A DNA stretch of 64,000 nucleotides. Origin: an uncultured bacterium. Its GTDB lineage: Bacteria; Verrucomicrobiota; Verrucomicrobiia; Verrucomicrobiales; Akkermansiaceae. Under the pieces are notes generated by a model. It saw only the letters and a program-made list of their open reading frames with translations. It was not told where the DNA came from and searched no databases. Both the position numbers and the translations under genes were made by a program. Where the stretch lies: assembly GCA_945831585.1 (NCBI GenBank), contig CAMACY010000002.1:1-64000 (forward strand). The letters run 5' to 3'. This document shows positions 1 to 64,000 of the stretch, piece after piece; the first letter of the stretch is position 1, and each line of letters begins with the position of its first letter.

Positions 1-79
1 ACAAGGTGTTCTGCAACGGCTTTTCGGTGTCGCATTTGATTTTGCAACTTACAAATGTAGCTGCCGCCTCAGTTTAGTC

Positions 80-108
80 TTGCACGCTCGCGGCGGCTGT
101 GCTATAAA
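80..108 (+). promoter_or_regulatory. sigma70-like promoter for tRNA-Gln
   Basis: TTGCAC (80-85), 17-nt spacer, TATAAA (103-108), about 28 nt upstream of the tRNA 5' end. Confidence 0.65.
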
Positions 109-135
109 CGCCGCGCTGCTTCGGCGGCACCTGCG

Positions 136-209
136 TGGTCTCGTAGTGTAATGGTTAGCACCAGGGATTTTGATTCCCTTAGTCTTGGTTCGAATCCAGG
201 CGAGACTAT
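136..209 (+). tRNA. tRNA-Gln (anticodon TTG)
   Basis: Cloverleaf: acceptor TGGTCTC/GAGACTA, anticodon arm AGGGA-TTTTGAT-TCCCT, T arm GGTTCGAATCC; CCA not encoded. Confidence 0.9.
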
Positions 210-257
210 TTTCTTTGCTCTGCGCGCTGTCGTTCCCTTGCCCGTTCCGTTTTGTCT

Positions 258-1331
258 ATGGATTATGCTCCGCTGATTGAGAAACGCCGCGCGCGCTTGG
301 CCGAGCTGGAGCAGATGATGGCGCAGCCGGAGTTTTTTGCGGAGGCTCGCCGCGCGGGGGAGGCGCTGCGCGAGCGCCGCCGCATTCAGGAGTTGCTGGC
401 AGATTGGGAGCAGTGGGAGCAGGCGCAGCAACAGCTGCGGGAGAATCGCAGCCTGCTGGGCGATGAGGATGCCGCGCTGGCGGAGCTGGCTGCCGCCGAG
501 CTTGAGGAGCTGGAGCCCCGGGTGCAGACCTTGCAGGAGCGGGTGTGCTACGCTCTGCTGCCTCGCGATGCGACGGAGGAGCGCGATGCGCTTTTGGAGC
601 TGCGCGCGGGAACGGGAGGGGATGAGGCGGCGCTCTTTGCCGCCGATTTGCTGGAGATGTACCGGCGCTATGCCGAGAGCCGCGGCTGGACGATGGAGAT
701 TTTGGATGCCGCGCCTAACGCCTTGGGCGGTTTTCGCGAGGTGACGGCGCGCATCACGGGCGAGGAGGTGTTCCGCTTTCTCAAGTATGAGAGCGGGGTG
801 CATCGCGTGCAGCGCGTGCCCGCGACGGAGACGCAGGGGCGCATCCACACCTCGACGGCGACGGTGGCGGTGTTGCCCGAGGCGGAGGAGGTGGATGTGG
901 AGATTCGCCCTGAAGACCTCCGTATCGAGACCTGCCGCAGCGGTGGAGCAGGGGGGCAGCATGTGAACCGCACGGAATCCGCTGTGCAGATTTTCCACCT
1001 GCCCACGGGCATCATGGTGCGCTGCGAGCAGGAACGCTCGCAGATGAAGAACCGCGAGACGGGGATGCGCATTCTCCGCGCGCGCCTGTTCGAGATGAAG
1101 CAGCGCGAGGCGCAGCAGAGCTATTCGGCGCGGCGGCGGGCGCTCATCGGCAGCGGCGGGCGCGAGGAGAAGATTCGCACCTACAATTTTCCGCAGAACC
1201 GCATCACCGACCACCGCATCGGCTACACGGCCTACCATTTGGATCTGGTGATGTCAACGGGGGCGCTGGATGAGCTGGTGGCGCACATGCAGCGCGCCGA
1301 GATGGAGGAGCGTTTGAACGAAAGGAGCTGA
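258..1331 (+). CDS. prfA: peptide chain release factor 1
   Basis: SGGAGGQHVNRTESAVQ (GGQ motif), about 357 aa, followed by prmC; ATG at 258 rather than the TTG at 252. Confidence 0.93.
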   Translation: MDYAPLIEKRRARLAELEQMMAQPEFFAEARRAGEALRERRRIQELLADWEQWEQAQQQLRENRSLLGDEDAALAELAAAELEELEPRVQTLQERVCYALLPRDATEERDALLELRAGTGGDEAALFAADLLEMYRRYAESRGWTMEILDAAPNALGGFREVTARITGEEVFRFLKYESGVHRVQRVPATETQGRIHTSTATVAVLPEAEEVDVEIRPEDLRIETCRSGGAGGQHVNRTESAVQIFHLPTGIMVRCEQERSQMKNRETGMRILRARLFEMKQREAQQSYSARRRALIGSGGREEKIRTYNFPQNRITDHRIGYTAYHLDLVMSTGALDELVAHMQRAEMEERLNERS

Positions 1332-1333
1332 GG

Positions 1334-2233
1334 ATGAAAGTGATTCGCGAGGTGCTGCAGGGCGGCACCGCTTACCTGGAGGCGCGGGGTATCGAGGGCG
1401 CGCGCCACTCGATGCAGAGTCTGCTGGTGCATGTGCTGGGCTGTAATCGCACTTGGCTCTATCTGCACTACGAGGATCCGCTGCCGGAGGAGAAGCTGGA
1501 GCCTCTCCGTGCGCTGTTGCGCCGCCGCGGCAAGGGTGAGCCGCTGCAGCACTTGCTGGGCAGCACGGAGTTCTTCCGCCGCGAGTTCCGCACGGACGCG
1601 CGCGCCCTCATCCCCCGCCCGGAGACGGAGGAGCTGGTGGAGCTGGCCTTGCAGCGCTTGCCGAGGCGTCCGGGGCTGCGCTTGCTGGACATGGGCTGCG
1701 GCAGCGGGGTCATCGGGATTACGCTGGCGTTGGAGCTGGCAGACTGCCGCCCCACCGTGGTGATGGCGGATGTTTCGGAGGCGGCGCTGGCGCTGGCGCT
1801 GGAGAATGCGACGGCGCTGCGCGCCCGCGTGTCGACGCTGCACAGTGACCTGTTCGCGGCCTGGGATGCCCCTGTGGAGGGCTCGCTGCCCCCGGCGGAG
1901 GGCTGTTTTGAGGCGCTGCTGGCCAATTTGCCCTATGTGCCGGAGGGGGAGAGTGTGTCGGTCGAAGTGCGGCATGACCCTGCCGGGGCGCTTTATGGCG
2001 GCGCCGATGGCTTGGATGTGGTGCGTCGTTTCCTGCGCGAGGCCTTGCCGCACGCGGCGGCGGGGGCGCTCGTGATGCTGGAGGTGGGGCACGACCAGGG
2101 CGAGACGGTGCGCGCGTTGATGGAGCAGCTGGGCTACGAGCGCACGGAGCTTTTGCACGATTGCAGCGGCAAGGCTCGCTTCCCGCTGGGCTATGCGCCG
2201 AGCCGATCGGAGGAGGGGGCGGCGGATGCCTGA
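1334..2233 (+). CDS. prmC: release factor glutamine methyltransferase
   Basis: SAM motif LLDMGCGSGVIGI, NLPYVPE in place of NPPY, adjacent to prfA. Confidence 0.88.
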   Translation: MKVIREVLQGGTAYLEARGIEGARHSMQSLLVHVLGCNRTWLYLHYEDPLPEEKLEPLRALLRRRGKGEPLQHLLGSTEFFRREFRTDARALIPRPETEELVELALQRLPRRPGLRLLDMGCGSGVIGITLALELADCRPTVVMADVSEAALALALENATALRARVSTLHSDLFAAWDAPVEGSLPPAEGCFEALLANLPYVPEGESVSVEVRHDPAGALYGGADGLDVVRRFLREALPHAAAGALVMLEVGHDQGETVRALMEQLGYERTELLHDCSGKARFPLGYAPSRSEEGAADA

Positions 2234-2852
2234 GGAGTGGATGCTGTTCCCTCTGGTGAAGGGGGCGATGGCGACCGCGGCGCGTGCGGCGCGCTGGGTG
2301 CTTTGGGGCTCGGTGGCGGGCACGGCGCTTGAGGTGCTGCTGTCTTTGGCAGGACTGCCGCTGCCGGCGGTTTGTTGCGGTTTGCTGGCGGAGGCTTTGC
2401 AGGCTGTGTTGCTGCTGTTGCTGGTGCTGCTGATGATGTGGTGCCAGTGTACGCTGGCGGCGCAGCGAGGTCTGCCGCTGACGCGGGCGGCGCTGTGGTT
2501 CGCGCTACCCGCTGCGGGGGCGGATGTGGCGAATGTCTTGTTCGCGCTCGTCACGGGGCGGGTGCTGTGGGCGGGGGCGGATCTGTTGCAGCCGGTGGTG
2601 TCGGCGGTGCTGCTGCTCACGATCTTGCTCAACCTGCCCATGGTGAGCGCGGCACCGCTGCGCCTACGCGCGGCATTGGTGGGGAGCGGGCTGCTGCTAG
2701 CGGCCGTGTGGGTGTGCAACGCGCCCGGTCCCATGTTGCTGTTGCTGCTGCCGCTGAAGATCGGCCTGGCGCTGCTGCTGCACCGCCTGCTCGGCCTGCT
2801 GGCGGGGGTGGCTCCGCGCATGATCGCGCTGCCGCCCTGCGGGAGCTTATGA
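2226..2852 (+). CDS. hypothetical multi-pass membrane protein
   Basis: Several long Leu/Ala/Val segments; start overlaps prmC stop. Confidence 0.6.
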   Translation: MPEEWMLFPLVKGAMATAARAARWVLWGSVAGTALEVLLSLAGLPLPAVCCGLLAEALQAVLLLLLVLLMMWCQCTLAAQRGLPLTRAALWFALPAAGADVANVLFALVTGRVLWAGADLLQPVVSAVLLLTILLNLPMVSAAPLRLRAALVGSGLLLAAVWVCNAPGPMLLLLLPLKIGLALLLHRLLGLLAGVAPRMIALPPCGSL

Positions 2853-3764
2853 ATGGTCTTTGCGCCCGCGGGGGTGGTAGCGCTGCACGATGCTCATCAG
2901 GCGCTTGCTGTCCACATGGGTGTAGATTTGGGTGGTGGCTAGGTCGGCATGCCCCAGCATGTCCTGAATGGCGCGCAAATCGGCGCCGTTCTCCAGCAGG
3001 TGCGTCGCAAAGGAATGCCGCAGGAGGTGGGGGTAGACGTTTTCGGGCAGCCCGGCCTCGGCGGCGCGCTGCTTGATGATTTGCCGCACGCGCTCGCGGG
3101 TGAGCGCTGTGCCGCGCTCGGAGAGGAAGAGCTCATCGGCTCGCTTGCCGCGGCGCTGCAGTAGGGGACGCGCCGCGCGCAGGTACTGCGCCAGTGCCGC
3201 TGCTGCTGCCTCGCCGAAGGGCACATAGCGCGTCTTGTTCCCCTTGCCCGTGATGCGCAGGAAACGCTCATCCCAGTCCACGCGGTCGGCGTGCAGAGCC
3301 GTTAGCTCGCTGACGCGCAGCCCGCTGCTGTAGAGCAGCTCCAGCAGCGCCCGATCGCGCGCGCCGAAGGGCAGCTCCTGCGGATCCACGGAATCCAGCA
3401 GTTGCCCCACGTGCTCAGCCGACAGCGTCTCGGGCACGGAGCGCTCCGCGCGCGGGCTCGCCATGAGGGTCGCCGGGTCGGTGGGCAGCAAGCCCTCCGC
3501 CGCCAGATAGCGGAAGAATATCCGCAGGTGCACCATGGTCACCCGTGCCGAGGAATCGGCAAACGCCGCCTCGTGCATGTTGCGGCGGTAGGCGGTCAAA
3601 TCCTCCGTGCGCACGCGTTCGAGAGCGAGCTCGCGGTCGCCGCACCACCGCCCAAAGCGCGTGAGCGACTGCGCCACCGAGGCGCGGTAGTGCGCGCTGA
3701 GCCCCCGCTCGGCGGTCAGGTAGTGCAGGAAAGACTCCTGCGCGTCGTGGAAGCTCTCGGGCAT
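2847..3764 (-). CDS. tyrosine recombinase XerC/XerD family
   Basis: Core-binding N-terminus, then LLYSSGLRVSELTALH, HLLRHSFATHLLENGADLRAIQDMLGHADLATTQIYTHV. Confidence 0.92.
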   Translation of the reverse strand: MPESFHDAQESFLHYLTAERGLSAHYRASVAQSLTRFGRWCGDRELALERVRTEDLTAYRRNMHEAAFADSSARVTMVHLRIFFRYLAAEGLLPTDPATLMASPRAERSVPETLSAEHVGQLLDSVDPQELPFGARDRALLELLYSSGLRVSELTALHADRVDWDERFLRITGKGNKTRYVPFGEAAAAALAQYLRAARPLLQRRGKRADELFLSERGTALTRERVRQIIKQRAAEAGLPENVYPHLLRHSFATHLLENGADLRAIQDMLGHADLATTQIYTHVDSKRLMSIVQRYHPRGRKDHS

Positions 3765-4408
3765 CAGCGCCCGCTCCCGGCGGGTTCGGGCAGGGGCTCG
3801 GCGGCGGGATCCGGCAGGGGAGCGGCAGGCAGTTCGTGCCCCTGTTGCAGTGCTTCCTTACGCTGCTGGAACTCGCTGTTGCTCTCCGATTTCTTGCTGA
3901 CGACCACCACCGTGCGTCCGGCTGTATTCGTCATGAGGGTTTGGTCGGCATCCAGCTGCACCGTGTCGGGTTGGTTGGTGGCGTCCACCCAGCCCTCGGG
4001 TCCGGGAGTTTCGCCCTCCGGCAGGGTGGAGACCAGCTTGACGGGATTCACCAAATCGCTTTCGCGCAGGAAGCCCTTGCTGCCTTCGTCGAGCTTGACA
4101 AAGTAATAGAGCCCTTCGCAGGAGATGATGGTCGCCTTTTCGCAGGCGACCATCCTGCCCGTGGCATGCTCGTTGGTATCTGGGTTGCGGTTGAAGAGGT
4201 ACACCTTGCCCTCTTGCACCTCCAGCTCCTCGCCGGGGGCGTACGCCCCCTCCTGCACCAGGCGGTTGCGCTGCGCCTCGCGCGCGGCGCCCATGCCCGG
4301 GGCATCCAGAGCGGAGGCCTCGTTGAGATATTCGGGATGATATTCGCCCGGGGTGCAGCTGCACAGGAGCACCGGGACGAGGGCGGGGAGGAAGAAAAGA
4401 GCTTTCAT
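3764..4408 (-). CDS. putative lipoprotein
   Basis: Signal and lipobox MKALFFLPALVPVLLCSC; stop overlaps xer start. Confidence 0.65.
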   Translation of the reverse strand: MKALFFLPALVPVLLCSCTPGEYHPEYLNEASALDAPGMGAAREAQRNRLVQEGAYAPGEELEVQEGKVYLFNRNPDTNEHATGRMVACEKATIISCEGLYYFVKLDEGSKGFLRESDLVNPVKLVSTLPEGETPGPEGWVDATNQPDTVQLDADQTLMTNTAGRTVVVVSKKSESNSEFQQRKEALQQGHELPAAPLPDPAAEPLPEPAGSGR

Positions 4409-4418
4409 GCTACGCTCC

Positions 4419-4447
4419 ATTCTAGCGTAGGAGAGCTTCCTTTTCAA
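4419..4447 (-). promoter_or_regulatory. promoter TTGAAA-N17-TAGAAT, 10 nt before ATG
   Basis: Read on minus strand upstream of the lipoprotein ATG at 4408. Confidence 0.65.
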
Positions 4448-4580
4448 GCGATATGCATGACATGTTGAGCCGGGGAGCCTTGCCGCGCAACGCCACATGG
4501 GCGTTGCGCCACCCGCAAGGAATCCGATGCCCCGGGGTAGGCTCGCCCAGCGAGCGGAAAAGGTGTCTCCTTCGCGGCGT

Positions 4581-6314
4581 TTATTGTTGAGGCAACACGC
4601 TCTTCGGCTCATCTGAGGCGGTGGCCTGCGCCTTGAGTTCGCCGAAGAATTGGCGGCGGGCACCTTGGCGCGTGAGGTTCACCTGCTCTTCGGTGGCACC
4701 GTGCACGCGCAGCACGCGCGACAGCATGGCAAAGGCCACCTCGGCCTCACCGGAGTACACCTCTTGCACCCCCGAGCGCCGCAGCTCCACGGCGTTGCGG
4801 ATGTAGGTGGTGTGCGCCATCACGTAGATGTCCGGGTTGAGCGCCTTGGCCGCCTCGGAGATTTGCAGGGCGGGAGCCGCCGGCGCGGTGATGATGATGC
4901 CCACAGCTTTTTCCACCCCCGCCGCGCTCAGGATGGCGCGTCGACGGGCATCGCCGAGCAGGGCTGGGATGCCCGCCTTGGCCAGGCGGTTGACGGTGTC
5001 GATGTTCATCTCGACGACCACCACGTCGATGTTGAAGCGGCGCAGGTGGGTGCCGAGTAGCTCGCCCGTGGGGCCGTAGCCCACGAGGATGATGCGGTCG
5101 CGTAGTTCACCGGGCGGCGGCACGCTGCCCTCCACCGGGCGCTGGCCGATGCCGCGCGCCTCCAGCCGATTGACGATGCTCGGTACAAAGCGGTAGAGCG
5201 CGGCGTTAAGCACGATGGTGCAGATTGCAACCCCCGTGATAACATTGGCCGCCTCGGCGGGCAGCATCTTGTAGGTGCCGGCGATGAGGGTCGCCAGAAT
5301 GAAGGAAAATTCGCCGATTTGCGAGAGCGAGCCGCCCACCATGGCCGCCAGACGCAGGGGCTTGCCCTGCAGGTGCATGACGAAGCAGGCGCCCAGCGGC
5401 TTCATGCTGAAGCAGATGAAGAAGGTCGCCAGCGCGAGCGCCCAGTGCTCCAGCATGCCGGCGGGCTTGAAGCCCAGCCCCACGGAGACAAAGAAGAGCA
5501 CGGCGAAGGCATCGCGCATGGGCAGCGCATCGCTCGCCGCGCGGCTGGCGAAACGGCTTTGCCCCACAATCATGCCCGAGAGAAAGGCACCGAACTCCAT
5601 GCTGGCGTTGAACACGGCAGAGGAGACGACGGCGATGCCAAGCGCGCAGACCAGCACCGCGAGGGTGAAGAGCTCGCCGCTGCCGCTGCGCGAGATGGCG
5701 GTGAGCGTCTTGGTAATCAGGCTGCGCCCCGGCAGCGACATGAGCGCAATGAGCAGCACCAGCTTGAGCGCCATCATGCCCAGCGCGGGCGCGAGCGCCT
5801 GCCCGCTGAACACCGCCGGCAGCAGCACGAGCAGCACAATCGTGAAAATATCCTCGCAGACCAACCAGCCCAACGCCGTATGCCCTGCCGGGGTGTGGAA
5901 CACCTTGTTGTCCGTCAGCACGCGCGTGAGTACCACCGTGGAGCTCACGCAGATGCACAGCCCGTACATCAGCCCGTTGAGCCAGCCATGCTCGCCCATG
6001 CCCAGCAGGTAAAAGGCCAGCATGCCCAGCGAGGTGATGAGCGTCATGCAGAACAGCGAGCCCGGCACCGCCACCTTCTGCACCGCCAGCAAATCCTTGA
6101 AGTGGAACTGCAAGCCCACGCCGAAGAGCAGGAGAATGACGCCGATGTGCGAGAACTCCGCCACCATCTGCTCATCAATGGCGGTGCCGCTCCAGGGCTG
6201 TGCCGCCAGCATGCCGGCGACCAAATAGCCCACCAGCGGGGAAAGCCTCAGGCGCTGCGCGAGCATACCCAGCAGCAGCGCGAGCGTCAGGGCAATGGCA
6301 AGGGTGGCGATCAT
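4581..6314 (-). CDS. monovalent cation:proton antiporter-2 (KefB/RosB-like) with C-terminal RCK/TrkA-N domain
   Basis: Multi-TM Na/H exchanger region then RIILVGYGPTGELLGTHLRRFNIDVVVVEMN. Confidence 0.85.
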   Translation of the reverse strand: MIATLAIALTLALLLGMLAQRLRLSPLVGYLVAGMLAAQPWSGTAIDEQMVAEFSHIGVILLLFGVGLQFHFKDLLAVQKVAVPGSLFCMTLITSLGMLAFYLLGMGEHGWLNGLMYGLCICVSSTVVLTRVLTDNKVFHTPAGHTALGWLVCEDIFTIVLLVLLPAVFSGQALAPALGMMALKLVLLIALMSLPGRSLITKTLTAISRSGSGELFTLAVLVCALGIAVVSSAVFNASMEFGAFLSGMIVGQSRFASRAASDALPMRDAFAVLFFVSVGLGFKPAGMLEHWALALATFFICFSMKPLGACFVMHLQGKPLRLAAMVGGSLSQIGEFSFILATLIAGTYKMLPAEAANVITGVAICTIVLNAALYRFVPSIVNRLEARGIGQRPVEGSVPPPGELRDRIILVGYGPTGELLGTHLRRFNIDVVVVEMNIDTVNRLAKAGIPALLGDARRRAILSAAGVEKAVGIIITAPAAPALQISEAAKALNPDIYVMAHTTYIRNAVELRRSGVQEVYSGEAEVAFAMLSRVLRVHGATEEQVNLTRQGARRQFFGELKAQATASDEPKSVLPQQ

Positions 6315-6350
6315 CGCGGTGTGTGGGGGATTGGGTGGTTTGCGGGAAAC

Positions 6351-7676
6351 TCAGGCCAGCACGCGCGCCCACAGCACCTTGAGGTAGCGTCCCTCGGGGT
6401 AGGTGGACAGGAAGGGGTGATCCCAGCCCGGCCCGCTCATGGCGAGGATTTGCAGGCGGCGACCCAGCCGCTGCGCCGCCTTGATGACCACCTTCTCAAA
6501 CTCTGCGGGTGCCAGCAGTCCGCTGCAGGAGCAGGTGACGAAGAGCCCGCCGCGCCGCACGCACTGCAAGCCCAGCAGGTTGAGGTCGTGGTACTTCCTG
6601 AGTCCCTCCTCCTTCTCCTCATCGCGCCCGAGTACGAATTTGGGCGGGTCGAGCAGCACCACATCGAACTGCCGCCCGTTGCGCACCATCTGGCGCGCGT
6701 AGACAAAAGCATCGGCATGCACAAAATCGATGCGGCGCGCGCCCTGCAAGCCGTTGATGTTCGCATTGCGCTTGGCCATCTCGATGGCCTTCTCGTCCAA
6801 ATCCACCGCTGTGACCTCGCCCGCCTGCCCCTTGAGCTTGGCATAAATCGAAAAACCGCCCGAATAGCAGCAGAGATCCAGCAGCGACTTGCCCGCCACC
6901 AGCTGCGCCAGCCGCTCGCGGTTGTCGCGCTGGTCGCAGAAGAAGCCCGTCTTGTGCCCCTTGTCGAAATCCACCTCGAACTGCACGCCGTTCTCGGCAA
7001 TGCGCACCCGGTGCACGGGGGTGCTCCCGGGGCACTGCGCGGGGTCGATGCCCTCCATGCGCGCCACGCCCTCATCCACGCTGATGTGGTGGCGCTTGGT
7101 GCCGCAGAGCTCGTGGAGCAGCGGCAACCATTCCGGCAGGCGCAGCCACACCCCCAAACAGCTCACCTCCAAGCTCAGCACATCGCCGTAGCGGTCGCAA
7201 ATCAGCCCGCCCAGCCCGTCGGAATCGCCGTGCACCACGCGGTAGGCCGAGGTGGCGGCATCGAGCGCGCAATCCTCGCGCCGCCAAGCGACGGCGCGGC
7301 GCAGCGCCTCGCGCAGATCCTCCTCCGTCAGCGGCTCGCTGCCGTGGCGCAGCATGCGCAGCGGCGTGCGGCTGCGCGGGTTCCAAAAACCGCCGCCGAA
7401 GAGCTCGCCGTTCTTGTCGTACACATGAATCAGCCCCCCCGCGACGGCATCGGGGCTCACCGCCCCCAGCATGCGCGGAAACACCGCTGGATTGTAGGTA
7501 AAATACTTCAACTGCACCCAAGGGCGCAGCCAGTGCTCGCTCCCCTCGGGAGCATCGCCCCCCTGATAGGCGCGCGGGGCAGAAGCGGCAGGGTGTTTGC
7601 CCGCCGTTCGGCGGGCGGGAGCCCCCCGACGGGGAGCCTGCGGGCGCGGGGAAGCCTGATGTTCGGGGGCACTCAC
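6351..7676 (-). CDS. class I SAM-dependent rRNA methyltransferase (RlmI-like)
   Basis: LLDLCCYSGGFSIYAKL, VVLLDPPKF; GTG start at 7676 preferred because a promoter lies directly upstream and would fall inside the listed ORF. Confidence 0.83.
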   Translation of the reverse strand: MSAPEHQASPRPQAPRRGAPARRTAGKHPAASAPRAYQGGDAPEGSEHWLRPWVQLKYFTYNPAVFPRMLGAVSPDAVAGGLIHVYDKNGELFGGGFWNPRSRTPLRMLRHGSEPLTEEDLREALRRAVAWRREDCALDAATSAYRVVHGDSDGLGGLICDRYGDVLSLEVSCLGVWLRLPEWLPLLHELCGTKRHHISVDEGVARMEGIDPAQCPGSTPVHRVRIAENGVQFEVDFDKGHKTGFFCDQRDNRERLAQLVAGKSLLDLCCYSGGFSIYAKLKGQAGEVTAVDLDEKAIEMAKRNANINGLQGARRIDFVHADAFVYARQMVRNGRQFDVVLLDPPKFVLGRDEEKEEGLRKYHDLNLLGLQCVRRGGLFVTCSCSGLLAPAEFEKVVIKAAQRLGRRLQILAMSGPGWDHPFLSTYPEGRYLKVLWARVLA

Positions 7677-7682
7677 GCGCCC

Positions 7683-7711
7683 ATTGTAAGCCGTAGAACG
7701 CCGCTTGTCAA
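7683..7711 (-). promoter_or_regulatory. promoter TTGACA-N17-TACAAT, 6 nt before GTG
   Basis: Minus-strand TTGACAAGCGGCGTTCTACGGCTTACAATGGGCGCGTG. Confidence 0.75.
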
Positions 7712-7861
7712 ACATCCTTTGGAACAATGTTGCACCGCATCCTATCGCGCGACCGCGCCGCGCGGAAACAGCCCCGCTTTTTGGGACAGCACGCATTTTG
7801 GGCTCGCTTTTTGGGGGAGAACATGGCAGACTGAGCAGGAACAGCAGAGCAGTTTTCGGAT

Positions 7862-8590
7862 ATGAGCAGCGACACTAGGCCGGTTTATACGCGTATCTTG
7901 TTGAAATTGAGCGGGGAGGCTCTTCGTGCCCCCGGGAGTCGCGACAACATCTCGCCCGAGATTGTCGCGCGCATCGCCAACGAGATTGCCGAGGCCACGC
8001 GCAAAGCGCCGCTGCAGATCGCCATCGTGGTGGGCGGCGGCAACATTTGGCGCGGGGCCAAGGCCAGCGTGCGCGGCATGGATCGCCCCACGGCAGACTA
8101 TGTGGGTATGCTCGCGACGGTGATGAATGCACTGTCCATCTGCTCGGCGGTGCAGGAGGCGGGCGTGCCCGCCCACGTGCTGAGCGCCATCGAGATGAAG
8201 AACGTGGCCGAGCCCTATGTGCGCAACACGGCGCGCGCTTACCTGCGCGCCGGGCATGTGGTCGTGTTCGCCGCCGGCACGGGCAATCCCTTCTTCAGTA
8301 CCGACACGGGGGCGGCGCTGCGCGCCTGCGAAATCAACGCCGAAGTGGTGATGAAGGCCACCAGTGTGGACGGTGTGTACACCGCAGATCCCAAGCTCGA
8401 CCCCGCCGCCACCCGCTTTGACACCATTTCCTACGAAGAGTGCATCGCCCGCAACCTCAAGGTGATGGATCAGACCGCTTTCACCCTGTGCAAGGATAAC
8501 CGCAAGCCCATCATGGTGTTCGACATGCACCGCAGCGGCAACATTACCCGCGCGCTGCTGGGTGAAACCATCGGCACCATCATCAGCTGA
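7862..8590 (+). CDS. pyrH: UMP kinase
   Basis: RILLKLSGEAL, VVGGGNIWRG, DYVGMLATVMNAL; followed by frr. Confidence 0.95.
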   Translation: MSSDTRPVYTRILLKLSGEALRAPGSRDNISPEIVARIANEIAEATRKAPLQIAIVVGGGNIWRGAKASVRGMDRPTADYVGMLATVMNALSICSAVQEAGVPAHVLSAIEMKNVAEPYVRNTARAYLRAGHVVVFAAGTGNPFFSTDTGAALRACEINAEVVMKATSVDGVYTADPKLDPAATRFDTISYEECIARNLKVMDQTAFTLCKDNRKPIMVFDMHRSGNITRALLGETIGTIIS

Positions 8591-8617
8591 CCCGTTTCTC
8601 TAACACATCACACAACA

Positions 8618-9184
8618 ATGGACGCAGAAGAACTCTTGCTCGAGGTCGAATCCGCCATGGACGAGGCCTTGGAGCACCTCGACACCGACCTCGCCGGCGT
8701 GCGCACGGGGAAAGCCTCCCCCTCGCTCGTGGACAATATGGATATCTATGTGGCCTCCTACGGCACGAATATGAAGCTCAAGAGCCTTGCCGTGGTCTCC
8801 ACGCCCGATGCCCGCTCCATCCTCATCCAACCCTTTGACCCCGGCACCCTGAACGACATCAAGAAAGCCATCGCCGAGAGCAAGCTCAACCTCAACCCCA
8901 TCATCGACGCTCGCTCCGTGCGCCTGCCGATTCCTGAGCTCTCGGGCGAGCGCCGCAAGGAGCTTTGCAAGTATGTCAAGAGCCAGGGCGAGGACACCAA
9001 GGTGCGCGTGCGCGCCGCCCGCAAGCACGGCATGGACGGCGTGAAGAAGCTCAAGGCCGACAACGTCATCACCGAGGATGACGTGCGCCGTCTGGAAGAA
9101 AAAGTCCAGAAGCTGACGGACAAGTATGTCAAAACGGTGGACGAGAAGCTCGCCGCCAAGGAAAAGGAAATCATGACGGTGTAA
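8618..9184 (+). CDS. frr: ribosome recycling factor
   Basis: VRTGKASPSLVD, IPELSGERRKELCKYVKS, about 188 aa. Confidence 0.95.
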   Translation: MDAEELLLEVESAMDEALEHLDTDLAGVRTGKASPSLVDNMDIYVASYGTNMKLKSLAVVSTPDARSILIQPFDPGTLNDIKKAIAESKLNLNPIIDARSVRLPIPELSGERRKELCKYVKSQGEDTKVRVRAARKHGMDGVKKLKADNVITEDDVRRLEEKVQKLTDKYVKTVDEKLAAKEKEIMTV

Positions 9185-9215
9185 GCTACGCTTCATCTTA
9201 ACCAATTGTCTTGTT

Positions 9216-9536
9216 ATGAGTACTCCCAGCACGAATGTCTTGGCATCGGGAATCGAAATCATCGGTTCCATCCGCTTCCAGAACGACATGCATATCGACG
9301 GCAAAATCGAAGGCGAAATCCTGTCGGATTCCGGCAAGGTGACCATCGGTGAAATGGCCAACATCAAGGGCGATATCCACGCGGGTGAGGTGCACATCTA
9401 CGGCCATGTGGACGGCAATGTCCGCAGCGAGCGCTGCCATCTCAAGGGGCGCGCCGCCGTTGCTGGCGACATCACCACCGGCGTCCTTTCCATGGAGGAA
9501 GGGGTGCGCCTGTCCGGCCGCGCCGAAATCGGTTAA
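9216..9536 (+). CDS. bactofilin family protein
   Basis: IGSIRFQNDMHIDGKIEGEILSDSGKVTIGEMANIKGDIHAGEVHIYGHVDGNV beta-helix repeats. Confidence 0.9.
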   Translation: MSTPSTNVLASGIEIIGSIRFQNDMHIDGKIEGEILSDSGKVTIGEMANIKGDIHAGEVHIYGHVDGNVRSERCHLKGRAAVAGDITTGVLSMEEGVRLSGRAEIG

Positions 9537-9558
9537 GCCCCGTCGCTACGCTGTTTTG

Positions 9559-9601
9559 CAAGCCACCATGCATGGCCGCTCCGGCCGTGCATGGTGGCTT
9601 G
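9559..9601 (+). terminator. 19-bp hairpin after the pyrH-frr-bactofilin cluster
   Basis: CAAGCCACCATGCATGGCC / GGCCGTGCATGGTGGCTTG, one U-G wobble; weak U-tract. Confidence 0.5.
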
Positions 9602-9722
9602 TCGTGTGATGGTGGCGCGCGCCTGCGGGCGGGGGAGGGGGAGCGCTTCGGGATTCTGTGCGGGCGGGGCAATGCACGCTTGCATGCGCGGGCGGCATTT
9701 GCTAATATCGCCTCAGCACGCC

Positions 9723-10571
9723 ATGGTCACCACCGAGTATCCTTACGGGGAGGATTTCCCCATCATCCGCATTGACACCAAGCTGTGCAGCGCCGAGGTT
9801 TCGCTCTACGGAGCGCAGGTGCTGCGCTGGGCTCCCGCCGGGCAGCGCCCCGTGCTCTACATGAGTCCCAAGGCCGTTTTCCGCAAGGGCAAGGCGCTGC
9901 GCGGGGGGATTCCCCTTTGCTGGCCCTGGTTCGGCAAGAACAGCGAAGATCCCTCACTGCCCTCGCACGGCATCGCGCGCACGAGCCTGTGGCAGGTGGG
10001 AAGTTGCGAGGAGGGTGAGGACGGGCGGGTGCGCCTGCTGCTGGCGCTGCCACCGGAGCAGGAGCTCATGCCGAGCGGCGCGGTGGCCATGGAAATCGGC
10101 GAGGAGCTCACGCTGAGCCTCATCACCCTCGATGTGCCGCGCAGCATGCCCTTCTCCGCAGCCATGCACAGCTACTTTGCCGTGAGCGACTACGAACAGG
10201 TGGCGCTCACGGGCTTGGAAGAATGCGCCTTCACCGAGTACGCTGCGGATGCCGTGCCCCACGCCGAGGATCCTCTCATCCCCGCCGGGCACATCGACCG
10301 CATCTACCACCCTGTTCCCGAGAACACCGAGCTGATTTTGCATGATCCCGCCTGGGGTCGCAGCATCCGCATCTGCCGCGCTGGCAGCGGGTCGGCGGTG
10401 GTGTGGAACCCCGGCGAAGCGCTGGGGGCGTCCATGGGCGACCTGGGCGCCGGGCAGGCGTGCGGCTTTCTCGCGGTGGAGACCACGGCGGTGCCGGCCG
10501 AGAACTTGTTGCTGCGCTGCGGCGAGCGGCATGAGCTGACGACGCGCATCCAAGTGATTCCCGTTTCCTGA
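9723..10571 (+). CDS. D-hexose-6-phosphate mutarotase (aldose 1-epimerase family)
   Basis: GIPLCWPWFGKN, SHGIARTSLWQV, VVWNPGEALGASMGDLGAGQACGFLAVET. Confidence 0.85.
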   Translation: MVTTEYPYGEDFPIIRIDTKLCSAEVSLYGAQVLRWAPAGQRPVLYMSPKAVFRKGKALRGGIPLCWPWFGKNSEDPSLPSHGIARTSLWQVGSCEEGEDGRVRLLLALPPEQELMPSGAVAMEIGEELTLSLITLDVPRSMPFSAAMHSYFAVSDYEQVALTGLEECAFTEYAADAVPHAEDPLIPAGHIDRIYHPVPENTELILHDPAWGRSIRICRAGSGSAVVWNPGEALGASMGDLGAGQACGFLAVETTAVPAENLLLRCGERHELTTRIQVIPVS

Positions 10572-11284
10572 TGCCCGAGCGCGTTTCTCATCGGCATCCG
10601 CTGTTGCGTTGGCTGTGGCGCCTGAGTGCCGCGGCGGTGGTGGCGGTGCTGGTTCTCGTGGCGGCGGCTGACCTGTGGACGGAGCTGCAGGCAGCGCCCC
10701 ACTGCCGCAGCCGCGCAGAGGACTGCCGCAGCGGCGGGGTGGGGGTGGTGCTCGGGTGCAGCCGCTACCTGAGCCGTGGGGTGCGCAGCCCTTTCTTCGA
10801 GGGGCGCATGGAGGCCGCCGCCGCGCTCTGGCGTTCCGGGCGGGTGCGCTGCCTCATCGTCTCCGGCGACAACAGCGACCGCTACTACAACGAGCCGCGC
10901 GAGATGCGCACCGCCCTCGTGGCGCGCGGCGTGCCCGCGGAGCGCATCGTCTGCGACTACGCCGGGCTGCGTACCTATGACAGTGTGCTGCGCGCGCGCC
11001 GCATCTTCGGCGCCGAGCAAGTAGTGCTGGTGAGCCAAAAAGCCCATGTGCACCGCGCCGTGCTGCTGGCGCGCCACTTCGGCCTGGCCGCCGAGGGGCT
11101 GGAAGCTCCGCTGGTGGGGCTGTCGCGCAGCTCGCACCTGCGCCAGATGCTGCGGGAGCGCGCCGCGCGCGTCCTGATGCTGCTGGAGCTCTTCCTGCCG
11201 CATGCCCCCCGCTTCTTGGGCGAGCAGGTGGAGCTGCCCCTGTCTGTTTTACCTCCTCTCCCCCCAATCCGATGCACACGTTGA
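10571..11284 (+). CDS. SanA/YdcF-like DUF218 membrane protein
   Basis: VVLGCSRYLSRG, LIVSGDNSDRYYNEPREMRTALVARGVP, DYAGLRTYDSVLRA, VSQKAHVHRA. Confidence 0.85.
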   Translation: MPERVSHRHPLLRWLWRLSAAAVVAVLVLVAAADLWTELQAAPHCRSRAEDCRSGGVGVVLGCSRYLSRGVRSPFFEGRMEAAAALWRSGRVRCLIVSGDNSDRYYNEPREMRTALVARGVPAERIVCDYAGLRTYDSVLRARRIFGAEQVVLVSQKAHVHRAVLLARHFGLAAEGLEAPLVGLSRSSHLRQMLRERAARVLMLLELFLPHAPRFLGEQVELPLSVLPPLPPIRCTR

Positions 11285-12801
11285 TTACCTGTACTGCCAT
11301 CGCCGGCACGGCCGAATGGGTGTGCTGCCCCGGCGCGGCCACGGCGCCGCTTTGCCGCAGCCTGAGCCTTTGCCCCGTGGTGCACCGCTGGGCGGTGAGC
11401 GATGCCGCGACCGCCGCCTTCTTTGCCCTCGGGCGCGCGCAAGCCACGGCGCGCCCCGTGGCCGTGGTCGCCGGCAGCGTGAGCGATGCCGCCGCCATGC
11501 TCCCCGCCGTTACCGCGGCCTACTACCAGCGACGCCCTCTGCTGGTGCTGAGCTTCGGCGAGGCTGCGGACGGCGGCGGCACCGGAACGCCCGGTGCCGA
11601 GGAAGCCGAGGGGCTCTTCGGGGGCTTTGCGCCCACCACCGTGCTGCAGTTGCCCTGCGCTGTCAGCGATTTGCCGCCCCTGAGCGAAATGCTGGCCGAC
11701 GGCTTCCCTCTGCATGTGCATGTGCGCTCGACCGGGGAGGATGAGGCGCGCGGCGAGCTCAGCCTGCTGGAGGTGGCGGAGGCACCCGCCCCGCCGCCCT
11801 TCCGCGGCTCGCTGGTGGCGCTCTCGCAGATGCTGCGCTTCCGCGCGGCGGAGGGGCTGGTGCTCATGCTGGGTGCGCTGGAGCCCGGCGAGCAGGAGGC
11901 TGTCCTGTGGCTGGCGCAGACCCTGCGCGTGCCCGTGATGGCGGATGCTACCAGCGGTCTGCGCGAGGAACTGGCTCCCTACCTGCTGCACGGTGGCGAC
12001 AAGCTGCTGCGCCGCTGCCCGCCCCGCTATGTGCTGCGGCTGGGCGAGGTGCCCGCTCACCCCTTCTGGCGCACGCTGGAGCAGCTGCCAGGCACGGAGG
12101 TGTTTTCCGTCACCCGCACCGGCTTTGCCGGGCTCAAGCGTCGGAGCACCGTCATTGAAGGCGACCCGGAGCAAGTGATGAAAGCCCTGGGCGATGTGCC
12201 CCATGTGGGCGACACCGAGCGGCTGCTGCCCGCCGCCCGCCGCGAGGCGGCGCGCGTGGAAGAGGCTCTGCTGGCCGAGCCCGAATCGGCGGCGGCGCTC
12301 GTGCGCGCCTTCTCCGGCTACGCCGCCGGGGCAGATGTCATCTGCCTCGGCAGCCCCACCGTGCGCGACCTGTGGAACAACTGCGCGCAGCTGCGCGTGC
12401 CCACCCTCTACGTGCGCGACGTGGCCGAGCGCGGGAGCGAGGGTGCGTTTGCCGCCTTTCTGGGCAATGCGGCTGATGCCGGTTTTGCCTGCTGCCTCAT
12501 CGGCGATTTGGCGCTGCTGCGCAGCGCGCTGGGGCTCTGCGAGCTCCTGCATGAGCTGCCCGCCGGGCGGCGCATCATCGCCGTGCTCAACAACGGCGGT
12601 GCCGGAGCAGCGCAGGACTGCTGCGAACCCGGCAGCGAGTGCGAGCGACTCCTCGTGCAGCCCCCGCGCCTGCAGCCTGCCGATGTGGCGAGGCTCTGGG
12701 GAGCGGAATATGTGCTCGTGCAAAGCGAGGGAGACCTCGACCTGCTCGACGGCATGGGGCAGGCGCCGCTTGTGCTTGTTGAGCTCCGTCCCCTGTCCTG
12801 A
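11272..12801 (+). CDS. MenD-like ThDP-fold protein, probably degenerate
   Basis: MenD-like layout with PGAATAPL, AAFFALGRAQ, IGDLALLRSALGL, IIAVLNNGGAG; active-site motifs altered. Confidence 0.7.
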   Translation: MHTLITCTAIAGTAEWVCCPGAATAPLCRSLSLCPVVHRWAVSDAATAAFFALGRAQATARPVAVVAGSVSDAAAMLPAVTAAYYQRRPLLVLSFGEAADGGGTGTPGAEEAEGLFGGFAPTTVLQLPCAVSDLPPLSEMLADGFPLHVHVRSTGEDEARGELSLLEVAEAPAPPPFRGSLVALSQMLRFRAAEGLVLMLGALEPGEQEAVLWLAQTLRVPVMADATSGLREELAPYLLHGGDKLLRRCPPRYVLRLGEVPAHPFWRTLEQLPGTEVFSVTRTGFAGLKRRSTVIEGDPEQVMKALGDVPHVGDTERLLPAARREAARVEEALLAEPESAAALVRAFSGYAAGADVICLGSPTVRDLWNNCAQLRVPTLYVRDVAERGSEGAFAAFLGNAADAGFACCLIGDLALLRSALGLCELLHELPAGRRIIAVLNNGGAGAAQDCCEPGSECERLLVQPPRLQPADVARLWGAEYVLVQSEGDLDLLDGMGQAPLVLVELRPLS

Positions 12802-12838
12802 GCCGGGAACGGCAAGAGCTCTCCTGAGCACACAAAAA

Positions 12839-12863
12839 CCCCGCTCGGGAATACCGAACGGGG
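12839..12863 (-). terminator. intrinsic terminator
   Basis: Minus-strand CCCCGTTCGG-TATTC-CCGAGCGGGG then TTTTTG; downstream of the 12882 stop. Confidence 0.7.
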
Positions 12864-12881
12864 GTAAAAATGTCGGCGAGC

Positions 12882-13316
12882 TCAGGACTTCTGCTTGGCA
12901 GGCTCCTTCTCCAGCTCGCCCCACTTGCCCTGCTCAATCGAGCGCATATGCGCCGTCACCGAGCGCGTCCAGGGAGCAGGACCGGTGCAGTACACACGCC
13001 CGATCTGAGCCACCGTCACGCGACCCTTCGCCTTGTACTCCCCGAGAATACGCGCCAAATCACGCACACAAGCCTCCTTGGACGCATAGCGGCGCTGACC
13101 GTTGCGCCCCATAATCCCCGCCAGATTATTCTTCTTCTGCGCCGCGTGCGAAGTCGCATGCGCCGACTCATAGCGGATAATCGCCTCCACCAGCACGGGA
13201 TCCACCCCGTGTTCCGCCGCCGCCGCTTGAATCACGGGGCGCAAATCCGTCACCGTATCGGCAAGAGAAAAGCACGACAGGCACAAACAAAACAGAATGG
13301 TCAGGAACTCTCTCAT
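12882..13316 (-). CDS. secreted lysozyme-like / glucosaminidase-like protein
   Basis: Signal MREFLTILFCLCLSCFSLA; AAAEHGVDPVLVEAIIRYESAHATSHAAQKKNNLAGIMG. Confidence 0.65.
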   Translation of the reverse strand: MREFLTILFCLCLSCFSLADTVTDLRPVIQAAAAEHGVDPVLVEAIIRYESAHATSHAAQKKNNLAGIMGRNGQRRYASKEACVRDLARILGEYKAKGRVTVAQIGRVYCTGPAPWTRSVTAHMRSIEQGKWGELEKEPAKQKS

Positions 13317-13325
13317 GTCGCAGAC

Positions 13326-13354
13326 ATGATAGCAGGCAGAACGGGACTTGTCAA
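13326..13354 (-). promoter_or_regulatory. promoter TTGACA-N17-TATCAT, 9 nt before ATG
   Basis: Near-consensus minus-strand hexamers. Confidence 0.8.
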
Positions 13355-13602
13355 GCATATAGCGCGCGGCGGGGGTGTTCGGGGTTCCGCTTACAAGCTG
13401 TAGTGTGCCCTTTCAGGATGCAAAAATTGAGGCATTCAACTTTATCCCAAAACAATTAAGGAAACTCAATAATTGCAGATTTCATGCGGGTTGCGGGGGT
13501 GCGGCGCGAAGCGCTCAGGGCAGCGTCCAAAACACCCCGCCCACTGAGGGCGAGGTGCGGCAAAAAAAATCAAAAAAATCTGCGAACGGGCGGAACCGGG
13601 GC

Positions 13603-14283
13603 TCAGTGAACCCACTTACCCGCCCCGACGGGCAGCTTGCCGTCGCCGACGGGCTGGTAGCGGGTCGACTCCGTGTTGCCCCACAGGGGCACCCCCGTCG
13701 CCTTCTTCCAAAAAGCGCTCATGCTTTGCCCCGTGTAGCAGCCGTAGCTGCGGCAATCCGCCTGCGGATGGAACAGCTCGGGCGACAAGTGCTTGGCCAA
13801 ATCCTTCTCGTGCATCCACTGCGTGCTGGCGGCAATGATCCGGTTGCTGTAATCCAGCATAAACGCATGTGCATTCGAATGCCCGAAATAATAAAACGCG
13901 CTGATGGGCTCGCGGCGCCCCTCGCGCGCAATCGCGGCAAAAGCCTGCTCCGCCGTATCAATCCACAGCAGTTTCACCCCCAGCTTGCGCCCTGTATCCG
14001 TCACGCGCGACACATAATCAATCCCGTTCTCGCGCCCGCGCGTGACGTAGGAGGGGCGGAAAATAATCCACGTGATGCGCGCCTGGGGATTCTGCGCGCG
14101 CAGCAGCCCAATCTCCACCGTCGAGGCTCGCACAAAATTCGCCCACCAGTTGTCATGCGCCGCCGGACCGCGATTGTTCTCCCACGAGCGCAGCGCCACT
14201 CCCCCGGTGAGGATGACCGTAGCGGCCTCGGCAAGAGGGCAGAGCAGGGCGGCGGCAAGGGCGGCAAACAGGCGCATCTTCAT
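13603..14283 (-). CDS. secreted hypothetical protein, possible caspase-like (clan CD) fold
   Basis: Signal peptide MKMRLFAALAAALLCPLAEA; YYFGHSNAHAF and ADCRSYGCYTGQSM. Confidence 0.55.
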   Translation of the reverse strand: MKMRLFAALAAALLCPLAEAATVILTGGVALRSWENNRGPAAHDNWWANFVRASTVEIGLLRAQNPQARITWIIFRPSYVTRGRENGIDYVSRVTDTGRKLGVKLLWIDTAEQAFAAIAREGRREPISAFYYFGHSNAHAFMLDYSNRIIAASTQWMHEKDLAKHLSPELFHPQADCRSYGCYTGQSMSAFWKKATGVPLWGNTESTRYQPVGDGKLPVGAGKWVH

Positions 14284-14292
14284 CGTGCGACC

Positions 14293-14321
14293 AGCATACC
14301 CCGAGCCGGGCGGGCTGTCAA
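14293..14321 (-). promoter_or_regulatory. promoter TTGACA-N17-TATGCT, 9 nt before ATG
   Basis: Minus-strand hexamers upstream of ATG 14283. Confidence 0.75.
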
Positions 14322-14335
14322 GCACGCGGCTCGGC

Positions 14336-15472
14336 TTACAACGCTCGAAACCGCGCGCCGGGCAGCGGCTGCACGCGGTGCTGAATCTGCAACTTCAGCA
14401 GCAGCGGCGTGAGCACCGACGCGCCCAGTCCCAGCGCTGTGCACAGCAGATCCACCGTATCATTCCCCGCCTCCAGCGCGCGGAGCAGCAGCGCCTCCTG
14501 CGACCCCGGCTGCAACGGCTCGGGACGCGACGTGGTGGCCTGCGGGCGCGGCCGTTGCTCCGCAAACAAATCCCCTTGCTGCGGCACACCCGACCAGCCC
14601 AAATCGTCCAGCAACTCGTGCGGCGCGCTGCACAGCACCGCCCCATCGCGAATCAGCGCGTGACAACCCTCCGAGCAACGGCTCTCCGCTGCCCCCGGCA
14701 GCGCAAAAACCGGGCGCCCGTAGCGCTCTGCCGCCAGCCCCGCCGTCAGCATCGCCCCGCTGTGCAGCGGCGCCTCCACCACCATCGTCGCCCGAGCCCA
14801 AGCCGCCACCAAGCGATTGCGCTGCGGAAAGGTGCCGCGATCCGGGCGGCGGTAGAGCGGGAACTCACTCACCAGCGCCCCATGCCCCGCCGCAATCGCC
14901 TCCGCCAGCGCCGCATTCTCCGAGCGGCCGAGTTGCCCCAAGCCGAAACCCAGCACCGCAATCGTCCGCCCCCCTGCATCCAGCGCCCCGCTGTGCGCCG
15001 CGTAATCAATCCCCCGCGCCAGCCCCGAGATGATCGTGCAGCCCGCATCCGCCAGCTCGCGACCGAAACGGCGCGCCTGCACCAGCCCGTAGGGCGTTGC
15101 CTGCCGTGTCCCCACCAGCGCCACCCCCCGCTCCCCATCGCGGGGAGCAAGCTCGCCCCGCACGGTGAGCACCATCGGCGGGTCGCTCATGCAGCGCAGC
15201 GCCGCGGGGTAGTCATCATCCGTCAGCACCACTAGCCGCGCCCCCAGCGCCTCCGCCGCCCGCAGCTCCGCCCCCGCATCCGTGCAATTGCGCCAATCCG
15301 CAATGGCCGCCGCCAGCGCCGGGCCGATGCGCGGCACCTGCGCCAGCATCGCGGCGGGAGCGGCCAGCACCAGCTCCGCCGAGCCGAAACACTCCAGCAG
15401 CGATTGGATGCGCACCGAGCCCAGCCCCGGAATCAGGTTGAGCGTTATCAGCGCTTCTCGGGGGCTCAGCAT
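14336..15472 (-). CDS. dprA: DNA-processing protein DprA
   Basis: LTVRGELAP, VALVGTRQATPYG, IISGLARGIDYAAHSGAL, SEFPLYRRPDRGTFPQRNRLVA. Confidence 0.92.
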   Translation of the reverse strand: MLSPREALITLNLIPGLGSVRIQSLLECFGSAELVLAAPAAMLAQVPRIGPALAAAIADWRNCTDAGAELRAAEALGARLVVLTDDDYPAALRCMSDPPMVLTVRGELAPRDGERGVALVGTRQATPYGLVQARRFGRELADAGCTIISGLARGIDYAAHSGALDAGGRTIAVLGFGLGQLGRSENAALAEAIAAGHGALVSEFPLYRRPDRGTFPQRNRLVAAWARATMVVEAPLHSGAMLTAGLAAERYGRPVFALPGAAESRCSEGCHALIRDGAVLCSAPHELLDDLGWSGVPQQGDLFAEQRPRPQATTSRPEPLQPGSQEALLLRALEAGNDTVDLLCTALGLGASVLTPLLLKLQIQHRVQPLPGARFRAL

Positions 15473-15481
15473 GGGCGTGGC

Positions 15482-16345
15482 TTAGGGCTGCAGCGTCGTA
15501 AAATCCAGCCCCAAATCCAGCGAGGGAACCGAGTGCGTCAGGCAGCCGAAACTCATGAAATCCACCCCCGTCTCCGCCGCAGCGGGCGCCGTCTCCAACG
15601 TCAGCCCGCCGCTCGCCTCCAGGTAGGGCTTGGCGGCACCGCCGCGCAGCTCCACCGCGCGGCGCATCTCCTCGCAGCTCATGTTGTCCAGCAGAATGTA
15701 ATCTACCCCCTCCAGCTTGAGGAAAGCCGCCACCTGTTCGAGCGTGTCCGCCTCCAGCTCCACCTCCACCCCCGGGCGCTCGCTCTTCAGCCTGGCGATG
15801 CAGGCCTGCAAATGCGCCGTGTTGCCATCCGTCATCAGGTGATTATCCTTGACCATCGCGCGGTCGTAGAGCCCTAGGCGGTGGTTGTTGCCGCCGCCGT
15901 GGCGCACCGCCGCCTTCTCCAGCAGGCGATAGCCCGGCGTCGTCTTGCGCGTATCAAGCAGCTTGCAAGAGGTGTGCGCAATTGCCTGCACATAGCGGCG
16001 GGTCATCGTCGCCACCCCCGACAGGCGCTGGATAAAATTGAGCGCCGTGCGCTCCGCCCCCAAAATCGAACGCGCCGAGCCCTCGATGCTCATCACCATC
16101 GCGCCGGGCGCCACCTGCTCCCCGTCGTGCAAGTGAATCTCCACCTTCAGGGAGGGATCCACCGTGCGGAACACCAGCGCCGCCACCTCCGTGCCGGAAA
16201 TCACCCCCGCCTTGCGCGTGCGCATCAGCGCCCGCGCCTGCAAGCCCTCCGGCACAAAGTAAAGCGAGGTCACATCCCCGCTGCCGAAATCCTCATCCAG
16301 CGCCAAACGCACCAGTGCCTCCGCATTGTCAGAAACAGAACTCAT
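15482..16345 (-). CDS. nadC: nicotinate-nucleotide pyrophosphorylase (carboxylating)
   Basis: ALDEDFGSGDVTS, ERTALNFIQRLSGVATMT, DTRKTTPGYRLLEKAAVRHGGGNNHRLGLYD. Confidence 0.93.
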   Translation of the reverse strand: MSSVSDNAEALVRLALDEDFGSGDVTSLYFVPEGLQARALMRTRKAGVISGTEVAALVFRTVDPSLKVEIHLHDGEQVAPGAMVMSIEGSARSILGAERTALNFIQRLSGVATMTRRYVQAIAHTSCKLLDTRKTTPGYRLLEKAAVRHGGGNNHRLGLYDRAMVKDNHLMTDGNTAHLQACIARLKSERPGVEVELEADTLEQVAAFLKLEGVDYILLDNMSCEEMRRAVELRGGAAKPYLEASGGLTLETAPAAAETGVDFMSFGCLTHSVPSLDLGLDFTTLQP

Positions 16346-16351
16346 GCGCCC

Positions 16352-16380
16352 ATCATAGCCCCCGCGCCCCGCCATGTAAA
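16352..16380 (-). promoter_or_regulatory. promoter TTTACA-N17-TATGAT, 6 nt before nadC ATG
   Basis: Minus-strand TTTACATGGCGGGGCGCGGGGGCTATGATGGGCGCATG. Confidence 0.7.
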
Positions 16381-16399
16381 GCCGAAACACGCGGGCGGC

Positions 16400-19258
16400 T
16401 CAACCCTGCTGCGCCAGCACCTCGCGCGGGCGGCTGGGGCCCAGCGAGGGGCCGATGATGCCGTGCGCCTCCATGAGGTCCATCATGGCCGAGGCGCGGC
16501 CGTAGCCGATGCGCAGGCGGCGCTGCAGCAGCGAGGTGCTCGCCTTGTTCTCGGCAATCACGACGCTCACGCAGCGGTTGTAGAGCTCGTTGTCCTCCTC
16601 GCTCAGCCCCTTGGAGGTCATGCGGTCGTTGTCGGGGGCGGGTGCGCCGTCCGCATTGTTCATCTCGGCGGTGACGCTCTGCTCAAAATGCTGTTTGGCG
16701 TGCGAAGCGCACCACGCGATAATCTGCTGGATCTCCGCATCGGACACAAAAGCCCCTTGCACGCGTGTCAGCTGCGAGATGCCCCCCGGCGGCAGGAAGA
16801 GCAGGTCGCCGTTGCCCAGCAGATTCTCCGCTCCCTTGGTTTCCAGGATGATGCGACTGTCCAGCGGGCTGGCCACCTTGAGCGCGATGCGGCTGGGGAT
16901 GTTCGCCTTGATGGTGCCCGTGACGACGTTGGAGCGCGGGGTCTGCGTGGCGGCGACCAGGTGGATGCCCGCCGCACGTGCCTTCTGCGTCAGGCGGCTG
17001 ATGTAGTTCTCCAAATCCTCCTTGACTTGCTGCATGAGGTCGGCCAACTCATCGATGATGATGACCACGTAGGGCAGACGGCGCGGCAGCGGCTCGCCCG
17101 CATCGAAATCGAACTCGCCCTGCGTCTCCTCCTCCTCGGGCAGGTCGCGCCCGTCGTTCGAGTTCTCAATCTCGCGCACGATGTCGCTCGCCACATCGCT
17201 CGTGGCGTAGTAGTCCTCGTCGACCTCCTCCTCCGGAACCCCGGTGTCGGGATCCAGCATGGGGTCGCGGGCGTTGAAGTCCACAAAATTGCGCACGCCC
17301 ACACGGCTGAAGTAGGCGTAGCGCTTCTCCATCTCGTTGACCGCCCAGCGCAGCGCGCCGATGACGCGGGCGGGGTTGGTGACCACGGGGCAGGCCAGAT
17401 GCGGCAGCTTGCGGTAGGGCTGCATCTCCACCACCTTGGGATCCACGAGAATGAGCCGCAGCTCATCGGGGCGGAACTTGTAGAGCATGGAGAGAATCAT
17501 GCTGTTGATGCACACCGACTTGCCCGAGCCCGTGGTGCCCGCGACGAGGGTGTGGGGCATGCGCGCCAAGTCGCCGATGACGGCGTTGCCGTATACATCC
17601 TTGCCCAGCGCCACGGGAATATGGAGCTTGGGGTTGCGGAAGGCGGGCGATTGCAACAGCTCGCGCAGGTAGACGGGGGTCTTGCGCGCATTGGCCAGCT
17701 CGATCGCCACCGTGTCCTTGCCCGGCACGGGTGCCAAAATGTTGATGGAGGACGAGCGCGTGGACTGCATGAGGTTCTTGTCCAAGCTCTCGAACTTGCT
17801 CATCAGGAGTCCCGAGGGCGGGAAAAACTCGTAGCGGGTGATGGAGGGACCGCGTGTGATGTCGCCCGGCGTCACCTCGATGCGGAAGCTGGCGAGGGTG
17901 TCGATGATGCGCTGCTGCATCTCGGCCATCTCGGCCTGCACCGCCTCGTTCATCTCCTCCGAAATCGGCTCGTACTTCAGTAGCTCATAGGGCGGCAGGG
18001 GATAGTCGGCCTCCTGCGGGCGCTCGTCGGCGATGGGCGCGGGCTGCGGGCGGGGAGGGGCGCTCGGCTCCGAACGGCGGCGGGCGGGGGAGCGCTCCTC
18101 CGCAGCGGGCGTGCGGGGCGGCGCGGGGCGTGACTCGGCTCGGGAATCCGGGTGGGGAGCCTCGCGGCGGCGCGGGGCGGGGTCGGTAAAGGGCTCGCAA
18201 TCGTGGTCGGCGGTGAGGGCAATCTCCTCCTCCACCTGCTCCATGAGCGTGAGCAGGTTGGGGCGGTCGGCGCGGATGGCGCGCGCGCCGCGGCGGGGCT
18301 GCGCGGCGGGGCTAGCGTTCGTTCGGCTCGGCTCAGGGGTCGGTTCAGGGCTTGGCTCGGGGGCGGGTGCGGGATGGAGCGCCTCGGGCAGCGGTGCGTC
18401 CTCAAAGGTGGGCACCGGGTCGACCATGGGCTCGATCTCGGACAGCGGTACAGGCTCCGGCTCGGTAGATTGGGCATGCCGTTTTTCCCAGAGGCTGCCT
18501 CGGCTGCGCGGCGGCAGGGTCGGGCGGGGCTCGGGCGTTGGCGCGGCTTCCTCGGGCGCTTCGGGAGCGGATGGTTGCGCCGCGAGCGCACGCTGTTGCC
18601 AGGCGAGCTGCTCGGCCTGCCGGCGCTCGGCGCGTTGTTCACGGCGGCTGTGCCACCATGCGGCAAGGCGGTGGGCATCCTCGGCCACGCCCTGCGCGAA
18701 GCTGCGGAAATTGAGTCGCGAAAAGTAGAGCAGGGCGCACCAATGCGCTGCCACCAGCAGGCAGAGCGCCCCCGTCTGCCCCAGCAGCGGCTCCAGCAGA
18801 CAGCTGCCGTCCAGATAGCCCAGATAGCCCCCGCTACCGACGAGACCGCGTGCCTGCGCCCACTCGCGCAGCCCATAGGGCTGCACCGCCAGCGCGGCAC
18901 AGGCGCAGAGCACCAGCCCTAGCAGCGCCGGGAGCTGCCCGCCCCGCAGCGCCCTCGGATGCAGGAGCAGGTCGAACCCCAGCAGCAGACCCAGCAGCGC
19001 CGTGTAGAGCGCCCCGGCACCCAGTAGCCAATAGAGCATGCCTGCCGTGTAGAGCCCTATGAGCCCCAGCGCGTTGCTGCATGGCTCGGCGGGGTGTGCC
19101 GTGGGGTGCAGCCAAGCCCAGCTGACCTCCTCGGCGCGATAGCTGAGGAGCGCGCCCAGCAGTAGGACGCTTAATAGCACCAGCGTAAAGCCTCGCAGAC
19201 GCGCGGGCCACGCCGGGGGCTCGGGGAGACACTCAGGGCTGTCGGGCATCAACTCCAT
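16400..19258 (-). CDS. ftsK: DNA translocase FtsK/SpoIIIE
   Basis: N-terminal TM helices, Pro-rich linker, HTLVAGTTGSGKSVCINS, VVIIIDELADLM, C-terminal winged-helix gamma domain. Confidence 0.93.
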   Translation of the reverse strand: MELMPDSPECLPEPPAWPARLRGFTLVLLSVLLLGALLSYRAEEVSWAWLHPTAHPAEPCSNALGLIGLYTAGMLYWLLGAGALYTALLGLLLGFDLLLHPRALRGGQLPALLGLVLCACAALAVQPYGLREWAQARGLVGSGGYLGYLDGSCLLEPLLGQTGALCLLVAAHWCALLYFSRLNFRSFAQGVAEDAHRLAAWWHSRREQRAERRQAEQLAWQQRALAAQPSAPEAPEEAAPTPEPRPTLPPRSRGSLWEKRHAQSTEPEPVPLSEIEPMVDPVPTFEDAPLPEALHPAPAPEPSPEPTPEPSRTNASPAAQPRRGARAIRADRPNLLTLMEQVEEEIALTADHDCEPFTDPAPRRREAPHPDSRAESRPAPPRTPAAEERSPARRRSEPSAPPRPQPAPIADERPQEADYPLPPYELLKYEPISEEMNEAVQAEMAEMQQRIIDTLASFRIEVTPGDITRGPSITRYEFFPPSGLLMSKFESLDKNLMQSTRSSSINILAPVPGKDTVAIELANARKTPVYLRELLQSPAFRNPKLHIPVALGKDVYGNAVIGDLARMPHTLVAGTTGSGKSVCINSMILSMLYKFRPDELRLILVDPKVVEMQPYRKLPHLACPVVTNPARVIGALRWAVNEMEKRYAYFSRVGVRNFVDFNARDPMLDPDTGVPEEEVDEDYYATSDVASDIVREIENSNDGRDLPEEEETQGEFDFDAGEPLPRRLPYVVIIIDELADLMQQVKEDLENYISRLTQKARAAGIHLVAATQTPRSNVVTGTIKANIPSRIALKVASPLDSRIILETKGAENLLGNGDLLFLPPGGISQLTRVQGAFVSDAEIQQIIAWCASHAKQHFEQSVTAEMNNADGAPAPDNDRMTSKGLSEEDNELYNRCVSVVIAENKASTSLLQRRLRIGYGRASAMMDLMEAHGIIGPSLGPSRPREVLAQQG

Positions 19259-19379
19259 GAAATCGCAGCCCGATTGTAGGCGCGTGCTCCCCGCGCGGCA
19301 AGCGCAAAGTGCGTCCTATCTCCGCCCCCTTGCTGCGAAGAGCCGCCGAAACGGTGTTCCCTGATGCGAAGGCATGGAA

Positions 19380-19409
19380 ACGCCCCTGCTGCGGGGGCAG
19401 CAGGGGCGT
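19380..19409 (-). terminator. 13-bp perfect hairpin downstream of glycogen phosphorylase
   Basis: ACGCCCCTGCTGC GGGG GCAGCAGGGGCGT. Confidence 0.6.
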
Positions 19410-19436
19410 GGGAGGGGGCGGGAGCCTGCGGTGTCG

Positions 19437-21116
19437 TTAGGCTTGCGCGTTGTACATCTTGGTGTAGTACTCGTCGGCCATGCGGTCGGAATCGAAGAAG
19501 GGGCAGATGTCGCCCAGCGCGCGGAAGACGAGGTCGAGCCAGGCCTCGCGGTTGTCGTAGTAGAGCGGCAGTACCTTGGACTCCAGCACATTGTAAAAAT
19601 TGTCGCGGTCGGAGCGGTCGCGCGCTTCGGGTGCCAGACCGGGGTGCGCTTCGGGGATGATGAAGCAGTTTTCACCGTCCTTGGCAAACTCGCGCACCCA
19701 GCCGTCGTTGGTGGAGATGGAGATGGAGCCGTTCATGGTGGCGCTCATGCCGCTGGTGCCGCTGGCTTCGCGCGTGACGACGGGGTTGTTGAGCCAGAGG
19801 TCGGAGCCGTCCTTGAGCAGGCGGCTGAGACCCAGCTCGTAGCCCGTGAGCACGGCGCAACGCGGGTACTTCTCGCTCAGGCGGTTGAGGCGGTTGAAAA
19901 TGTCGACCGCCGCAAAGTCCGTCGGGAAGGGCTTGCCCGCCCAAATCATCTGCACAGGGCGGTTGGTGCGCTGCAACATGCGCTCGAACATGACGGGGTT
20001 TTCCGTGATGAGCCCCGGGCGCTTGTAGGCGGCAAAGCGGCGCGCCCAGACGATGGTGAGGGTATCTTGGTCGAAGAGGTGCCCGGTTTGTTCGCCCACG
20101 GTGCGGAAGAGCTCCTTCTTGAGGGCGCGCTTGCGGTTGAGGAAAGCCTTGCGGTCGCCGGCTGCAAAGGCCTCGGCCAGCTCGGGATCCTGCCAGTATT
20201 CGCGGTTTTGCGCGTTGGTGACGTGGGTGATGGGGCAAATGTCGCTGTAGTCCTTCCACATTTGGCGGGAGACTTCGCCGTGCAGGGCGGAGACGCCGTT
20301 GGCGATGTGAGAGAGCCGCAGCGCGGCCAAGCTGTAGTTGAAGCTCTGCTCGTTGGGGTCGAGCTTGAGCATGCGGCGCACTTGGTCGAGGGTCAGCCCG
20401 TCGAAGAAAGAGAAGTTGGCCATGAGGTTGATGTCCATCTTCTCGTTGCCGGCTTCCTCCGGCGTGTGGGTGGTAAAGACGAAGCGCTTGCGCACGGCTT
20501 CCACATCGCCGCCGTTGCGCGCCAGCATGTTAAACGCGGCGGCGATGGCGTGCGCCTCGTTCATGTGGTAGATTTCCGGCTCCACACCCAGCTCCTCGAA
20601 GAGGCGGGCACCTCCGCGCCCCAGTACGATGTACTGCGAGATGCGGGTCATGGGGTTGGAGTCGTACAGGCGCTGGGTGATGCTGCGCGAGAGGTCGTCG
20701 TTCTCAGGCAGGTCGGTGGAGAGGAAGAACATCGGCGCGGTGCCGAAGGTTTCGGGGCGCAGGAAGTAGGCCTTGACCCACACGGGAGCCCCGCAGATGC
20801 GGATGAGGAACTTGATGTTGTGATCTTCCAGGAAGCTGTATTCTTTGCGGCGGTACTGCACGGCCATGGAGCCGTCCTCGGCGCGGATCTGGTTGTAATA
20901 GCCGTAGGACCACAGAATACCGACCCCGACAAGGTTTTGGCGCAGCGCGCCTGCCGAACGCATGTGCGACCCGGCCAGGTAGCCCAGACCGCCCGAGTAA
21001 ATCTTGAACACGTTGTCGATGGCGTACTCCATGCAGAAGTAGGCGACGGACTTGCTGTAGCGGGGATCGATGTCGTAGGGATGGGCGTATTGAGCCGGCA
21101 GGAAGGATGAACTCAT
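19437..21116 (-). CDS. alpha-glucan / glycogen phosphorylase (short GT35 form)
   Basis: VAYFCMEYAIDN, HMNEAHAIAAAF, FTTHTPEEAGNEK, WARRFAAYKRP, TREASGTSGMSATMNGSISISTNDGWVREF. Confidence 0.88.
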   Translation of the reverse strand: MSSSFLPAQYAHPYDIDPRYSKSVAYFCMEYAIDNVFKIYSGGLGYLAGSHMRSAGALRQNLVGVGILWSYGYYNQIRAEDGSMAVQYRRKEYSFLEDHNIKFLIRICGAPVWVKAYFLRPETFGTAPMFFLSTDLPENDDLSRSITQRLYDSNPMTRISQYIVLGRGGARLFEELGVEPEIYHMNEAHAIAAAFNMLARNGGDVEAVRKRFVFTTHTPEEAGNEKMDINLMANFSFFDGLTLDQVRRMLKLDPNEQSFNYSLAALRLSHIANGVSALHGEVSRQMWKDYSDICPITHVTNAQNREYWQDPELAEAFAAGDRKAFLNRKRALKKELFRTVGEQTGHLFDQDTLTIVWARRFAAYKRPGLITENPVMFERMLQRTNRPVQMIWAGKPFPTDFAAVDIFNRLNRLSEKYPRCAVLTGYELGLSRLLKDGSDLWLNNPVVTREASGTSGMSATMNGSISISTNDGWVREFAKDGENCFIIPEAHPGLAPEARDRSDRDNFYNVLESKVLPLYYDNREAWLDLVFRALGDICPFFDSDRMADEYYTKMYNAQA

Positions 21117-21269
21117 AGTTGTGTATGGTGAAACGAGAGATGCGTGTGCCGCAGACCGAGAAGGGGAGAGATCCCTCATCGGGGGCAACGCTCCCCCTTA
21201 TACATCAGAATGCGCCGGTCGAAAAGGAAAAAATCGTACCGATTGCGCCATCTGTACGTTCGGGGAGTG

Positions 21270-21494
21270 TCATATTTGGTCGGCAAAGGGGGTGGCGTCG
21301 CCGCCCTCCTCCACCGCATGCACCAAGGCAAAGAGGTCGAGCTCGCGGATTTCGGGGCGCTCCGCGAAGCGCAGGAAGGAGTCCAGCGCGCGGCAGATGA
21401 GATCGGTGCGGTTTTGCGGGGTGTTTCCCAGAGCGGCATGAAGGCGTGCGTACTGTGCATCGGCACAGCGGAAGGTGATGGATTTGAGTTTCAC
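21270..21494 (-). CDS. small ribbon-helix-helix-like protein
   Basis: GTG start; beta strand KSITFRC followed by two predicted helices. Confidence 0.5.
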   Translation of the reverse strand: MKLKSITFRCADAQYARLHAALGNTPQNRTDLICRALDSFLRFAERPEIRELDLFALVHAVEEGGDATPFADQI

Positions 21495-21599
21495 GGCGCC
21501 ACTATGGTAGCGCTTGTGTGATTTGTTAGAAAGAAAATTCTTGTATGACGCGTAACAGGTGTAGATAACCGTATACTACTGCGCTAGAATGCCGTCTGC

Positions 21600-21890
21600 A
21601 TGAAATCGCTCAAGAATATTACCCGTTTTACCTACCAGTTCACTTCGTTTCAGGGCTGGCGTGTGACGCTGTGCCGTAATCAGGTGCATTACACGCGTTA
21701 TTTTTCCGATAAGCAGTATGGGGGCGAACAGGCGGCGCTCCGGGCTGCCATTGCCACGCGCAATCATGTGCTGGAGTGTTTGCGTAAGCATCCGTGCGAC
21801 CCGGAGCGGGCGTTCGAGTTGTGCCGGGCAGAGGAGCTGGAGAGCTGCTTCCCCCGCGGGCTGCGTCCGCGCAAGAACTCGCTGTCCTGA
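21600..21890 (+). CDS. stand-alone AP2-like DNA-binding domain protein (copy 1)
   Basis: FTSFQGWRVTLCRNQVHYTRYFSDKQYGGEQAALRAAIATRNHVLECL. Confidence 0.65.
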   Translation: MKSLKNITRFTYQFTSFQGWRVTLCRNQVHYTRYFSDKQYGGEQAALRAAIATRNHVLECLRKHPCDPERAFELCRAEELESCFPRGLRPRKNSLS

Positions 21891-21945
21891 GGGGTGAGCG
21901 GGGCGTCCGGTTCCCTAGGCGCGGCGCGCTGTCGAGGGAATATAA

Positions 21946-21974
21946 AAACCGCATGCCAAGGAGGCATGCGGTTT
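21946..21974 (-). terminator. intrinsic terminator after rpsI
   Basis: AAACCGCATGCC / GGCATGCGGTTT; T-tract on minus strand. Confidence 0.7.
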
Positions 21975-21999
21975 GGAGAGGTTCGTGCCGTGGGGCAGC

Positions 22000-22404
22000 T
22001 TAGCGCTTGCTGAACTGGAAGCGCTTGCGGGCTCCCGGGCGGCCGGCCTTCTTGCGCTCCTTCATGCGGGAGTCGCGGGTGAGCAGACCCTGAGCGCGCA
22101 GCAGGGGGCGGTTCTCCTCGTCGAGCATGACGAGGGCGCGGGCAATCGCCAGGCTGATGGCGCCTGTCTGACCGTGGATGCCGCCGCCGCGGGTGACGAC
22201 CAGCACATCATACTTCTTGATGGTGTTGGTGGCGTAGAAGGGTTGCAGCACGGCGTTCTGCAGGGTGTCCGTCGGGAGGTATTCCTCGAAGCTGCGGCGG
22301 TTGATGGTGATCTTGCCGGACTTGCCTTCCTCGACGGGGGTGAGCCAAGCGTGGGCGATGGCTTCCTTGCGGCGGCCGGTGGCGTTGTAGGGAGTAGTAG
22401 ACAT
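22000..22404 (-). CDS. rpsI: 30S ribosomal protein S9
   Basis: GRRKEAIAHAWL, VTRGGGIHGQTGAISLAIARAL, SRMKERKKAGRPGARKRFQFSKR. Confidence 0.96.
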   Translation of the reverse strand: MSTTPYNATGRRKEAIAHAWLTPVEEGKSGKITINRRSFEEYLPTDTLQNAVLQPFYATNTIKKYDVLVVTRGGGIHGQTGAISLAIARALVMLDEENRPLLRAQGLLTRDSRMKERKKAGRPGARKRFQFSKR

Positions 22405-22418
22405 AGTCGGAAAGGGGC

Positions 22419-22850
22419 TTAGGCGATGGTGACGGCTTCGGGTTGCTGAGCAGCGTGGGGATGCTCGGCACCGCAGTAGACCTTGAGGCGGACAGCCTGC
22501 GCGCGCCCTTGGCGGGTGTGCGGAACCATGCCGAGCACAGCGTGCTCCAGCAGCATCTCGGGGTGCTTGCGGCGCAGCTTGGCGGGGGTGGTCACCACCT
22601 GATTGCCAACGTAACCGGTGTAGCGGGTGTAGATCTTGGCGTGCTCCTTGTTGCCCGTGAGCACCACCTTTTCGGCGTTGACGATCACCACATAGTCACC
22701 GCAATCCACATGGGGGGTGAAAATCGTCTTGTTCTTGCCGCGCAGCAGATTGGCTGCTTCCACGGCCACCTGACCGAGTACCTTGTCGGCGGCATCGATC
22801 ACATACCACTTGCGCTCGATATCCTGAGCTTTGGCAGAGAAGGTTTTCAT
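22419..22850 (-). CDS. rplM: 50S ribosomal protein L13
   Basis: WYVIDAADKVLGQVAVEAANLLRGKNK, VVIVNAEKVVLTGNK. Confidence 0.95.
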   Translation of the reverse strand: MKTFSAKAQDIERKWYVIDAADKVLGQVAVEAANLLRGKNKTIFTPHVDCGDYVVIVNAEKVVLTGNKEHAKIYTRYTGYVGNQVVTTPAKLRRKHPEMLLEHAVLGMVPHTRQGRAQAVRLKVYCGAEHPHAAQQPEAVTIA

Positions 22851-23085
22851 ATTGTTGTCTGTTTTCCGGTTATGGCTTGCGCCTGGCGAACCTCTGGTGT
22901 TCGGGGCGGCTACTCTACTCTCAAATGCCTCTTTTGTCAATCGCATTTTTATGAATGCGGAAAATTTTTTGTGGCTTAGGCATGCCGAGGGTGAAAAATC
23001 TCTTGCCAAAGCGCGGCGGCGGCGCTAAACTCTGCGCGCCGCGCCCGCAGTAGGTCGCGCGCTCCCGAACCATACCGAACGACAC

Positions 23086-23406
23086 ATGGCAAACATCCCC
23101 AATCGCGGCAGCAGGCCGCAGCGTCCCAACGGCTCCGCCGGCGCCCAGCGCCCGGCTCCCGCTCCCAAGGTCAAAAAAGCAAGCGACGACGATGATGAGA
23201 GCGCGGTGGAGATGGAGGGTGTTGTTTCGGCGGTGTTGGCCGGCACGATGTTCCGCGTGAAGGTGGCGGGCGGGCATGAGTTCCTCGCCCACATCTCCGG
23301 CAAGATGCGCAAGCGCTTTATTCGCTTGGTCGTGGGCGATCGTGTGCGCATTGAGGTTTCCCCTTATGACATGAGCAAGGCGCGCATCACGTTCCGCTTG
23401 GGTTGA
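23086..23406 (+). CDS. infA: translation initiation factor IF-1 with N-terminal extension
   Basis: EMEGVVSAVLAGTMFRVKVAGGHEFLAHISGKMRKRFIRLVVGDRVRIEVSPYDMSKARITFRLG. Confidence 0.9.
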   Translation: MANIPNRGSRPQRPNGSAGAQRPAPAPKVKKASDDDDESAVEMEGVVSAVLAGTMFRVKVAGGHEFLAHISGKMRKRFIRLVVGDRVRIEVSPYDMSKARITFRLG

Positions 23407-23430
23407 GTCTTTCTGCTCCTGTCGCTGAAC

Positions 23431-23466
23431 GAAGCCGTCGGCCGCTGCGGTCGGCGGTCTTTTTTG
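23431..23466 (+). terminator. GC-rich hairpin plus T6 tract after infA
   Basis: GCCGTCGGCCGCTGCGGTCGGCGGTCTTTTTT. Confidence 0.6.
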
Positions 23467-23530
23467 TGTGCGGTGGGGGGCGGTGTTGGCTTGCCTTGGG
23501 GGGCGGCGAGTGCTACACTGGGGGGAGGTC

Positions 23531-25636
23531 ATGTTGATTAATCGTGAGATTTCGTGGTTGGAGTTCAACCAGCGGGTGCTGAATCAGGCTCACCGGCAGG
23601 ATTTGCCCTTGCTCGAGCGCGTGAAGTTCCTGTCGATTACGGCGAGTAATCTGGATGAGTTTTTTCAGGTGCGCGTCGGGGGGCTGATGCTGCTGCGCCG
23701 CAGCGGTAAGCCGCGCCGGGATTTGACGGGGCTCTCGCCCGCCGAGCAGTTGGAGCGCATCGGGCAGCGGGCGGAGCGCATGGTGGCTGAGCAGTATGCT
23801 CTGCTGGAGGAGCTGCGCCCCTTGCTGGAGGAGGCGGGGCTCTACCCCCGCTCCATGAGCTCGCTGAATGAGGCGCAGCGGGGGGCTTTGGAGACCTATT
23901 TCGCAGCGGATGTGGCGCCGCTGCTCACGCCCATGGCGATGGAGACGGAGCAGCCGCCCGTGCTGCCGAATCTCAGCCTGATTCTCGCGCTGGAATTGCA
24001 GGCAGAGGGGGCAGAGAGCAGTCGCTTGGTGGCGGTGACGCTGCCCGAGCAGCTCCCGCGTTGTGTGCATGCGGCGGTGTTGGGGCGCGATGCCTATGTG
24101 TTGCTGGAGGATTTGGTGATGACCTTCATCGACAAGTTGTTCCCGCAGGAGCGGCTGTTGAACATGCTGCCGTTCCGCGTGACGCGCAACGGCGATATCG
24201 CTGTGATGGAGGAGGAGGGGGGCGATTTTGCCCGCGAGATGGAGGAGGTGTTGGTGGCGCGCAAGTTTTCCGAGTGCGTGCGGCTGGAGCTGCCGCTGGG
24301 GGGCGATGCGGCGCTGGCCGCGCGTGTGGTGCACATGGTGGGTGGTGAGGAGGCGGCGTTGTTCCGCGTTCCGGGCATGTTGAGGTTGGTCGATTTGCAG
24401 CGTTTGGTTTTTGAGCCCGGTCACGAGCAGCTCAAGGTGGAGCCCTGGGTGAGTGCTTGGCCGGCGGATGTCGATCCCGATTTGTCGATGTTTGAGAATA
24501 TCGCGCAGGGGGATATTCTCATCCACAATCCCTTCGAGTCTTACGAGCCCGTGGTGCGCTTGGCGGAGGAGGCTGCCGCCGACCCTGACACGCTGGCCAT
24601 CAAGCAGGTGCTGTACCGCACGGCGCCCAACTCGCGCTTTATCGCGGCACTGTGCCGTGCGGCGGAGTCGGGCAAGCAAGTGACGGTGCTGGTGGAGCTC
24701 AAGGCGCGCTTTGATGAGCGCTTGAACCTGGCGCAGGCGGAGAAGTTACAGCGCGCGGGGGTGCAGGTGATTTACGGGGTGCGCGGGTTTAAGACACATG
24801 CCAAAATCATGCTGATTGTGCGGCGGGAGAATGGGACGCTGCGCCGCTATTGCCACTTTGGCACGGGTAATTACAACGAGAAGACCGCGCGCCTGTACAG
24901 TGATCTTTCGCTGCTGACCTGCGAGGAGGCTTTCGGCGCGGATGCCTCGCAGTTTTTTAATTCGGTGACGGGGCTGACGCGGTTGACGAGTTTTCGCCGC
25001 CTGTTTCCGAGCCCGGCGCTGATGAAGGCGCGGCTGCTGGAGCTGGTGGAGGCCGAGACGCGGCGCGCGCGCCAGGGGGAGCGCGCGCAGATCCGCGCCA
25101 AGATGAACTCGCTCAACGATGTGGAGATGATGGAGGCGCTGGAGCGCGCAGCGGAGGCCGGGGTGCAGATTCGCCTCAACATTCGCGGCATTTGCTGCTG
25201 GGCGCCCACGAGTGCGCGCGGGCGCGCCTGCACGAGGATTGTGTCCATCGTGGATCGCTACCTGGAGCATGCGCGCATTTTCAGCTTCTACAACGGGGGC
25301 AGCCCGCTGTGCTTTATCGCCAGCGCGGATTGGATGAGCCGCAACCTCGACCGACGCGTGGAGCTGATGGTGCCCATCGAGGAGCCGCGTTTGGCACTAC
25401 GCGTGCGGCAGATTCTCGACGCCTGCTTCAAGGATTCGCGGCAGGCTTCGGTGATGGAGCCGGACGGCAGCTCGCACCCCGTGCCGCGCGGGCGCGCCTT
25501 TGCCATGCAGGCTTATTTGCAGCATCAGGCCAAACGCCGGGCTCGCACGCGCGAGCTGAGCCGCCGCCAAACGCTGGAGCCACACCGCCCCAAGCGCCGC
25601 CGCCGCTCCCCCCTCCCGCCGGAGGCGGAGAGCTGA
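23531..25636 (+). CDS. ppk1: polyphosphate kinase 1
   Basis: NREISWLEFNQRVL, IKQVLYRTAPNSRFIAAL, GFKTHAKIMLIVRRE, HFGTGNYNEKTARLYSDLSLLT. Confidence 0.93.
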   Translation: MLINREISWLEFNQRVLNQAHRQDLPLLERVKFLSITASNLDEFFQVRVGGLMLLRRSGKPRRDLTGLSPAEQLERIGQRAERMVAEQYALLEELRPLLEEAGLYPRSMSSLNEAQRGALETYFAADVAPLLTPMAMETEQPPVLPNLSLILALELQAEGAESSRLVAVTLPEQLPRCVHAAVLGRDAYVLLEDLVMTFIDKLFPQERLLNMLPFRVTRNGDIAVMEEEGGDFAREMEEVLVARKFSECVRLELPLGGDAALAARVVHMVGGEEAALFRVPGMLRLVDLQRLVFEPGHEQLKVEPWVSAWPADVDPDLSMFENIAQGDILIHNPFESYEPVVRLAEEAAADPDTLAIKQVLYRTAPNSRFIAALCRAAESGKQVTVLVELKARFDERLNLAQAEKLQRAGVQVIYGVRGFKTHAKIMLIVRRENGTLRRYCHFGTGNYNEKTARLYSDLSLLTCEEAFGADASQFFNSVTGLTRLTSFRRLFPSPALMKARLLELVEAETRRARQGERAQIRAKMNSLNDVEMMEALERAAEAGVQIRLNIRGICCWAPTSARGRACTRIVSIVDRYLEHARIFSFYNGGSPLCFIASADWMSRNLDRRVELMVPIEEPRLALRVRQILDACFKDSRQASVMEPDGSSHPVPRGRAFAMQAYLQHQAKRRARTRELSRRQTLEPHRPKRRRRSPLPPEAES

Positions 25637-25702
25637 GGGCGGGAGGGCTCGCGGCGCAGGGGATGCATGGCGGTGCGGGACGGGAGGGCTCGCGTCGGGG
25701 GC

Positions 25703-27244
25703 TTACTCCGTCGTTTCGCTGCTCAGCACGCGCAGGGCAGGGATGCCGCGGCGGCGCAGCTGCTCATCGCTGGCATCGGCGGTGCGGCGGTCTAGGTAGA
25801 GCTCGTAGGGGGCTTTGTTGATGCGGATGCGGATGATGTTGTCCTCCGTGTCGCGCTCGAGCAGCTCGGCCAGCTCATCGAGGTGGTGCACCGTGCAGCC
25901 GTTGACGGCGGTGACCAGCGCCTCGCCGGCTTGCTCGTAGCCGGAGGTGGCGGGGGTGGGGATGACGAGGGTGAGGGCAACGGGTTCGCGGATGCCCTGC
26001 TCACTCAGCTTGGTCTCCTGCTGCTGCGCGCGGAGGAAGGCGAGGGGGATTCCCGTGTTGTTATTTTTCTTCAGGGCATCGATATAGGTGGCATCGAGGG
26101 GTTGGAAGACGAGCCCACCGCGGATGATGTAGCGCGGGCGGCTGCCGGGTTCTGCGACGGCACGGAGCCCGCTGCGGAGCACATCGCGGTTGAGGGGAAC
26201 CTGCAGCTCCTGCTGCTCGCCCCGGCGGCGGATGCTTAGCGTGAGCTCCTCCCCCAAGGGCTTGAGGATGCTCAGCAGCGAGCCTGCCGCGCAGCGCCCG
26301 TAGAGGGGGTGCTCGCAGCGTCCGCTCGCATCGATGGGCATGCCCTCGATGGTGGTGATGACGTCCCCTTCCTGCAGCCCGGCTGCCGCGGCTGCTCCCC
26401 CCGGAAAGACGCGGGAGATGTAGAGCCCGCCGGAGCCTTCGGTCAAGCCGAGGTAGTGGTGCAGCACCGGATCCTGAACGGCGCGGAGCTGCACCCCCAA
26501 CAGGGGGGTGCCTGTCTGCTCCTCGCGCAGGAAGCGGGCGATGAGCTCTGCGTTGACGATGTTGAGCTGCTCGCCGCTCCCGGAGGTGGCGAGCCCCACC
26601 AGTTTGCCCTCGCGGATGACGGGGGTGCCGGGACCGCTCCCCTCGGGGAGTCGCTCGACTTGCAGCATCAGCTGCGGCACATTCCCCGAGACGCCGCAGA
26701 CTTCGCCCCGGCGGGCAAAGGCGTGCAGCCCGTTGGCCTTGCCCACGACATCGGCGGTGTCGCCGAGCTTCAGCGGGCTGCCGATGGCAAGCTCGGGCAT
26801 GTCGTGGAAGAGGGCGGCGGCATCGGCCTCCTGCGCCACGCTGAGCAGCGCCAGGTTGAGATCGCGGTCGCAGCGCAGGACGCGCGCGGGGACGCTGAGC
26901 GAGTCATCGGGCAGCGAGAGCTCGGCGTAGGTGGCGGCGGTGAGCGGCTCGGCGGTGCTGAGCACCAGCCCGCGCCCCAGGTAGATGCCGAGGGCTTTCC
27001 TGTAGCGCATCTCCTGCTTGAGCCAGGGAACCAGCCGGTTGTAGTCCTGTTGCGCGGTGCGCACGAGCACGAGCCCGCGCGCCGCCTCGGCGGAGGGCGA
27101 TGCCGCCGGCTCGGCGGGAGCCGCCTGCGCCGGAGCCGGGGTGGCGGGGGCGGGGCGGTGCGCATCGGGTGCGGTGCGCGGGGTGGGTTTGCAGGCCGCG
27201 AGCGCGAGGCCGCATAGTGCCGGCAGAATCAGAGAGCGAGACAT
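25703..27244 (-). CDS. Deg-like trypsin-fold/PDZ lipoprotein, predicted catalytically inactive
   Basis: Lipobox LAAC; CDRDLNLALL retained, His and Ser motifs lost; PDZ GLQEGDVITTIEG; RYIIRGGLVFQPL shared with the neighbour. Confidence 0.75.
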   Translation of the reverse strand: MSRSLILPALCGLALAACKPTPRTAPDAHRPAPATPAPAQAAPAEPAASPSAEAARGLVLVRTAQQDYNRLVPWLKQEMRYRKALGIYLGRGLVLSTAEPLTAATYAELSLPDDSLSVPARVLRCDRDLNLALLSVAQEADAAALFHDMPELAIGSPLKLGDTADVVGKANGLHAFARRGEVCGVSGNVPQLMLQVERLPEGSGPGTPVIREGKLVGLATSGSGEQLNIVNAELIARFLREEQTGTPLLGVQLRAVQDPVLHHYLGLTEGSGGLYISRVFPGGAAAAAGLQEGDVITTIEGMPIDASGRCEHPLYGRCAAGSLLSILKPLGEELTLSIRRRGEQQELQVPLNRDVLRSGLRAVAEPGSRPRYIIRGGLVFQPLDATYIDALKKNNNTGIPLAFLRAQQQETKLSEQGIREPVALTLVIPTPATSGYEQAGEALVTAVNGCTVHHLDELAELLERDTEDNIIRIRINKAPYELYLDRRTADASDEQLRRRGIPALRVLSSETTE

Positions 27245-27261
27245 GGCAGAAGAGGGGAAAT

Positions 27262-29115
27262 TTAGGGGATGAGCCGCGCGTGAGCCGGCAGGTTGTAGTG
27301 GGCGCGGATACGCGCGTTGGCGGTGTCGATGACGGCGTTGTCAAAGACCAGCGGCAGCGGGGCATCGGCCAGCTCGATGACGGTGTAGGGCGGGCGTTCG
27401 CTGCCCTCGGTCGGGTAGAGCAGCTCGGCGAGCTGCGACAGCCCGGTGACGGGGACACCGTTGACCTTCGTGACGACGCGACGCCCGAAGTTGGCGAAGC
27501 GGGCGTTGACCTCATCGCGGAGCACGTTGGTGAGCATCACGATGTCGTTCTGCTCGGTGCCCCGCCCGCTGCGCAGGTGGGCGTCTGCCTCGAGGGCAAC
27601 GCCCGCCTCGGTGATGCCGTGCGCCTGCGCTACATCCACCCCCAGCGGTTGGAAGACCAGACCGCCGAAGACGATGTAGCGCGGCTGCTCATCGTAAATT
27701 TTGGCGGTGAGCCGCTGGCTCTTCAACGGGGCGAGGGTGACATCGACGCTGAGCCGCTGCCCGGCGCGCAAGAGTTCGAAGCGGATCACATCGCCGCTGA
27801 AAGCGCGCTCGGCCAGTTCCTGAAGCGCGACGCGCACGCCGTCCAGCTCAATCATGCCGGAGCTGTCCACGGGGTGTCCCCCGACGGTCAGCACGATGTC
27901 CCCGACTTGTAGGGCGCCGTCGCAGCTGCTGCCCTCGATGACATCGGCCACGCGGCAGCCCATGCCGTCATCGGGCAGTCCCGCATGGCGGCGCAGGGCG
28001 GGGTTGGAAGAGTCCTCAAAGAGGGCTCCCAACTCTGTGTAGCCGTCGTAGTGCCCGTCCTCGATGTCGCGCAGAAAGTGGCGGATAACGGGGATGGGGA
28101 TCATGTAGCCCGTGGCGTTGGCGCCTTGCAGCCCTTGGAAAGCGACCCCAACCACCACATCGTCCTTCAGCACGGGGCCGCCGCTGTTGCCGGGGTTGAT
28201 GGCGGCATCGATCTGCACAGCCAGGTGCGATTGGTTTCGGGGGTGAGAGTAGGGGATGGTGTCGATGCGCGAGACAATGCCGCGCGTGACGGAGAGTCGG
28301 CGGCCGCCCATGGGGTAGCCCACGGCGCGCACGGCGTCCTCCAGCTGCGGCAACTCGCTGCCGAGTTTCAGGCAGGGGATGTCGGCAAAGGAACTCGCAT
28401 CTTCCACCTCCAGTAGAGCCAAATCAGCATCGTGGGCGATGAACTTGACGCGCGCGGGGATTTTGCGCGCATCGCCGTAGGGGGCAATGAGGATGCGCTC
28501 GGCGTTGGAGACAACGTGAGCATTGGTCAGGAAACGCCCCGGCGCCACCATGAAGCCCGTGCCGTTGCCTTGGGCGTACTCCCCGGTGTTCCAGGGAATG
28601 TCAAAATCCGGCTGTTGCTGCGCGACTTCGACCTTGACGATGCTGCGGTAGGCTGCTTGCGCGTCGGTGGCAGCGGGGGGAGCAGGCGGCGCGGGCTCCT
28701 GGTCAGGTGCTGCGAGCTCTCCGGCAGGCGGCGCAGCTTGCTTGGCGGGTGCTTCTTCGGCGGGCTGGGTCGCAGCCTTGGCGGGTGCCGCAGGGGTATC
28801 GGCAGGCGGCGCAGCTTGCTTGGCGGGTGTTTCTTCGGCGGGCGGGGTCGCAGCCTCGGCGGGTGTTTCTCCGGCAGGCGGCGCAGCTTGCTCGGCGGGT
28901 GCTTCTTCGGTGGGCGGGGCCGCAGCCTCGGCGGGTGCCGCAGGGGTATCGGCAGGCGGCGCAACGTGTTCGGCGGGCGCTTCGGGCGTGGGGCAAACAG
29001 CGTCCGGGGCTGTGGCCGGAGCTTGTTCCGCCGTCGGGGCTTCGGGAAGCGCTTCCTGAGCGCAGAGCGGAAGAGCTGCCAGCAGGGCGAGGGGCGTCAG
29101 GGAAAAGAATTTCAC
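27262..29115 (-). CDS. Deg/HtrA-like secreted serine protease with PDZ domains (DEG9-like layout)
   Basis: GTG start; TNAHVV, HDADLALLEV, NPGNSGGPVL; GALQVGDIVLTVGG; RYIVFGGLVFQPL. Confidence 0.87.
   Translation of the reverse strand: MKFFSLTPLALLAALPLCAQEALPEAPTAEQAPATAPDAVCPTPEAPAEHVAPPADTPAAPAEAAAPPTEEAPAEQAAPPAGETPAEAATPPAEETPAKQAAPPADTPAAPAKAATQPAEEAPAKQAAPPAGELAAPDQEPAPPAPPAATDAQAAYRSIVKVEVAQQQPDFDIPWNTGEYAQGNGTGFMVAPGRFLTNAHVVSNAERILIAPYGDARKIPARVKFIAHDADLALLEVEDASSFADIPCLKLGSELPQLEDAVRAVGYPMGGRRLSVTRGIVSRIDTIPYSHPRNQSHLAVQIDAAINPGNSGGPVLKDDVVVGVAFQGLQGANATGYMIPIPVIRHFLRDIEDGHYDGYTELGALFEDSSNPALRRHAGLPDDGMGCRVADVIEGSSCDGALQVGDIVLTVGGHPVDSSGMIELDGVRVALQELAERAFSGDVIRFELLRAGQRLSVDVTLAPLKSQRLTAKIYDEQPRYIVFGGLVFQPLGVDVAQAHGITEAGVALEADAHLRSGRGTEQNDIVMLTNVLRDEVNARFANFGRRVVTKVNGVPVTGLSQLAELLYPTEGSERPPYTVIELADAPLPLVFDNAVIDTANARIRAHYNLPAHARLIP
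28741..28968 (-). repeat. in-frame tandem repeat, three units of 78/72/78 bp
   Basis: Units 28741-28818, 28819-28890, 28891-28968; plus partial unit 28711-28740. Confidence 0.85.
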
Positions 29116-29121
29116 GCTGAC

Positions 29122-29150
29122 ATTCTGCCTCGCCCGGCAGAGCCTGTCAA
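29122..29150 (-). promoter_or_regulatory. promoter TTGACA-N17-CAGAAT, 6 nt before GTG
   Basis: Minus-strand TTGACAGGCTCTGCCGGGCGAGGCAGAATGTCAGCGTG. Confidence 0.7.
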
Positions 29151-29185
29151 GTGCAAAGACCGCGAGGGCGTGGCTCCGCACTTGC

Positions 29186-29662
29186 TCATTCCCAAAGGTA
29201 GGATTGCTCGGAGTCGACGAGCTTGCCGTCGCAATAGAGCTCGATTTTCCAGGAGAGAATGTCCCCCCTGCGGGCGCGTTCGGCTCCCGCAAAGAAGAAA
29301 TGCTCGCGGTGGCTGCCGCTGCTCTCGCGGGGCTCGCGGTAGTCGATACGACGCTCGAGAACCTGCGGCCCCGTGCTTGCTTGGGTGTAGTGCATGACGA
29401 GGCTTACGGGTTTGGTCGGTTCGCTGTCGTACCAGCGCACGAAGTAGTAGTCGCCCAATTTGTCGCGGCGTTCGTGGTCCGAATTGCTCTCAAAGAGGAC
29501 ATAGCGAGCGTTGGCGCGCAGGGGCGAGCTTTTCCATTCAAAGCCCGGTGTTTCGGTCGTTTTGAGGGGGAGATCCGCCACGGAGGTGATGCGCGTCTTT
29601 TGCTCCTGGCAGGAGAGGAGCGCAGCAGAGAGGAGGAACAGGGGGAGCAATCGGCGGAGCAT
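29186..29662 (-). CDS. putative lipoprotein
   Basis: MLRRLLPLFLLSAALLSC lipobox. Confidence 0.65.
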   Translation of the reverse strand: MLRRLLPLFLLSAALLSCQEQKTRITSVADLPLKTTETPGFEWKSSPLRANARYVLFESNSDHERRDKLGDYYFVRWYDSEPTKPVSLVMHYTQASTGPQVLERRIDYREPRESSGSHREHFFFAGAERARRGDILSWKIELYCDGKLVDSEQSYLWE

Positions 29663-29668
29663 GCTCCC

Positions 29669-29697
29669 ATTTAATATCAAGGTCGGGCTGTTGTCAA
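29669..29697 (-). promoter_or_regulatory. promoter TTGACA-N17-TTAAAT, 6 nt before ATG
   Basis: Minus-strand hexamers. Confidence 0.6.
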
Positions 29698-29782
29698 ACG
29701 CAAAGAGCCGCAACGCCCCACGGCACGGTATCTTCCGCTGCGGGCAGGGCAGGGGAATGTCGCGCGGTGGGGCATTCGGTGG

Positions 29783-29811
29783 TTGCGGGCGCGCGCGCCT
29801 TGTGCTAGGAT
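29783..29811 (+). promoter_or_regulatory. promoter TTGCGG-N17-TAGGAT, 6 nt before uvrC ATG
   Basis: TTGCGGGCGCGCGCGCCTTGTGCTAGGATGCGCGCATG. Confidence 0.6.
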
Positions 29812-29817
29812 GCGCGC

Positions 29818-31368
29818 ATGGCAGGGGTGAATCTGAAAGCCAAGTGGCGCACGACGCCGCATTGCCCGGGGGTATACCTGATGAAGGACGCGGGCGGTGG
29901 GGTGATTTATGTGGGCAAGGCCAAGGATTTGCACCGCCGCTTGGCCAATTATTTTTCGCCGAGCCGCCAGACGCTGGAGAACGGCAAGACGCGCGCGCTG
30001 ATTGCGGCCATCGAGGATTTCGATTGGTATGAGGTGCGCAATGAGAGCGAGTCGCTGCTCTTGGAACAGAAGCTCATCAAGGAGTATCGCCCGCACTACA
30101 ATATCCAGCTCAAGGATGACAAGCGCTACCTGCTGCTGCGGGCGACGCGGCAGGAGCCGCTGCCGCGCTTCGCGACGGTGCGCCTGCGCCGCGAGGACGG
30201 CGCGCGCTACCTCGGCCCTTTTGTGCATGCGGCGGCGCTCAAGGACACGGTGGAGTGGCTCAACCATCGCTTTCGGCTCCGCACCTGCACCTGTCGGCAC
30301 CCGGGGGAGGAGGAGTACCGCCACTGCCACGATGATGTGATTCGCCACTGCTCGGCTCCCTGCGTGGGGCGCATCAGCGAGGAGGCGTATCGCGAGCAGT
30401 TCGAGGCGGCGCTGGGGCTGCTGGAGGGGCGGGGGCGCCGCGAGCATCTGGAGGCGTTGACGGAGGAGATGACGGCGGCGGCCGAGGCGCTGGACTTTGA
30501 GCGGGCGGCGCGCTTGCGCGATATTCGCGAGAATATCCGCAAGACGCTGGAGCCTGCGCGTGTGTTTTCCGGGCGAGTGCCGGATCTGCCGGGGACGGTG
30601 AATCCCGATGCCGATTTGGCGGAGTTGGCGCAGCTGTTGGGGATGGAGGTGCCGCCGACGGTGATGGAGTGTTTCGATATTTCCAATTTGTCGGACAACC
30701 ACATCGTGGCGTCGATGGTGCGTTTTACGCAGGGGCGCCCGGAGCCCCGTGCGTACCGCCGCTACCGCATTCGCGGGGTGGAGGGGCAGAATGATTTCGC
30801 GAGCATGCTGGAGGTGGTGCGGCGCCGTTACAGCCGCATTGTGCATGAGAGCGCGGCGGTGGCGGAAAAGCCCGAGGGTATGGATTTATACGCGTGGCTG
30901 CGCGCTTTGGGTGCGGAGGGGCGCGCACCCATCACGGTGCCGGATTTGGTGGTGGTGGATGGTGGCAAGGGGCAGTTGGCGGTGGCGAGCCGGGTGCTGG
31001 CGGACATCGGGCTGGGGGGGATGCCGCTGTTGGGGCTGGCGAAGCGCAACGAGGAGCTCTATGTGCCGGGGTGCGAGGAGCCGCTGCGGGTGTCGCGCGA
31101 GTGTGGGGCGCTGCGCCTGTTGCAGCGCCTGCGCGATGAGGCACATCGTTTCGCGAACAATTACAACGAGCTGCTGGTGCGCAAGAGGGTGCGCGAGAGT
31201 AAGTTGGACGCCTTTCCGGGGATGACACCCAAGCGCAAGGAGTTGCTGCTGGCGCGTTTCCGCACGGTGCCGGGAATTCGCAGCCGCCGTGCGGAGGAGA
31301 TTGCGGCGTTGCCGGGGATTTCGCTCGCCTGGGCGGAGCGTTTTGTGGCGTGGCTGGCGGAGCATTGA
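29818..31368 (+). CDS. uvrC: excinuclease ABC subunit C
   Basis: PGVYLMKDAGGGVIYVGKAKDLHRRLANYF, EYRPHYNIQLKDDK, VVVDGGKGQL, helix-hairpin-helix C-terminus. Confidence 0.94.
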   Translation: MAGVNLKAKWRTTPHCPGVYLMKDAGGGVIYVGKAKDLHRRLANYFSPSRQTLENGKTRALIAAIEDFDWYEVRNESESLLLEQKLIKEYRPHYNIQLKDDKRYLLLRATRQEPLPRFATVRLRREDGARYLGPFVHAAALKDTVEWLNHRFRLRTCTCRHPGEEEYRHCHDDVIRHCSAPCVGRISEEAYREQFEAALGLLEGRGRREHLEALTEEMTAAAEALDFERAARLRDIRENIRKTLEPARVFSGRVPDLPGTVNPDADLAELAQLLGMEVPPTVMECFDISNLSDNHIVASMVRFTQGRPEPRAYRRYRIRGVEGQNDFASMLEVVRRRYSRIVHESAAVAEKPEGMDLYAWLRALGAEGRAPITVPDLVVVDGGKGQLAVASRVLADIGLGGMPLLGLAKRNEELYVPGCEEPLRVSRECGALRLLQRLRDEAHRFANNYNELLVRKRVRESKLDAFPGMTPKRKELLLARFRTVPGIRSRRAEEIAALPGISLAWAERFVAWLAEH

Positions 31369-31392
31369 GGCGTTCCGCCACGCATAAAAAAA

Positions 31393-31416
31393 CGCTGCTC
31401 CTTGTGGGGAGCAGCG
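31393..31416 (-). terminator. intrinsic terminator
   Basis: Minus-strand CGCTGCTCC...GGAGCAGCG then TTTTTTT. Confidence 0.8.
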
Positions 31417-31442
31417 GATGTCATGGAAGAGGGCTGCGCGGT

Positions 31443-32330
31443 TCAGAAGCGGTAGCCCAAGCCGAATTGCAGCACGGGGTAGACGTGAAGATTGTCGGCG
31501 ACTTTGAAGAAGTCCTTGCCTTCCTCACGAACGGAGTGCTCCAGCGAACTGTTGTCGACGGCAACCCAGTTCCCCATCGGATCCTTCATTTGGATGTTAT
31601 CGGAGGCGTTGACCTTCAGTTTGCCCGAACCAATGAAGTTGACACCCAAATCGGCTGTGAAGTAGAAACTGCGATCCCCATCGCCATCGGATGACCAGCC
31701 GATGCCCAGGTAAGGTTGCACGGTGTTCCAGCTGTATTTGCCGTTGATATCGCCTTCGGAGCCAAGCGCTCTGTAAGTCACCCCGCCGAATTCGTATTCT
31801 TTGTTGGCAAGCTGAGCAATGCCGTTTCCGGAGGCTTTCAGGTGCGTCTTCGCTTTGAGTTCCATGTTCGAGAAGTTCAGACCGCCGGAGACGCGGAACG
31901 TGCCGCCGAAGGGATGGACATCCAAAATGATGCCCGCGTTGTTGCCGTCGAACTCGAACTTGGCATCAGCCTTTGCATCGTATGCAAAGTTTTGCGCGTT
32001 GAGTTGGCCCCATTGTTCATTGCGGTCGTAGGCGAGGTAGGCCCCGCGGAGTCGCATTTTAAGGTATTTGTTGAACTCATACCCCACGCTCAGCCCGGCG
32101 CCTTGCGTGCCGACGTTGATGTCGAACAAGATGCCAATCGCATCTGCCTCCGGGGTGTCGATGACGCTTTGTTCCGTGGCGATGGTGGGTTCTGCAGCTG
32201 ACTGCGTCGGAGCCGCCGTAGCATCATCGGCAGCTTTCAGCGCAGGATCGTGGATGCTGGTGGCAGCTTCCTCCGCTGCCAGCAGGGTGGGCACAAGGGT
32301 GATGGCAACACAAATGGGATGGAGCCTCAT
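31443..32330 (-). CDS. outer-membrane beta-barrel protein
   Basis: Signal peptide MRLHPICVAITLVPTLLAA; alternating strands; C-terminal Phe (LGYRF). Confidence 0.65.
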   Translation of the reverse strand: MRLHPICVAITLVPTLLAAEEAATSIHDPALKAADDATAAPTQSAAEPTIATEQSVIDTPEADAIGILFDINVGTQGAGLSVGYEFNKYLKMRLRGAYLAYDRNEQWGQLNAQNFAYDAKADAKFEFDGNNAGIILDVHPFGGTFRVSGGLNFSNMELKAKTHLKASGNGIAQLANKEYEFGGVTYRALGSEGDINGKYSWNTVQPYLGIGWSSDGDGDRSFYFTADLGVNFIGSGKLKVNASDNIQMKDPMGNWVAVDNSSLEHSVREEGKDFFKVADNLHVYPVLQFGLGYRF

Positions 32331-32534
32331 AAAGAAAGAAATGATAGATGTTAGAGGTGGTGATTCTAACATTGCCCGGGCTGCGTGTCAAGATGATGGG
32401 GCTCAATTTTTAGGCTCGACGCCACATGCCGGGACGCGGAAACTTGTTTTTCGGCGGAATGAAGTGGATGTTGCCGGGGAGCTTTGCCTCCATCAACACG
32501 TTCCGTGCAGACTTCCGGGAGGGGGGGGATGTAA

Positions 32535-32567
32535 AAGGGCGCGCGGCTCCTCCTACCGCGCGCCCTT
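32535..32567 (-). terminator. intrinsic terminator for 51-aa microORF
   Basis: 12-bp perfect stem AAGGGCGCGCGG / CCGCGCGCCCTT then TTTT on minus strand. Confidence 0.75.
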
Positions 32568-32589
32568 GCCGTCCTCGGTGGGCGGCCGT

Positions 32590-32745
32590 TCAGAAACTGA
32601 AGCCCAGCAGGGCAGCGGCGGCCGCCAGTGCCCCGGTGGCGGCTCCGGCCAGAATGTGCGCCCAGCTGTTGTTTACACCCTTACCGGTCAGCAGACTGAT
32701 GAGGCGTGTGGTCAGTTTCTCGCGTTGTTCGGTGTTGTTGCCCAT
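32590..32745 (-). CDS. 51-aa predicted single-pass membrane microprotein
   Basis: MGNNTEQREKLTTRLISLLTGKGVNNSWAHILAGAATGALAAAAALLGFSF; own terminator; below the ORF track size cut-off. Confidence 0.6.
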   Translation of the reverse strand: MGNNTEQREKLTTRLISLLTGKGVNNSWAHILAGAATGALAAAAALLGFSF

Positions 32746-32845
32746 GTTCGTTCAGCAGGGGGATGATGGCATGAATCCGCGTGTTTGACCAGCGGGGACG
32801 CCGGAGGCTGCTTCCTGCCCGGGTGGGGGCGGGGAGCGCTTGCGC

Positions 32846-32876
32846 AAAAAAAAACGCCCGGCGCTTGGCCGGGCGT
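32846..32876 (-). terminator. intrinsic terminator of the nuo operon
   Basis: ACGCCCGG / CCGGGCGT with T9 on minus strand, just after nuoN stop. Confidence 0.8.
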
Positions 32877-32903
32877 CTGTGTGAGGGGCTGTGCTCACCG
32901 GGC

Positions 32904-34376
32904 TTACCAATTCAGGAGCAGGGGCAGGGTGCCCAGGACGATGAGGCCGATGGCGCAGAGGCTGAGCACGATGCCGGTGGTCGGGGGTACCTGCAGGGGG
33001 GAGTCCTCGGGGCGGGGAGCATCCCAGTACATGGCGCGGATGATTTTGAAGTAGTAGTAGAACCCGGCTGCGGCGCAGAGAATCATGATGGGCAGCAGGA
33101 TGAGCAGATTCCCCCACAGGGACATGGAGTTGACCAGCACGACGAAGCTGTTGAGTTTGGCGATGAAGCCGAGGGTCAACGGCACACCGGCCAGCGAGGC
33201 CAGCGCAACGACGATGAGGAAGGCCGTGCGGGGGTTGGTTTTGCCCAGCCCGCGGAAGGCGGCAATTTCCTCGCTGCCGCGCTGGGTGCGCACCATGGCG
33301 ATGGCGTAGAAGACGGCCGTGGTGGCCAGCGCATAGGCCAGCAGGTAGCCGGCAGTCATGACCGGGGTCGCTGCCGAGGGGGTGATGAAGAAGACGAGGA
33401 TGAAGCCGGCCTGGCCGATGGAGGAGTAGCCGAGCAGGCGCTTGGCGTTGTTCTGGGTCAGCGCGCCGAGGTTGCCGATGAGCAGGGTGGCGGCGGCCAC
33501 GACAGCGAAGACCGTGACGAAGAGGCGTGCAACCGTGATGCCCGGGATGATGAAGGGCATCCAGGGAGCGATGAGGATGAGCAACACGGCAAAGCCCGCC
33601 GTTTTGGAGGCAACGGCGAGGAAGGTCGACACCGGGGTGGGCGCGCCCTGATACACGTCGGGAATCCACAGGTGCATGGGTACGGCGCCTACCTTGAAGA
33701 AGGCCCCGGCAAAGAGCAGGGCGTTGGCCATGAGGAAGCCGCCCACCACGGCGTTGGAGGCCGCCGTGCCGCCGCTGATGGCACGCTGCACCGTGTCAAA
33801 GCTCAGAAGGAAGGAGCCCGTGGTGCCGAAGTACCAAGCGGCACCGAAGACGAGCAGCCCCGTGCTCATGGCGCCGAGGATGAGGTACTTGATGCCGGCC
33901 TCGACGGAGCCTTGGTTGCGGCGGAAGTAGCCCGCCAGCACATAGGAGCTGAGGGTGACAACCTCCAGACTGACGAAGAGCAGGATGAGGTCGCGAGCTT
34001 GCAGGAGGCAGAGGATGCCCGCGCAGGCAACGAGCGGCAGGGTGTAGAACTCACCGGTGCCTTCTTCGCAGTCCCCGCCCGCGACGGAATCGCAGGTGAT
34101 TTTCTTGTAGTCAAAGGCCAGCATGATGCTGAGCGCGGTGGCGCCGCAGGCGATGACCCCGAGCAGGGTGAGGGGGGCACCGGAGTCGGCGATGAGGTAG
34201 CCGGCGGTGCCGAGGCAGCCGAGCGCGGCGACGATGGCCAGGCTGCGCTTGGGCAGCTTGGGCAGGAAGGCGTCGGTCAGCAGGAGGAGGGCTGCCAGAA
34301 TGACCAGCGCAAAGGTCGGGCAGAACTGGCACCATGTGTAGTCGGCTGAGACCAGATTGGAGATATGTTCTTCCAT
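32904..34376 (-). CDS. nuoN: NADH-quinone oxidoreductase subunit N
   Basis: Antiporter-like multi-TM subunit; last gene of nuo cluster. Confidence 0.9.
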   Translation of the reverse strand: MEEHISNLVSADYTWCQFCPTFALVILAALLLLTDAFLPKLPKRSLAIVAALGCLGTAGYLIADSGAPLTLLGVIACGATALSIMLAFDYKKITCDSVAGGDCEEGTGEFYTLPLVACAGILCLLQARDLILLFVSLEVVTLSSYVLAGYFRRNQGSVEAGIKYLILGAMSTGLLVFGAAWYFGTTGSFLLSFDTVQRAISGGTAASNAVVGGFLMANALLFAGAFFKVGAVPMHLWIPDVYQGAPTPVSTFLAVASKTAGFAVLLILIAPWMPFIIPGITVARLFVTVFAVVAAATLLIGNLGALTQNNAKRLLGYSSIGQAGFILVFFITPSAATPVMTAGYLLAYALATTAVFYAIAMVRTQRGSEEIAAFRGLGKTNPRTAFLIVVALASLAGVPLTLGFIAKLNSFVVLVNSMSLWGNLLILLPIMILCAAAGFYYYFKIIRAMYWDAPRPEDSPLQVPPTTGIVLSLCAIGLIVLGTLPLLLNW

Positions 34377-34400
34377 AGTGGGGGAATGGGGGATGAGGGG

Positions 34401-35897
34401 TTACAGGCAGGTGGGGGGCAGGATGCCGAAGAGGACGATGAAGAGCGCCAGGAAAGCCGCTGCAACCATGTCGGCGAGGCTGAGCTTGTCGGCTCGGGCG
34501 GATGCGTGGGCGACATCGGCTTCAAAAATGTGGCGGAAAGCCCGCAGCATGTAGATGGCGCTGATGACCAAGCCCCACAGGGCAAAGACGAGCGTGAGCT
34601 GCACGGGACCAAGCCCGCCCAGCATCTGCGAGAGGGCGCTGAAGGGGCGGCTGAGGATGCAGTCGCAGGTCGTCAGGCAGCTGCCGGGAACCCAGTCCGC
34701 AAAGGCGGAGACGAAGATGGTGAACTCACCGGCAAAGTTGGCCAGCAGCGGCAGACCGACCGAGGCGAGACCCGCCAGACCGAACATGAAGCCGAGGTAG
34801 GGGAGTTTCTGCGCCAGCCCACCCATGGAGTCGAGCTCCAGGGTGCGGGTCTGGGCTTCGATTTGCCCGGTGAGCAGGAAGAGCAGGGCGATGCTCAGGC
34901 CGTGCGCCAGCATGAGCAGCGCAGCACCTTGCAGGGCGAGCTCGTTGTGCCCTTGCCCGGCGATAAAGGCGGCAAAGGCGAGGAAGAGGTAACCCATGTG
35001 CATGACGGAGGAGTTGCCGAGCATGTCATCCAGCCGAGTCTGGCAGACGGTGACGTAGCCGACCCAGAGCACGTTGCCCAGCAGCAGCAGGAGCAGCAGG
35101 TTGTTCCAGCAGCCAAAGAGCGCGCCGCACTTGTCGCCGAAGATGCCGGCGATGGTGAAGAGCCCGTAGAGGCCGAACTTCTTGAGCACGCCGGCATGCA
35201 GCATGGCGATGGGCGTGGGGGCGCTGGCGTAGGCCGGGGCAGCCCAAGTGTGGAAGGGGAAGAGCGAGACGAGCGTGCCGAAGCCCAGCAGCAGCAGCCC
35301 GCCGATGAGGGCGGGGGAGCCGGGCTCGATGCCGGCTTGCACGGCAGCGGCCAGCGTGCTGAAGCTCCAGGCGTGCATCTCGCTGCACAGGATGAGCAGC
35401 CCCGCCAGCAGCACCATGGAGGCCAGCCCGAGGTAGAGGGTGGCGGTCCAGGCGATGGTGCGGCGGTTGCCGCGCCCGTAGCAGCCGATCATCACGAAGG
35501 TGGGGATGAGGGCGAGCTCGTGGAAGCCGTAGAAGGCGATGATGTTGTCGCTGAGGAAGGCACCTGTGGCGCCGGCGGAGAGCAGCAGGGCAGAGATGGC
35601 CCAGCTGCGCGCGGCATCTTTGTCGGGGGCCTTGAGCCCGAGGACGGCGGCAAAGGTGACCAGCACGGTGAGCAGGAGCATGATGCGGCTGAGCGGCAGC
35701 GCCAGCGAGAGCTGCAGGGGCATGCCGCAGAAGCTGCTCAGGCAGTCATGACCGCAGTCGGTGGGCGAGAGCACGGCGCAGAGACCGAGCACGAGAGTCA
35801 GCCCGGCGCTGAGCAGCGCTGTAGCGCGCCCGGGGGTACGCAGCAGACCGATGCAGGCAGCTGCGATGACGGGGATGAGAATGAGCCAAATGAGCAT
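34401..35897 (-). CDS. nuoM: NADH-quinone oxidoreductase subunit M
   Basis: FYGFHELALIPTFVMIGCYG; gene order. Confidence 0.92.
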   Translation of the reverse strand: MLIWLILIPVIAAACIGLLRTPGRATALLSAGLTLVLGLCAVLSPTDCGHDCLSSFCGMPLQLSLALPLSRIMLLLTVLVTFAAVLGLKAPDKDAARSWAISALLLSAGATGAFLSDNIIAFYGFHELALIPTFVMIGCYGRGNRRTIAWTATLYLGLASMVLLAGLLILCSEMHAWSFSTLAAAVQAGIEPGSPALIGGLLLLGFGTLVSLFPFHTWAAPAYASAPTPIAMLHAGVLKKFGLYGLFTIAGIFGDKCGALFGCWNNLLLLLLLGNVLWVGYVTVCQTRLDDMLGNSSVMHMGYLFLAFAAFIAGQGHNELALQGAALLMLAHGLSIALLFLLTGQIEAQTRTLELDSMGGLAQKLPYLGFMFGLAGLASVGLPLLANFAGEFTIFVSAFADWVPGSCLTTCDCILSRPFSALSQMLGGLGPVQLTLVFALWGLVISAIYMLRAFRHIFEADVAHASARADKLSLADMVAAAFLALFIVLFGILPPTCL

Positions 35898-35912
35898 GGT
35901 GGTGTGCGGGTT

Positions 35913-37754
35913 TTAGAAGTTGAAGGCCAGGAGGATGATGAGGACGAGCAGCCCCAAGCCGGAGAGGAAGGTGTAGGCGCGCAGCGAGCCGCCCTGCAGC
36001 TTGCTGAGCAGGAGCCCGAAGCGCGAGGTGAGCCATGCGGAGCCCTGCACGCAGAGTCCGCGGATGATGGCGGCGTCGATGAACTCGATGATGTGGGCGA
36101 TGATGGCCTGCACCCCGCCGATGAGCACCTTGTCGTAGAACTCGTCGATGTAGAGGCGCTCGCGGAGAGCGGCAGAGAGGGCGTTGCCCGCGAGCGGGTC
36201 GCTGCTGCGCTTGCCGCAGCCGTAGACGAGGAGGGCAGCCACAAGCCCGAGACCGAGCGAGCCGAGACTCACGTAGAAAGGCAGCCCGACGGCAAAGCCG
36301 TGTGCCTCAAAGCCGGCATAGGGCACCAGCGCATCGGCGATGAAGCCGTAGCCCGAGATGATGGCCATCACCGCGAGGATGAGCAGTGGCAGCAGCATGC
36401 TGGCTCCGGCTTCGTGCGCCTGCTCGGCTCCGTGGGCGCGGGCGCTGCCGCAGAAGGCCACGAGGCAGAGGCGGGTCATGTAGAAGGTGGTCAGCGCGGC
36501 CACGCCGGCACCCACCCAGAAGAAGACGGGGCAGTGTTCCAGAGCGGCATCCAGGATGGCTTCCTTGGAGAAGAAGCCGCTGAAGCCGGGGATGGCGATG
36601 AGGGCGCAGGTGCCCATGAGGAAGCAGAGGACGGTCAGCGGCATGCGCTTGGCCAGCCCGCCCATCTTCCAGATGTTCTGCTCGTGGTGGCAGCAGACGA
36701 TGACGGCACCGGCACCGAGGAAGAGCAGCGCCTTGAACCAGGCGTGGGTATAGAGGTGGAACATGGCGGCTTCTCCGGCGAGCAGACCCACGGCCATGAC
36801 CATGTAGCCGAGCTGGGAGAGGGTGGAGTAGGCGAGCACACGCTTGATGTCGTCCTGCTGGGTCGCGATGAGCGCGGCCAGCGCGGCCGTGATGGCGCCG
36901 ACCGAGGCGATGACGGCGCAGGCGGTGTCGGTGAACGCGGCATGGCCCATGGCGATTTGCAGGCGCACGAGCATGTAGACACCCGCAGCCACCATCGTGG
37001 CGGCGTGGATGAGGGCGGAGACGGGGGTGGGACCCTCCATGGCATCCGGCAGCCACACATGCAGCGGGAACTGGGCGGATTTGCCGACCGCGCCGCAGAA
37101 GAGGCAGAGTACGGTGGCGGTGAGCAGGGCGGCGGGGATGCCCGCGGCCTTGCCGGCCATGTCGGCGAAGTTCATGCTGCCGAAGACGCCGAGCGTGAGC
37201 AGAATGCCGATGAGGAAGCCGAAGTCGCCCACACGGTTGGTGATAAAGGCTTTTTTGGCGGCATCGGCGGCGGAGGCCTTGTGGTACCAGTGCCCGATGA
37301 GCAGGTAGGAGGAGAAGCCGACCATTTCCCAGCCGATGAAGGTCATGGCGAGGTTGTCAGCCAGCACGATGCAGCTCATGCTGAACATGAAGATGCTCAG
37401 CCCCGCGAAGTAGCGGCTGAGGTTGCTGGTGTCGCCCTTCATGTAGCCGAGGGAGAAGATGTGCACCAGCAGACCGATGCCCGTGACGACGAGCATCATG
37501 CGCATGGCGAGCGGATCGGTCAGCAGCCCGAGGTGCAGGCTGAGCCGCTCCTCGGCCACGGGCATCCAGGTGTAGACATCCGGGGCGCCGGTGTTGAGCC
37601 CGGCGAGGTAGGCGACGCAGAGCGCCAAGGTGGCGGCTGCGGAGAGGATAGAGAGCGTGGCGGCTGTCTTGGAACACTTGCTGAAGAGGACCCAGTCGAG
37701 GGCCGCTGCCAGCAGGGGCAGCAGGAGGAAGAGCCAGGGGAGATTCTGCATCAT
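35913..37754 (-). CDS. nuoL: NADH-quinone oxidoreductase subunit L
   Basis: IGWEMVGFSSYLLIGHWY, SAQFPLHVWLPDAMEGPTPVSALIHAATMVAAGVYM. Confidence 0.95.
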   Translation of the reverse strand: MMQNLPWLFLLLPLLAAALDWVLFSKCSKTAATLSILSAAATLALCVAYLAGLNTGAPDVYTWMPVAEERLSLHLGLLTDPLAMRMMLVVTGIGLLVHIFSLGYMKGDTSNLSRYFAGLSIFMFSMSCIVLADNLAMTFIGWEMVGFSSYLLIGHWYHKASAADAAKKAFITNRVGDFGFLIGILLTLGVFGSMNFADMAGKAAGIPAALLTATVLCLFCGAVGKSAQFPLHVWLPDAMEGPTPVSALIHAATMVAAGVYMLVRLQIAMGHAAFTDTACAVIASVGAITAALAALIATQQDDIKRVLAYSTLSQLGYMVMAVGLLAGEAAMFHLYTHAWFKALLFLGAGAVIVCCHHEQNIWKMGGLAKRMPLTVLCFLMGTCALIAIPGFSGFFSKEAILDAALEHCPVFFWVGAGVAALTTFYMTRLCLVAFCGSARAHGAEQAHEAGASMLLPLLILAVMAIISGYGFIADALVPYAGFEAHGFAVGLPFYVSLGSLGLGLVAALLVYGCGKRSSDPLAGNALSAALRERLYIDEFYDKVLIGGVQAIIAHIIEFIDAAIIRGLCVQGSAWLTSRFGLLLSKLQGGSLRAYTFLSGLGLLVLIILLAFNF

Positions 37755-37763
37755 GGTCGTGGG

Positions 37764-38081
37764 TTAGTCTTTGAGGGTGTTCAGCGCGGTGCTCTCCACG
37801 GTCTTGCGGGCGCGGAAGAGGGCGACAATCAGCGCGAGGCCGATGGCGACCTCCGCCGCCGCAATGCCGGTGACGAAGAGCGAGAGGATTTGAACGTCAT
37901 ACACGGGCAAACCCGCTGTGCCTTGGGCGCGGGAGAATGCCACGAGCGAGATATTGGCGGCGGTGAGCATCAGCTCCAGGCACATGAACACCACGAGGAT
38001 GTTCTTGCGGATGATGATGCCGGCCAGCCCGATGGAGAAGAGAAGCCCCGAGAGAATCAGGTAATGTGCTAAGGGAATCAT
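37764..38081 (-). CDS. nuoK: NADH-quinone oxidoreductase subunit K
   Basis: 105 aa; NILVVFMCLELMLTAANISLVAF. Confidence 0.93.
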   Translation of the reverse strand: MIPLAHYLILSGLLFSIGLAGIIIRKNILVVFMCLELMLTAANISLVAFSRAQGTAGLPVYDVQILSLFVTGIAAAEVAIGLALIVALFRARKTVESTALNTLKD

Positions 38082-38096
38082 GGTGGCGAATGAGGG

Positions 38097-38795
38097 TTAG
38101 TTTTTGCGGATGCGGCGGGCGAGCGCCGTAGCGCCGACGGTGCCGGCCAGCAGGGCGAAGCCGAGGATGACAAAGGCGATGTTGTAGCGTGTGTAGAGGC
38201 ACTGAGCCAGCAGCTTGACATCCGGGTAGGAGGTGGCGGCAGCCGCCTCTTCGGGGCTGATGCCGGGCTTGAGGGCGCGGGCGGCGGCGGCGGGGTCGAG
38301 CTTGGGCAGGGCGCCGCCGAAGCGGGCGGCGGCGGGAGCTTCCGCCGCCGGGGCGGCGGTCGGGCTCAGCGCGAGTTCGCCGATGCTGCTGCACAGGGCT
38401 TTGGCGGGGCAGCCGCTGTCTTGCGCGCCCGGCAGGGCGAGGGAGAGGTTGCTGACGAGTCCGAAGAAGACCGTACCGATGAGCACGGCGCCCAGCGCGG
38501 GCGCGGAGGGCAGCCAGCAGTTGCGGGAGGCGGGTTTCTCCTCGGCCTTGATGTCGAGCATCATGGTGACGAAGAGGAAGAGCACGAGGATGGCGCCTGC
38601 GTAGACGATGAGCTGCACGATGCCGAGGAACTGCGCCCCGAGACCGAAGAAGATGGCTGCAACGAAGCCGAAGCAGAGCGCCATATTCATGGCCGAGGTG
38701 ACGGGGTTGCGCGAGATGACGACACCCAGCGCGCAGCCGGCGGCCAGCAGCGCAAAGATGTAGAAGACAATCTGGCAGAAAGCGGATTCAAACAT
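38097..38795 (-). CDS. nuoJ: NADH-quinone oxidoreductase subunit J
   Basis: GAQFLGIVQLIVYAGAILVLFLFVTMMLD. Confidence 0.92.
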   Translation of the reverse strand: MFESAFCQIVFYIFALLAAGCALGVVISRNPVTSAMNMALCFGFVAAIFFGLGAQFLGIVQLIVYAGAILVLFLFVTMMLDIKAEEKPASRNCWLPSAPALGAVLIGTVFFGLVSNLSLALPGAQDSGCPAKALCSSIGELALSPTAAPAAEAPAAARFGGALPKLDPAAAARALKPGISPEEAAAATSYPDVKLLAQCLYTRYNIAFVILGFALLAGTVGATALARRIRKN

Positions 38796-38816
38796 ACGCG
38801 TGTTCGGGGGTGAGGG

Positions 38817-39386
38817 TTATTTGTATTGGTTCCACTTGTTGACCAGCCCCTTGCGCATGCCCCCCAGTCGGTAGAGGGTTTCCTTGTTGCGGACGGCGCG
38901 GTCGCGGTCGGTCAGGGTGATGAGGTATTCCTTGGAGAGGAAGATGGCTTGCTCGGGGCAGGCCTCCTGGCACATGCCGCAGTAGATGCAGCGCAGCATG
39001 TCGATTTCGAACTCGGCGGGGGCTTTCTCCTGCTTTTGGCAGGAGGCGGAGGGCTCGACCGCGCCCGGGGTCACCTTGATGGCGCGGGCGGGGCAGATGA
39101 ACTCGCAGAGCTGGCAGGAGACGCAGCGCTCGCGACCGTCCTCGCCGCGGACGAGGACGGGGGCGCCGCGGTAGTATTCCGGCAGGCGCTCGTCCCAGCG
39201 CTGCTCGGGGAACTGCATGCAGACGCCGACGCCGCTCGGGCTGTTGAAGTCTTTTTTGCCGCGGCTCTTGCCGAGGAGCGAGAGCACGAGGTGCTTGAGG
39301 GTGATGCCGAGCCCCTTGACCAGCTCGACCACGTAGAGGCGATCCAGCAGGCTGAACTTGGGGCGTTTGAGGGGAAGATAGGCCAT
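38817..39386 (-). CDS. nuoI: NADH-quinone oxidoreductase subunit I
   Basis: CVSCQLCEFICPARAI, CIYCGMCQEACPEQAI. Confidence 0.94.
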   Translation of the reverse strand: MAYLPLKRPKFSLLDRLYVVELVKGLGITLKHLVLSLLGKSRGKKDFNSPSGVGVCMQFPEQRWDERLPEYYRGAPVLVRGEDGRERCVSCQLCEFICPARAIKVTPGAVEPSASCQKQEKAPAEFEIDMLRCIYCGMCQEACPEQAIFLSKEYLITLTDRDRAVRNKETLYRLGGMRKGLVNKWNQYK

Positions 39387-39402
39387 GATGAAAGGGGGGT
39401 GT

Positions 39403-40665
39403 TTACTTGACGAAGTAGAGGACGGCGGCGGTCAGGAAGATGTTGGCGACGGTCAGCTCCAGGAAGACGAGCCAGCCGAGCTTCATCACCTGATCCCAGC
39501 GGAAGCGCGGCAGGGTCCAGCGCACCCACACGAAGAAGAAGATGAAGGCCAGCAGCTTGAGGATGAACATGGCGAATTGGCAGCAGACGGCGAGCCAGGG
39601 GCAGATGCCGGCCAGCGCGGCATCGGCGCCGAAGCCGATGCTCCAGCCGCCGAGGAAGAGCGTGACGACGATGGCGGAGCCGATGACCATGGCGGCGTAT
39701 TCGCCCATGAAGAAGGAGGCGAACTTCATGGAGGAGTATTCCGTGTGGTAGCCGCCCACGAGGTCGGTTTCACACTCGGCCATGTCGAAGGGCGTGCGGT
39801 TCGCTTCGGCAAAGACGCAGGTGACAAAGACGAGGAAGCTGATGAGCAGCGGCAGCATGAGCGCCCAGCGCTGCGGGCTGAGTCCCTCGCCCCAGAGCGG
39901 CAGCAGGGTCCAGCCGTTGGCGGCCTGTGCCTGCACGATTTCCTGCAGGTTGAGAGTGCCGAACATCATGAAGAGCGGGATGACGGAGAGCCCCATGGCC
40001 ACCTCGTAGGAGATGAGCTGGGCGGTGGCGCGCATGCCGCCGATGAAGGGGTACTTGGAGTTGGAGGCCCAGCCGGCCAGCGTCAGACCGTAGACGGAGA
40101 GTCCGGAGATAGCGAAGACCCACAGCGGTCCGATGCCGAGGTTGGCCACGCACATGGAGATGCTGCCGTAGGCGGTCTCCACGCTGCTGGCAAAGGGAAT
40201 GACGGCGGCAGCGACCATGGGCGGCCCCAACACCAGCATGGGCGCGACGATGAAGTAGGCCTTGCGCACGTAGGAGGGGGTGAGCTCCTGCTTGAGGAAG
40301 AGCTTGCCGCCGTCCAGGCAGGGCTGGATGAGCCCGAAGAAGGGAATCTCGCGGTCAAAGCGCAGCCACTGGCAGAGCTTGGCGATGCAGGAGCCCTCGG
40401 GGATGCCGAAGAAGTGCAGCAGCTCCTTGAGAGGTTGCTTTTCCTTGCTACCGAAGCGCTGCAGCAGGAAGAGGGGCAGACCCGCGCGGTTGGGACCGGG
40501 GCGATCCTGAATCCAGCCCGCCACGCGGCGCTCGATCCAGACGGAGATGACCACAAAGGCCAAAATGACGGCGAACATGAGCACCAGCTTGAGCACCGTG
40601 GTGATGAGGTAGAACCAAATCGGGTTGCTCAGCAGGGCGTCACACCAGTTGCAGATTGCGTCCAT
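39403..40665 (-). CDS. nuoH: NADH-quinone oxidoreductase subunit H
   Basis: WIQDRPGPNRAG, AEANRTPFDMAECETDLVGGYHTEYSSMKFA. Confidence 0.95.
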   Translation of the reverse strand: MDAICNWCDALLSNPIWFYLITTVLKLVLMFAVILAFVVISVWIERRVAGWIQDRPGPNRAGLPLFLLQRFGSKEKQPLKELLHFFGIPEGSCIAKLCQWLRFDREIPFFGLIQPCLDGGKLFLKQELTPSYVRKAYFIVAPMLVLGPPMVAAAVIPFASSVETAYGSISMCVANLGIGPLWVFAISGLSVYGLTLAGWASNSKYPFIGGMRATAQLISYEVAMGLSVIPLFMMFGTLNLQEIVQAQAANGWTLLPLWGEGLSPQRWALMLPLLISFLVFVTCVFAEANRTPFDMAECETDLVGGYHTEYSSMKFASFFMGEYAAMVIGSAIVVTLFLGGWSIGFGADAALAGICPWLAVCCQFAMFILKLLAFIFFFVWVRWTLPRFRWDQVMKLGWLVFLELTVANIFLTAAVLYFVK

Positions 40666-40688
40666 ATCGTATTGTGTGCGTTAGGGGG

Positions 40689-42422
40689 TTACTTCTTGGC
40701 TTGTTCGCGTTCGATGAGCGGGATGCTGACTCCGGTGTCGATGATGGCTTTGCCCTCGTTGCCGATGCTGCCCCAGCTGAGCCCCTTCATGGGCTCGAAT
40801 TCCTCGGCCATCTGCTCGAGCACCATCATGGGGCTGGGGCAGGCGATGACGGTCACGCAGTCGCAGCCGAGTGCCTCGGAGATGCTGCGGTAGATGCCCC
40901 AGTCGGCGCGGGCTTCGCCCAGCGGCTCGATAGCCTTGTTGAGGCGCTGGATGCGCCCGGTCACGTTGATCATCGTGCCGTATTTCTCCGCGAAGGTGAC
41001 GCCCGGCAGCACGACATCGGCCGCGCGGGTGGTGTCGTTGGCGCTGTGGGAGACGCAGAGCAGGTAGTCCAGCCCGGCGAGGTCGTCCTTGGTGAAGCCG
41101 GCCTCGGGCGCGGTCAAATCCTCGCCCAGGGCGATGAGGAAGCGGATGCTGCCGTTGCGCACGCCACGGCGGATGGTGGCCAGCCCGCTGCCGGATTTGC
41201 CGAGCACGAGCTTGGCGCCCACGCTGTTGGGGTTGGCATCGGCGCTCTTGAGCATGTTGTCGGGCTCACAGCTGCGGGGCACGATGTCGAGCTTGGTGAT
41301 GCCCAGCTGCTTGGCCAGCGCGCGCACCATGTAGAGCTCCTCGTTGGTCATGCGGGCGCTGGCAATCATGGCGAGCTCGGAGGGTGCGCACTTGTGCAGC
41401 TGCTCCACAACCAGGCCGATGGCGGCGTCCCAGGTGGAGGGGCGCTGCGGGGCTCCGGCATCGGTGCGCACCAGCGGAGTGAGCAGGCGCTCGGGGGCGT
41501 TGATGTACTTGTAGGCCAGGCGCGCATCATCGGGCATCCAGCAGCTGTTCACCTCGTCGTTCTGCCGCGGGGTGATGCGGTAGACCTGCTGCTCACGGGT
41601 CCAGAGGTTGATGTTGGTGCCGGTGCCGTTGGTCACGTCGATGGTCGGGGTGCTCTTGAGGAACCAGACGCGCATCTTGAAGCGGAAGTCCTTGCTGGTC
41701 ATGGCACCTACGGGGCAGATGTCCACCACGTTCATGCTGTAGTTGCTGTCGAGCGCTTTGCCGGGGTAGCAGGCGATGGCGTTGTGCGTGCCGCGCCCGA
41801 CGACGCCCAGCACCTCCTCGCCCACGATTTCTTTCATGAAGCGCACGCAGCGGCGGCAGAGCACGCAGCGCTCCTGGTCGAGGTTGACGCGCGGCCCGAT
41901 GGAGATGTTCTTGCCCTTCTTCGTCTTGGCTTCGGTGAAGCGGTGGGTGCCGCTGCCGTAGTCAGCGGTGTATTCCTGCAGCTTGCATTCGCCGGCCTGG
42001 TCGCAGATGGGGCAGTCGAGCGGGTGGTTGGAGAGCAGGAATTCCAGCACGCCCCGGCGCGCCTCGGCGCAGAGCTTGCCGTCGGTGCGGATGCCCATGT
42101 TCTCCGCTACGGTGTTGGCGCAGGCGATGACGGCGCGGGGCATCCAGCTGATGCTCTGGTAGCCGTCCTCGTTGTAGGTGGGGGTGGCGCCGGGCGCCAG
42201 GCGCGGGGGCATGCCCTGCTCCACGAGGCACATGCGGCAGGAGCCGGCCACGGAGAGCTTGGGGTGGTAGCAGAAGCAGGGGACGTGGACACCGACGGAG
42301 TTGCAGGCATCGGCAATGCGCATGCCCTTGGGGAAGCGGTACCACTTGCCGTTGATTTGGACATTCACCTTGCCCTCGGCAGCGGCGGCATCCTTCGGCA
42401 GAATTGCGGGTTGTGTACTCAT
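40689..42422 (-). CDS. nuoG: NADH-quinone oxidoreductase subunit G (short form)
   Basis: CFCYHPKLSVAGSCRMC, NHPLDCPICDQAGECKLQ, CVLCRRCVRF, DICPVGAMTSKDFRFKMRVW. Confidence 0.92.
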   Translation of the reverse strand: MSTQPAILPKDAAAAEGKVNVQINGKWYRFPKGMRIADACNSVGVHVPCFCYHPKLSVAGSCRMCLVEQGMPPRLAPGATPTYNEDGYQSISWMPRAVIACANTVAENMGIRTDGKLCAEARRGVLEFLLSNHPLDCPICDQAGECKLQEYTADYGSGTHRFTEAKTKKGKNISIGPRVNLDQERCVLCRRCVRFMKEIVGEEVLGVVGRGTHNAIACYPGKALDSNYSMNVVDICPVGAMTSKDFRFKMRVWFLKSTPTIDVTNGTGTNINLWTREQQVYRITPRQNDEVNSCWMPDDARLAYKYINAPERLLTPLVRTDAGAPQRPSTWDAAIGLVVEQLHKCAPSELAMIASARMTNEELYMVRALAKQLGITKLDIVPRSCEPDNMLKSADANPNSVGAKLVLGKSGSGLATIRRGVRNGSIRFLIALGEDLTAPEAGFTKDDLAGLDYLLCVSHSANDTTRAADVVLPGVTFAEKYGTMINVTGRIQRLNKAIEPLGEARADWGIYRSISEALGCDCVTVIACPSPMMVLEQMAEEFEPMKGLSWGSIGNEGKAIIDTGVSIPLIEREQAKK

Positions 42423-42437
42423 GAACGAATGTGTGTG

Positions 42438-43856
42438 TTAGGCTTCGTCGTCGCGGGTGAGGAACTTGCGCGCCTCGGCGGCTTCTGCCGAGTGCGGCTT
42501 GAGCGCGTTGATGGGTTTGGTGAGAGCCAGGAATTCCTCGCGGAACTTGGTGGTGAAGGCCTGGGTGGGCCAGGAGCAGGCCTCGCCGAAGGCGCAGACG
42601 GTGCGCCCGCAGATGTTGTCGGCCACGCTCTTGAGCAGGTCGACATCCTCGGGCGAGCCCTTGCCCTCGCAGATGCGGGTGGAGAGCTTGAGCATCCAGG
42701 GGTTGCCCTCGCGGCAGGGCGAGCACTGGCCGCAGGATTCCCAGGCAAAGAAGCGGTTGAGGTTGTTGAGAACCTTGGGCATGCTGCGTGAGTCGTCCAT
42801 GACGATGACGCCGCCCGAGCCGCTCATGGAGCCGTGCTGGGCGATGGAGTCCAAATCCATGGGCACGTCAAAGATGCTCATCTTGCGCACGGAACCGTCG
42901 GGGTTGCGCCCCTTGAGCACTTCGTCGCAGCGCATGACCTTGGCGGAGGCGCCGCCGGGGATGATGGCTTTGAAGGTGCGCCCGCGGCGCGGACCGCCGC
43001 AGACCTCGTTGAGCATCTCGCCATAGGTGAGCGAGCCGGAGATGATTTCGTAGACGCCGGGGCGCTTTACATCGCCCGAGACGCCGATGATGCGCGTGCC
43101 GGGGGAGCGCTGGGCGCCCTCGGCGGCGTAGGCCTCGCCACCGCGCATGAGCACCTGGCGCACCTGGCAGAGCGATTCGACGTTGTTGACAATGGTCGGG
43201 CAGCCGTAGAGACCGATGGCGGCGGGGAAGAAGGGCGGTTTGATGCGCGGGTAGGGGCGCAGACCCTCGATGGAGTTGATGAGCCCCGTTTCCTCACCGC
43301 AGATGTAGGCGCCCGCACCGCGGTGCAGGATGATTTTCAGGTCAAAGCCGCTGCCGAGGATGTCCTTGCCCAAAAAGCCTTTCTTTTCGGCCTCGGCCAG
43401 CGCTTTTTTCATGATGTTGGCGGCCTCGGGGAACTCCTCGCGCATGTAGATGACGGCGAAGTGCGCCTGCACGGCGTAGCAGGCGATGATCATGCCCTCG
43501 ATGAGCTGGTGCGGGTCTTGGTGGACGATGTAGCGATCCTTGAAGGTGCCGGGCTCGGACTCGTCGCAGTTGCAGACGAGGTAGACGGGCTTGGTGTTGC
43601 CGCGCGGGATGAAGGTCCACTTGACTCCGGTGGGGAAGCCGGCGCCACCGCGCCCGCGCAGACCGCTCTTTTTCACCTCGGCAATGACCTCGGCGGGCTC
43701 CATGGTGAGCGCTTTTTTGAGGGTTTCGTAGCCGCCGTCTTTGATGAAGCACTTGATGGAGGTGTCGTACCCGACGCGGTAGATGTTGCGGAAGATGCGG
43801 CGCGTCTCCCGAGGGTGGGGTTCGTGGCCGGGCAGGTACTTGATGTCGTCACTCAT
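42438..43856 (-). CDS. nuoF: NADH-quinone oxidoreductase subunit F
   Basis: GLRGRGGAGFPTGVKWTF, CNCDESEPGTFKDR, GAGAYICGEETGLINSIEG, ESCGQCSPCREG. Confidence 0.96.
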   Translation of the reverse strand: MSDDIKYLPGHEPHPRETRRIFRNIYRVGYDTSIKCFIKDGGYETLKKALTMEPAEVIAEVKKSGLRGRGGAGFPTGVKWTFIPRGNTKPVYLVCNCDESEPGTFKDRYIVHQDPHQLIEGMIIACYAVQAHFAVIYMREEFPEAANIMKKALAEAEKKGFLGKDILGSGFDLKIILHRGAGAYICGEETGLINSIEGLRPYPRIKPPFFPAAIGLYGCPTIVNNVESLCQVRQVLMRGGEAYAAEGAQRSPGTRIIGVSGDVKRPGVYEIISGSLTYGEMLNEVCGGPRRGRTFKAIIPGGASAKVMRCDEVLKGRNPDGSVRKMSIFDVPMDLDSIAQHGSMSGSGGVIVMDDSRSMPKVLNNLNRFFAWESCGQCSPCREGNPWMLKLSTRICEGKGSPEDVDLLKSVADNICGRTVCAFGEACSWPTQAFTTKFREEFLALTKPINALKPHSAEAAEARKFLTRDDEA

Positions 43857-43871
43857 GGCTGGGAAAGCGGG

Positions 43872-44453
43872 TTACTTCTGTTTCTTCAGGTCGGCAATCA
43901 CCTTGTCGACAATCTTGGGGGTCACTTGGCTGTAGAGGGTGTCGTTGACGAGCATGTTGGGCCCGAAACCACAGTTGGCCAAGCATTCGACGGCTTCCAC
44001 GCTGAAGAGCCCGTCGGGGCTGACGCCCATCGGCTCCTCATCGGTGAGCGCGGCGGGGTCGACGCCGATTTTTTCGCAGATGTAAGGCACGAGCGCCTCG
44101 CCGTCGCTCAGGGCGCAGGCGATGCCGCGGCAGACGCGGAAGTGGTACTTGCCGGGGCAGCTGCGGTGAATGCCGGGGTAGAAGGTGACAATGCCCGCCA
44201 CGTGGATGGGCGTGCTCTTGCACATCTCGGCAATCCAGGGCATGGCCTCGGGGCAGACATAGCCGAAGCGCTCCTGCACGAGGTGGATGATGGGCAGCAC
44301 GGCCGACTGTTCCTTGCCTTCGGGGTACTGATCAACCAGTTCCTGCGCTTCCTTGACCAGCTTGGGCGTGACCTCAAACTTGGGGAAGTGCTGCTCGCCG
44401 GGGGAGGGAATGGGGGTCGTGATGGCGTCGATGGCGTTGGTGGGTTCAGACAT
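43872..44453 (-). CDS. nuoE: NADH-quinone oxidoreductase subunit E
   Basis: CRGIACALSDGEALVPYIC, VECLANCGFGPNMLVND. Confidence 0.93.
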   Translation of the reverse strand: MSEPTNAIDAITTPIPSPGEQHFPKFEVTPKLVKEAQELVDQYPEGKEQSAVLPIIHLVQERFGYVCPEAMPWIAEMCKSTPIHVAGIVTFYPGIHRSCPGKYHFRVCRGIACALSDGEALVPYICEKIGVDPAALTDEEPMGVSPDGLFSVEAVECLANCGFGPNMLVNDTLYSQVTPKIVDKVIADLKKQK

Positions 44454-44486
44454 GGGAGAAAGTTCGTGGTAAGGGGTTCGGGATAA

Positions 44487-45731
44487 TCAGCGGTCGCACT
44501 CGCCCTGCACGAAGTCAAAGGAGCCGAGGATGGCGCCGATGTCGCTGACGAGGTGCCCGGGCAGCAGCTCCGGCAGGATGGAGAGGGTGCAGTAGGAGGG
44601 GCTGCGCATCTTGAGACGGTTGGGCAGACCGCCGCCCTGCGAGTCGATGAAGAAGCCCAGCTCGCCCTTGGGGTTCTCGGCGGCGAAGTAGACCTGCCCC
44701 GCCGGGGCGTTGACGCACTGGGTGGTGACCATGAATTGGCGGATGAGCTCCTCCATGCCCATCATGGCGGCCTCCTTGGGCGGCAGGATGCCCTTGTCGT
44801 TCTGCACCCAGATGGGGCCGCCGGGCAGGGTGGCCATCACCTGACGGATGATGCGGACGGACTGGCGGATTTCCTCCATGCGAACCTGGAAGCGCGCGTA
44901 GCAGTCGCCCTCGTAGGCCACGGGGACATCGAACTCGTACTTGTCGTAGCCGAGGTAGGGGTTGGTCTTGCGCAGGTCGCGGCAGACACCGCTGGCGCGC
45001 AGGTTGTTGCCCGTCATGCCGTTCTGCAGCGCCATCTCCTTGGTGATGACGCCGACGCCGACAAGGCGGTCGATGAAAATCTTGTTGTGCAGCAGCAGTT
45101 TTTCCATCTCATCGACGGTCTTGAGGGCGCTGTCGCAGAACTCGAGAATCGGCTTTTCGATTCCCTTGGGCAGGTCGCGGGTCATGCCGCCGATGCGGGT
45201 GTAGCTGCTGGTGAAGCGGGCGCCGCAAATCTGTTCGTAGAGGTTGTGGACGCGCTCCTTTTCCTCGAAGGCGTAGAGGAAAGCGGTCATGGCGCCCGTG
45301 TCCATGGCGTAGACACCCGTGCCGAGGAAGCAGGAGGAGATGCGCGAGAGCTCGCAGCAGAGCACGCGGATGGCCTGACCGCGCTCGGGGAGCTCCCAGC
45401 CCAGCAGTTTCTCCACGGCGCAGGCATAGGCGATGTTGTTGCTCATGGGCGCCAGGTAGTCCATGCGGTCCGTGTAGGTGACGAACTGGTTGTAGTGGCA
45501 GTTTTCGGCGATTTTCTCCATGCCGCGGTGCAGGTAGCCGATGACGGGGTCGCAGGAGACAATCTCTTCACCGTCAATGACTATCTTGAGGCGGAGAACA
45601 CCGTGGGTCGCGGGGTGGGAGGGGCCGACATTCAGCGTCACCGGCTCGCCGTGGTCGTCGGCATCGTTGCTGAGGTATCCGGCTGCAGCCGTGGCTGCGT
45701 CAGGCACTTGTACAAATTGTGTCGTCTTCAT
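44487..45731 (-). CDS. nuoD: NADH-quinone oxidoreductase subunit D
   Basis: LNVGPSHPATHGVLRL, GYLHRGMEKIAE, C-terminal SILPELLPGHLVSDIGAILGSFDFVQGECDR. Confidence 0.95.
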   Translation of the reverse strand: MKTTQFVQVPDAATAAAGYLSNDADDHGEPVTLNVGPSHPATHGVLRLKIVIDGEEIVSCDPVIGYLHRGMEKIAENCHYNQFVTYTDRMDYLAPMSNNIAYACAVEKLLGWELPERGQAIRVLCCELSRISSCFLGTGVYAMDTGAMTAFLYAFEEKERVHNLYEQICGARFTSSYTRIGGMTRDLPKGIEKPILEFCDSALKTVDEMEKLLLHNKIFIDRLVGVGVITKEMALQNGMTGNNLRASGVCRDLRKTNPYLGYDKYEFDVPVAYEGDCYARFQVRMEEIRQSVRIIRQVMATLPGGPIWVQNDKGILPPKEAAMMGMEELIRQFMVTTQCVNAPAGQVYFAAENPKGELGFFIDSQGGGLPNRLKMRSPSYCTLSILPELLPGHLVSDIGAILGSFDFVQGECDR

Positions 45732-45958
45732 ATGCTGTGAATACAGGGCCACCTGCGGCCGCTATCGTGCGCACACATTAAACCCCTTTTGCCTCTGTCT
45801 TTCAAGCCTAAAGTGCGGGCCGGGCAGAAAAGCACAGCGCGTGGGGCGGGGTAGCGTCGGAGCGCCTTGCCCCCGGATACCAAACACCCCGGTGAGCCGG
45901 GAGTGGGCTCGAACCGGGGGCGTGTTCTCATTCGGTAGGGTAGCGGGTGTTCGGTGTG

Positions 45959-46228
45959 TCAGGACGAGGCCGGGCGGCTGTGTTGTTCTTCCGCTGCGCC
46001 GTTCTTGAAGCGCTCGAAGACGCCGCGCGGATCATCGGGTGTCTGCCGCAGGGCTTCAAAGATGCGATCCCGCATGTCCAGCGCCGCTTGAAACGCGGCT
46101 TCCTCGCTGCCATACTGGCGGTCGGAGAAGTATTTGGTAAACTGGTTCCACTTGCGGCAGATACTCAACCGCCAGCCTTGAAAGGAGGTGGTTTCGTAGG
46201 TATATCGGGTGATATTACGCTGTGTCAT
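45959..46228 (-). CDS. stand-alone AP2-like DNA-binding domain protein (copy 2)
   Basis: MTQRNITRYTYETTSFQGWRLSICRKWNQFTKYFSDRQYGSEEAAFQAALDMRDRIFEAL; clear paralog of 21600-21890. Confidence 0.65.
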   Translation of the reverse strand: MTQRNITRYTYETTSFQGWRLSICRKWNQFTKYFSDRQYGSEEAAFQAALDMRDRIFEALRQTPDDPRGVFERFKNGAAEEQHSRPASS

Positions 46229-46261
46229 GATATGTTGTGTGATCTGGGTTTACCGCAGGAT

Positions 46262-46279
46262 TGCCGCTGCGGCAGTATA
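46262..46279 (-). promoter_or_regulatory. -10 TATACT overlapped by perfect palindrome TGCCGC-T-GCGGCA
   Basis: Palindrome 46262-46274, -10 complement 46274-46279, upstream of AP2-like copy 2. Confidence 0.4.
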
Positions 46280-46352
46280 GCCACTATGTCATGAGCACAG
46301 GGTGGGCGCAAGCTAACAAAATAGTTGTTTTCCCGCACTCCGAATGATAAGA

Positions 46353-46384
46353 CGAGGTTGCACCGCTTTCGCCGTGCAACCTCG
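46353..46384 (-). terminator. hairpin downstream of phosphofructokinase
   Basis: CGAGGTTGCAC / GTGCAACCTCG 11-bp stem. Confidence 0.6.
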
Positions 46385-46416
46385 TGAAAAGGATGTTGGT
46401 TTTTGCCGCGCGGGGC

Positions 46417-47673
46417 TTAGGCCTCGCAGCAGGGTTTGGCCAGCACCTTGCGCAGGCGCGCAAAGCGGGGCAGAGCCTGCACGGTCTTCATGCCCGTGTC
46501 GCCCTGGATGAGGGGCAGCGCGTAGTCGATGAAGGCCATCTCGATGCCGTTGCCGGCCGCGTTGATCCACTCGCGGGGAACCTTGCGCTCGAAGTTGGCC
46601 ACGCTCTCCAGCGGCAGCAGCTTGGTGTTGCAGACGTACTGCCCGTAGAGGTTGTTGCGCTCGAAGGCCACCATCTTGTCGGTGTCGCCGTTGACGGCGG
46701 CGGTGACGGCGGTCTTGCCGGCGAGGTAGGCTTCCATGGCATCCGTGGTCGAGGCCAGGTGCGTGGCGCAGCGCTGCAGCAGGCTGGGCTCGATGGCGCG
46801 CACCTTGGCGCTGGTGATGCGCTCGCGCACCACCTCGGCCAGCTTGTTGGCCAAACCGCCGAGCTGGGCGTGGCCGAAGCCGTCGTTGCCGTTGGTCTTG
46901 GCCTGCGAGATGAAGTTGCCGTTCTTGTCGTGGATGCCCTCGGAGACGACAACCATGCACTTGTTGGTGGCGTTGTAGACGCGCTCCACATCGTTGAGGA
47001 AGTTGTCCATGTCGAAGTCAACCTCGGGCAGGTAGATGAGGTCGGGACCGGCACCGGCGTAGGAGGCGAGCGCCGCAGCCGCCGTCAGCCAGCCGGCGTG
47101 GCGTCCCATCACCTCGATGATGGTCACCATGCCCGTGTCGTAGCAGCAGGCGTCGTGCTTGACCTCCATGCAGGAGGTGGCGATGTACTTGGCCGCCGAG
47201 GCGTAGCCGGGGCAGTGGTCGGTGCCGAAGAGGTCGTTGTCGATGGTCTTGGGAATGCCCATCACGCGGCACTCGTAGCCGCTCTTCTGCATGAACTTGG
47301 AGATTTTGTTGCAGGTGTCCATCGAGTCGTTGCCGCCGTTGTAGAAGAAGTAGCGCACGTCAAACTTCTTGAAGCACTCCAGAATCTTCTCGTAATCAGT
47401 GGGATCCACCTCGGGATCCTTCATCTTGTAGCGGCAGGTGCCCAGAGCCGAGGAAGGCGTGAACTTGAGCAGCTCGAGCTCCACGGGGTCTTCCATCCCC
47501 ATATCGTAGAGCTGCTGGTTGAGCACGCCCGTGATGCCGTGAGCCGCACCCAGCACGCGGGTGATCTGCGGGCAGTTAAGAGCGGTTTGAATCGCTCCCA
47601 GGACGCTGGCGTTGATCACAGCGGTAGGACCGCCGGACTGACCGATGATACATGCACCTTTGAGTTCTTTCAT
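46417..47673 (-). CDS. 6-phosphofructokinase, predicted diphosphate-dependent
   Basis: GQSGGPTAVINAS, YNGGNDSMDTCNKIS, GIPKTIDNDLFGTDHCPGYASA, EVMGRHAGWLTA. Confidence 0.9.
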   Translation of the reverse strand: MKELKGACIIGQSGGPTAVINASVLGAIQTALNCPQITRVLGAAHGITGVLNQQLYDMGMEDPVELELLKFTPSSALGTCRYKMKDPEVDPTDYEKILECFKKFDVRYFFYNGGNDSMDTCNKISKFMQKSGYECRVMGIPKTIDNDLFGTDHCPGYASAAKYIATSCMEVKHDACCYDTGMVTIIEVMGRHAGWLTAAAALASYAGAGPDLIYLPEVDFDMDNFLNDVERVYNATNKCMVVVSEGIHDKNGNFISQAKTNGNDGFGHAQLGGLANKLAEVVRERITSAKVRAIEPSLLQRCATHLASTTDAMEAYLAGKTAVTAAVNGDTDKMVAFERNNLYGQYVCNTKLLPLESVANFERKVPREWINAAGNGIEMAFIDYALPLIQGDTGMKTVQALPRFARLRKVLAKPCCEA

Positions 47674-47714
47674 AAGACGTGGAATTCAGAGATAGCCGCA
47701 ACTGCGGGCGCCTC

Positions 47715-47743
47715 ATTCTACACTTTCGCTGACGGGTTGGCAA
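47715..47743 (-). promoter_or_regulatory. promoter TTGCCA-N17-TAGAAT for phosphofructokinase
   Basis: Minus-strand hexamers, about 41 nt before ATG (leadered). Confidence 0.65.
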
Positions 47744-47791
47744 GCAAAATCCCCGCTTGGAACATAAGTTTCAACCGGGCCGATTCCTTTT

Positions 47792-49174
47792 TCAAGGCAC
47801 AATGCCGAGCGGAGTCGTGTGCTTCCAGTCGCCACGCGTGAAATCCGGGAAGAGTTGGGGCATTCCTCCCTCGTGCACGGATTTCTCGGAGAGCGGGGCA
47901 ATAGCCGACCACAGAGCGCCCTCGTAGACGTTCTGATCGAGCGCCTCGCCCCGGTGCAAGCATTCGATGATGCGGGCGAAGAGCAGGTAGTTCATGCCTC
48001 CCCGCTTGTCGAGAGCAATGGCGCGAGCTCCCAGGCGACGGTAGAGGGGGTGATCCCAGCGCGCGTGCATCTCGGCCTCCGCCTCGGCGCCGCACCACCA
48101 GGGATGAAGGTCGCGGTTGTATCCGTCTGCGGGATGGGGATTGACCGGGGTTGCTTCCCCGAGAAAATCGCCTGCCATCCGCGTCGGAAAGCCGGCCAGG
48201 GTGCCGCGCGTGCCTTGGATGAGGTTTTTGCGGTCGTAGGGGCGCGGGCTGGTTTCATCCCACTGCACCATGATGGTGCGACCGAGACGGGTGCGGATGA
48301 TGGAGGTGTTGATGTCGGCACAGTCGAAGCGCGTTCCCTGCAAGGGGTGATTGTCCGACAGCTCCGCGCGGGCAAACAGTTCGCGCCCGCGCGCCGGGCT
48401 GCCGAGTGAGACGATGCGTTCGAAGGTGTCCTCCCCGCGGGCGATGCTCATATATTGGGCGATGGGACCTACGCCGTGTGTGGGATAAAGGTTGCCGTTG
48501 CGAGCCGCGAAATGCCCGCTGCGCCAGTCATGCTCCGCGAGCATCTGATGCCTCAGTTCGTGGATATAGGCGGCCTCGCCGTGCAGAAGCTCGCCGATGA
48601 GCCCCTGACGCACCATGTTGAGGAACATGAGCTCATCGCGACCATAGTTGACATTTTCGAGCATCATGCAATGCCGCTGGGTGCGCTCGGCGGCATCGAC
48701 CACCTGCCACAGCCCGTCCAGCGTGGTCGCCAAGGGGACTTCAACGAGTGCGTGGGCGCCATGTTCCATGACGGCAATCGCCATGGAGGCGTGCTGCTCC
48801 CATGCTGTGTTGATCATCACGGCGTCGGGGCGCAACTCACGGAGCATCCGCAGGTAGGCATCCGCATCGCCGCAGAAGAGCGCGGGGCGGGTGCCGCAGA
48901 GAGCTTCCACCTGGGATGCCGCTGCGGTCGCCGCCTCGGCGTTCAGGTCGCAGAGACCCACAATGTCGGCATGGGGAATCTGCGCCAAAAGCTCGATTTG
49001 AGACATGCTGCGTTCCCCGATGCCGATGATGGCCAGATGGACGTCGGCCAGCGCCGGAGCGCGGAAACCACCCATGTAGACCGACCCCACGGGGCGCGGT
49101 CGCGCGGTGTCCGTGGGGCCGGGGGCTGTGTTGCGAGTATGAATGAGCTCGGCAATGGGGATCGCCCGAGACAT
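47792..49174 (-). CDS. Gfo/Idh/MocA-fold protein, GH109-like (alpha-N-acetylgalactosaminidase family)
   Basis: VHLAIIGIGERSMSQIELLAQIPHADIVGLCDLN, VEVPLATTLDGLWQVVDAAER, C-terminal VHEGGMPQLFPDFTRGDWK. Confidence 0.78.
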   Translation of the reverse strand: MSRAIPIAELIHTRNTAPGPTDTARPRPVGSVYMGGFRAPALADVHLAIIGIGERSMSQIELLAQIPHADIVGLCDLNAEAATAAASQVEALCGTRPALFCGDADAYLRMLRELRPDAVMINTAWEQHASMAIAVMEHGAHALVEVPLATTLDGLWQVVDAAERTQRHCMMLENVNYGRDELMFLNMVRQGLIGELLHGEAAYIHELRHQMLAEHDWRSGHFAARNGNLYPTHGVGPIAQYMSIARGEDTFERIVSLGSPARGRELFARAELSDNHPLQGTRFDCADINTSIIRTRLGRTIMVQWDETSPRPYDRKNLIQGTRGTLAGFPTRMAGDFLGEATPVNPHPADGYNRDLHPWWCGAEAEAEMHARWDHPLYRRLGARAIALDKRGGMNYLLFARIIECLHRGEALDQNVYEGALWSAIAPLSEKSVHEGGMPQLFPDFTRGDWKHTTPLGIVP

Positions 49175-49178
49175 GGGG

Positions 49179-49278
49179 TCAGTCGACGATGCCGAGCGGC
49201 TCGGTGGTTTTCCAATCGCCGCGGGTGAAGTCGGGGAAGATCTGGGGTGCGCCGCCCTCATGCACGGATTTTTCGGCT
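49179..49278 (-). pseudogene. 3' remnant of a second GH109-like gene
   Basis: AEKSVHEGGAPQIFPDFTRGDWKTTEPLGIVD, near-identical to the C-terminus of the intact gene starting 4 nt downstream. Confidence 0.8.
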
Positions 49279-49418
49279 AGCAGCAGATGTCGCACGGAGT
49301 GTGCAACATTCGCTCGTGCTAAGTATAGCACATAGAGTATCCGCGTCAAGCGAAAAGACGGGGGGTGCCTTTTCGGTGCGTTGATTGTTGAGGCAATGCG
49401 GATGCGACTCTCTTTTTC

Positions 49419-49447
49419 TTGCATTGGCGTTGCTTCTCTGCTAGAGT
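49419..49447 (+). promoter_or_regulatory. promoter TTGCAT-N17-TAGAGT, 6 nt before ATG
   Basis: TTGCATTGGCGTTGCTTCTCTGCTAGAGTAGTTGCATG. Confidence 0.65.
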
Positions 49448-49453
49448 AGTTGC

Positions 49454-50455
49454 ATGAAAGGCTTGACCTACTTACTGTTGGGAGCCGCTCTGCTGGGCGC
49501 GGTGCCGCGGGTTTCGGCTGTGGCCGGGGGCGATGATTACTGGGCTCCGGAGCGCATGGCGGCGCGTGAGTGTCCGAGCGTGCATTTGAAATATCTTCCG
49601 AGCGTGGAGAGCGATGCTTGTTATCAGGAGATGACGGTGGAGGCGAGTGCGCCGGGCACCTACTTCGCCTGCAACAATTTTTCCTGCGGCTACATCGGGA
49701 TTCAGCAGTTGCCCTTGTGGTATCCCGACGGGCGCCCCGTGCGCGTGGCCATCTTTTCGGTGTGGGATGCCGCTTCCAGCGGCGATGACCCCCACGCTGC
49801 GCCCGAGAGCGAGCGCGCGCTGTTGGTGCAGCGCGGCGAGGGGGTGGAGACGGAGCGCTTCGGCGGCGAGGGCACGGGCGGTAAGTCCATGCGCCTGTTC
49901 GATTGGAAGGAGGGCGAGGCCGTGCGGACGCTGGTGATTGAGAAGGCCGACGGACCGGATTTCCGCCGCTTGGCGGGCTACCTGTTCAACCCCGAGACGC
50001 AGCGCTGGGAGCTGATGAGCTGCTGGCGCATTCAGGCGCTGCGCCGCGGGCTGGGCGATTGCTGCGGCTTCGTGGAGGATTTTGCCCGCAACGGTGAATC
50101 CCGCTTCCACGAGCGTCGCGCGACCTACGGCCCCGTGTGGCGGCACACGCCGCAGGGCTGGTCGCTCGCCACGGAGTTTGCGGCGTCTAAAAACCAGAAT
50201 CCCAACACGAACGTCAACTTCCGCTTCAATGCCAAACTGGGCTGGTTCTCGATGGCGACCGGCGGCGCGATTGCCGAGGAGCCGGCCTTCCGTGTGGGCA
50301 TGCGCCGTGAGTTGCCTGTCATGCACAAGGTGTTGCCCCCCGGGGAGGACGTGACGGCGCTCATCGAGGCTCCGCTCATGCCCCTGTTGCAGCAGCCGCG
50401 CTTCCGCGACCCGCGCCGCGAGCAGATGCTGCCCAAGCCGCCCGCTGCGTCCTGA
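49454..50455 (+). CDS. secreted DUF3472-like protein
   Basis: Signal peptide; YFACNNFSCGYIGIQQLP ... VAIFSVWDAA. Confidence 0.65.
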   Translation: MKGLTYLLLGAALLGAVPRVSAVAGGDDYWAPERMAARECPSVHLKYLPSVESDACYQEMTVEASAPGTYFACNNFSCGYIGIQQLPLWYPDGRPVRVAIFSVWDAASSGDDPHAAPESERALLVQRGEGVETERFGGEGTGGKSMRLFDWKEGEAVRTLVIEKADGPDFRRLAGYLFNPETQRWELMSCWRIQALRRGLGDCCGFVEDFARNGESRFHERRATYGPVWRHTPQGWSLATEFAASKNQNPNTNVNFRFNAKLGWFSMATGGAIAEEPAFRVGMRRELPVMHKVLPPGEDVTALIEAPLMPLLQQPRFRDPRREQMLPKPPAAS

Positions 50456-50481
50456 GCCTGCGGGCGCACGCCCGGTGCGCT

Positions 50482-50514
50482 AAAAACGCCGTTCCTTTGC
50501 GGAACGGCGTTTTT
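50482..50514. terminator. bidirectional intrinsic terminator
   Basis: AAAAACGCCGTTCC / GGAACGGCGTTTTT between convergent genes. Confidence 0.85.
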
Positions 50515-50565
50515 CAGTCGTTGAAACTTGTCGTATCGAATCCTTCGGGGAATCTTTCTCCGTCC

Positions 50566-50811
50566 TCAGGGCTTCGGCGCATTCTTGCGGGGGCGCCCGC
50601 CCTTGCTCTCGGGACGGGGGAAGAGCTCCTTGTCCTCCAAGAGAGCCTCCGGAGGAATGTTGAAACCATTATTCTCCTCCATTTGGCGGCGGAGCAGACG
50701 GATGGCGGCCAGCAGCATGGTGCTGCGGCTCCGTTTCAGCGTTTGGGCTGTCTCGTCAACCAGTTGGAGCAGCTCAGGAGGGCAACGGAACGTGATAACC
50801 TTTGTTTCCAT
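50566..50811 (-). CDS. ribbon-helix-helix-like small protein
   Basis: METKVITFRCPPELLQLVDETAQTLKRSRSTMLLAAIRLLRRQME plus basic tail GGRPRKNAPKP. Confidence 0.6.
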   Translation of the reverse strand: METKVITFRCPPELLQLVDETAQTLKRSRSTMLLAAIRLLRRQMEENNGFNIPPEALLEDKELFPRPESKGGRPRKNAPKP

Positions 50812-50818
50812 GGGTGTG

Positions 50819-50847
50819 ATTCTACAGTGTTTGGGATGCTTTGGCAA
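50819..50847 (-). promoter_or_regulatory. promoter TTGCCA-N17-TAGAAT, 7 nt before ATG
   Basis: Minus-strand TTGCCAAAGCATCCCAAACACTGTAGAATCACACCCATG. Confidence 0.7.
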
Positions 50848-51070
50848 TCGAAAAATCAAGATAACAGGTTTAGAAGACTGAAATCTTTTGATAATAAGTT
50901 GCTTTTAATATGTCGTTCGGTTGTTTCTGTGTGTTGTCAGCAGCATGCGGGCGAGTTGCGACTGAGCTCGGGGCAAGGCTGCATGACAAAGTGTATACTG
51001 CCGGCGCTGCCGGATGAGCAAGCATTTCGGCGTCTCCGTCATTCCTGCCCGCCCCCGGGAAGAAAGGTGT

Positions 51071-52699
51071 TTAGTCGTTCTCGGCGGCAAAGACCGGGCG
51101 CCCGGTGACCCACAGGAAGAGCAGGCCGATGCCCACGGCGAGCCCGCCGTAGAGCAGGAAGGTGCTTGTGGCCGCCGGGTGGCTCACCAGCGAGGTGAGG
51201 TAGATGACGAGGCAGTTGCCCAGCGTGCTGGTGAGAAACCAAAAGCCCGAGACGAGGCTCTTCATGTCCTTGCCCGCGGCCGTGTAGGCGTATTCCAAGC
51301 CCGTGGTGCTCACGAGAATCTCCGAGCAGGTGAGTATGAAGTAAGGCAGCATCTGCCACAGGATGGAGAGCTGCTCACCGGCATCGAGCCGCATCTGCAA
51401 CCAAGCGACCGCGCCGTAGGAGAGCCCCGCCAGCACAATGCCCGAGCCCATGCGCCGCAGGGGGCGGCTCCACCGGCCCATGCGGGGGTAGAGCAGCAGG
51501 GTGACGGCGGGCACCAGCAGCATGACCAGCAGGGGATTGAAGCTCTGCATCTCCTCGGCGCCGAAGCGCAGCCCCGTGGTGCCGAGCACGAGGGGGCGCA
51601 TCTGCTCCCCCTGAATCACCCAGCTGCTCATCGTCTGGTCGTAGAGGCTCCAGAAGGGGATAATCATGGCAAAGACGGTGAGCACGCGCAGGAGATTGCG
51701 CGCCCCTCGCCGCTGCTCGGGGGAGAAGCGCGCCGCGCAGGCAGCGCTCCCCGCGAACAGACGCGTGCCCAGAAGCCCCGCCAGTCCGCCGGCGCGCAGG
51801 GTGGCGGCCAGCCGCAGCCCGGCGGCGGTGAGTGCTGCCAGACAAAGCAGGAGGCTCACCAGCCCGCAAAGCGAGGCCGCGACAGCACTCGCCCCGAGGA
51901 GCGCGGCCAGCTGCTCGGCGCCCTGTTGGCTGCAACGCAGCGCGCCCACTACCAGGGGAGCGATGACGATAAAGGCCGCGATGCGCAGGGCGGTGGCATC
52001 CGTGCGCTCGAGTGCCGGGGCGCCGAAGCGCTCGCGAGCGGCGCGCGTGCCGCGCAACAGGCGGCAGCCGAGGACGCGGGCAAAGTCCGGCTGTGCGGGG
52101 TCGCGGTGGCGGTAGTGGCGGCGCCCGCACCAAAAGACCAGCGTGGCCAGCGCCATGAAGAGCCCCGGGATGCCGAAGGCCCAGCTGTAGCCCCAGCTCT
52201 GCCGCACCCAGGGAATGACGAGGAAGGAGAAGAAGCTGCCGAGGTTGATGGCCCAGTAAAAGGCGGCGTACACGCGCGTCATGGTGCGGCTGTCGCCCTC
52301 CTGCGCCACCTGGTCACCGACAAAGGCCGAGACGCAGGGCTTGATGCCGCCCGCGCCCAGCGCGATGATGAACAGACCGATGAAGAGGATGCTCTTGCGC
52401 GTTTCCAAATCGCTTGCCCAGTCGGCGGTGGCCAGCACGCCATGGCCGAGGCAGTAGAAGAGCGAAATGTAGAGGATGGTCTTGTAGCGCCCCAGGAAAC
52501 GATCCGCAATCCACGCTCCCAGCAAGGGCAGGATGTAAATGCCGGCGTTGAAGAGGTGCGCCACCGCCACGGCCTCGCTCTCGCTCATGAGCAGGAGGTT
52601 GGTCATGTAGAGCGTCAGGATGCTGCGCATGCCGTAAAAGCTGAAGCGCTCGCAGGCTTCGTTGCCGACAATGTATTTGGTTTGGGGGGGCAGGGACAT
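51071..52699 (-). CDS. POT/PTR2 family proton-dependent oligopeptide transporter
   Basis: EACERFSFYGMRSILTLYMTNLL, LLGAWIADRFLGRYKTILY, ALGAGGIKPCVSAFVGDQ. Confidence 0.92.
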   Translation of the reverse strand: MSLPPQTKYIVGNEACERFSFYGMRSILTLYMTNLLLMSESEAVAVAHLFNAGIYILPLLGAWIADRFLGRYKTILYISLFYCLGHGVLATADWASDLETRKSILFIGLFIIALGAGGIKPCVSAFVGDQVAQEGDSRTMTRVYAAFYWAINLGSFFSFLVIPWVRQSWGYSWAFGIPGLFMALATLVFWCGRRHYRHRDPAQPDFARVLGCRLLRGTRAARERFGAPALERTDATALRIAAFIVIAPLVVGALRCSQQGAEQLAALLGASAVAASLCGLVSLLLCLAALTAAGLRLAATLRAGGLAGLLGTRLFAGSAACAARFSPEQRRGARNLLRVLTVFAMIIPFWSLYDQTMSSWVIQGEQMRPLVLGTTGLRFGAEEMQSFNPLLVMLLVPAVTLLLYPRMGRWSRPLRRMGSGIVLAGLSYGAVAWLQMRLDAGEQLSILWQMLPYFILTCSEILVSTTGLEYAYTAAGKDMKSLVSGFWFLTSTLGNCLVIYLTSLVSHPAATSTFLLYGGLAVGIGLLFLWVTGRPVFAAEND

Positions 52700-52715
52700 G
52701 GCGGGGAGGGGGAAC

Positions 52716-52742
52716 AAAAAGGGCGCCGGGGAACCGGCGCCC
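52716..52742 (-). terminator. intrinsic terminator after ppiD-like gene
   Basis: GGGCGCCGG / CCGGCGCCC then TTTTT on minus strand. Confidence 0.75.
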
Positions 52743-52757
52743 GTGGAAGTGGGAAAA

Positions 52758-54512
52758 TCAGCGGTTGAGCTTGATGTGCTCCGAAAGCTGCACCTTGTAG
52801 CGCAGGTAGGCATCGTGCAGCCACTGGTGCAGGGTCATCTCCGCCAGTTGTGCGTTCTGCATGGGGATGAGGTTAAAGACCTTGGCGGCGTTGTACTCGG
52901 CCGAATCGACCACGCTGCGCCCCGTCACGGCGGTGATGCGGGCTCCCGTTTCCCGCAGGACGAGGGGCGCCAGCTTGCCGCTCGGCACGCTCAGCAGCGC
53001 CTGCGGGTCGCAGCCCTCGGGCAGCTCGGATGCATCGCCGAGCCCGGCGGGACCGAAGTCCGCCACCGTGGCGCCGGCCGCCGTTGCGAGATTCATGGCC
53101 GCCTCCACGCCGCCCTCGGGCAGGGCAGCCTCCATCTTGGCGAAGAGCTCCTGCGCGGCCAGCTCCAGCGCGCGACCCGCGCGCTCGCGGTTCAAGTCGG
53201 CCAGGGCGGCTTCGCGCGCCTCCTCAAAGGGCAGCACGGTGGGTGCCTCGATGGCCTCGACCCGCAGGAACACCAGCTTGCCGTCCTTGGTGGGGAAGTA
53301 GCCGCGCACCTGCGTGATGCTCGCCGTCTCATCGGTTGTGCCCGCCTGTTCTGCGGCCTGATAAGCCTCGACACTCGGGGCGCTCTCCACCTCGTTAAAG
53401 GCGATATCGCCCAGCGTGGTGGTCTGCCCGTTGTGCTCCACCGGTGTTTGCAGCGCCTCGGGGGCGGCGGCGCGGGTGCTGAGCGGCAGGGTGATGTGCG
53501 ATGTGTTCTCGGACGTCAGGTAGGTGAAGGGTTCATTCTCCGGATTCTCGGCAGCAGCGGCCAGCAGGCGGTCAAAGCCCTTGCCGTTGGCCTGCGAGAG
53601 ATCCTGCATGATATTGTCGGCCGTGCTCATGAGCGACTCGATGTTCGAGCCCTCACCCGGGCAGAGGGTGTAGACGGAGACGATGCGGCGCTCGGCCGTG
53701 CGGTAGTTGTCCTTGTGCTCCTCCCACCAGGCGCGCAGCTCCTCCTCCGTGGGGGCGGCGGGGGCGGGAGCCGCCTCGGCGGGCAGCCAAGCCGTCTTGC
53801 CGCTGAGGCGCTGCGTGAGCATATCCACCAAGTCCGAGATGCTCTGCGTCTGGAAATGCAGCCCGTCGGTCAGCAACTGCTCCAGCGCTTCCGTCACCAT
53901 CATGTCGGCAATCACGCTGCGGAATGCAGCCTCCTGCGCGTTGTTGCTCACGCCGTTCACATAGCCCGTCAGGCGGCGATAGAGAGCCTGGTCAAAGCTG
54001 CCGTCGGGCGCGATGAAGGCGGGCATGCGGCGCAGGTAGAGGTCAATTTGCTCCTTGGTGGGTGCCATGCCCAGCGCGGCGGACTCCTCGTGCAGAACGG
54101 CGCGGTTGACCGCGGTGTTGACGGCGGCATCATCGGCGTAGCCGTAGCTCCACACATTGAGCATGTGGCTCAGCAGACCGAGGAAGTGCCGCGTCTCGGG
54201 GTGTGAGGCAATCCAGGCATCCATGGCGGCGGCCTCATCCTCGCTGAGGGCATCGTCCTCGTTCTTGTCGAACTGCGTGCGCAGCCGCCCCGTGGTGGCG
54301 GAGTAGAGCGAGTGCAGGTACTGCTGCCCGTTTTCGCCCAGCGCCGTGGCCTCGGGGTAGGAATAGGCGGTGCCGTTGACCTGAATGTAGAAATCGCGTG
54401 AGAAGTAGCTGCCCTTGCCGCTGTAGTCCATCATGACCAAGCCCAGCCCGACGGCGGCGATGACGATGAGAACCAGCAGAGAGTTGCGGCGGATGAATTC
54501 GAGAACGTTCAT
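52758..54512 (-). CDS. PpiD/SurA-N-like periplasmic folding chaperone
   Basis: N-terminal TM anchor, SurA-N-like region (APTKEQIDLYLRRMPAFIAPDGSFDQALYRRL), PpiC-like C-terminal region. Confidence 0.75.
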   Translation of the reverse strand: MNVLEFIRRNSLLVLIVIAAVGLGLVMMDYSGKGSYFSRDFYIQVNGTAYSYPEATALGENGQQYLHSLYSATTGRLRTQFDKNEDDALSEDEAAAMDAWIASHPETRHFLGLLSHMLNVWSYGYADDAAVNTAVNRAVLHEESAALGMAPTKEQIDLYLRRMPAFIAPDGSFDQALYRRLTGYVNGVSNNAQEAAFRSVIADMMVTEALEQLLTDGLHFQTQSISDLVDMLTQRLSGKTAWLPAEAAPAPAAPTEEELRAWWEEHKDNYRTAERRIVSVYTLCPGEGSNIESLMSTADNIMQDLSQANGKGFDRLLAAAAENPENEPFTYLTSENTSHITLPLSTRAAAPEALQTPVEHNGQTTTLGDIAFNEVESAPSVEAYQAAEQAGTTDETASITQVRGYFPTKDGKLVFLRVEAIEAPTVLPFEEAREAALADLNRERAGRALELAAQELFAKMEAALPEGGVEAAMNLATAAGATVADFGPAGLGDASELPEGCDPQALLSVPSGKLAPLVLRETGARITAVTGRSVVDSAEYNAAKVFNLIPMQNAQLAEMTLHQWLHDAYLRYKVQLSEHIKLNR

Positions 54513-54599
54513 AGTGTGCGTGCAGAAGTGCCGCCGCAGCCCGGCGCCGCAGCGTTATGCGCCCATTGTAGTGGATTTGCGCCCGCTTGCAAGCATGAA

Positions 54600-54629
54600 A
54601 AACAGCCCGCGTGTCATGGCGGGCTGTTT
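54600..54629 (-). terminator. intrinsic terminator after pepP
   Basis: AAACAGCCCGC / GCGGGCTGTTT. Confidence 0.7.
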
Positions 54630-54663
54630 CCCATTCGTCGGTGCAGGGGAGGGAGGAGGAGGC

Positions 54664-55968
54664 TCAGGCGCGAGCCGCCATGGCGGCCTCGATGTCGGCT
54701 GCCTCGAGGGGGGCGTTGGGGATGAGATCCTCCACCCCGTCCTCGAGGATGAGCACATCGGTCTCGATGCGCACGCCGATGCCTTCCTCGGCGATGTAGA
54801 TGCCCGGCTCGATGGTCCACACCTGGCCCGGCGCAAAGGTCGGGTCGGCGGGGCCGACATCATGCACATCGAGCCCCAGCGGGTGCGAGGTGCCGTGCAT
54901 GTAGTAGCGGCGCACGCAGAGGGGATTCTGCGCCTCGGCATCCACCTGCTCCTGCGTCAGCAGCCCCAGCTGCACCAGCTGCCCCGCCATAAAGACGCGG
55001 ATGAGCCGCTCGTACTCACTCTTGAGCAGCCCCGGGCGCATGATGGACGCCGCATAGCGGTGCACGGCGAGCACGGCGTTGTAGACCTCCTTTTGGCGGG
55101 GCGTGAAGCGCCCGTCGGCGGGGATGGTGCGGGTCATGTCGCCCGCGTAGCCGCCGTATTCGGCGCCGATGTCGCAGAGGATGAGCGAGCCGGGCGCGAC
55201 CTCCTTGTGGTTGCTGATGTAGTGCAGCACACAGGTATCCGCCCCGCTGGCGATGATGGGCAGGAAGGAGAATTTGCGGGCGCGGCGCTTGAGGTAGTTG
55301 GCACTCAGCCCGGCCTCGATTTCCCACTCGCCCATGCCGGGGCGGATGTGCGGCAGCAGCTCGGTGAAGCCCGCGCCGGTGATGCGGCAGGCTTCGCGCA
55401 GCTGGGCAATCTCCTCGGGCTGCTTGACCAGGCGCATCTCCGCGAGGATGGGGTAGAGGCTGTGCAGGGTGACATCGGGGTAGGAAGCCTTGAGCGCCGC
55501 ATTCAGGCGCTCATTGCGCGTTTGTACATAGGTGTAGCGGCGCGGGTGGTTGTCCGTCTCCACCCACAGCTCGTGGGCGGCGGGCACCAGCTCGGCCAGC
55601 AAGGCGTTGTAGCCATCGTTCCAGCGCACATCTGCAATGCCCGAGAGCTGCGTGGCCGTTGCTTGGCTGAGGCGCGCGCCCTCCCAGATGACAATGCGCT
55701 CGTTCGTCTCGCGCAGCAGCAGGATGTCCTCGTGAGCGCCGTTCTCGCCCACGCGCATGAGCAGCGTGGTCTCCTCCTGGTCAATACCGGTCAGGTAGAA
55801 GAGGTTGGCGTTCTGGTGGTGCGGCAGGGTGCCGTCGGCGTTGGTGGGGTAAATGTCGTTGGCGTGGATGATGACGAGGCTGCCCGCCGGCAGGTGGGAG
55901 GCCAGAACATCGCGCCGCCCCTCGTAGAACGCGGCGGGAATGGGTTGATAGCGCAGGGTGTGAATCAT
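54664..55968 (-). CDS. pepP: M24 family aminopeptidase P
   Basis: LILCDIGAEYGGYAGDMTRTIPADGRFTPRQ, HGTSHPLGLDVHDVG, TIEPGIYI, GVRIETDVLILEDG. Confidence 0.9.
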   Translation of the reverse strand: MIHTLRYQPIPAAFYEGRRDVLASHLPAGSLVIIHANDIYPTNADGTLPHHQNANLFYLTGIDQEETTLLMRVGENGAHEDILLLRETNERIVIWEGARLSQATATQLSGIADVRWNDGYNALLAELVPAAHELWVETDNHPRRYTYVQTRNERLNAALKASYPDVTLHSLYPILAEMRLVKQPEEIAQLREACRITGAGFTELLPHIRPGMGEWEIEAGLSANYLKRRARKFSFLPIIASGADTCVLHYISNHKEVAPGSLILCDIGAEYGGYAGDMTRTIPADGRFTPRQKEVYNAVLAVHRYAASIMRPGLLKSEYERLIRVFMAGQLVQLGLLTQEQVDAEAQNPLCVRRYYMHGTSHPLGLDVHDVGPADPTFAPGQVWTIEPGIYIAEEGIGVRIETDVLILEDGVEDLIPNAPLEAADIEAAMAARA

Positions 55969-55993
55969 AGCGGTTTGGTGGTAAAAGGGGACA

Positions 55994-56632
55994 TCAGGGT
56001 TGCAGGCGTTCGAGGCTCCAGCTGCCGTCTGCCTGCAGGCTGTAGAGGAAGCGGTCGTGGACGCGCCCGGGGCCGCCCTGCCAGAACTCGGTGTGGTGGG
56101 GAACAATGCGGTAGCCGCCCCAGAAATCCGGCAGGGGTACCTGACCCTCCGCGAATTTGTGGCGCAGCTCCTGCAGCTTCATCATGAGAAGCTTGCGGGT
56201 GGAGATGACCTGACTCTGGTGCGAGACCCAGGCGCCCAGCTGGCTCTCGCGCGGGCGCGTGAGGAAATATTTGAGCGTCTCGGCGCGCGAGATTTTTTCG
56301 GCGCGCCCGTAGACGATGATCTGCCGCTCCAGCGTGACCCAGGGCAGCAGCATGCACACCTCGGGGTTCTCCTCGATTTCGCGCGCTTTGCGGCTGGTGT
56401 AGTTGGTGAAGAAGACATAGCCGCGCTCGTCGTAGTACTTGAGCAGCACGGTGCGCAGCGAGGGCGCGCCCTGCGGTGTCGCGGTGGCGATGCTCATGGC
56501 GTTGGGCTCGGGGATGCCCGCGCGCAGCGCCTGCTGAAACCAGCGGTCAAACTGTTCAGCGGGCGTGGCAGCCATGTCTGCGCGGTGCAGGGTATCCTTG
56601 AGGTATTCTTCGCGGAAAGCCGACAAATCCAT
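55994..56632 (-). CDS. pdxH: pyridoxamine 5'-phosphate oxidase
   Basis: RTVLLKYYDERGYVFFTNYTSRKAREIEENP, ESQLGAWVSHQS, RLQP C-terminus. Confidence 0.95.
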   Translation of the reverse strand: MDLSAFREEYLKDTLHRADMAATPAEQFDRWFQQALRAGIPEPNAMSIATATPQGAPSLRTVLLKYYDERGYVFFTNYTSRKAREIEENPEVCMLLPWVTLERQIIVYGRAEKISRAETLKYFLTRPRESQLGAWVSHQSQVISTRKLLMMKLQELRHKFAEGQVPLPDFWGGYRIVPHHTEFWQGGPGRVHDRFLYSLQADGSWSLERLQP

Positions 56633-56638
56633 ACCCGC

Positions 56639-56667
56639 ACTCTAGCACCCCCTCGCCCGCGCGGCAA
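56639..56667 (-). promoter_or_regulatory. promoter TTGCCG-N17-TAGAGT, 6 nt before pdxH ATG
   Basis: Minus-strand TTGCCGCGCGGGCGAGGGGGTGCTAGAGTGCGGGTATG. Confidence 0.65.
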
Positions 56668-56703
56668 GCGCAAAGCGCGTGCGCAGCCACATTGGGGGCG
56701 CGT

Positions 56704-57525
56704 TTAGTTTCGGCGGGTTTGTAGCCGCAGCATCGCGCAGCAGGTGGGCCAATCGGTGTCGCTGCTCATGAGCTCCGTGAGCCAGGGCTCATTCGGCAGG
56801 CGGGCGGCGTTGTTGAAGGCGGCGGGCTGGGTGATGCGGGTGAAGAGCACGCGGCGCACGGCGCTCTTGGGCAGGCGACGGATGCCGTAGCCGGCGTTTT
56901 GACCGTCGCGCGCCATGTTGGCCGACCAGAAGCGGAACTGCTCCCCCTCGTCCTGCACGAGCACGACGAGGTGCCCGCGCTCCCCGGCGCCGATGGCGTC
57001 GTTCCACCACAGCTTGGCCACATCGCCGGGGCGGGCTTGAGCCCAGTCTGTAAAGCTGACGCCCGCGCCGAGGCGGGCGATGAGCAGGGCATAGCCGGGA
57101 CCGTTGGCGTTGGCATAGCCCCAAGCGCCCACCCCGTCGGGCACGAGCTGCGGCAGCAGCGCCTGCCAAGCCTCGGGGGAGATGAGGCGCTGCCCCCGGC
57201 TCTCCTCCCAGCGCAGCAGGGCGCTGAGCACGGCGGCGTAGACAGCGGCCGAGCAGAAGGAGGGGCGCGCCGTGCGGGCATCGAAGCGCGGGCGGCGGCG
57301 CACCTCGTCCCAGCGGAAAGCGTTTTTGAGCGCCTGCTTGGCGGTATCATCGGTGCTGTAGCCCCCGGCGCCGTGCCGCTGGAGCTCGACCATAGCCCCT
57401 TGCAGCGCGTGCGACCAGGGCAGGGGCGCGCGGGCGCTGCTGTGGCGGCGCACCTTGAGCTGCGGCGCGGCCGCTGCGGGCAGCAGGGCGAGGGCGAGCA
57501 GGAGCAGAAGCAGCGTGCGGAGCAT
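56704..57525 (-). CDS. secreted NlpC/P60- or CHAP-like hypothetical protein
   Basis: Signal peptide; PSFCSAAVYAAVL, RPGDVAKLWWNDAIGAGERGHLVVLV, FRFWSAN. Confidence 0.55.
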   Translation of the reverse strand: MLRTLLLLLLALALLPAAAAPQLKVRRHSSARAPLPWSHALQGAMVELQRHGAGGYSTDDTAKQALKNAFRWDEVRRRPRFDARTARPSFCSAAVYAAVLSALLRWEESRGQRLISPEAWQALLPQLVPDGVGAWGYANANGPGYALLIARLGAGVSFTDWAQARPGDVAKLWWNDAIGAGERGHLVVLVQDEGEQFRFWSANMARDGQNAGYGIRRLPKSAVRRVLFTRITQPAAFNNAARLPNEPWLTELMSSDTDWPTCCAMLRLQTRRN

Positions 57526-57530
57526 GCCGC

Positions 57531-57559
57531 AGTGTAGCGCGGGGGAGCCGCCGGTGCAA
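57531..57559 (-). promoter_or_regulatory. promoter TTGCAC-N17-TACACT, 5 nt before ATG
   Basis: Minus-strand TTGCACCGGCGGCTCCCCCGCGCTACACTGCGGCATG. Confidence 0.65.
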
Positions 57560-57582
57560 GTAAGAAAAATATCAAATAGGGC

Positions 57583-57610
57583 TTGTCATTTAGTTAAGTT
57601 CTGATAATAT
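57583..57610 (+). promoter_or_regulatory. promoter TTGTCA-N16-TAATAT, 7 nt before ATG
   Basis: TTGTCATTTAGTTAAGTTCTGATAATATATTCCGCATG. Confidence 0.6.
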
Positions 57611-57617
57611 ATTCCGC

Positions 57618-58508
57618 ATGAAAACTAAATGCTTCTTCCTCTGGCTTGCTCTGTCGGCTTTTCCGGCGGGGGCGGCGTGGCAGTACAACTTGCCGGACAC
57701 GGGCTTGCTGCCCTATGCGGCGCGTGTTTCGGGCACCAACGCCATGGGGGAGCGCCACGGGGGCTCCACCCTGCAGTGGGAGCGCGTCAACGTGCAGGTG
57801 CCGCTGGCCGACCCCTTCCGCAGCGGGGGCGAGGGCTGGATGTTCAACGCGAGCCTGGGGCTGGATTGGACGCATTTAAAGGCAACGGGGCCGGTGCGCC
57901 CGGAGCACGAGGAGCTTTTCACGATGAGACTTCCGCTGGGGGTGGTCTGCCCCTTGGCGCAGGGGCAGCATGTGGCTTTTTGCTTTCTCCCCACGGTGGC
58001 GACGGACGGCGCGGGCAGCGGGCACAGCTTTGTGCCGGTCAGCGCGGTGGATTACCGCCTGTGTCGGAGTGAGACCTTTACCTGCTCCGTGGGGCTGGTC
58101 TACGATTCGCACACCATCGACAGCTACGTGTCGCCCTATCTCACCTTTGTCTGGAAACCGACGCCGGACTGGCGCATCAGCCTGACGGACTGCGCCCTGC
58201 GCGGCATGCGCGAGCTGGGCGGCGGCTGGGCGGCCGGGCTGTTTGCCGGCGGCGTGTTCGGCACCTGGGCGATGCACGAGCAGGAGGGCACCACGCTGCT
58301 GCGCCTGCGTACGCTGGTGGTGGGCGCGCGGGTGGAGCGCGAGTTCTCCCGCAACGAGCACACCACGAGCTTCTTCTTTGCGGATGTGGGCTCGACGCTC
58401 ACAACCTCGCTGCAGCGCGTGCGTCCCCGCGCGCTCGATGAGCCCCTATCGAATCACCATTACCACCCCGGGCTCTACGTGTCGCTGGGCTTTGACTGCC
58501 GCTTCTGA
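57618..58508 (+). CDS. secreted outer-membrane beta-barrel-like protein
   Basis: Signal peptide; amphipathic strands; C-terminal Phe (GFDCRF). Confidence 0.6.
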   Translation: MKTKCFFLWLALSAFPAGAAWQYNLPDTGLLPYAARVSGTNAMGERHGGSTLQWERVNVQVPLADPFRSGGEGWMFNASLGLDWTHLKATGPVRPEHEELFTMRLPLGVVCPLAQGQHVAFCFLPTVATDGAGSGHSFVPVSAVDYRLCRSETFTCSVGLVYDSHTIDSYVSPYLTFVWKPTPDWRISLTDCALRGMRELGGGWAAGLFAGGVFGTWAMHEQEGTTLLRLRTLVVGARVEREFSRNEHTTSFFFADVGSTLTTSLQRVRPRALDEPLSNHHYHPGLYVSLGFDCRF

Positions 58509-58610
58509 GCGCCCGACGAGGCTTTTTTGGGGTCTGTTTCAAAACAGCCCCGCAATTGCCGGATATTCCATATTTTCGTTGACACAGCATGCACAATGCT
58601 GTAGCAGCGC

Positions 58611-59150
58611 TCAGTGTCGGCGGCGGCGCTTGCGCTTGGGCGGGCGGCTCGGGTGCTGGCGCTCCAGCTCCACCTGCATGAGCAGGAGGGTGAAGAGCCC
58701 GGCGGCGCTGATGCGGACCGGCGAGTGCTCGGACACCGCCGCCGCGAGCTCGACCGTGCGCCGCAGCTCGGCGGCGTATTCCTCCGGGTCAATGTCCGGC
58801 AGGGTGTTGCTCACCTGCACGTGCAGCAGCATGAGCGCGCGGTAGAAGGACGGCCAGTTGTCGGAAGGACCGGCGGCGAGAGCCGCCATCAGCTCGGCGG
58901 GCAGGGCGTTGAGCGTGCGCTCCAGCGCGCGCAGGCGGCAGCGCAGGCGTCGGTCGGTCGCCCCGGCCAAGGCGGCCTCCAGCCGATGGCGCAGCGGCGT
59001 CTCCCAAGCGCCGTAGGTCTCCAGCACGGCGAGCGGCACATGCCCCGGCTCGGGGGGCGCGCTGCCCTCGCGTCGCACCAGCTCCTCGAAGAGACGCTCG
59101 ATGGCTTCTAAGCGCCCCTGCGGGCTCAGGCTGGTAGATTCAAAGAGCAT
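58611..59150 (-). CDS. hypothetical protein with basic C-terminal tail
   Basis: 179 aa, ends PPKRKRRRRH; same strand, just after GH95. Confidence 0.5.
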   Translation of the reverse strand: MLFESTSLSPQGRLEAIERLFEELVRREGSAPPEPGHVPLAVLETYGAWETPLRHRLEAALAGATDRRLRCRLRALERTLNALPAELMAALAAGPSDNWPSFYRALMLLHVQVSNTLPDIDPEEYAAELRRTVELAAAVSEHSPVRISAAGLFTLLLMQVELERQHPSRPPKRKRRRRH

Positions 59151-59156
59151 GGAAGC

Positions 59157-61631
59157 TCAGGCGGCGCTTTTCCCCTTGGCTTTCTTGGCCTTTTTCTTGT
59201 TCGGGGCGCTGTATTCGGGCACGACCTTCTTCTTCTCCCCATTGACTACCAGCGTCACTTCCGGGGGATTCTTGGTGCTTGTGCTGAGTTTGTAGTGGGT
59301 TACCTTGCCGTTTTTCCACTCCATGTCTACGGTGATGTTGCCGCGCGCGCGGATGCCGCGCACATGACCCTCGCTCCAAGCCTCGGGCAGCGCCGGCAGC
59401 AGCGCGATTTCCTCCGCATGGCTTTGCAGCAGGAGCTCGCTCATGCCGCCCGTGATGCCGTAGGTGCCGTCCATCTGCATGGGTGGGTGGTTGCCGAAAA
59501 GGTTGTCGAGAACATTGTGCGTCAGGTAGCCCCGCACCATCTCATAAGCCTTTTCCGGCTTGAGGAAACGCGCCCACAGGGCGGCGCGCCAGGGCCAGGT
59601 CCAGCTGCGGCGGTTGTCGCCGCCCATGCCGCGCAGCTCCAAGCTCTTCTCGGCAGCGGCGGCCAGTTCGGGCGTGCGCGCGGGCGAGATGATGGTGCCG
59701 GGGAACACGCCGATGAGGTGAGAGGTGTGGCGGTGACCGGCCACCATGTTGGGGCGGTCGATAATCCATTCCTGCAGGTAGCCGCCGGGCGCCACACGCT
59801 CGGGCGCAAGCCGCTTAGCCTTGTCCTGCAACTTGGACGCCCAGCCGCTGTCCACCCCCAGTTCCCCGGCCGCTTTGGCGGTGTTGCGGAAGAGCTCGCG
59901 GATGAGCTGGTGGTCGTGCGAGACGCCGTCCTCCACGGGACCCCACTCGTGCGACCAGCCGTTGGGCGCCACGAGGGTGCCCTTGGGCAGCTTCTTCAGC
60001 TCGGGGTGCTGCGCGGCGCTGAGCGGTTTGCCGGCCGAGATGAGCCCCTGACCATCGGCGCCCAGTTCCTTGAGCTGCGATTCCCAGAAGGCGCAGATGT
60101 TCTTCATGACGGGGTAGGCCGTATCCTGCAGGTACTCCTTGTCGCGCGTGAAGGTGTAGTGATCCCAAATGTGCAGCGCATACCAGGCATTGACCGGCGG
60201 GTTCCACTTGCTCCAACCGCCGCCGCCCCAGGGGTTTTGCGAGATGCGGGTCGTCCAGCCGGGCGTGCCCTTGCCGAACTGCTTTTCCGTCATGCGGTGC
60301 AGGGGTGCTTCCATGGCTTTGAGGTAGTCGATGAGCGTGCGGTGGCACTCGGAGAGGTTGCCCACCTCGGCGCCCCAGTAGCACATCTGCAGGTTGATGT
60401 TGTTGTGGTAGTCGCAGGCCCAGGCGGCGTGCACGGCATCGTTCCAGATGCCTTGCAGAGTCAGCGGCAGATTACCCGGCCGCGAGCCGCTGATGAGCAC
60501 ATAGCGCCCGTACTGGTAGGCCAGCGCCTCCAGCTCGGGGTCGCTGCCGCCCTTGCGGTAGCGCGCCAGACGCTCATCGGTCGGCAGCTTGGCTGCGGAT
60601 TCCTCGGTCTTGCCCAGGTGGATGCTCAGGCGTTTGAAGAGCTTGCTGAAGTCCGCGATGTGGCTCTTGCGGATGTCCTTGAGCGATTTCTTCGTCACGG
60701 CGGTCAGCACCTTCTTGTTGAGCTGGGCGGGGTCGCTGCCCTTCCAGTCGGCGGCGTCGTCCATCTTGTAGTCCGTGGCGAGGCTGATGTAGAGTTCCGC
60801 GCTGTCGGCCTTGGAGATACTGATGGCGGGCGCCCCCTTGAGGTCGAAGACGGGTACCTGTTCGCGCGCCGGCTTGCCCTCGTAGGTGACGGCAACGGCC
60901 TTGCCGCTGCCCGTGAGCTTGGCGGAGGCTTTTTTGCCCTTGACGCGCACGAACACACGCCCCTCGAACTTCTCGCCGTTGGCCAGCGTGCCGCGCATGA
61001 TGAGGGTATTCTCGGCGCCGCTGTAGCTGACATCGTGGCAGGGGGCGAGCGCCACCTTGGCATTGATGCTGCCTTCTTTGTCCGCGCTCATGGTATACAC
61101 GAGCACCTTGTCGGGGTGGCTGGCGAAGCATTCGCGGCGGTGGTGCACCCCGCCGTTGGCGAATTCGACCGTGGCGATGCCGGTGCTGAGGTTGAGCGAG
61201 CGGCTGTACTCCGTGCTCTTGCCGGGGAGTTCGCTCTGAATGTAGAGATTGCCGAAAGGCTGGTAGGAGCCGAACTCATCCTTGCCGGCCTTGGGGCCGA
61301 AGGAGTATCCGGCGCCGTTGTTGGGCAGGTTGCGACCGCCTGTCCACAGGCTGCTCTCGTTGAGATTGAGGCGCTCCAGATGGTCACCGCCGAAAATGGT
61401 GGCACCCAGCCGCCCATTGCCCACGGGCAGGGTTTGCGATTCCCAAATGCGGTGGGGCGAGGTTTGGGCGGCGGATTTGCCGACATTGGACTCGCCGTCG
61501 ACCTTGCCCCAGGGCAGGGCGGCGGGGTGGACATAGGCGGGCTGCTGATACCAAAGGACGGGGGCGTCATCGGCCGCATACGCGGGGAGCAGCAGACCGA
61601 CTGCCGACAGAAGCATGGGGGCGGATTTCAT
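59157..61631 (-). CDS. GH95-like alpha-L-fucosidase, secreted
   Basis: ESQTLPVGNGRLGATIFGG, LNLNESSLWTGG, GSRPGNLPLTLQGIWNDAVHAAWACDYHNNINLQMCYW, MQMDGTYGITGGMSELLLQSH. Confidence 0.92.
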   Translation of the reverse strand: MKSAPMLLSAVGLLLPAYAADDAPVLWYQQPAYVHPAALPWGKVDGESNVGKSAAQTSPHRIWESQTLPVGNGRLGATIFGGDHLERLNLNESSLWTGGRNLPNNGAGYSFGPKAGKDEFGSYQPFGNLYIQSELPGKSTEYSRSLNLSTGIATVEFANGGVHHRRECFASHPDKVLVYTMSADKEGSINAKVALAPCHDVSYSGAENTLIMRGTLANGEKFEGRVFVRVKGKKASAKLTGSGKAVAVTYEGKPAREQVPVFDLKGAPAISISKADSAELYISLATDYKMDDAADWKGSDPAQLNKKVLTAVTKKSLKDIRKSHIADFSKLFKRLSIHLGKTEESAAKLPTDERLARYRKGGSDPELEALAYQYGRYVLISGSRPGNLPLTLQGIWNDAVHAAWACDYHNNINLQMCYWGAEVGNLSECHRTLIDYLKAMEAPLHRMTEKQFGKGTPGWTTRISQNPWGGGGWSKWNPPVNAWYALHIWDHYTFTRDKEYLQDTAYPVMKNICAFWESQLKELGADGQGLISAGKPLSAAQHPELKKLPKGTLVAPNGWSHEWGPVEDGVSHDHQLIRELFRNTAKAAGELGVDSGWASKLQDKAKRLAPERVAPGGYLQEWIIDRPNMVAGHRHTSHLIGVFPGTIISPARTPELAAAAEKSLELRGMGGDNRRSWTWPWRAALWARFLKPEKAYEMVRGYLTHNVLDNLFGNHPPMQMDGTYGITGGMSELLLQSHAEEIALLPALPEAWSEGHVRGIRARGNITVDMEWKNGKVTHYKLSTSTKNPPEVTLVVNGEKKKVVPEYSAPNKKKAKKAKGKSAA

Positions 61632-61634
61632 GTT

Positions 61635-62171
61635 TCAGAGAAGAAAGCTGATGGTGATGTCCACAGCGGCGAGGCGCAGCGTGTCGCCGTCCAAAAGGGT
61701 CATCGCGGTGTTGGGAGCGAGCGGTATGCCGTTGACCGCGCTGCCGTTCGTCGAGCCGAGATCGCGGGCGGTGACGCCCTGATCGCCGAGCTCCAGCAGC
61801 ACATGGCGGCGCGAGATGCCGGGGTCATCCAACAAAAGGTCTGCCAGCTCGGGCGAGCGCCCGATGCTGACGCCGCCGGGGCGGGTGAGCTCGCTGAAGG
61901 GAACGGCGATGTCCCACCGGGAACCATCGCTCAGGGTGGCACTCAGGCGCAGGCAGTCGTGCGGGAGCTCGGGCGCTTCCGCAGGTATCTCCGGCTCTTC
62001 CTGCGGCTCCGGTGCCTTCGCTACATCGGCGGATGGGGGAGCCGCCGAAACATCCTGCAGAGCCCATTCGGTTGCGCGGCGGGCGGCGATGACGGATCTC
62101 AACGCCTCGAGCTCCTGCTCCAGAGCGGCAGCGCGTTGTTCCAGCTCAGCGATGCTGACCTCCGTGCTCAT
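61635..62171 (-). CDS. FHA domain protein with N-terminal coiled coil
   Basis: VSIGRSPELADLLLDDPGISRRHVLLEL ... DLGSTNGSAVNG. Confidence 0.88.
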   Translation of the reverse strand: MSTEVSIAELEQRAAALEQELEALRSVIAARRATEWALQDVSAAPPSADVAKAPEPQEEPEIPAEAPELPHDCLRLSATLSDGSRWDIAVPFSELTRPGGVSIGRSPELADLLLDDPGISRRHVLLELGDQGVTARDLGSTNGSAVNGIPLAPNTAMTLLDGDTLRLAAVDITISFLL

Positions 62172-62253
62172 GATGCTGCCCATACTACCAAAGCAGACGG
62201 GCAGGGCGCAAGCTCAAAATACATGCCGCCCGCGCTTTCACGCGATGGGCAGG

Positions 62254-63057
62254 TCAGTTTGATCGGGGGCTGCTCAGGTCGCGCTCGACCATCGCGTAGG
62301 CGCTGTGGTTGTGAATCGACTCAAAGTTTTCCGCCTCCGCCCGATACCAGCTGAAAGCCTGGTAGCGCTCGGTGGCGACGGCGATGTTGCGCACGAGATC
62401 CTCCACAAAGACCGGGTGCTCGTAGGCATAATCCGTGACAAACTTTTCATCGGGGCGCTTGAGCAGGCTGTAGAGTTGGCAGCTGGCGCAGCCCTCCACC
62501 AGATCGATGAGATCCTCAATCCACACGGCGGCTCCCGCAAAGCGCACGGAGTAGGTGACGAGCCCCCGCTGGTTGTGTGCGCTGTGCTCGCTCATGGCCT
62601 TGGAGCAGGGGCAGAGCGTGGTGACCGGCACCCGCAGCGTGAGGGTGAAGCGACCGGGGCGGTCGCGCTCGGCATCGATTTCGTAGCGCACATCGTAGTC
62701 CATCATCCCCTCCTTGCCGCTGACCGGGGCTTTTTTGAGCCGGAAGAAGGGGAACTCAATTTCCACATGCGCGCGGCGGGCGTTGAGCTTGGTCAGCAGG
62801 CGGTTGGGCAGTCGCACGGCGGTGTGAACATCCAAGTAGCGCTTGTGCTCGTGCAGCGCCTCTACAAAGCGGCTCATGTGGGTGCCCTTGTACTGCTCGG
62901 GCAGGTCGACCATGAGGGCGACGGTCGCGACAGTGGACTGCGTGCGCCGTTCTTTGTCGCTGACGATGATGGGGAAGCGGATGCCGCGCACACCGACGCG
63001 GTCGATGGCGATTTGGCGGGTATCCCGCTCCATCTGCATGTCCTTGAGCTCTTTCAT
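62254..63057 (-). CDS. folE2: GTP cyclohydrolase IB
   Basis: GVRGIRFPIIVSDKERRTQSTVATVALMVDLPEQYKGTHMSRFVEAL, VTTLCPCSKAMSEHSAHNQRG. Confidence 0.93.
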   Translation of the reverse strand: MKELKDMQMERDTRQIAIDRVGVRGIRFPIIVSDKERRTQSTVATVALMVDLPEQYKGTHMSRFVEALHEHKRYLDVHTAVRLPNRLLTKLNARRAHVEIEFPFFRLKKAPVSGKEGMMDYDVRYEIDAERDRPGRFTLTLRVPVTTLCPCSKAMSEHSAHNQRGLVTYSVRFAGAAVWIEDLIDLVEGCASCQLYSLLKRPDEKFVTDYAYEHPVFVEDLVRNIAVATERYQAFSWYRAEAENFESIHNHSAYAMVERDLSSPRSN

Positions 63058-63092
63058 GGTGTCGGTAGCGCCGGGAAGGAGGTGAAACGAGA

Positions 63093-63126
63093 GGAGCTTG
63101 CAAGCCCCTTGCGGCTTACAAGCTCC
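63093..63126 (-). other. 14-bp hairpin between rpsR and folE2
   Basis: GGAGCTTGTAAGCC-GCAAGG-GGCTTGCAAGCTCC; one U-G wobble in minus-strand RNA. Confidence 0.6.
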
Positions 63127-63184
63127 CTCTGTCAACGACGTCAGGCCGTCGAGACGCCTCTTGGGGAAGAGGGGAAATGGGGGG

Positions 63185-63430
63185 TTAGGGAAGCAGGTTG
63201 ACGGCACGAGCACGGCGGATTTCGCGCGTGATCTTGCGGTGCATCTTGGCGGAGACGCCGGTGACGCGGCGGGGCAGGATCTTGCCCGTCTCCGAGGTGA
63301 ACTTGGAAAGGAATTCGGGGTTGGTCATGTCGACGGCGCCGTTGGGGATGTCGAGACGGCGGCGGGGCATGCAACGGTTGCAGGTGCGGAAGCGGATGCG
63401 GCTTTGAACGCTGTGGAATTCTCCCATCAT
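63185..63430 (-). CDS. rpsR: 30S ribosomal protein S18
   Basis: [38 protein letters not shown]. Confidence 0.93.
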
Positions 63431-63453
63431 ATCGGTAATCAGTCGGTAAAGAG

Positions 63454-63627
63454 TTAGCGCATTTCGCGATGCAGGGTGCGACGCTTCAGGAAGGGGTTGA
63501 ACTTAATCTTCTCCAGACGCCCGGGGGTGCGCTGGCTCTTCTTGTTGCGGGTGGTGACGTAGCGGGAGGGCGTTTTGCCTTCCGCCTTGGCCTCCGTGCA
63601 TTCCAAAATGATGATATCTCTAGGCAT
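63454..63627 (-). CDS. rpmG: 50S ribosomal protein L33
   Basis: 57 aa [57 protein letters not shown]; too short for the ORF track. Confidence 0.92.
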
Positions 63628-63664
63628 ATTGGCGTGATGTTGACTTGCGGGGGCAGATTATACC

Positions 63665-64000
63665 TCAATTCTCGTCATCGTCAAGCGAAATCGCGTTTTC
63701 CATGTCATTTTGCAGCCCGGCATAGCCGACTCGGTCGTTATTGCGAGCTCGGTAGTTGGCGTAAGAACCGTATTTTTTCTCGTATTCCTCCTGACATTTG
63801 ACGGTGAGGCGGCAGAAGGGGCGCACCTGCAGGCGCTTCCTGGGGATGGGGTCGAGCGAAATCTCGCAGATGCCGTAGTAGCCGCGGCGGATGCGCTCCA
63901 GCGCGGCATCAATCTCAAAGAGTTGCTCGCGATCTTTGTCGAGCAGGCGGATGGTGAGGTCGCGCACCTCGGCCTCGCTGCCGGCATCGCCGATGTGCTG
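63665..64000 (-). CDS. DksA/TraR-like protein, N-terminus beyond the window edge
   Basis: DLTIRLLDKDREQLFEIDAALERIRRGYYGICEISLDPIPRKRLQVRPFCRLTVKCQ; frame stays open to base 64000. Confidence 0.85.
   Translation of the reverse strand, partial: QHIGDAGSEAEVRDLTIRLLDKDREQLFEIDAALERIRRGYYGICEISLDPIPRKRLQVRPFCRLTVKCQEEYEKKYGSYANYRARNNDRVGYAGLQNDMENAISLDDDEN

Follow-up and report, generated by a model that had tools for sequence, protein, structure and literature searches.

Akkermansia muciniphila carries two GH109 enzymes which are 66% identical to each other (PMC11790493), and of the GH109 alpha-N-acetylgalactosaminidases of this genus (Amuc_0017, Amuc_0920; PDB entry 6t2b), 6t2b is matched, almost from end to end, by the product of B, the intact GH109 gene of the locus described here. 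The locus lies in a 64-kb stretch of DNA (the window) from the genome of a gut Akkermansia species, and differs from the A. muciniphila situation in that the second GH109 copy is represented by a stump of 33 codons only (Table 1). The B protein features the Pfam domains Glyco_hydro_109_C (E 2.3e-47) and GFO_IDH_MocA (Rossmann; E 9.5e-14), both passing the curated cut-offs, and matches 6t2b (GH109 protein 2) from residue 23 to residue 459 with an E value of 1.5e-152, and 2ixa with an E value of 9.5e-65. By these similarities B is a GH109-family protein, with a putative NAD-dependent alpha-N-acetylgalactosaminidase activity. B lacks the signal peptide which exported GH109 copies in other Akkermansia genomes carry.

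Table 1. Features of the GH109 locus, in window coordinates
Feature	Position	Strand	Basis
-35 box TTGACG	49344..49349	-	consensus scan
-10 box TATACT (16-nt spacer, TG before the box)	49322..49327	-	consensus scan
10-codon ORF starting with ATG, MLHTPCDICC	49277..49309	-	direct sequence reading
38-aa ORF starting with GTG, running in frame through the relic	49179..49295	-	direct sequence reading
Relic (last 33 codons and stop of the lost GH109 gene)	49179..49280	-	homology to B
Intact GH109 gene B, no signal peptide, 460 aa	47792..49174	-	similarity to Pfam, PDB and G071 entries

Read on the minus strand, residues 49280-49179 encode LAEKSVHEGGAPQIFPDFTRGDWKTTEPLGIVD, followed by a TGA stop. 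The stop codon (49181-49179) is separated by 4 nt (49178-49175) from the ATG of B at 49174. In a whole-genome search the encoded peptide matched residues 428-459 of the intact protein with 84% amino acid identity (E 2.8e-12), a similarity far above the chance level, and one confined to 33 codons of an intact GH109. The initial annotation had read codons 49179-49278 as a GH109-like C-terminus ending 4 nt before the intact ATG; likeness, location and spacing are borne out, and the far end shifts to 49280 when the first aligned codon is counted. At the DNA level the relic shares 71 out of 99 nt (72%) with the 3' end of the adjacent B gene. Of about 60 GH109 genes compared, the one most similar to it is the copy devoid of a signal peptide in the G019 genome (82/99 nt, or 83%, and 28/33 amino acids). 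The body of the lost gene was not found elsewhere in its own genome, which is 97% complete: GH109 searches return only B, the relic, and a distant relative (34%) on contig C3. A reciprocal rearrangement which moved the gene body elsewhere is rejected, as the searches find no other fragment in the genome. As in truncated pseudogenes of bacteria, a fragment with neither a start of its own nor a complete domain sits beside an intact paralogue, and the relic shows nothing distinctive when compared to them.

GH109 sequences were monitored in 76 Akkermansia genomes. The nearest relative examined is G019, in which PFK is 96% identical at the amino acid level and the nuo region 85% identical at the nucleotide level (vs. 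82-83% in G071, G076 and G001). GH109-like matches at E 1e-60 or better are found in 68 of the 76 genomes, many of which host only a distant relative (32-36%). Intact pairs of adjacent, co-directional GH109 genes are present in ten genomes (G001, G016, G019, G020, G076, G080, G082, G084, G085, and G086). In the G019, G001 and G076 pairs a gene encoding an exported protein precedes a gene of the no-signal type, and 31-61 nt separate the end of one alignment from the start of the other. The two GH109 genes are about 1.3-1.4 kb apart in G071 and G077, and are divergently oriented in G072 and G073. The tandem pairs of G019, G001, G076 and other genomes match the arrangement proposed here for the ancestor, two adjoining co-directional GH109 genes, but at the locus under study the upstream gene is reduced to its last 33 codons. 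The relatives' pairs reside at other sites and join other combinations of lineages: an intact GH109 pair was found at the same chromosomal site in no relative examined, so that the comparison with relatives proposed in the initial annotation confirms tandem pairs in the genus, yet not at this position. Every match to the relic in other Akkermansia genomes belongs to an open frame of 430 aa or more. Conservation of the tail as an ORF in its own right, the finding which had been expected to speak against truncation, was sought in the 76 genomes, and not found. Intact pairs in ten genomes and the lack of stand-alone tails make the origin of the relic from an upstream tandem copy well supported.

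In the protein tree most exported copies (signal peptide, C-terminus mostly PLPVV-like) lie apart from the no-signal copies (C-terminus mostly PLGIV). No-signal copies of G019, G001, G076, G003, and G072 make up a group of their own with full support (A), and B pairs with the G071 copy (81% amino acid and 79% nucleotide identity). A and B lineages, two no-signal genes, are found side by side in no relative examined. The no-signal group includes window residues 47792-49174 and the loci L031, L032, L036, L194, L202 and L219, and its members adjoin exported GH109 genes in several genomes. If no-signal GH109 proteins do reside in the cytosol, they would act on GalNAc-containing sugars taken up by the cell. 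The two GH109 proteins encoded in G077 (L199, residues 8619-10010 and 11341-12732) are at essentially zero tree distance, and their genes enclose a gene on the opposite strand, AraC-like by eye; judged from the sequences, this pair is a very recent duplication, or the outcome of gene conversion.

The identity of the lost gene was approached by trying the relic at each branch of the GH109 tree in turn. The best placement is on the G019 A branch, as sister to the no-signal copy. Joining it to B costs 9.1 log units (AU p = 0.019), and joining it to the exported gene of G019 costs 14.4 (AU p 1.5e-4). With the exported copy of G039 as sister the AU p is 0.19, so that on 33 codons a link to some other exported copies is still conceivable. 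A relic of the G019-type exported GH109, the upstream gene in G019, G001 and G076, is rejected by the comparison with the G019 exported copy. In a leave-one-out control, the corresponding 99 nt were cut from known genes and re-placed on the tree. Pieces of exported genes (G019, G076, G071, G001) fall about 25 or more log units away from both no-signal branches, A and B. Those taken from A or B genes often fail to go to the correct one of these two lineages, and the piece cut from B itself is not firmly placed with its true sister. On these placements, derivation of the relic from a no-signal GH109 paralogue is reasonably safe; assignment of the lost gene to lineage A is made with moderate confidence, because a fragment of 33 codons cannot reliably separate A from B. 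DNA divergence alone makes it safe to say that the relic is not a recent copy of B; it probably stems from a paralogue distinct from B. The initial annotation had pictured a tandem GH109 pair from which most of the first gene was deleted. The 3' remnant of a co-directional upstream GH109 gene stands, but not the close duplication of the two genes, in view of the greater similarity to the G019 no-signal copy than to B and of the AU value, which comes from a test of low power. Relic and G019 copy differ at 17 nt, 13 of which are third positions, and the amino acid changes are 5, vs. 11.5 expected without constraint (P 1e-4). As most differences are synonymous, the copy would have remained a working gene during most of the period after the split, and lost its body late, which points to a recent truncation.

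The relic is probably what a deletion left of an upstream tandem GH109 gene, hereafter A. In the ancestor A, probably of the no-signal type as in G019, would have been located directly upstream of B, in the same direction, and the deletion would have taken away everything between the vicinity of a promoter and the 33 codons that are left. Most simply, B would now be transcribed from the promoter at 49349-49322, via a leader of roughly 140 nt carrying the dead tail; transcripts starting near 49315 would cross the relic to enter B, and the relic would most likely be part of a leader either untranslated or uselessly translated. This is gene decay of an ordinary kind, in a family whose members often occur in tandem, and it documents turnover in the mucin-degrading GH109 family of gut Akkermansia, with tandem copies gained and lost. 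The host species has no detectable exported GH109 copy, and keeps one no-signal gene and one distant relative; by the sequence comparisons, it has lost one no-signal GH109 paralogue. The main use of the result is the correct annotation of the region upstream of the surviving GH109 gene.

The sequence TTGACG-N16-TATACT, anticipated upstream of the tail in the initial annotation, is confirmed on the minus strand at 49349-49322, and matches the sigma-70-like consensus at 10 of 12 positions. It is the sole promoter-like site found by the consensus scan in the interval 49150-49500, in which shuffled sequence gives 0.1, and sites with at least 10/12 matches are rare (12 in 64 kb). The transcription start had been set at about 49340, a position which falls between the two boxes; the predicted start is near 49315, about 7 nt past the -10 box. 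PFK, located downstream of B, has a promoter-like site of its own at 47743. An ATG is found at 49309, about 6 nt past the predicted start site, and its 10-codon frame ends at the relic, out of frame, which is what a deletion junction might look like. This ATG is possibly the start codon which the lost gene used before the deletion. Leaderless transcription start sites account for 10% in A. muciniphila, according to experimental data (PMC4782308). Ownership of the promoter by the lost gene would fit both the location of the ATG just after the predicted start and the very short or absent leaders which sequences suggest for the genus. Yet the promoter region, taken as the sequence from the relic to the DUF3472 gene, has no match (E 0.05) in the upstream regions of GH109 and DUF3472 genes retrieved from relatives, and the notion that the lost gene owned the promoter is not supported.

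The lack of homologues of the promoter region upstream of the relatives' GH109 genes would be in line also with a rearrangement taking the place of the in-place deletion, in which A was broken within its 3' end while gene order was being shuffled, or B arrived, by insertion or acquisition, beside an already broken A. The promoter would then belong to the new neighbourhood, and not to A. The PFK-GH109-DUF3472 neighbourhood is unique to this genome among the relatives examined, the neighbours of the GH109 pair in G019 are scattered over different contigs of the genome under study, and B is probably of another GH109 lineage than the tail. We regard the rearrangement as unlikely all the same: the distance of 4 nt from the stop of the relic to the start of B looks operon-like, as in tandem pairs; no 5' part of A turns up elsewhere, so that loss is required anyway; and the 79% nucleotide identity of B to the G071 copy falls inside the 68-87% range observed for other genes of these two genomes, so that no transfer of B has to be invoked.

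It is improbable that the tail now serves as a translated leader, the GTG-initiated ORF of Table 1 being coupled to the translation of B. The frame stays open from its GTG at 49295, a short way past the predicted transcription start, the 4 nt from stop to start suit coupling, and no Shine-Dalgarno sequence precedes the ATG of B; but none is seen before the GTG either, the tail stands alone in none of the 76 genomes, and the synonymous bias is accounted for by the time spent within an intact gene. Very doubtful is the stricter form of this reading, according to which the stump is kept as a leader ORF or 5' leader setting the translation of the downstream GH109 by termination-reinitiation; if true, the 3' end of a dead paralogue would have been reused as a control element. 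A partial tandem duplication, by which B gave rise to a second copy of its own final 33 codons in front of itself, would suit a fragment of the same family, limited to the C-terminus and immediately adjoining B, but is highly improbable, as the tail diverges more from B (28%) than from the G019 copy (17%) at the DNA level, mostly synonymous differences are unexpected in a dead copy, and placement as sister to B is rejected.

Gene order is shuffled nearly gene by gene among Akkermansia species, as seen by comparing L031 of G019 to the genome under study. The same shuffling is observed when residues 42000-62000 of the window are compared to G019, G071, G076, and G001, conserved proteins being still about 90% identical. 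In DUF3472 genes a -10-like box precedes the ATG by about 6-10 nt, both in the window (49418-49456, plus strand) and at L203, L204 and L206, which suggests that DUF3472 mRNAs may be leaderless in the host genome and its relatives.

A repeated motif, TTCGGTGCGTTNATTNTTGAGGCA, is located at 49372-49395 on the plus strand of the window. Further copies, either exact or with 2 mismatches, reside on contigs C17 (10551-10574, L244), C5 (42082-42105, L246), C9 (138-161, L247) and C2 (4571-4594, L245) of the same genome; the reversed pattern, searched as a control, gave 0 matches. Rfam searches on four copies returned no match to the motif; the hits were a tRNA located in a flank and others below threshold. 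On C17 a second similar copy directly follows the first, and about 75 bp are common to the copies on C5 and C9. At three places the motif lies just upstream of a promoter-like site and a gene start, and it is possibly a regulatory site or a small repeat element.
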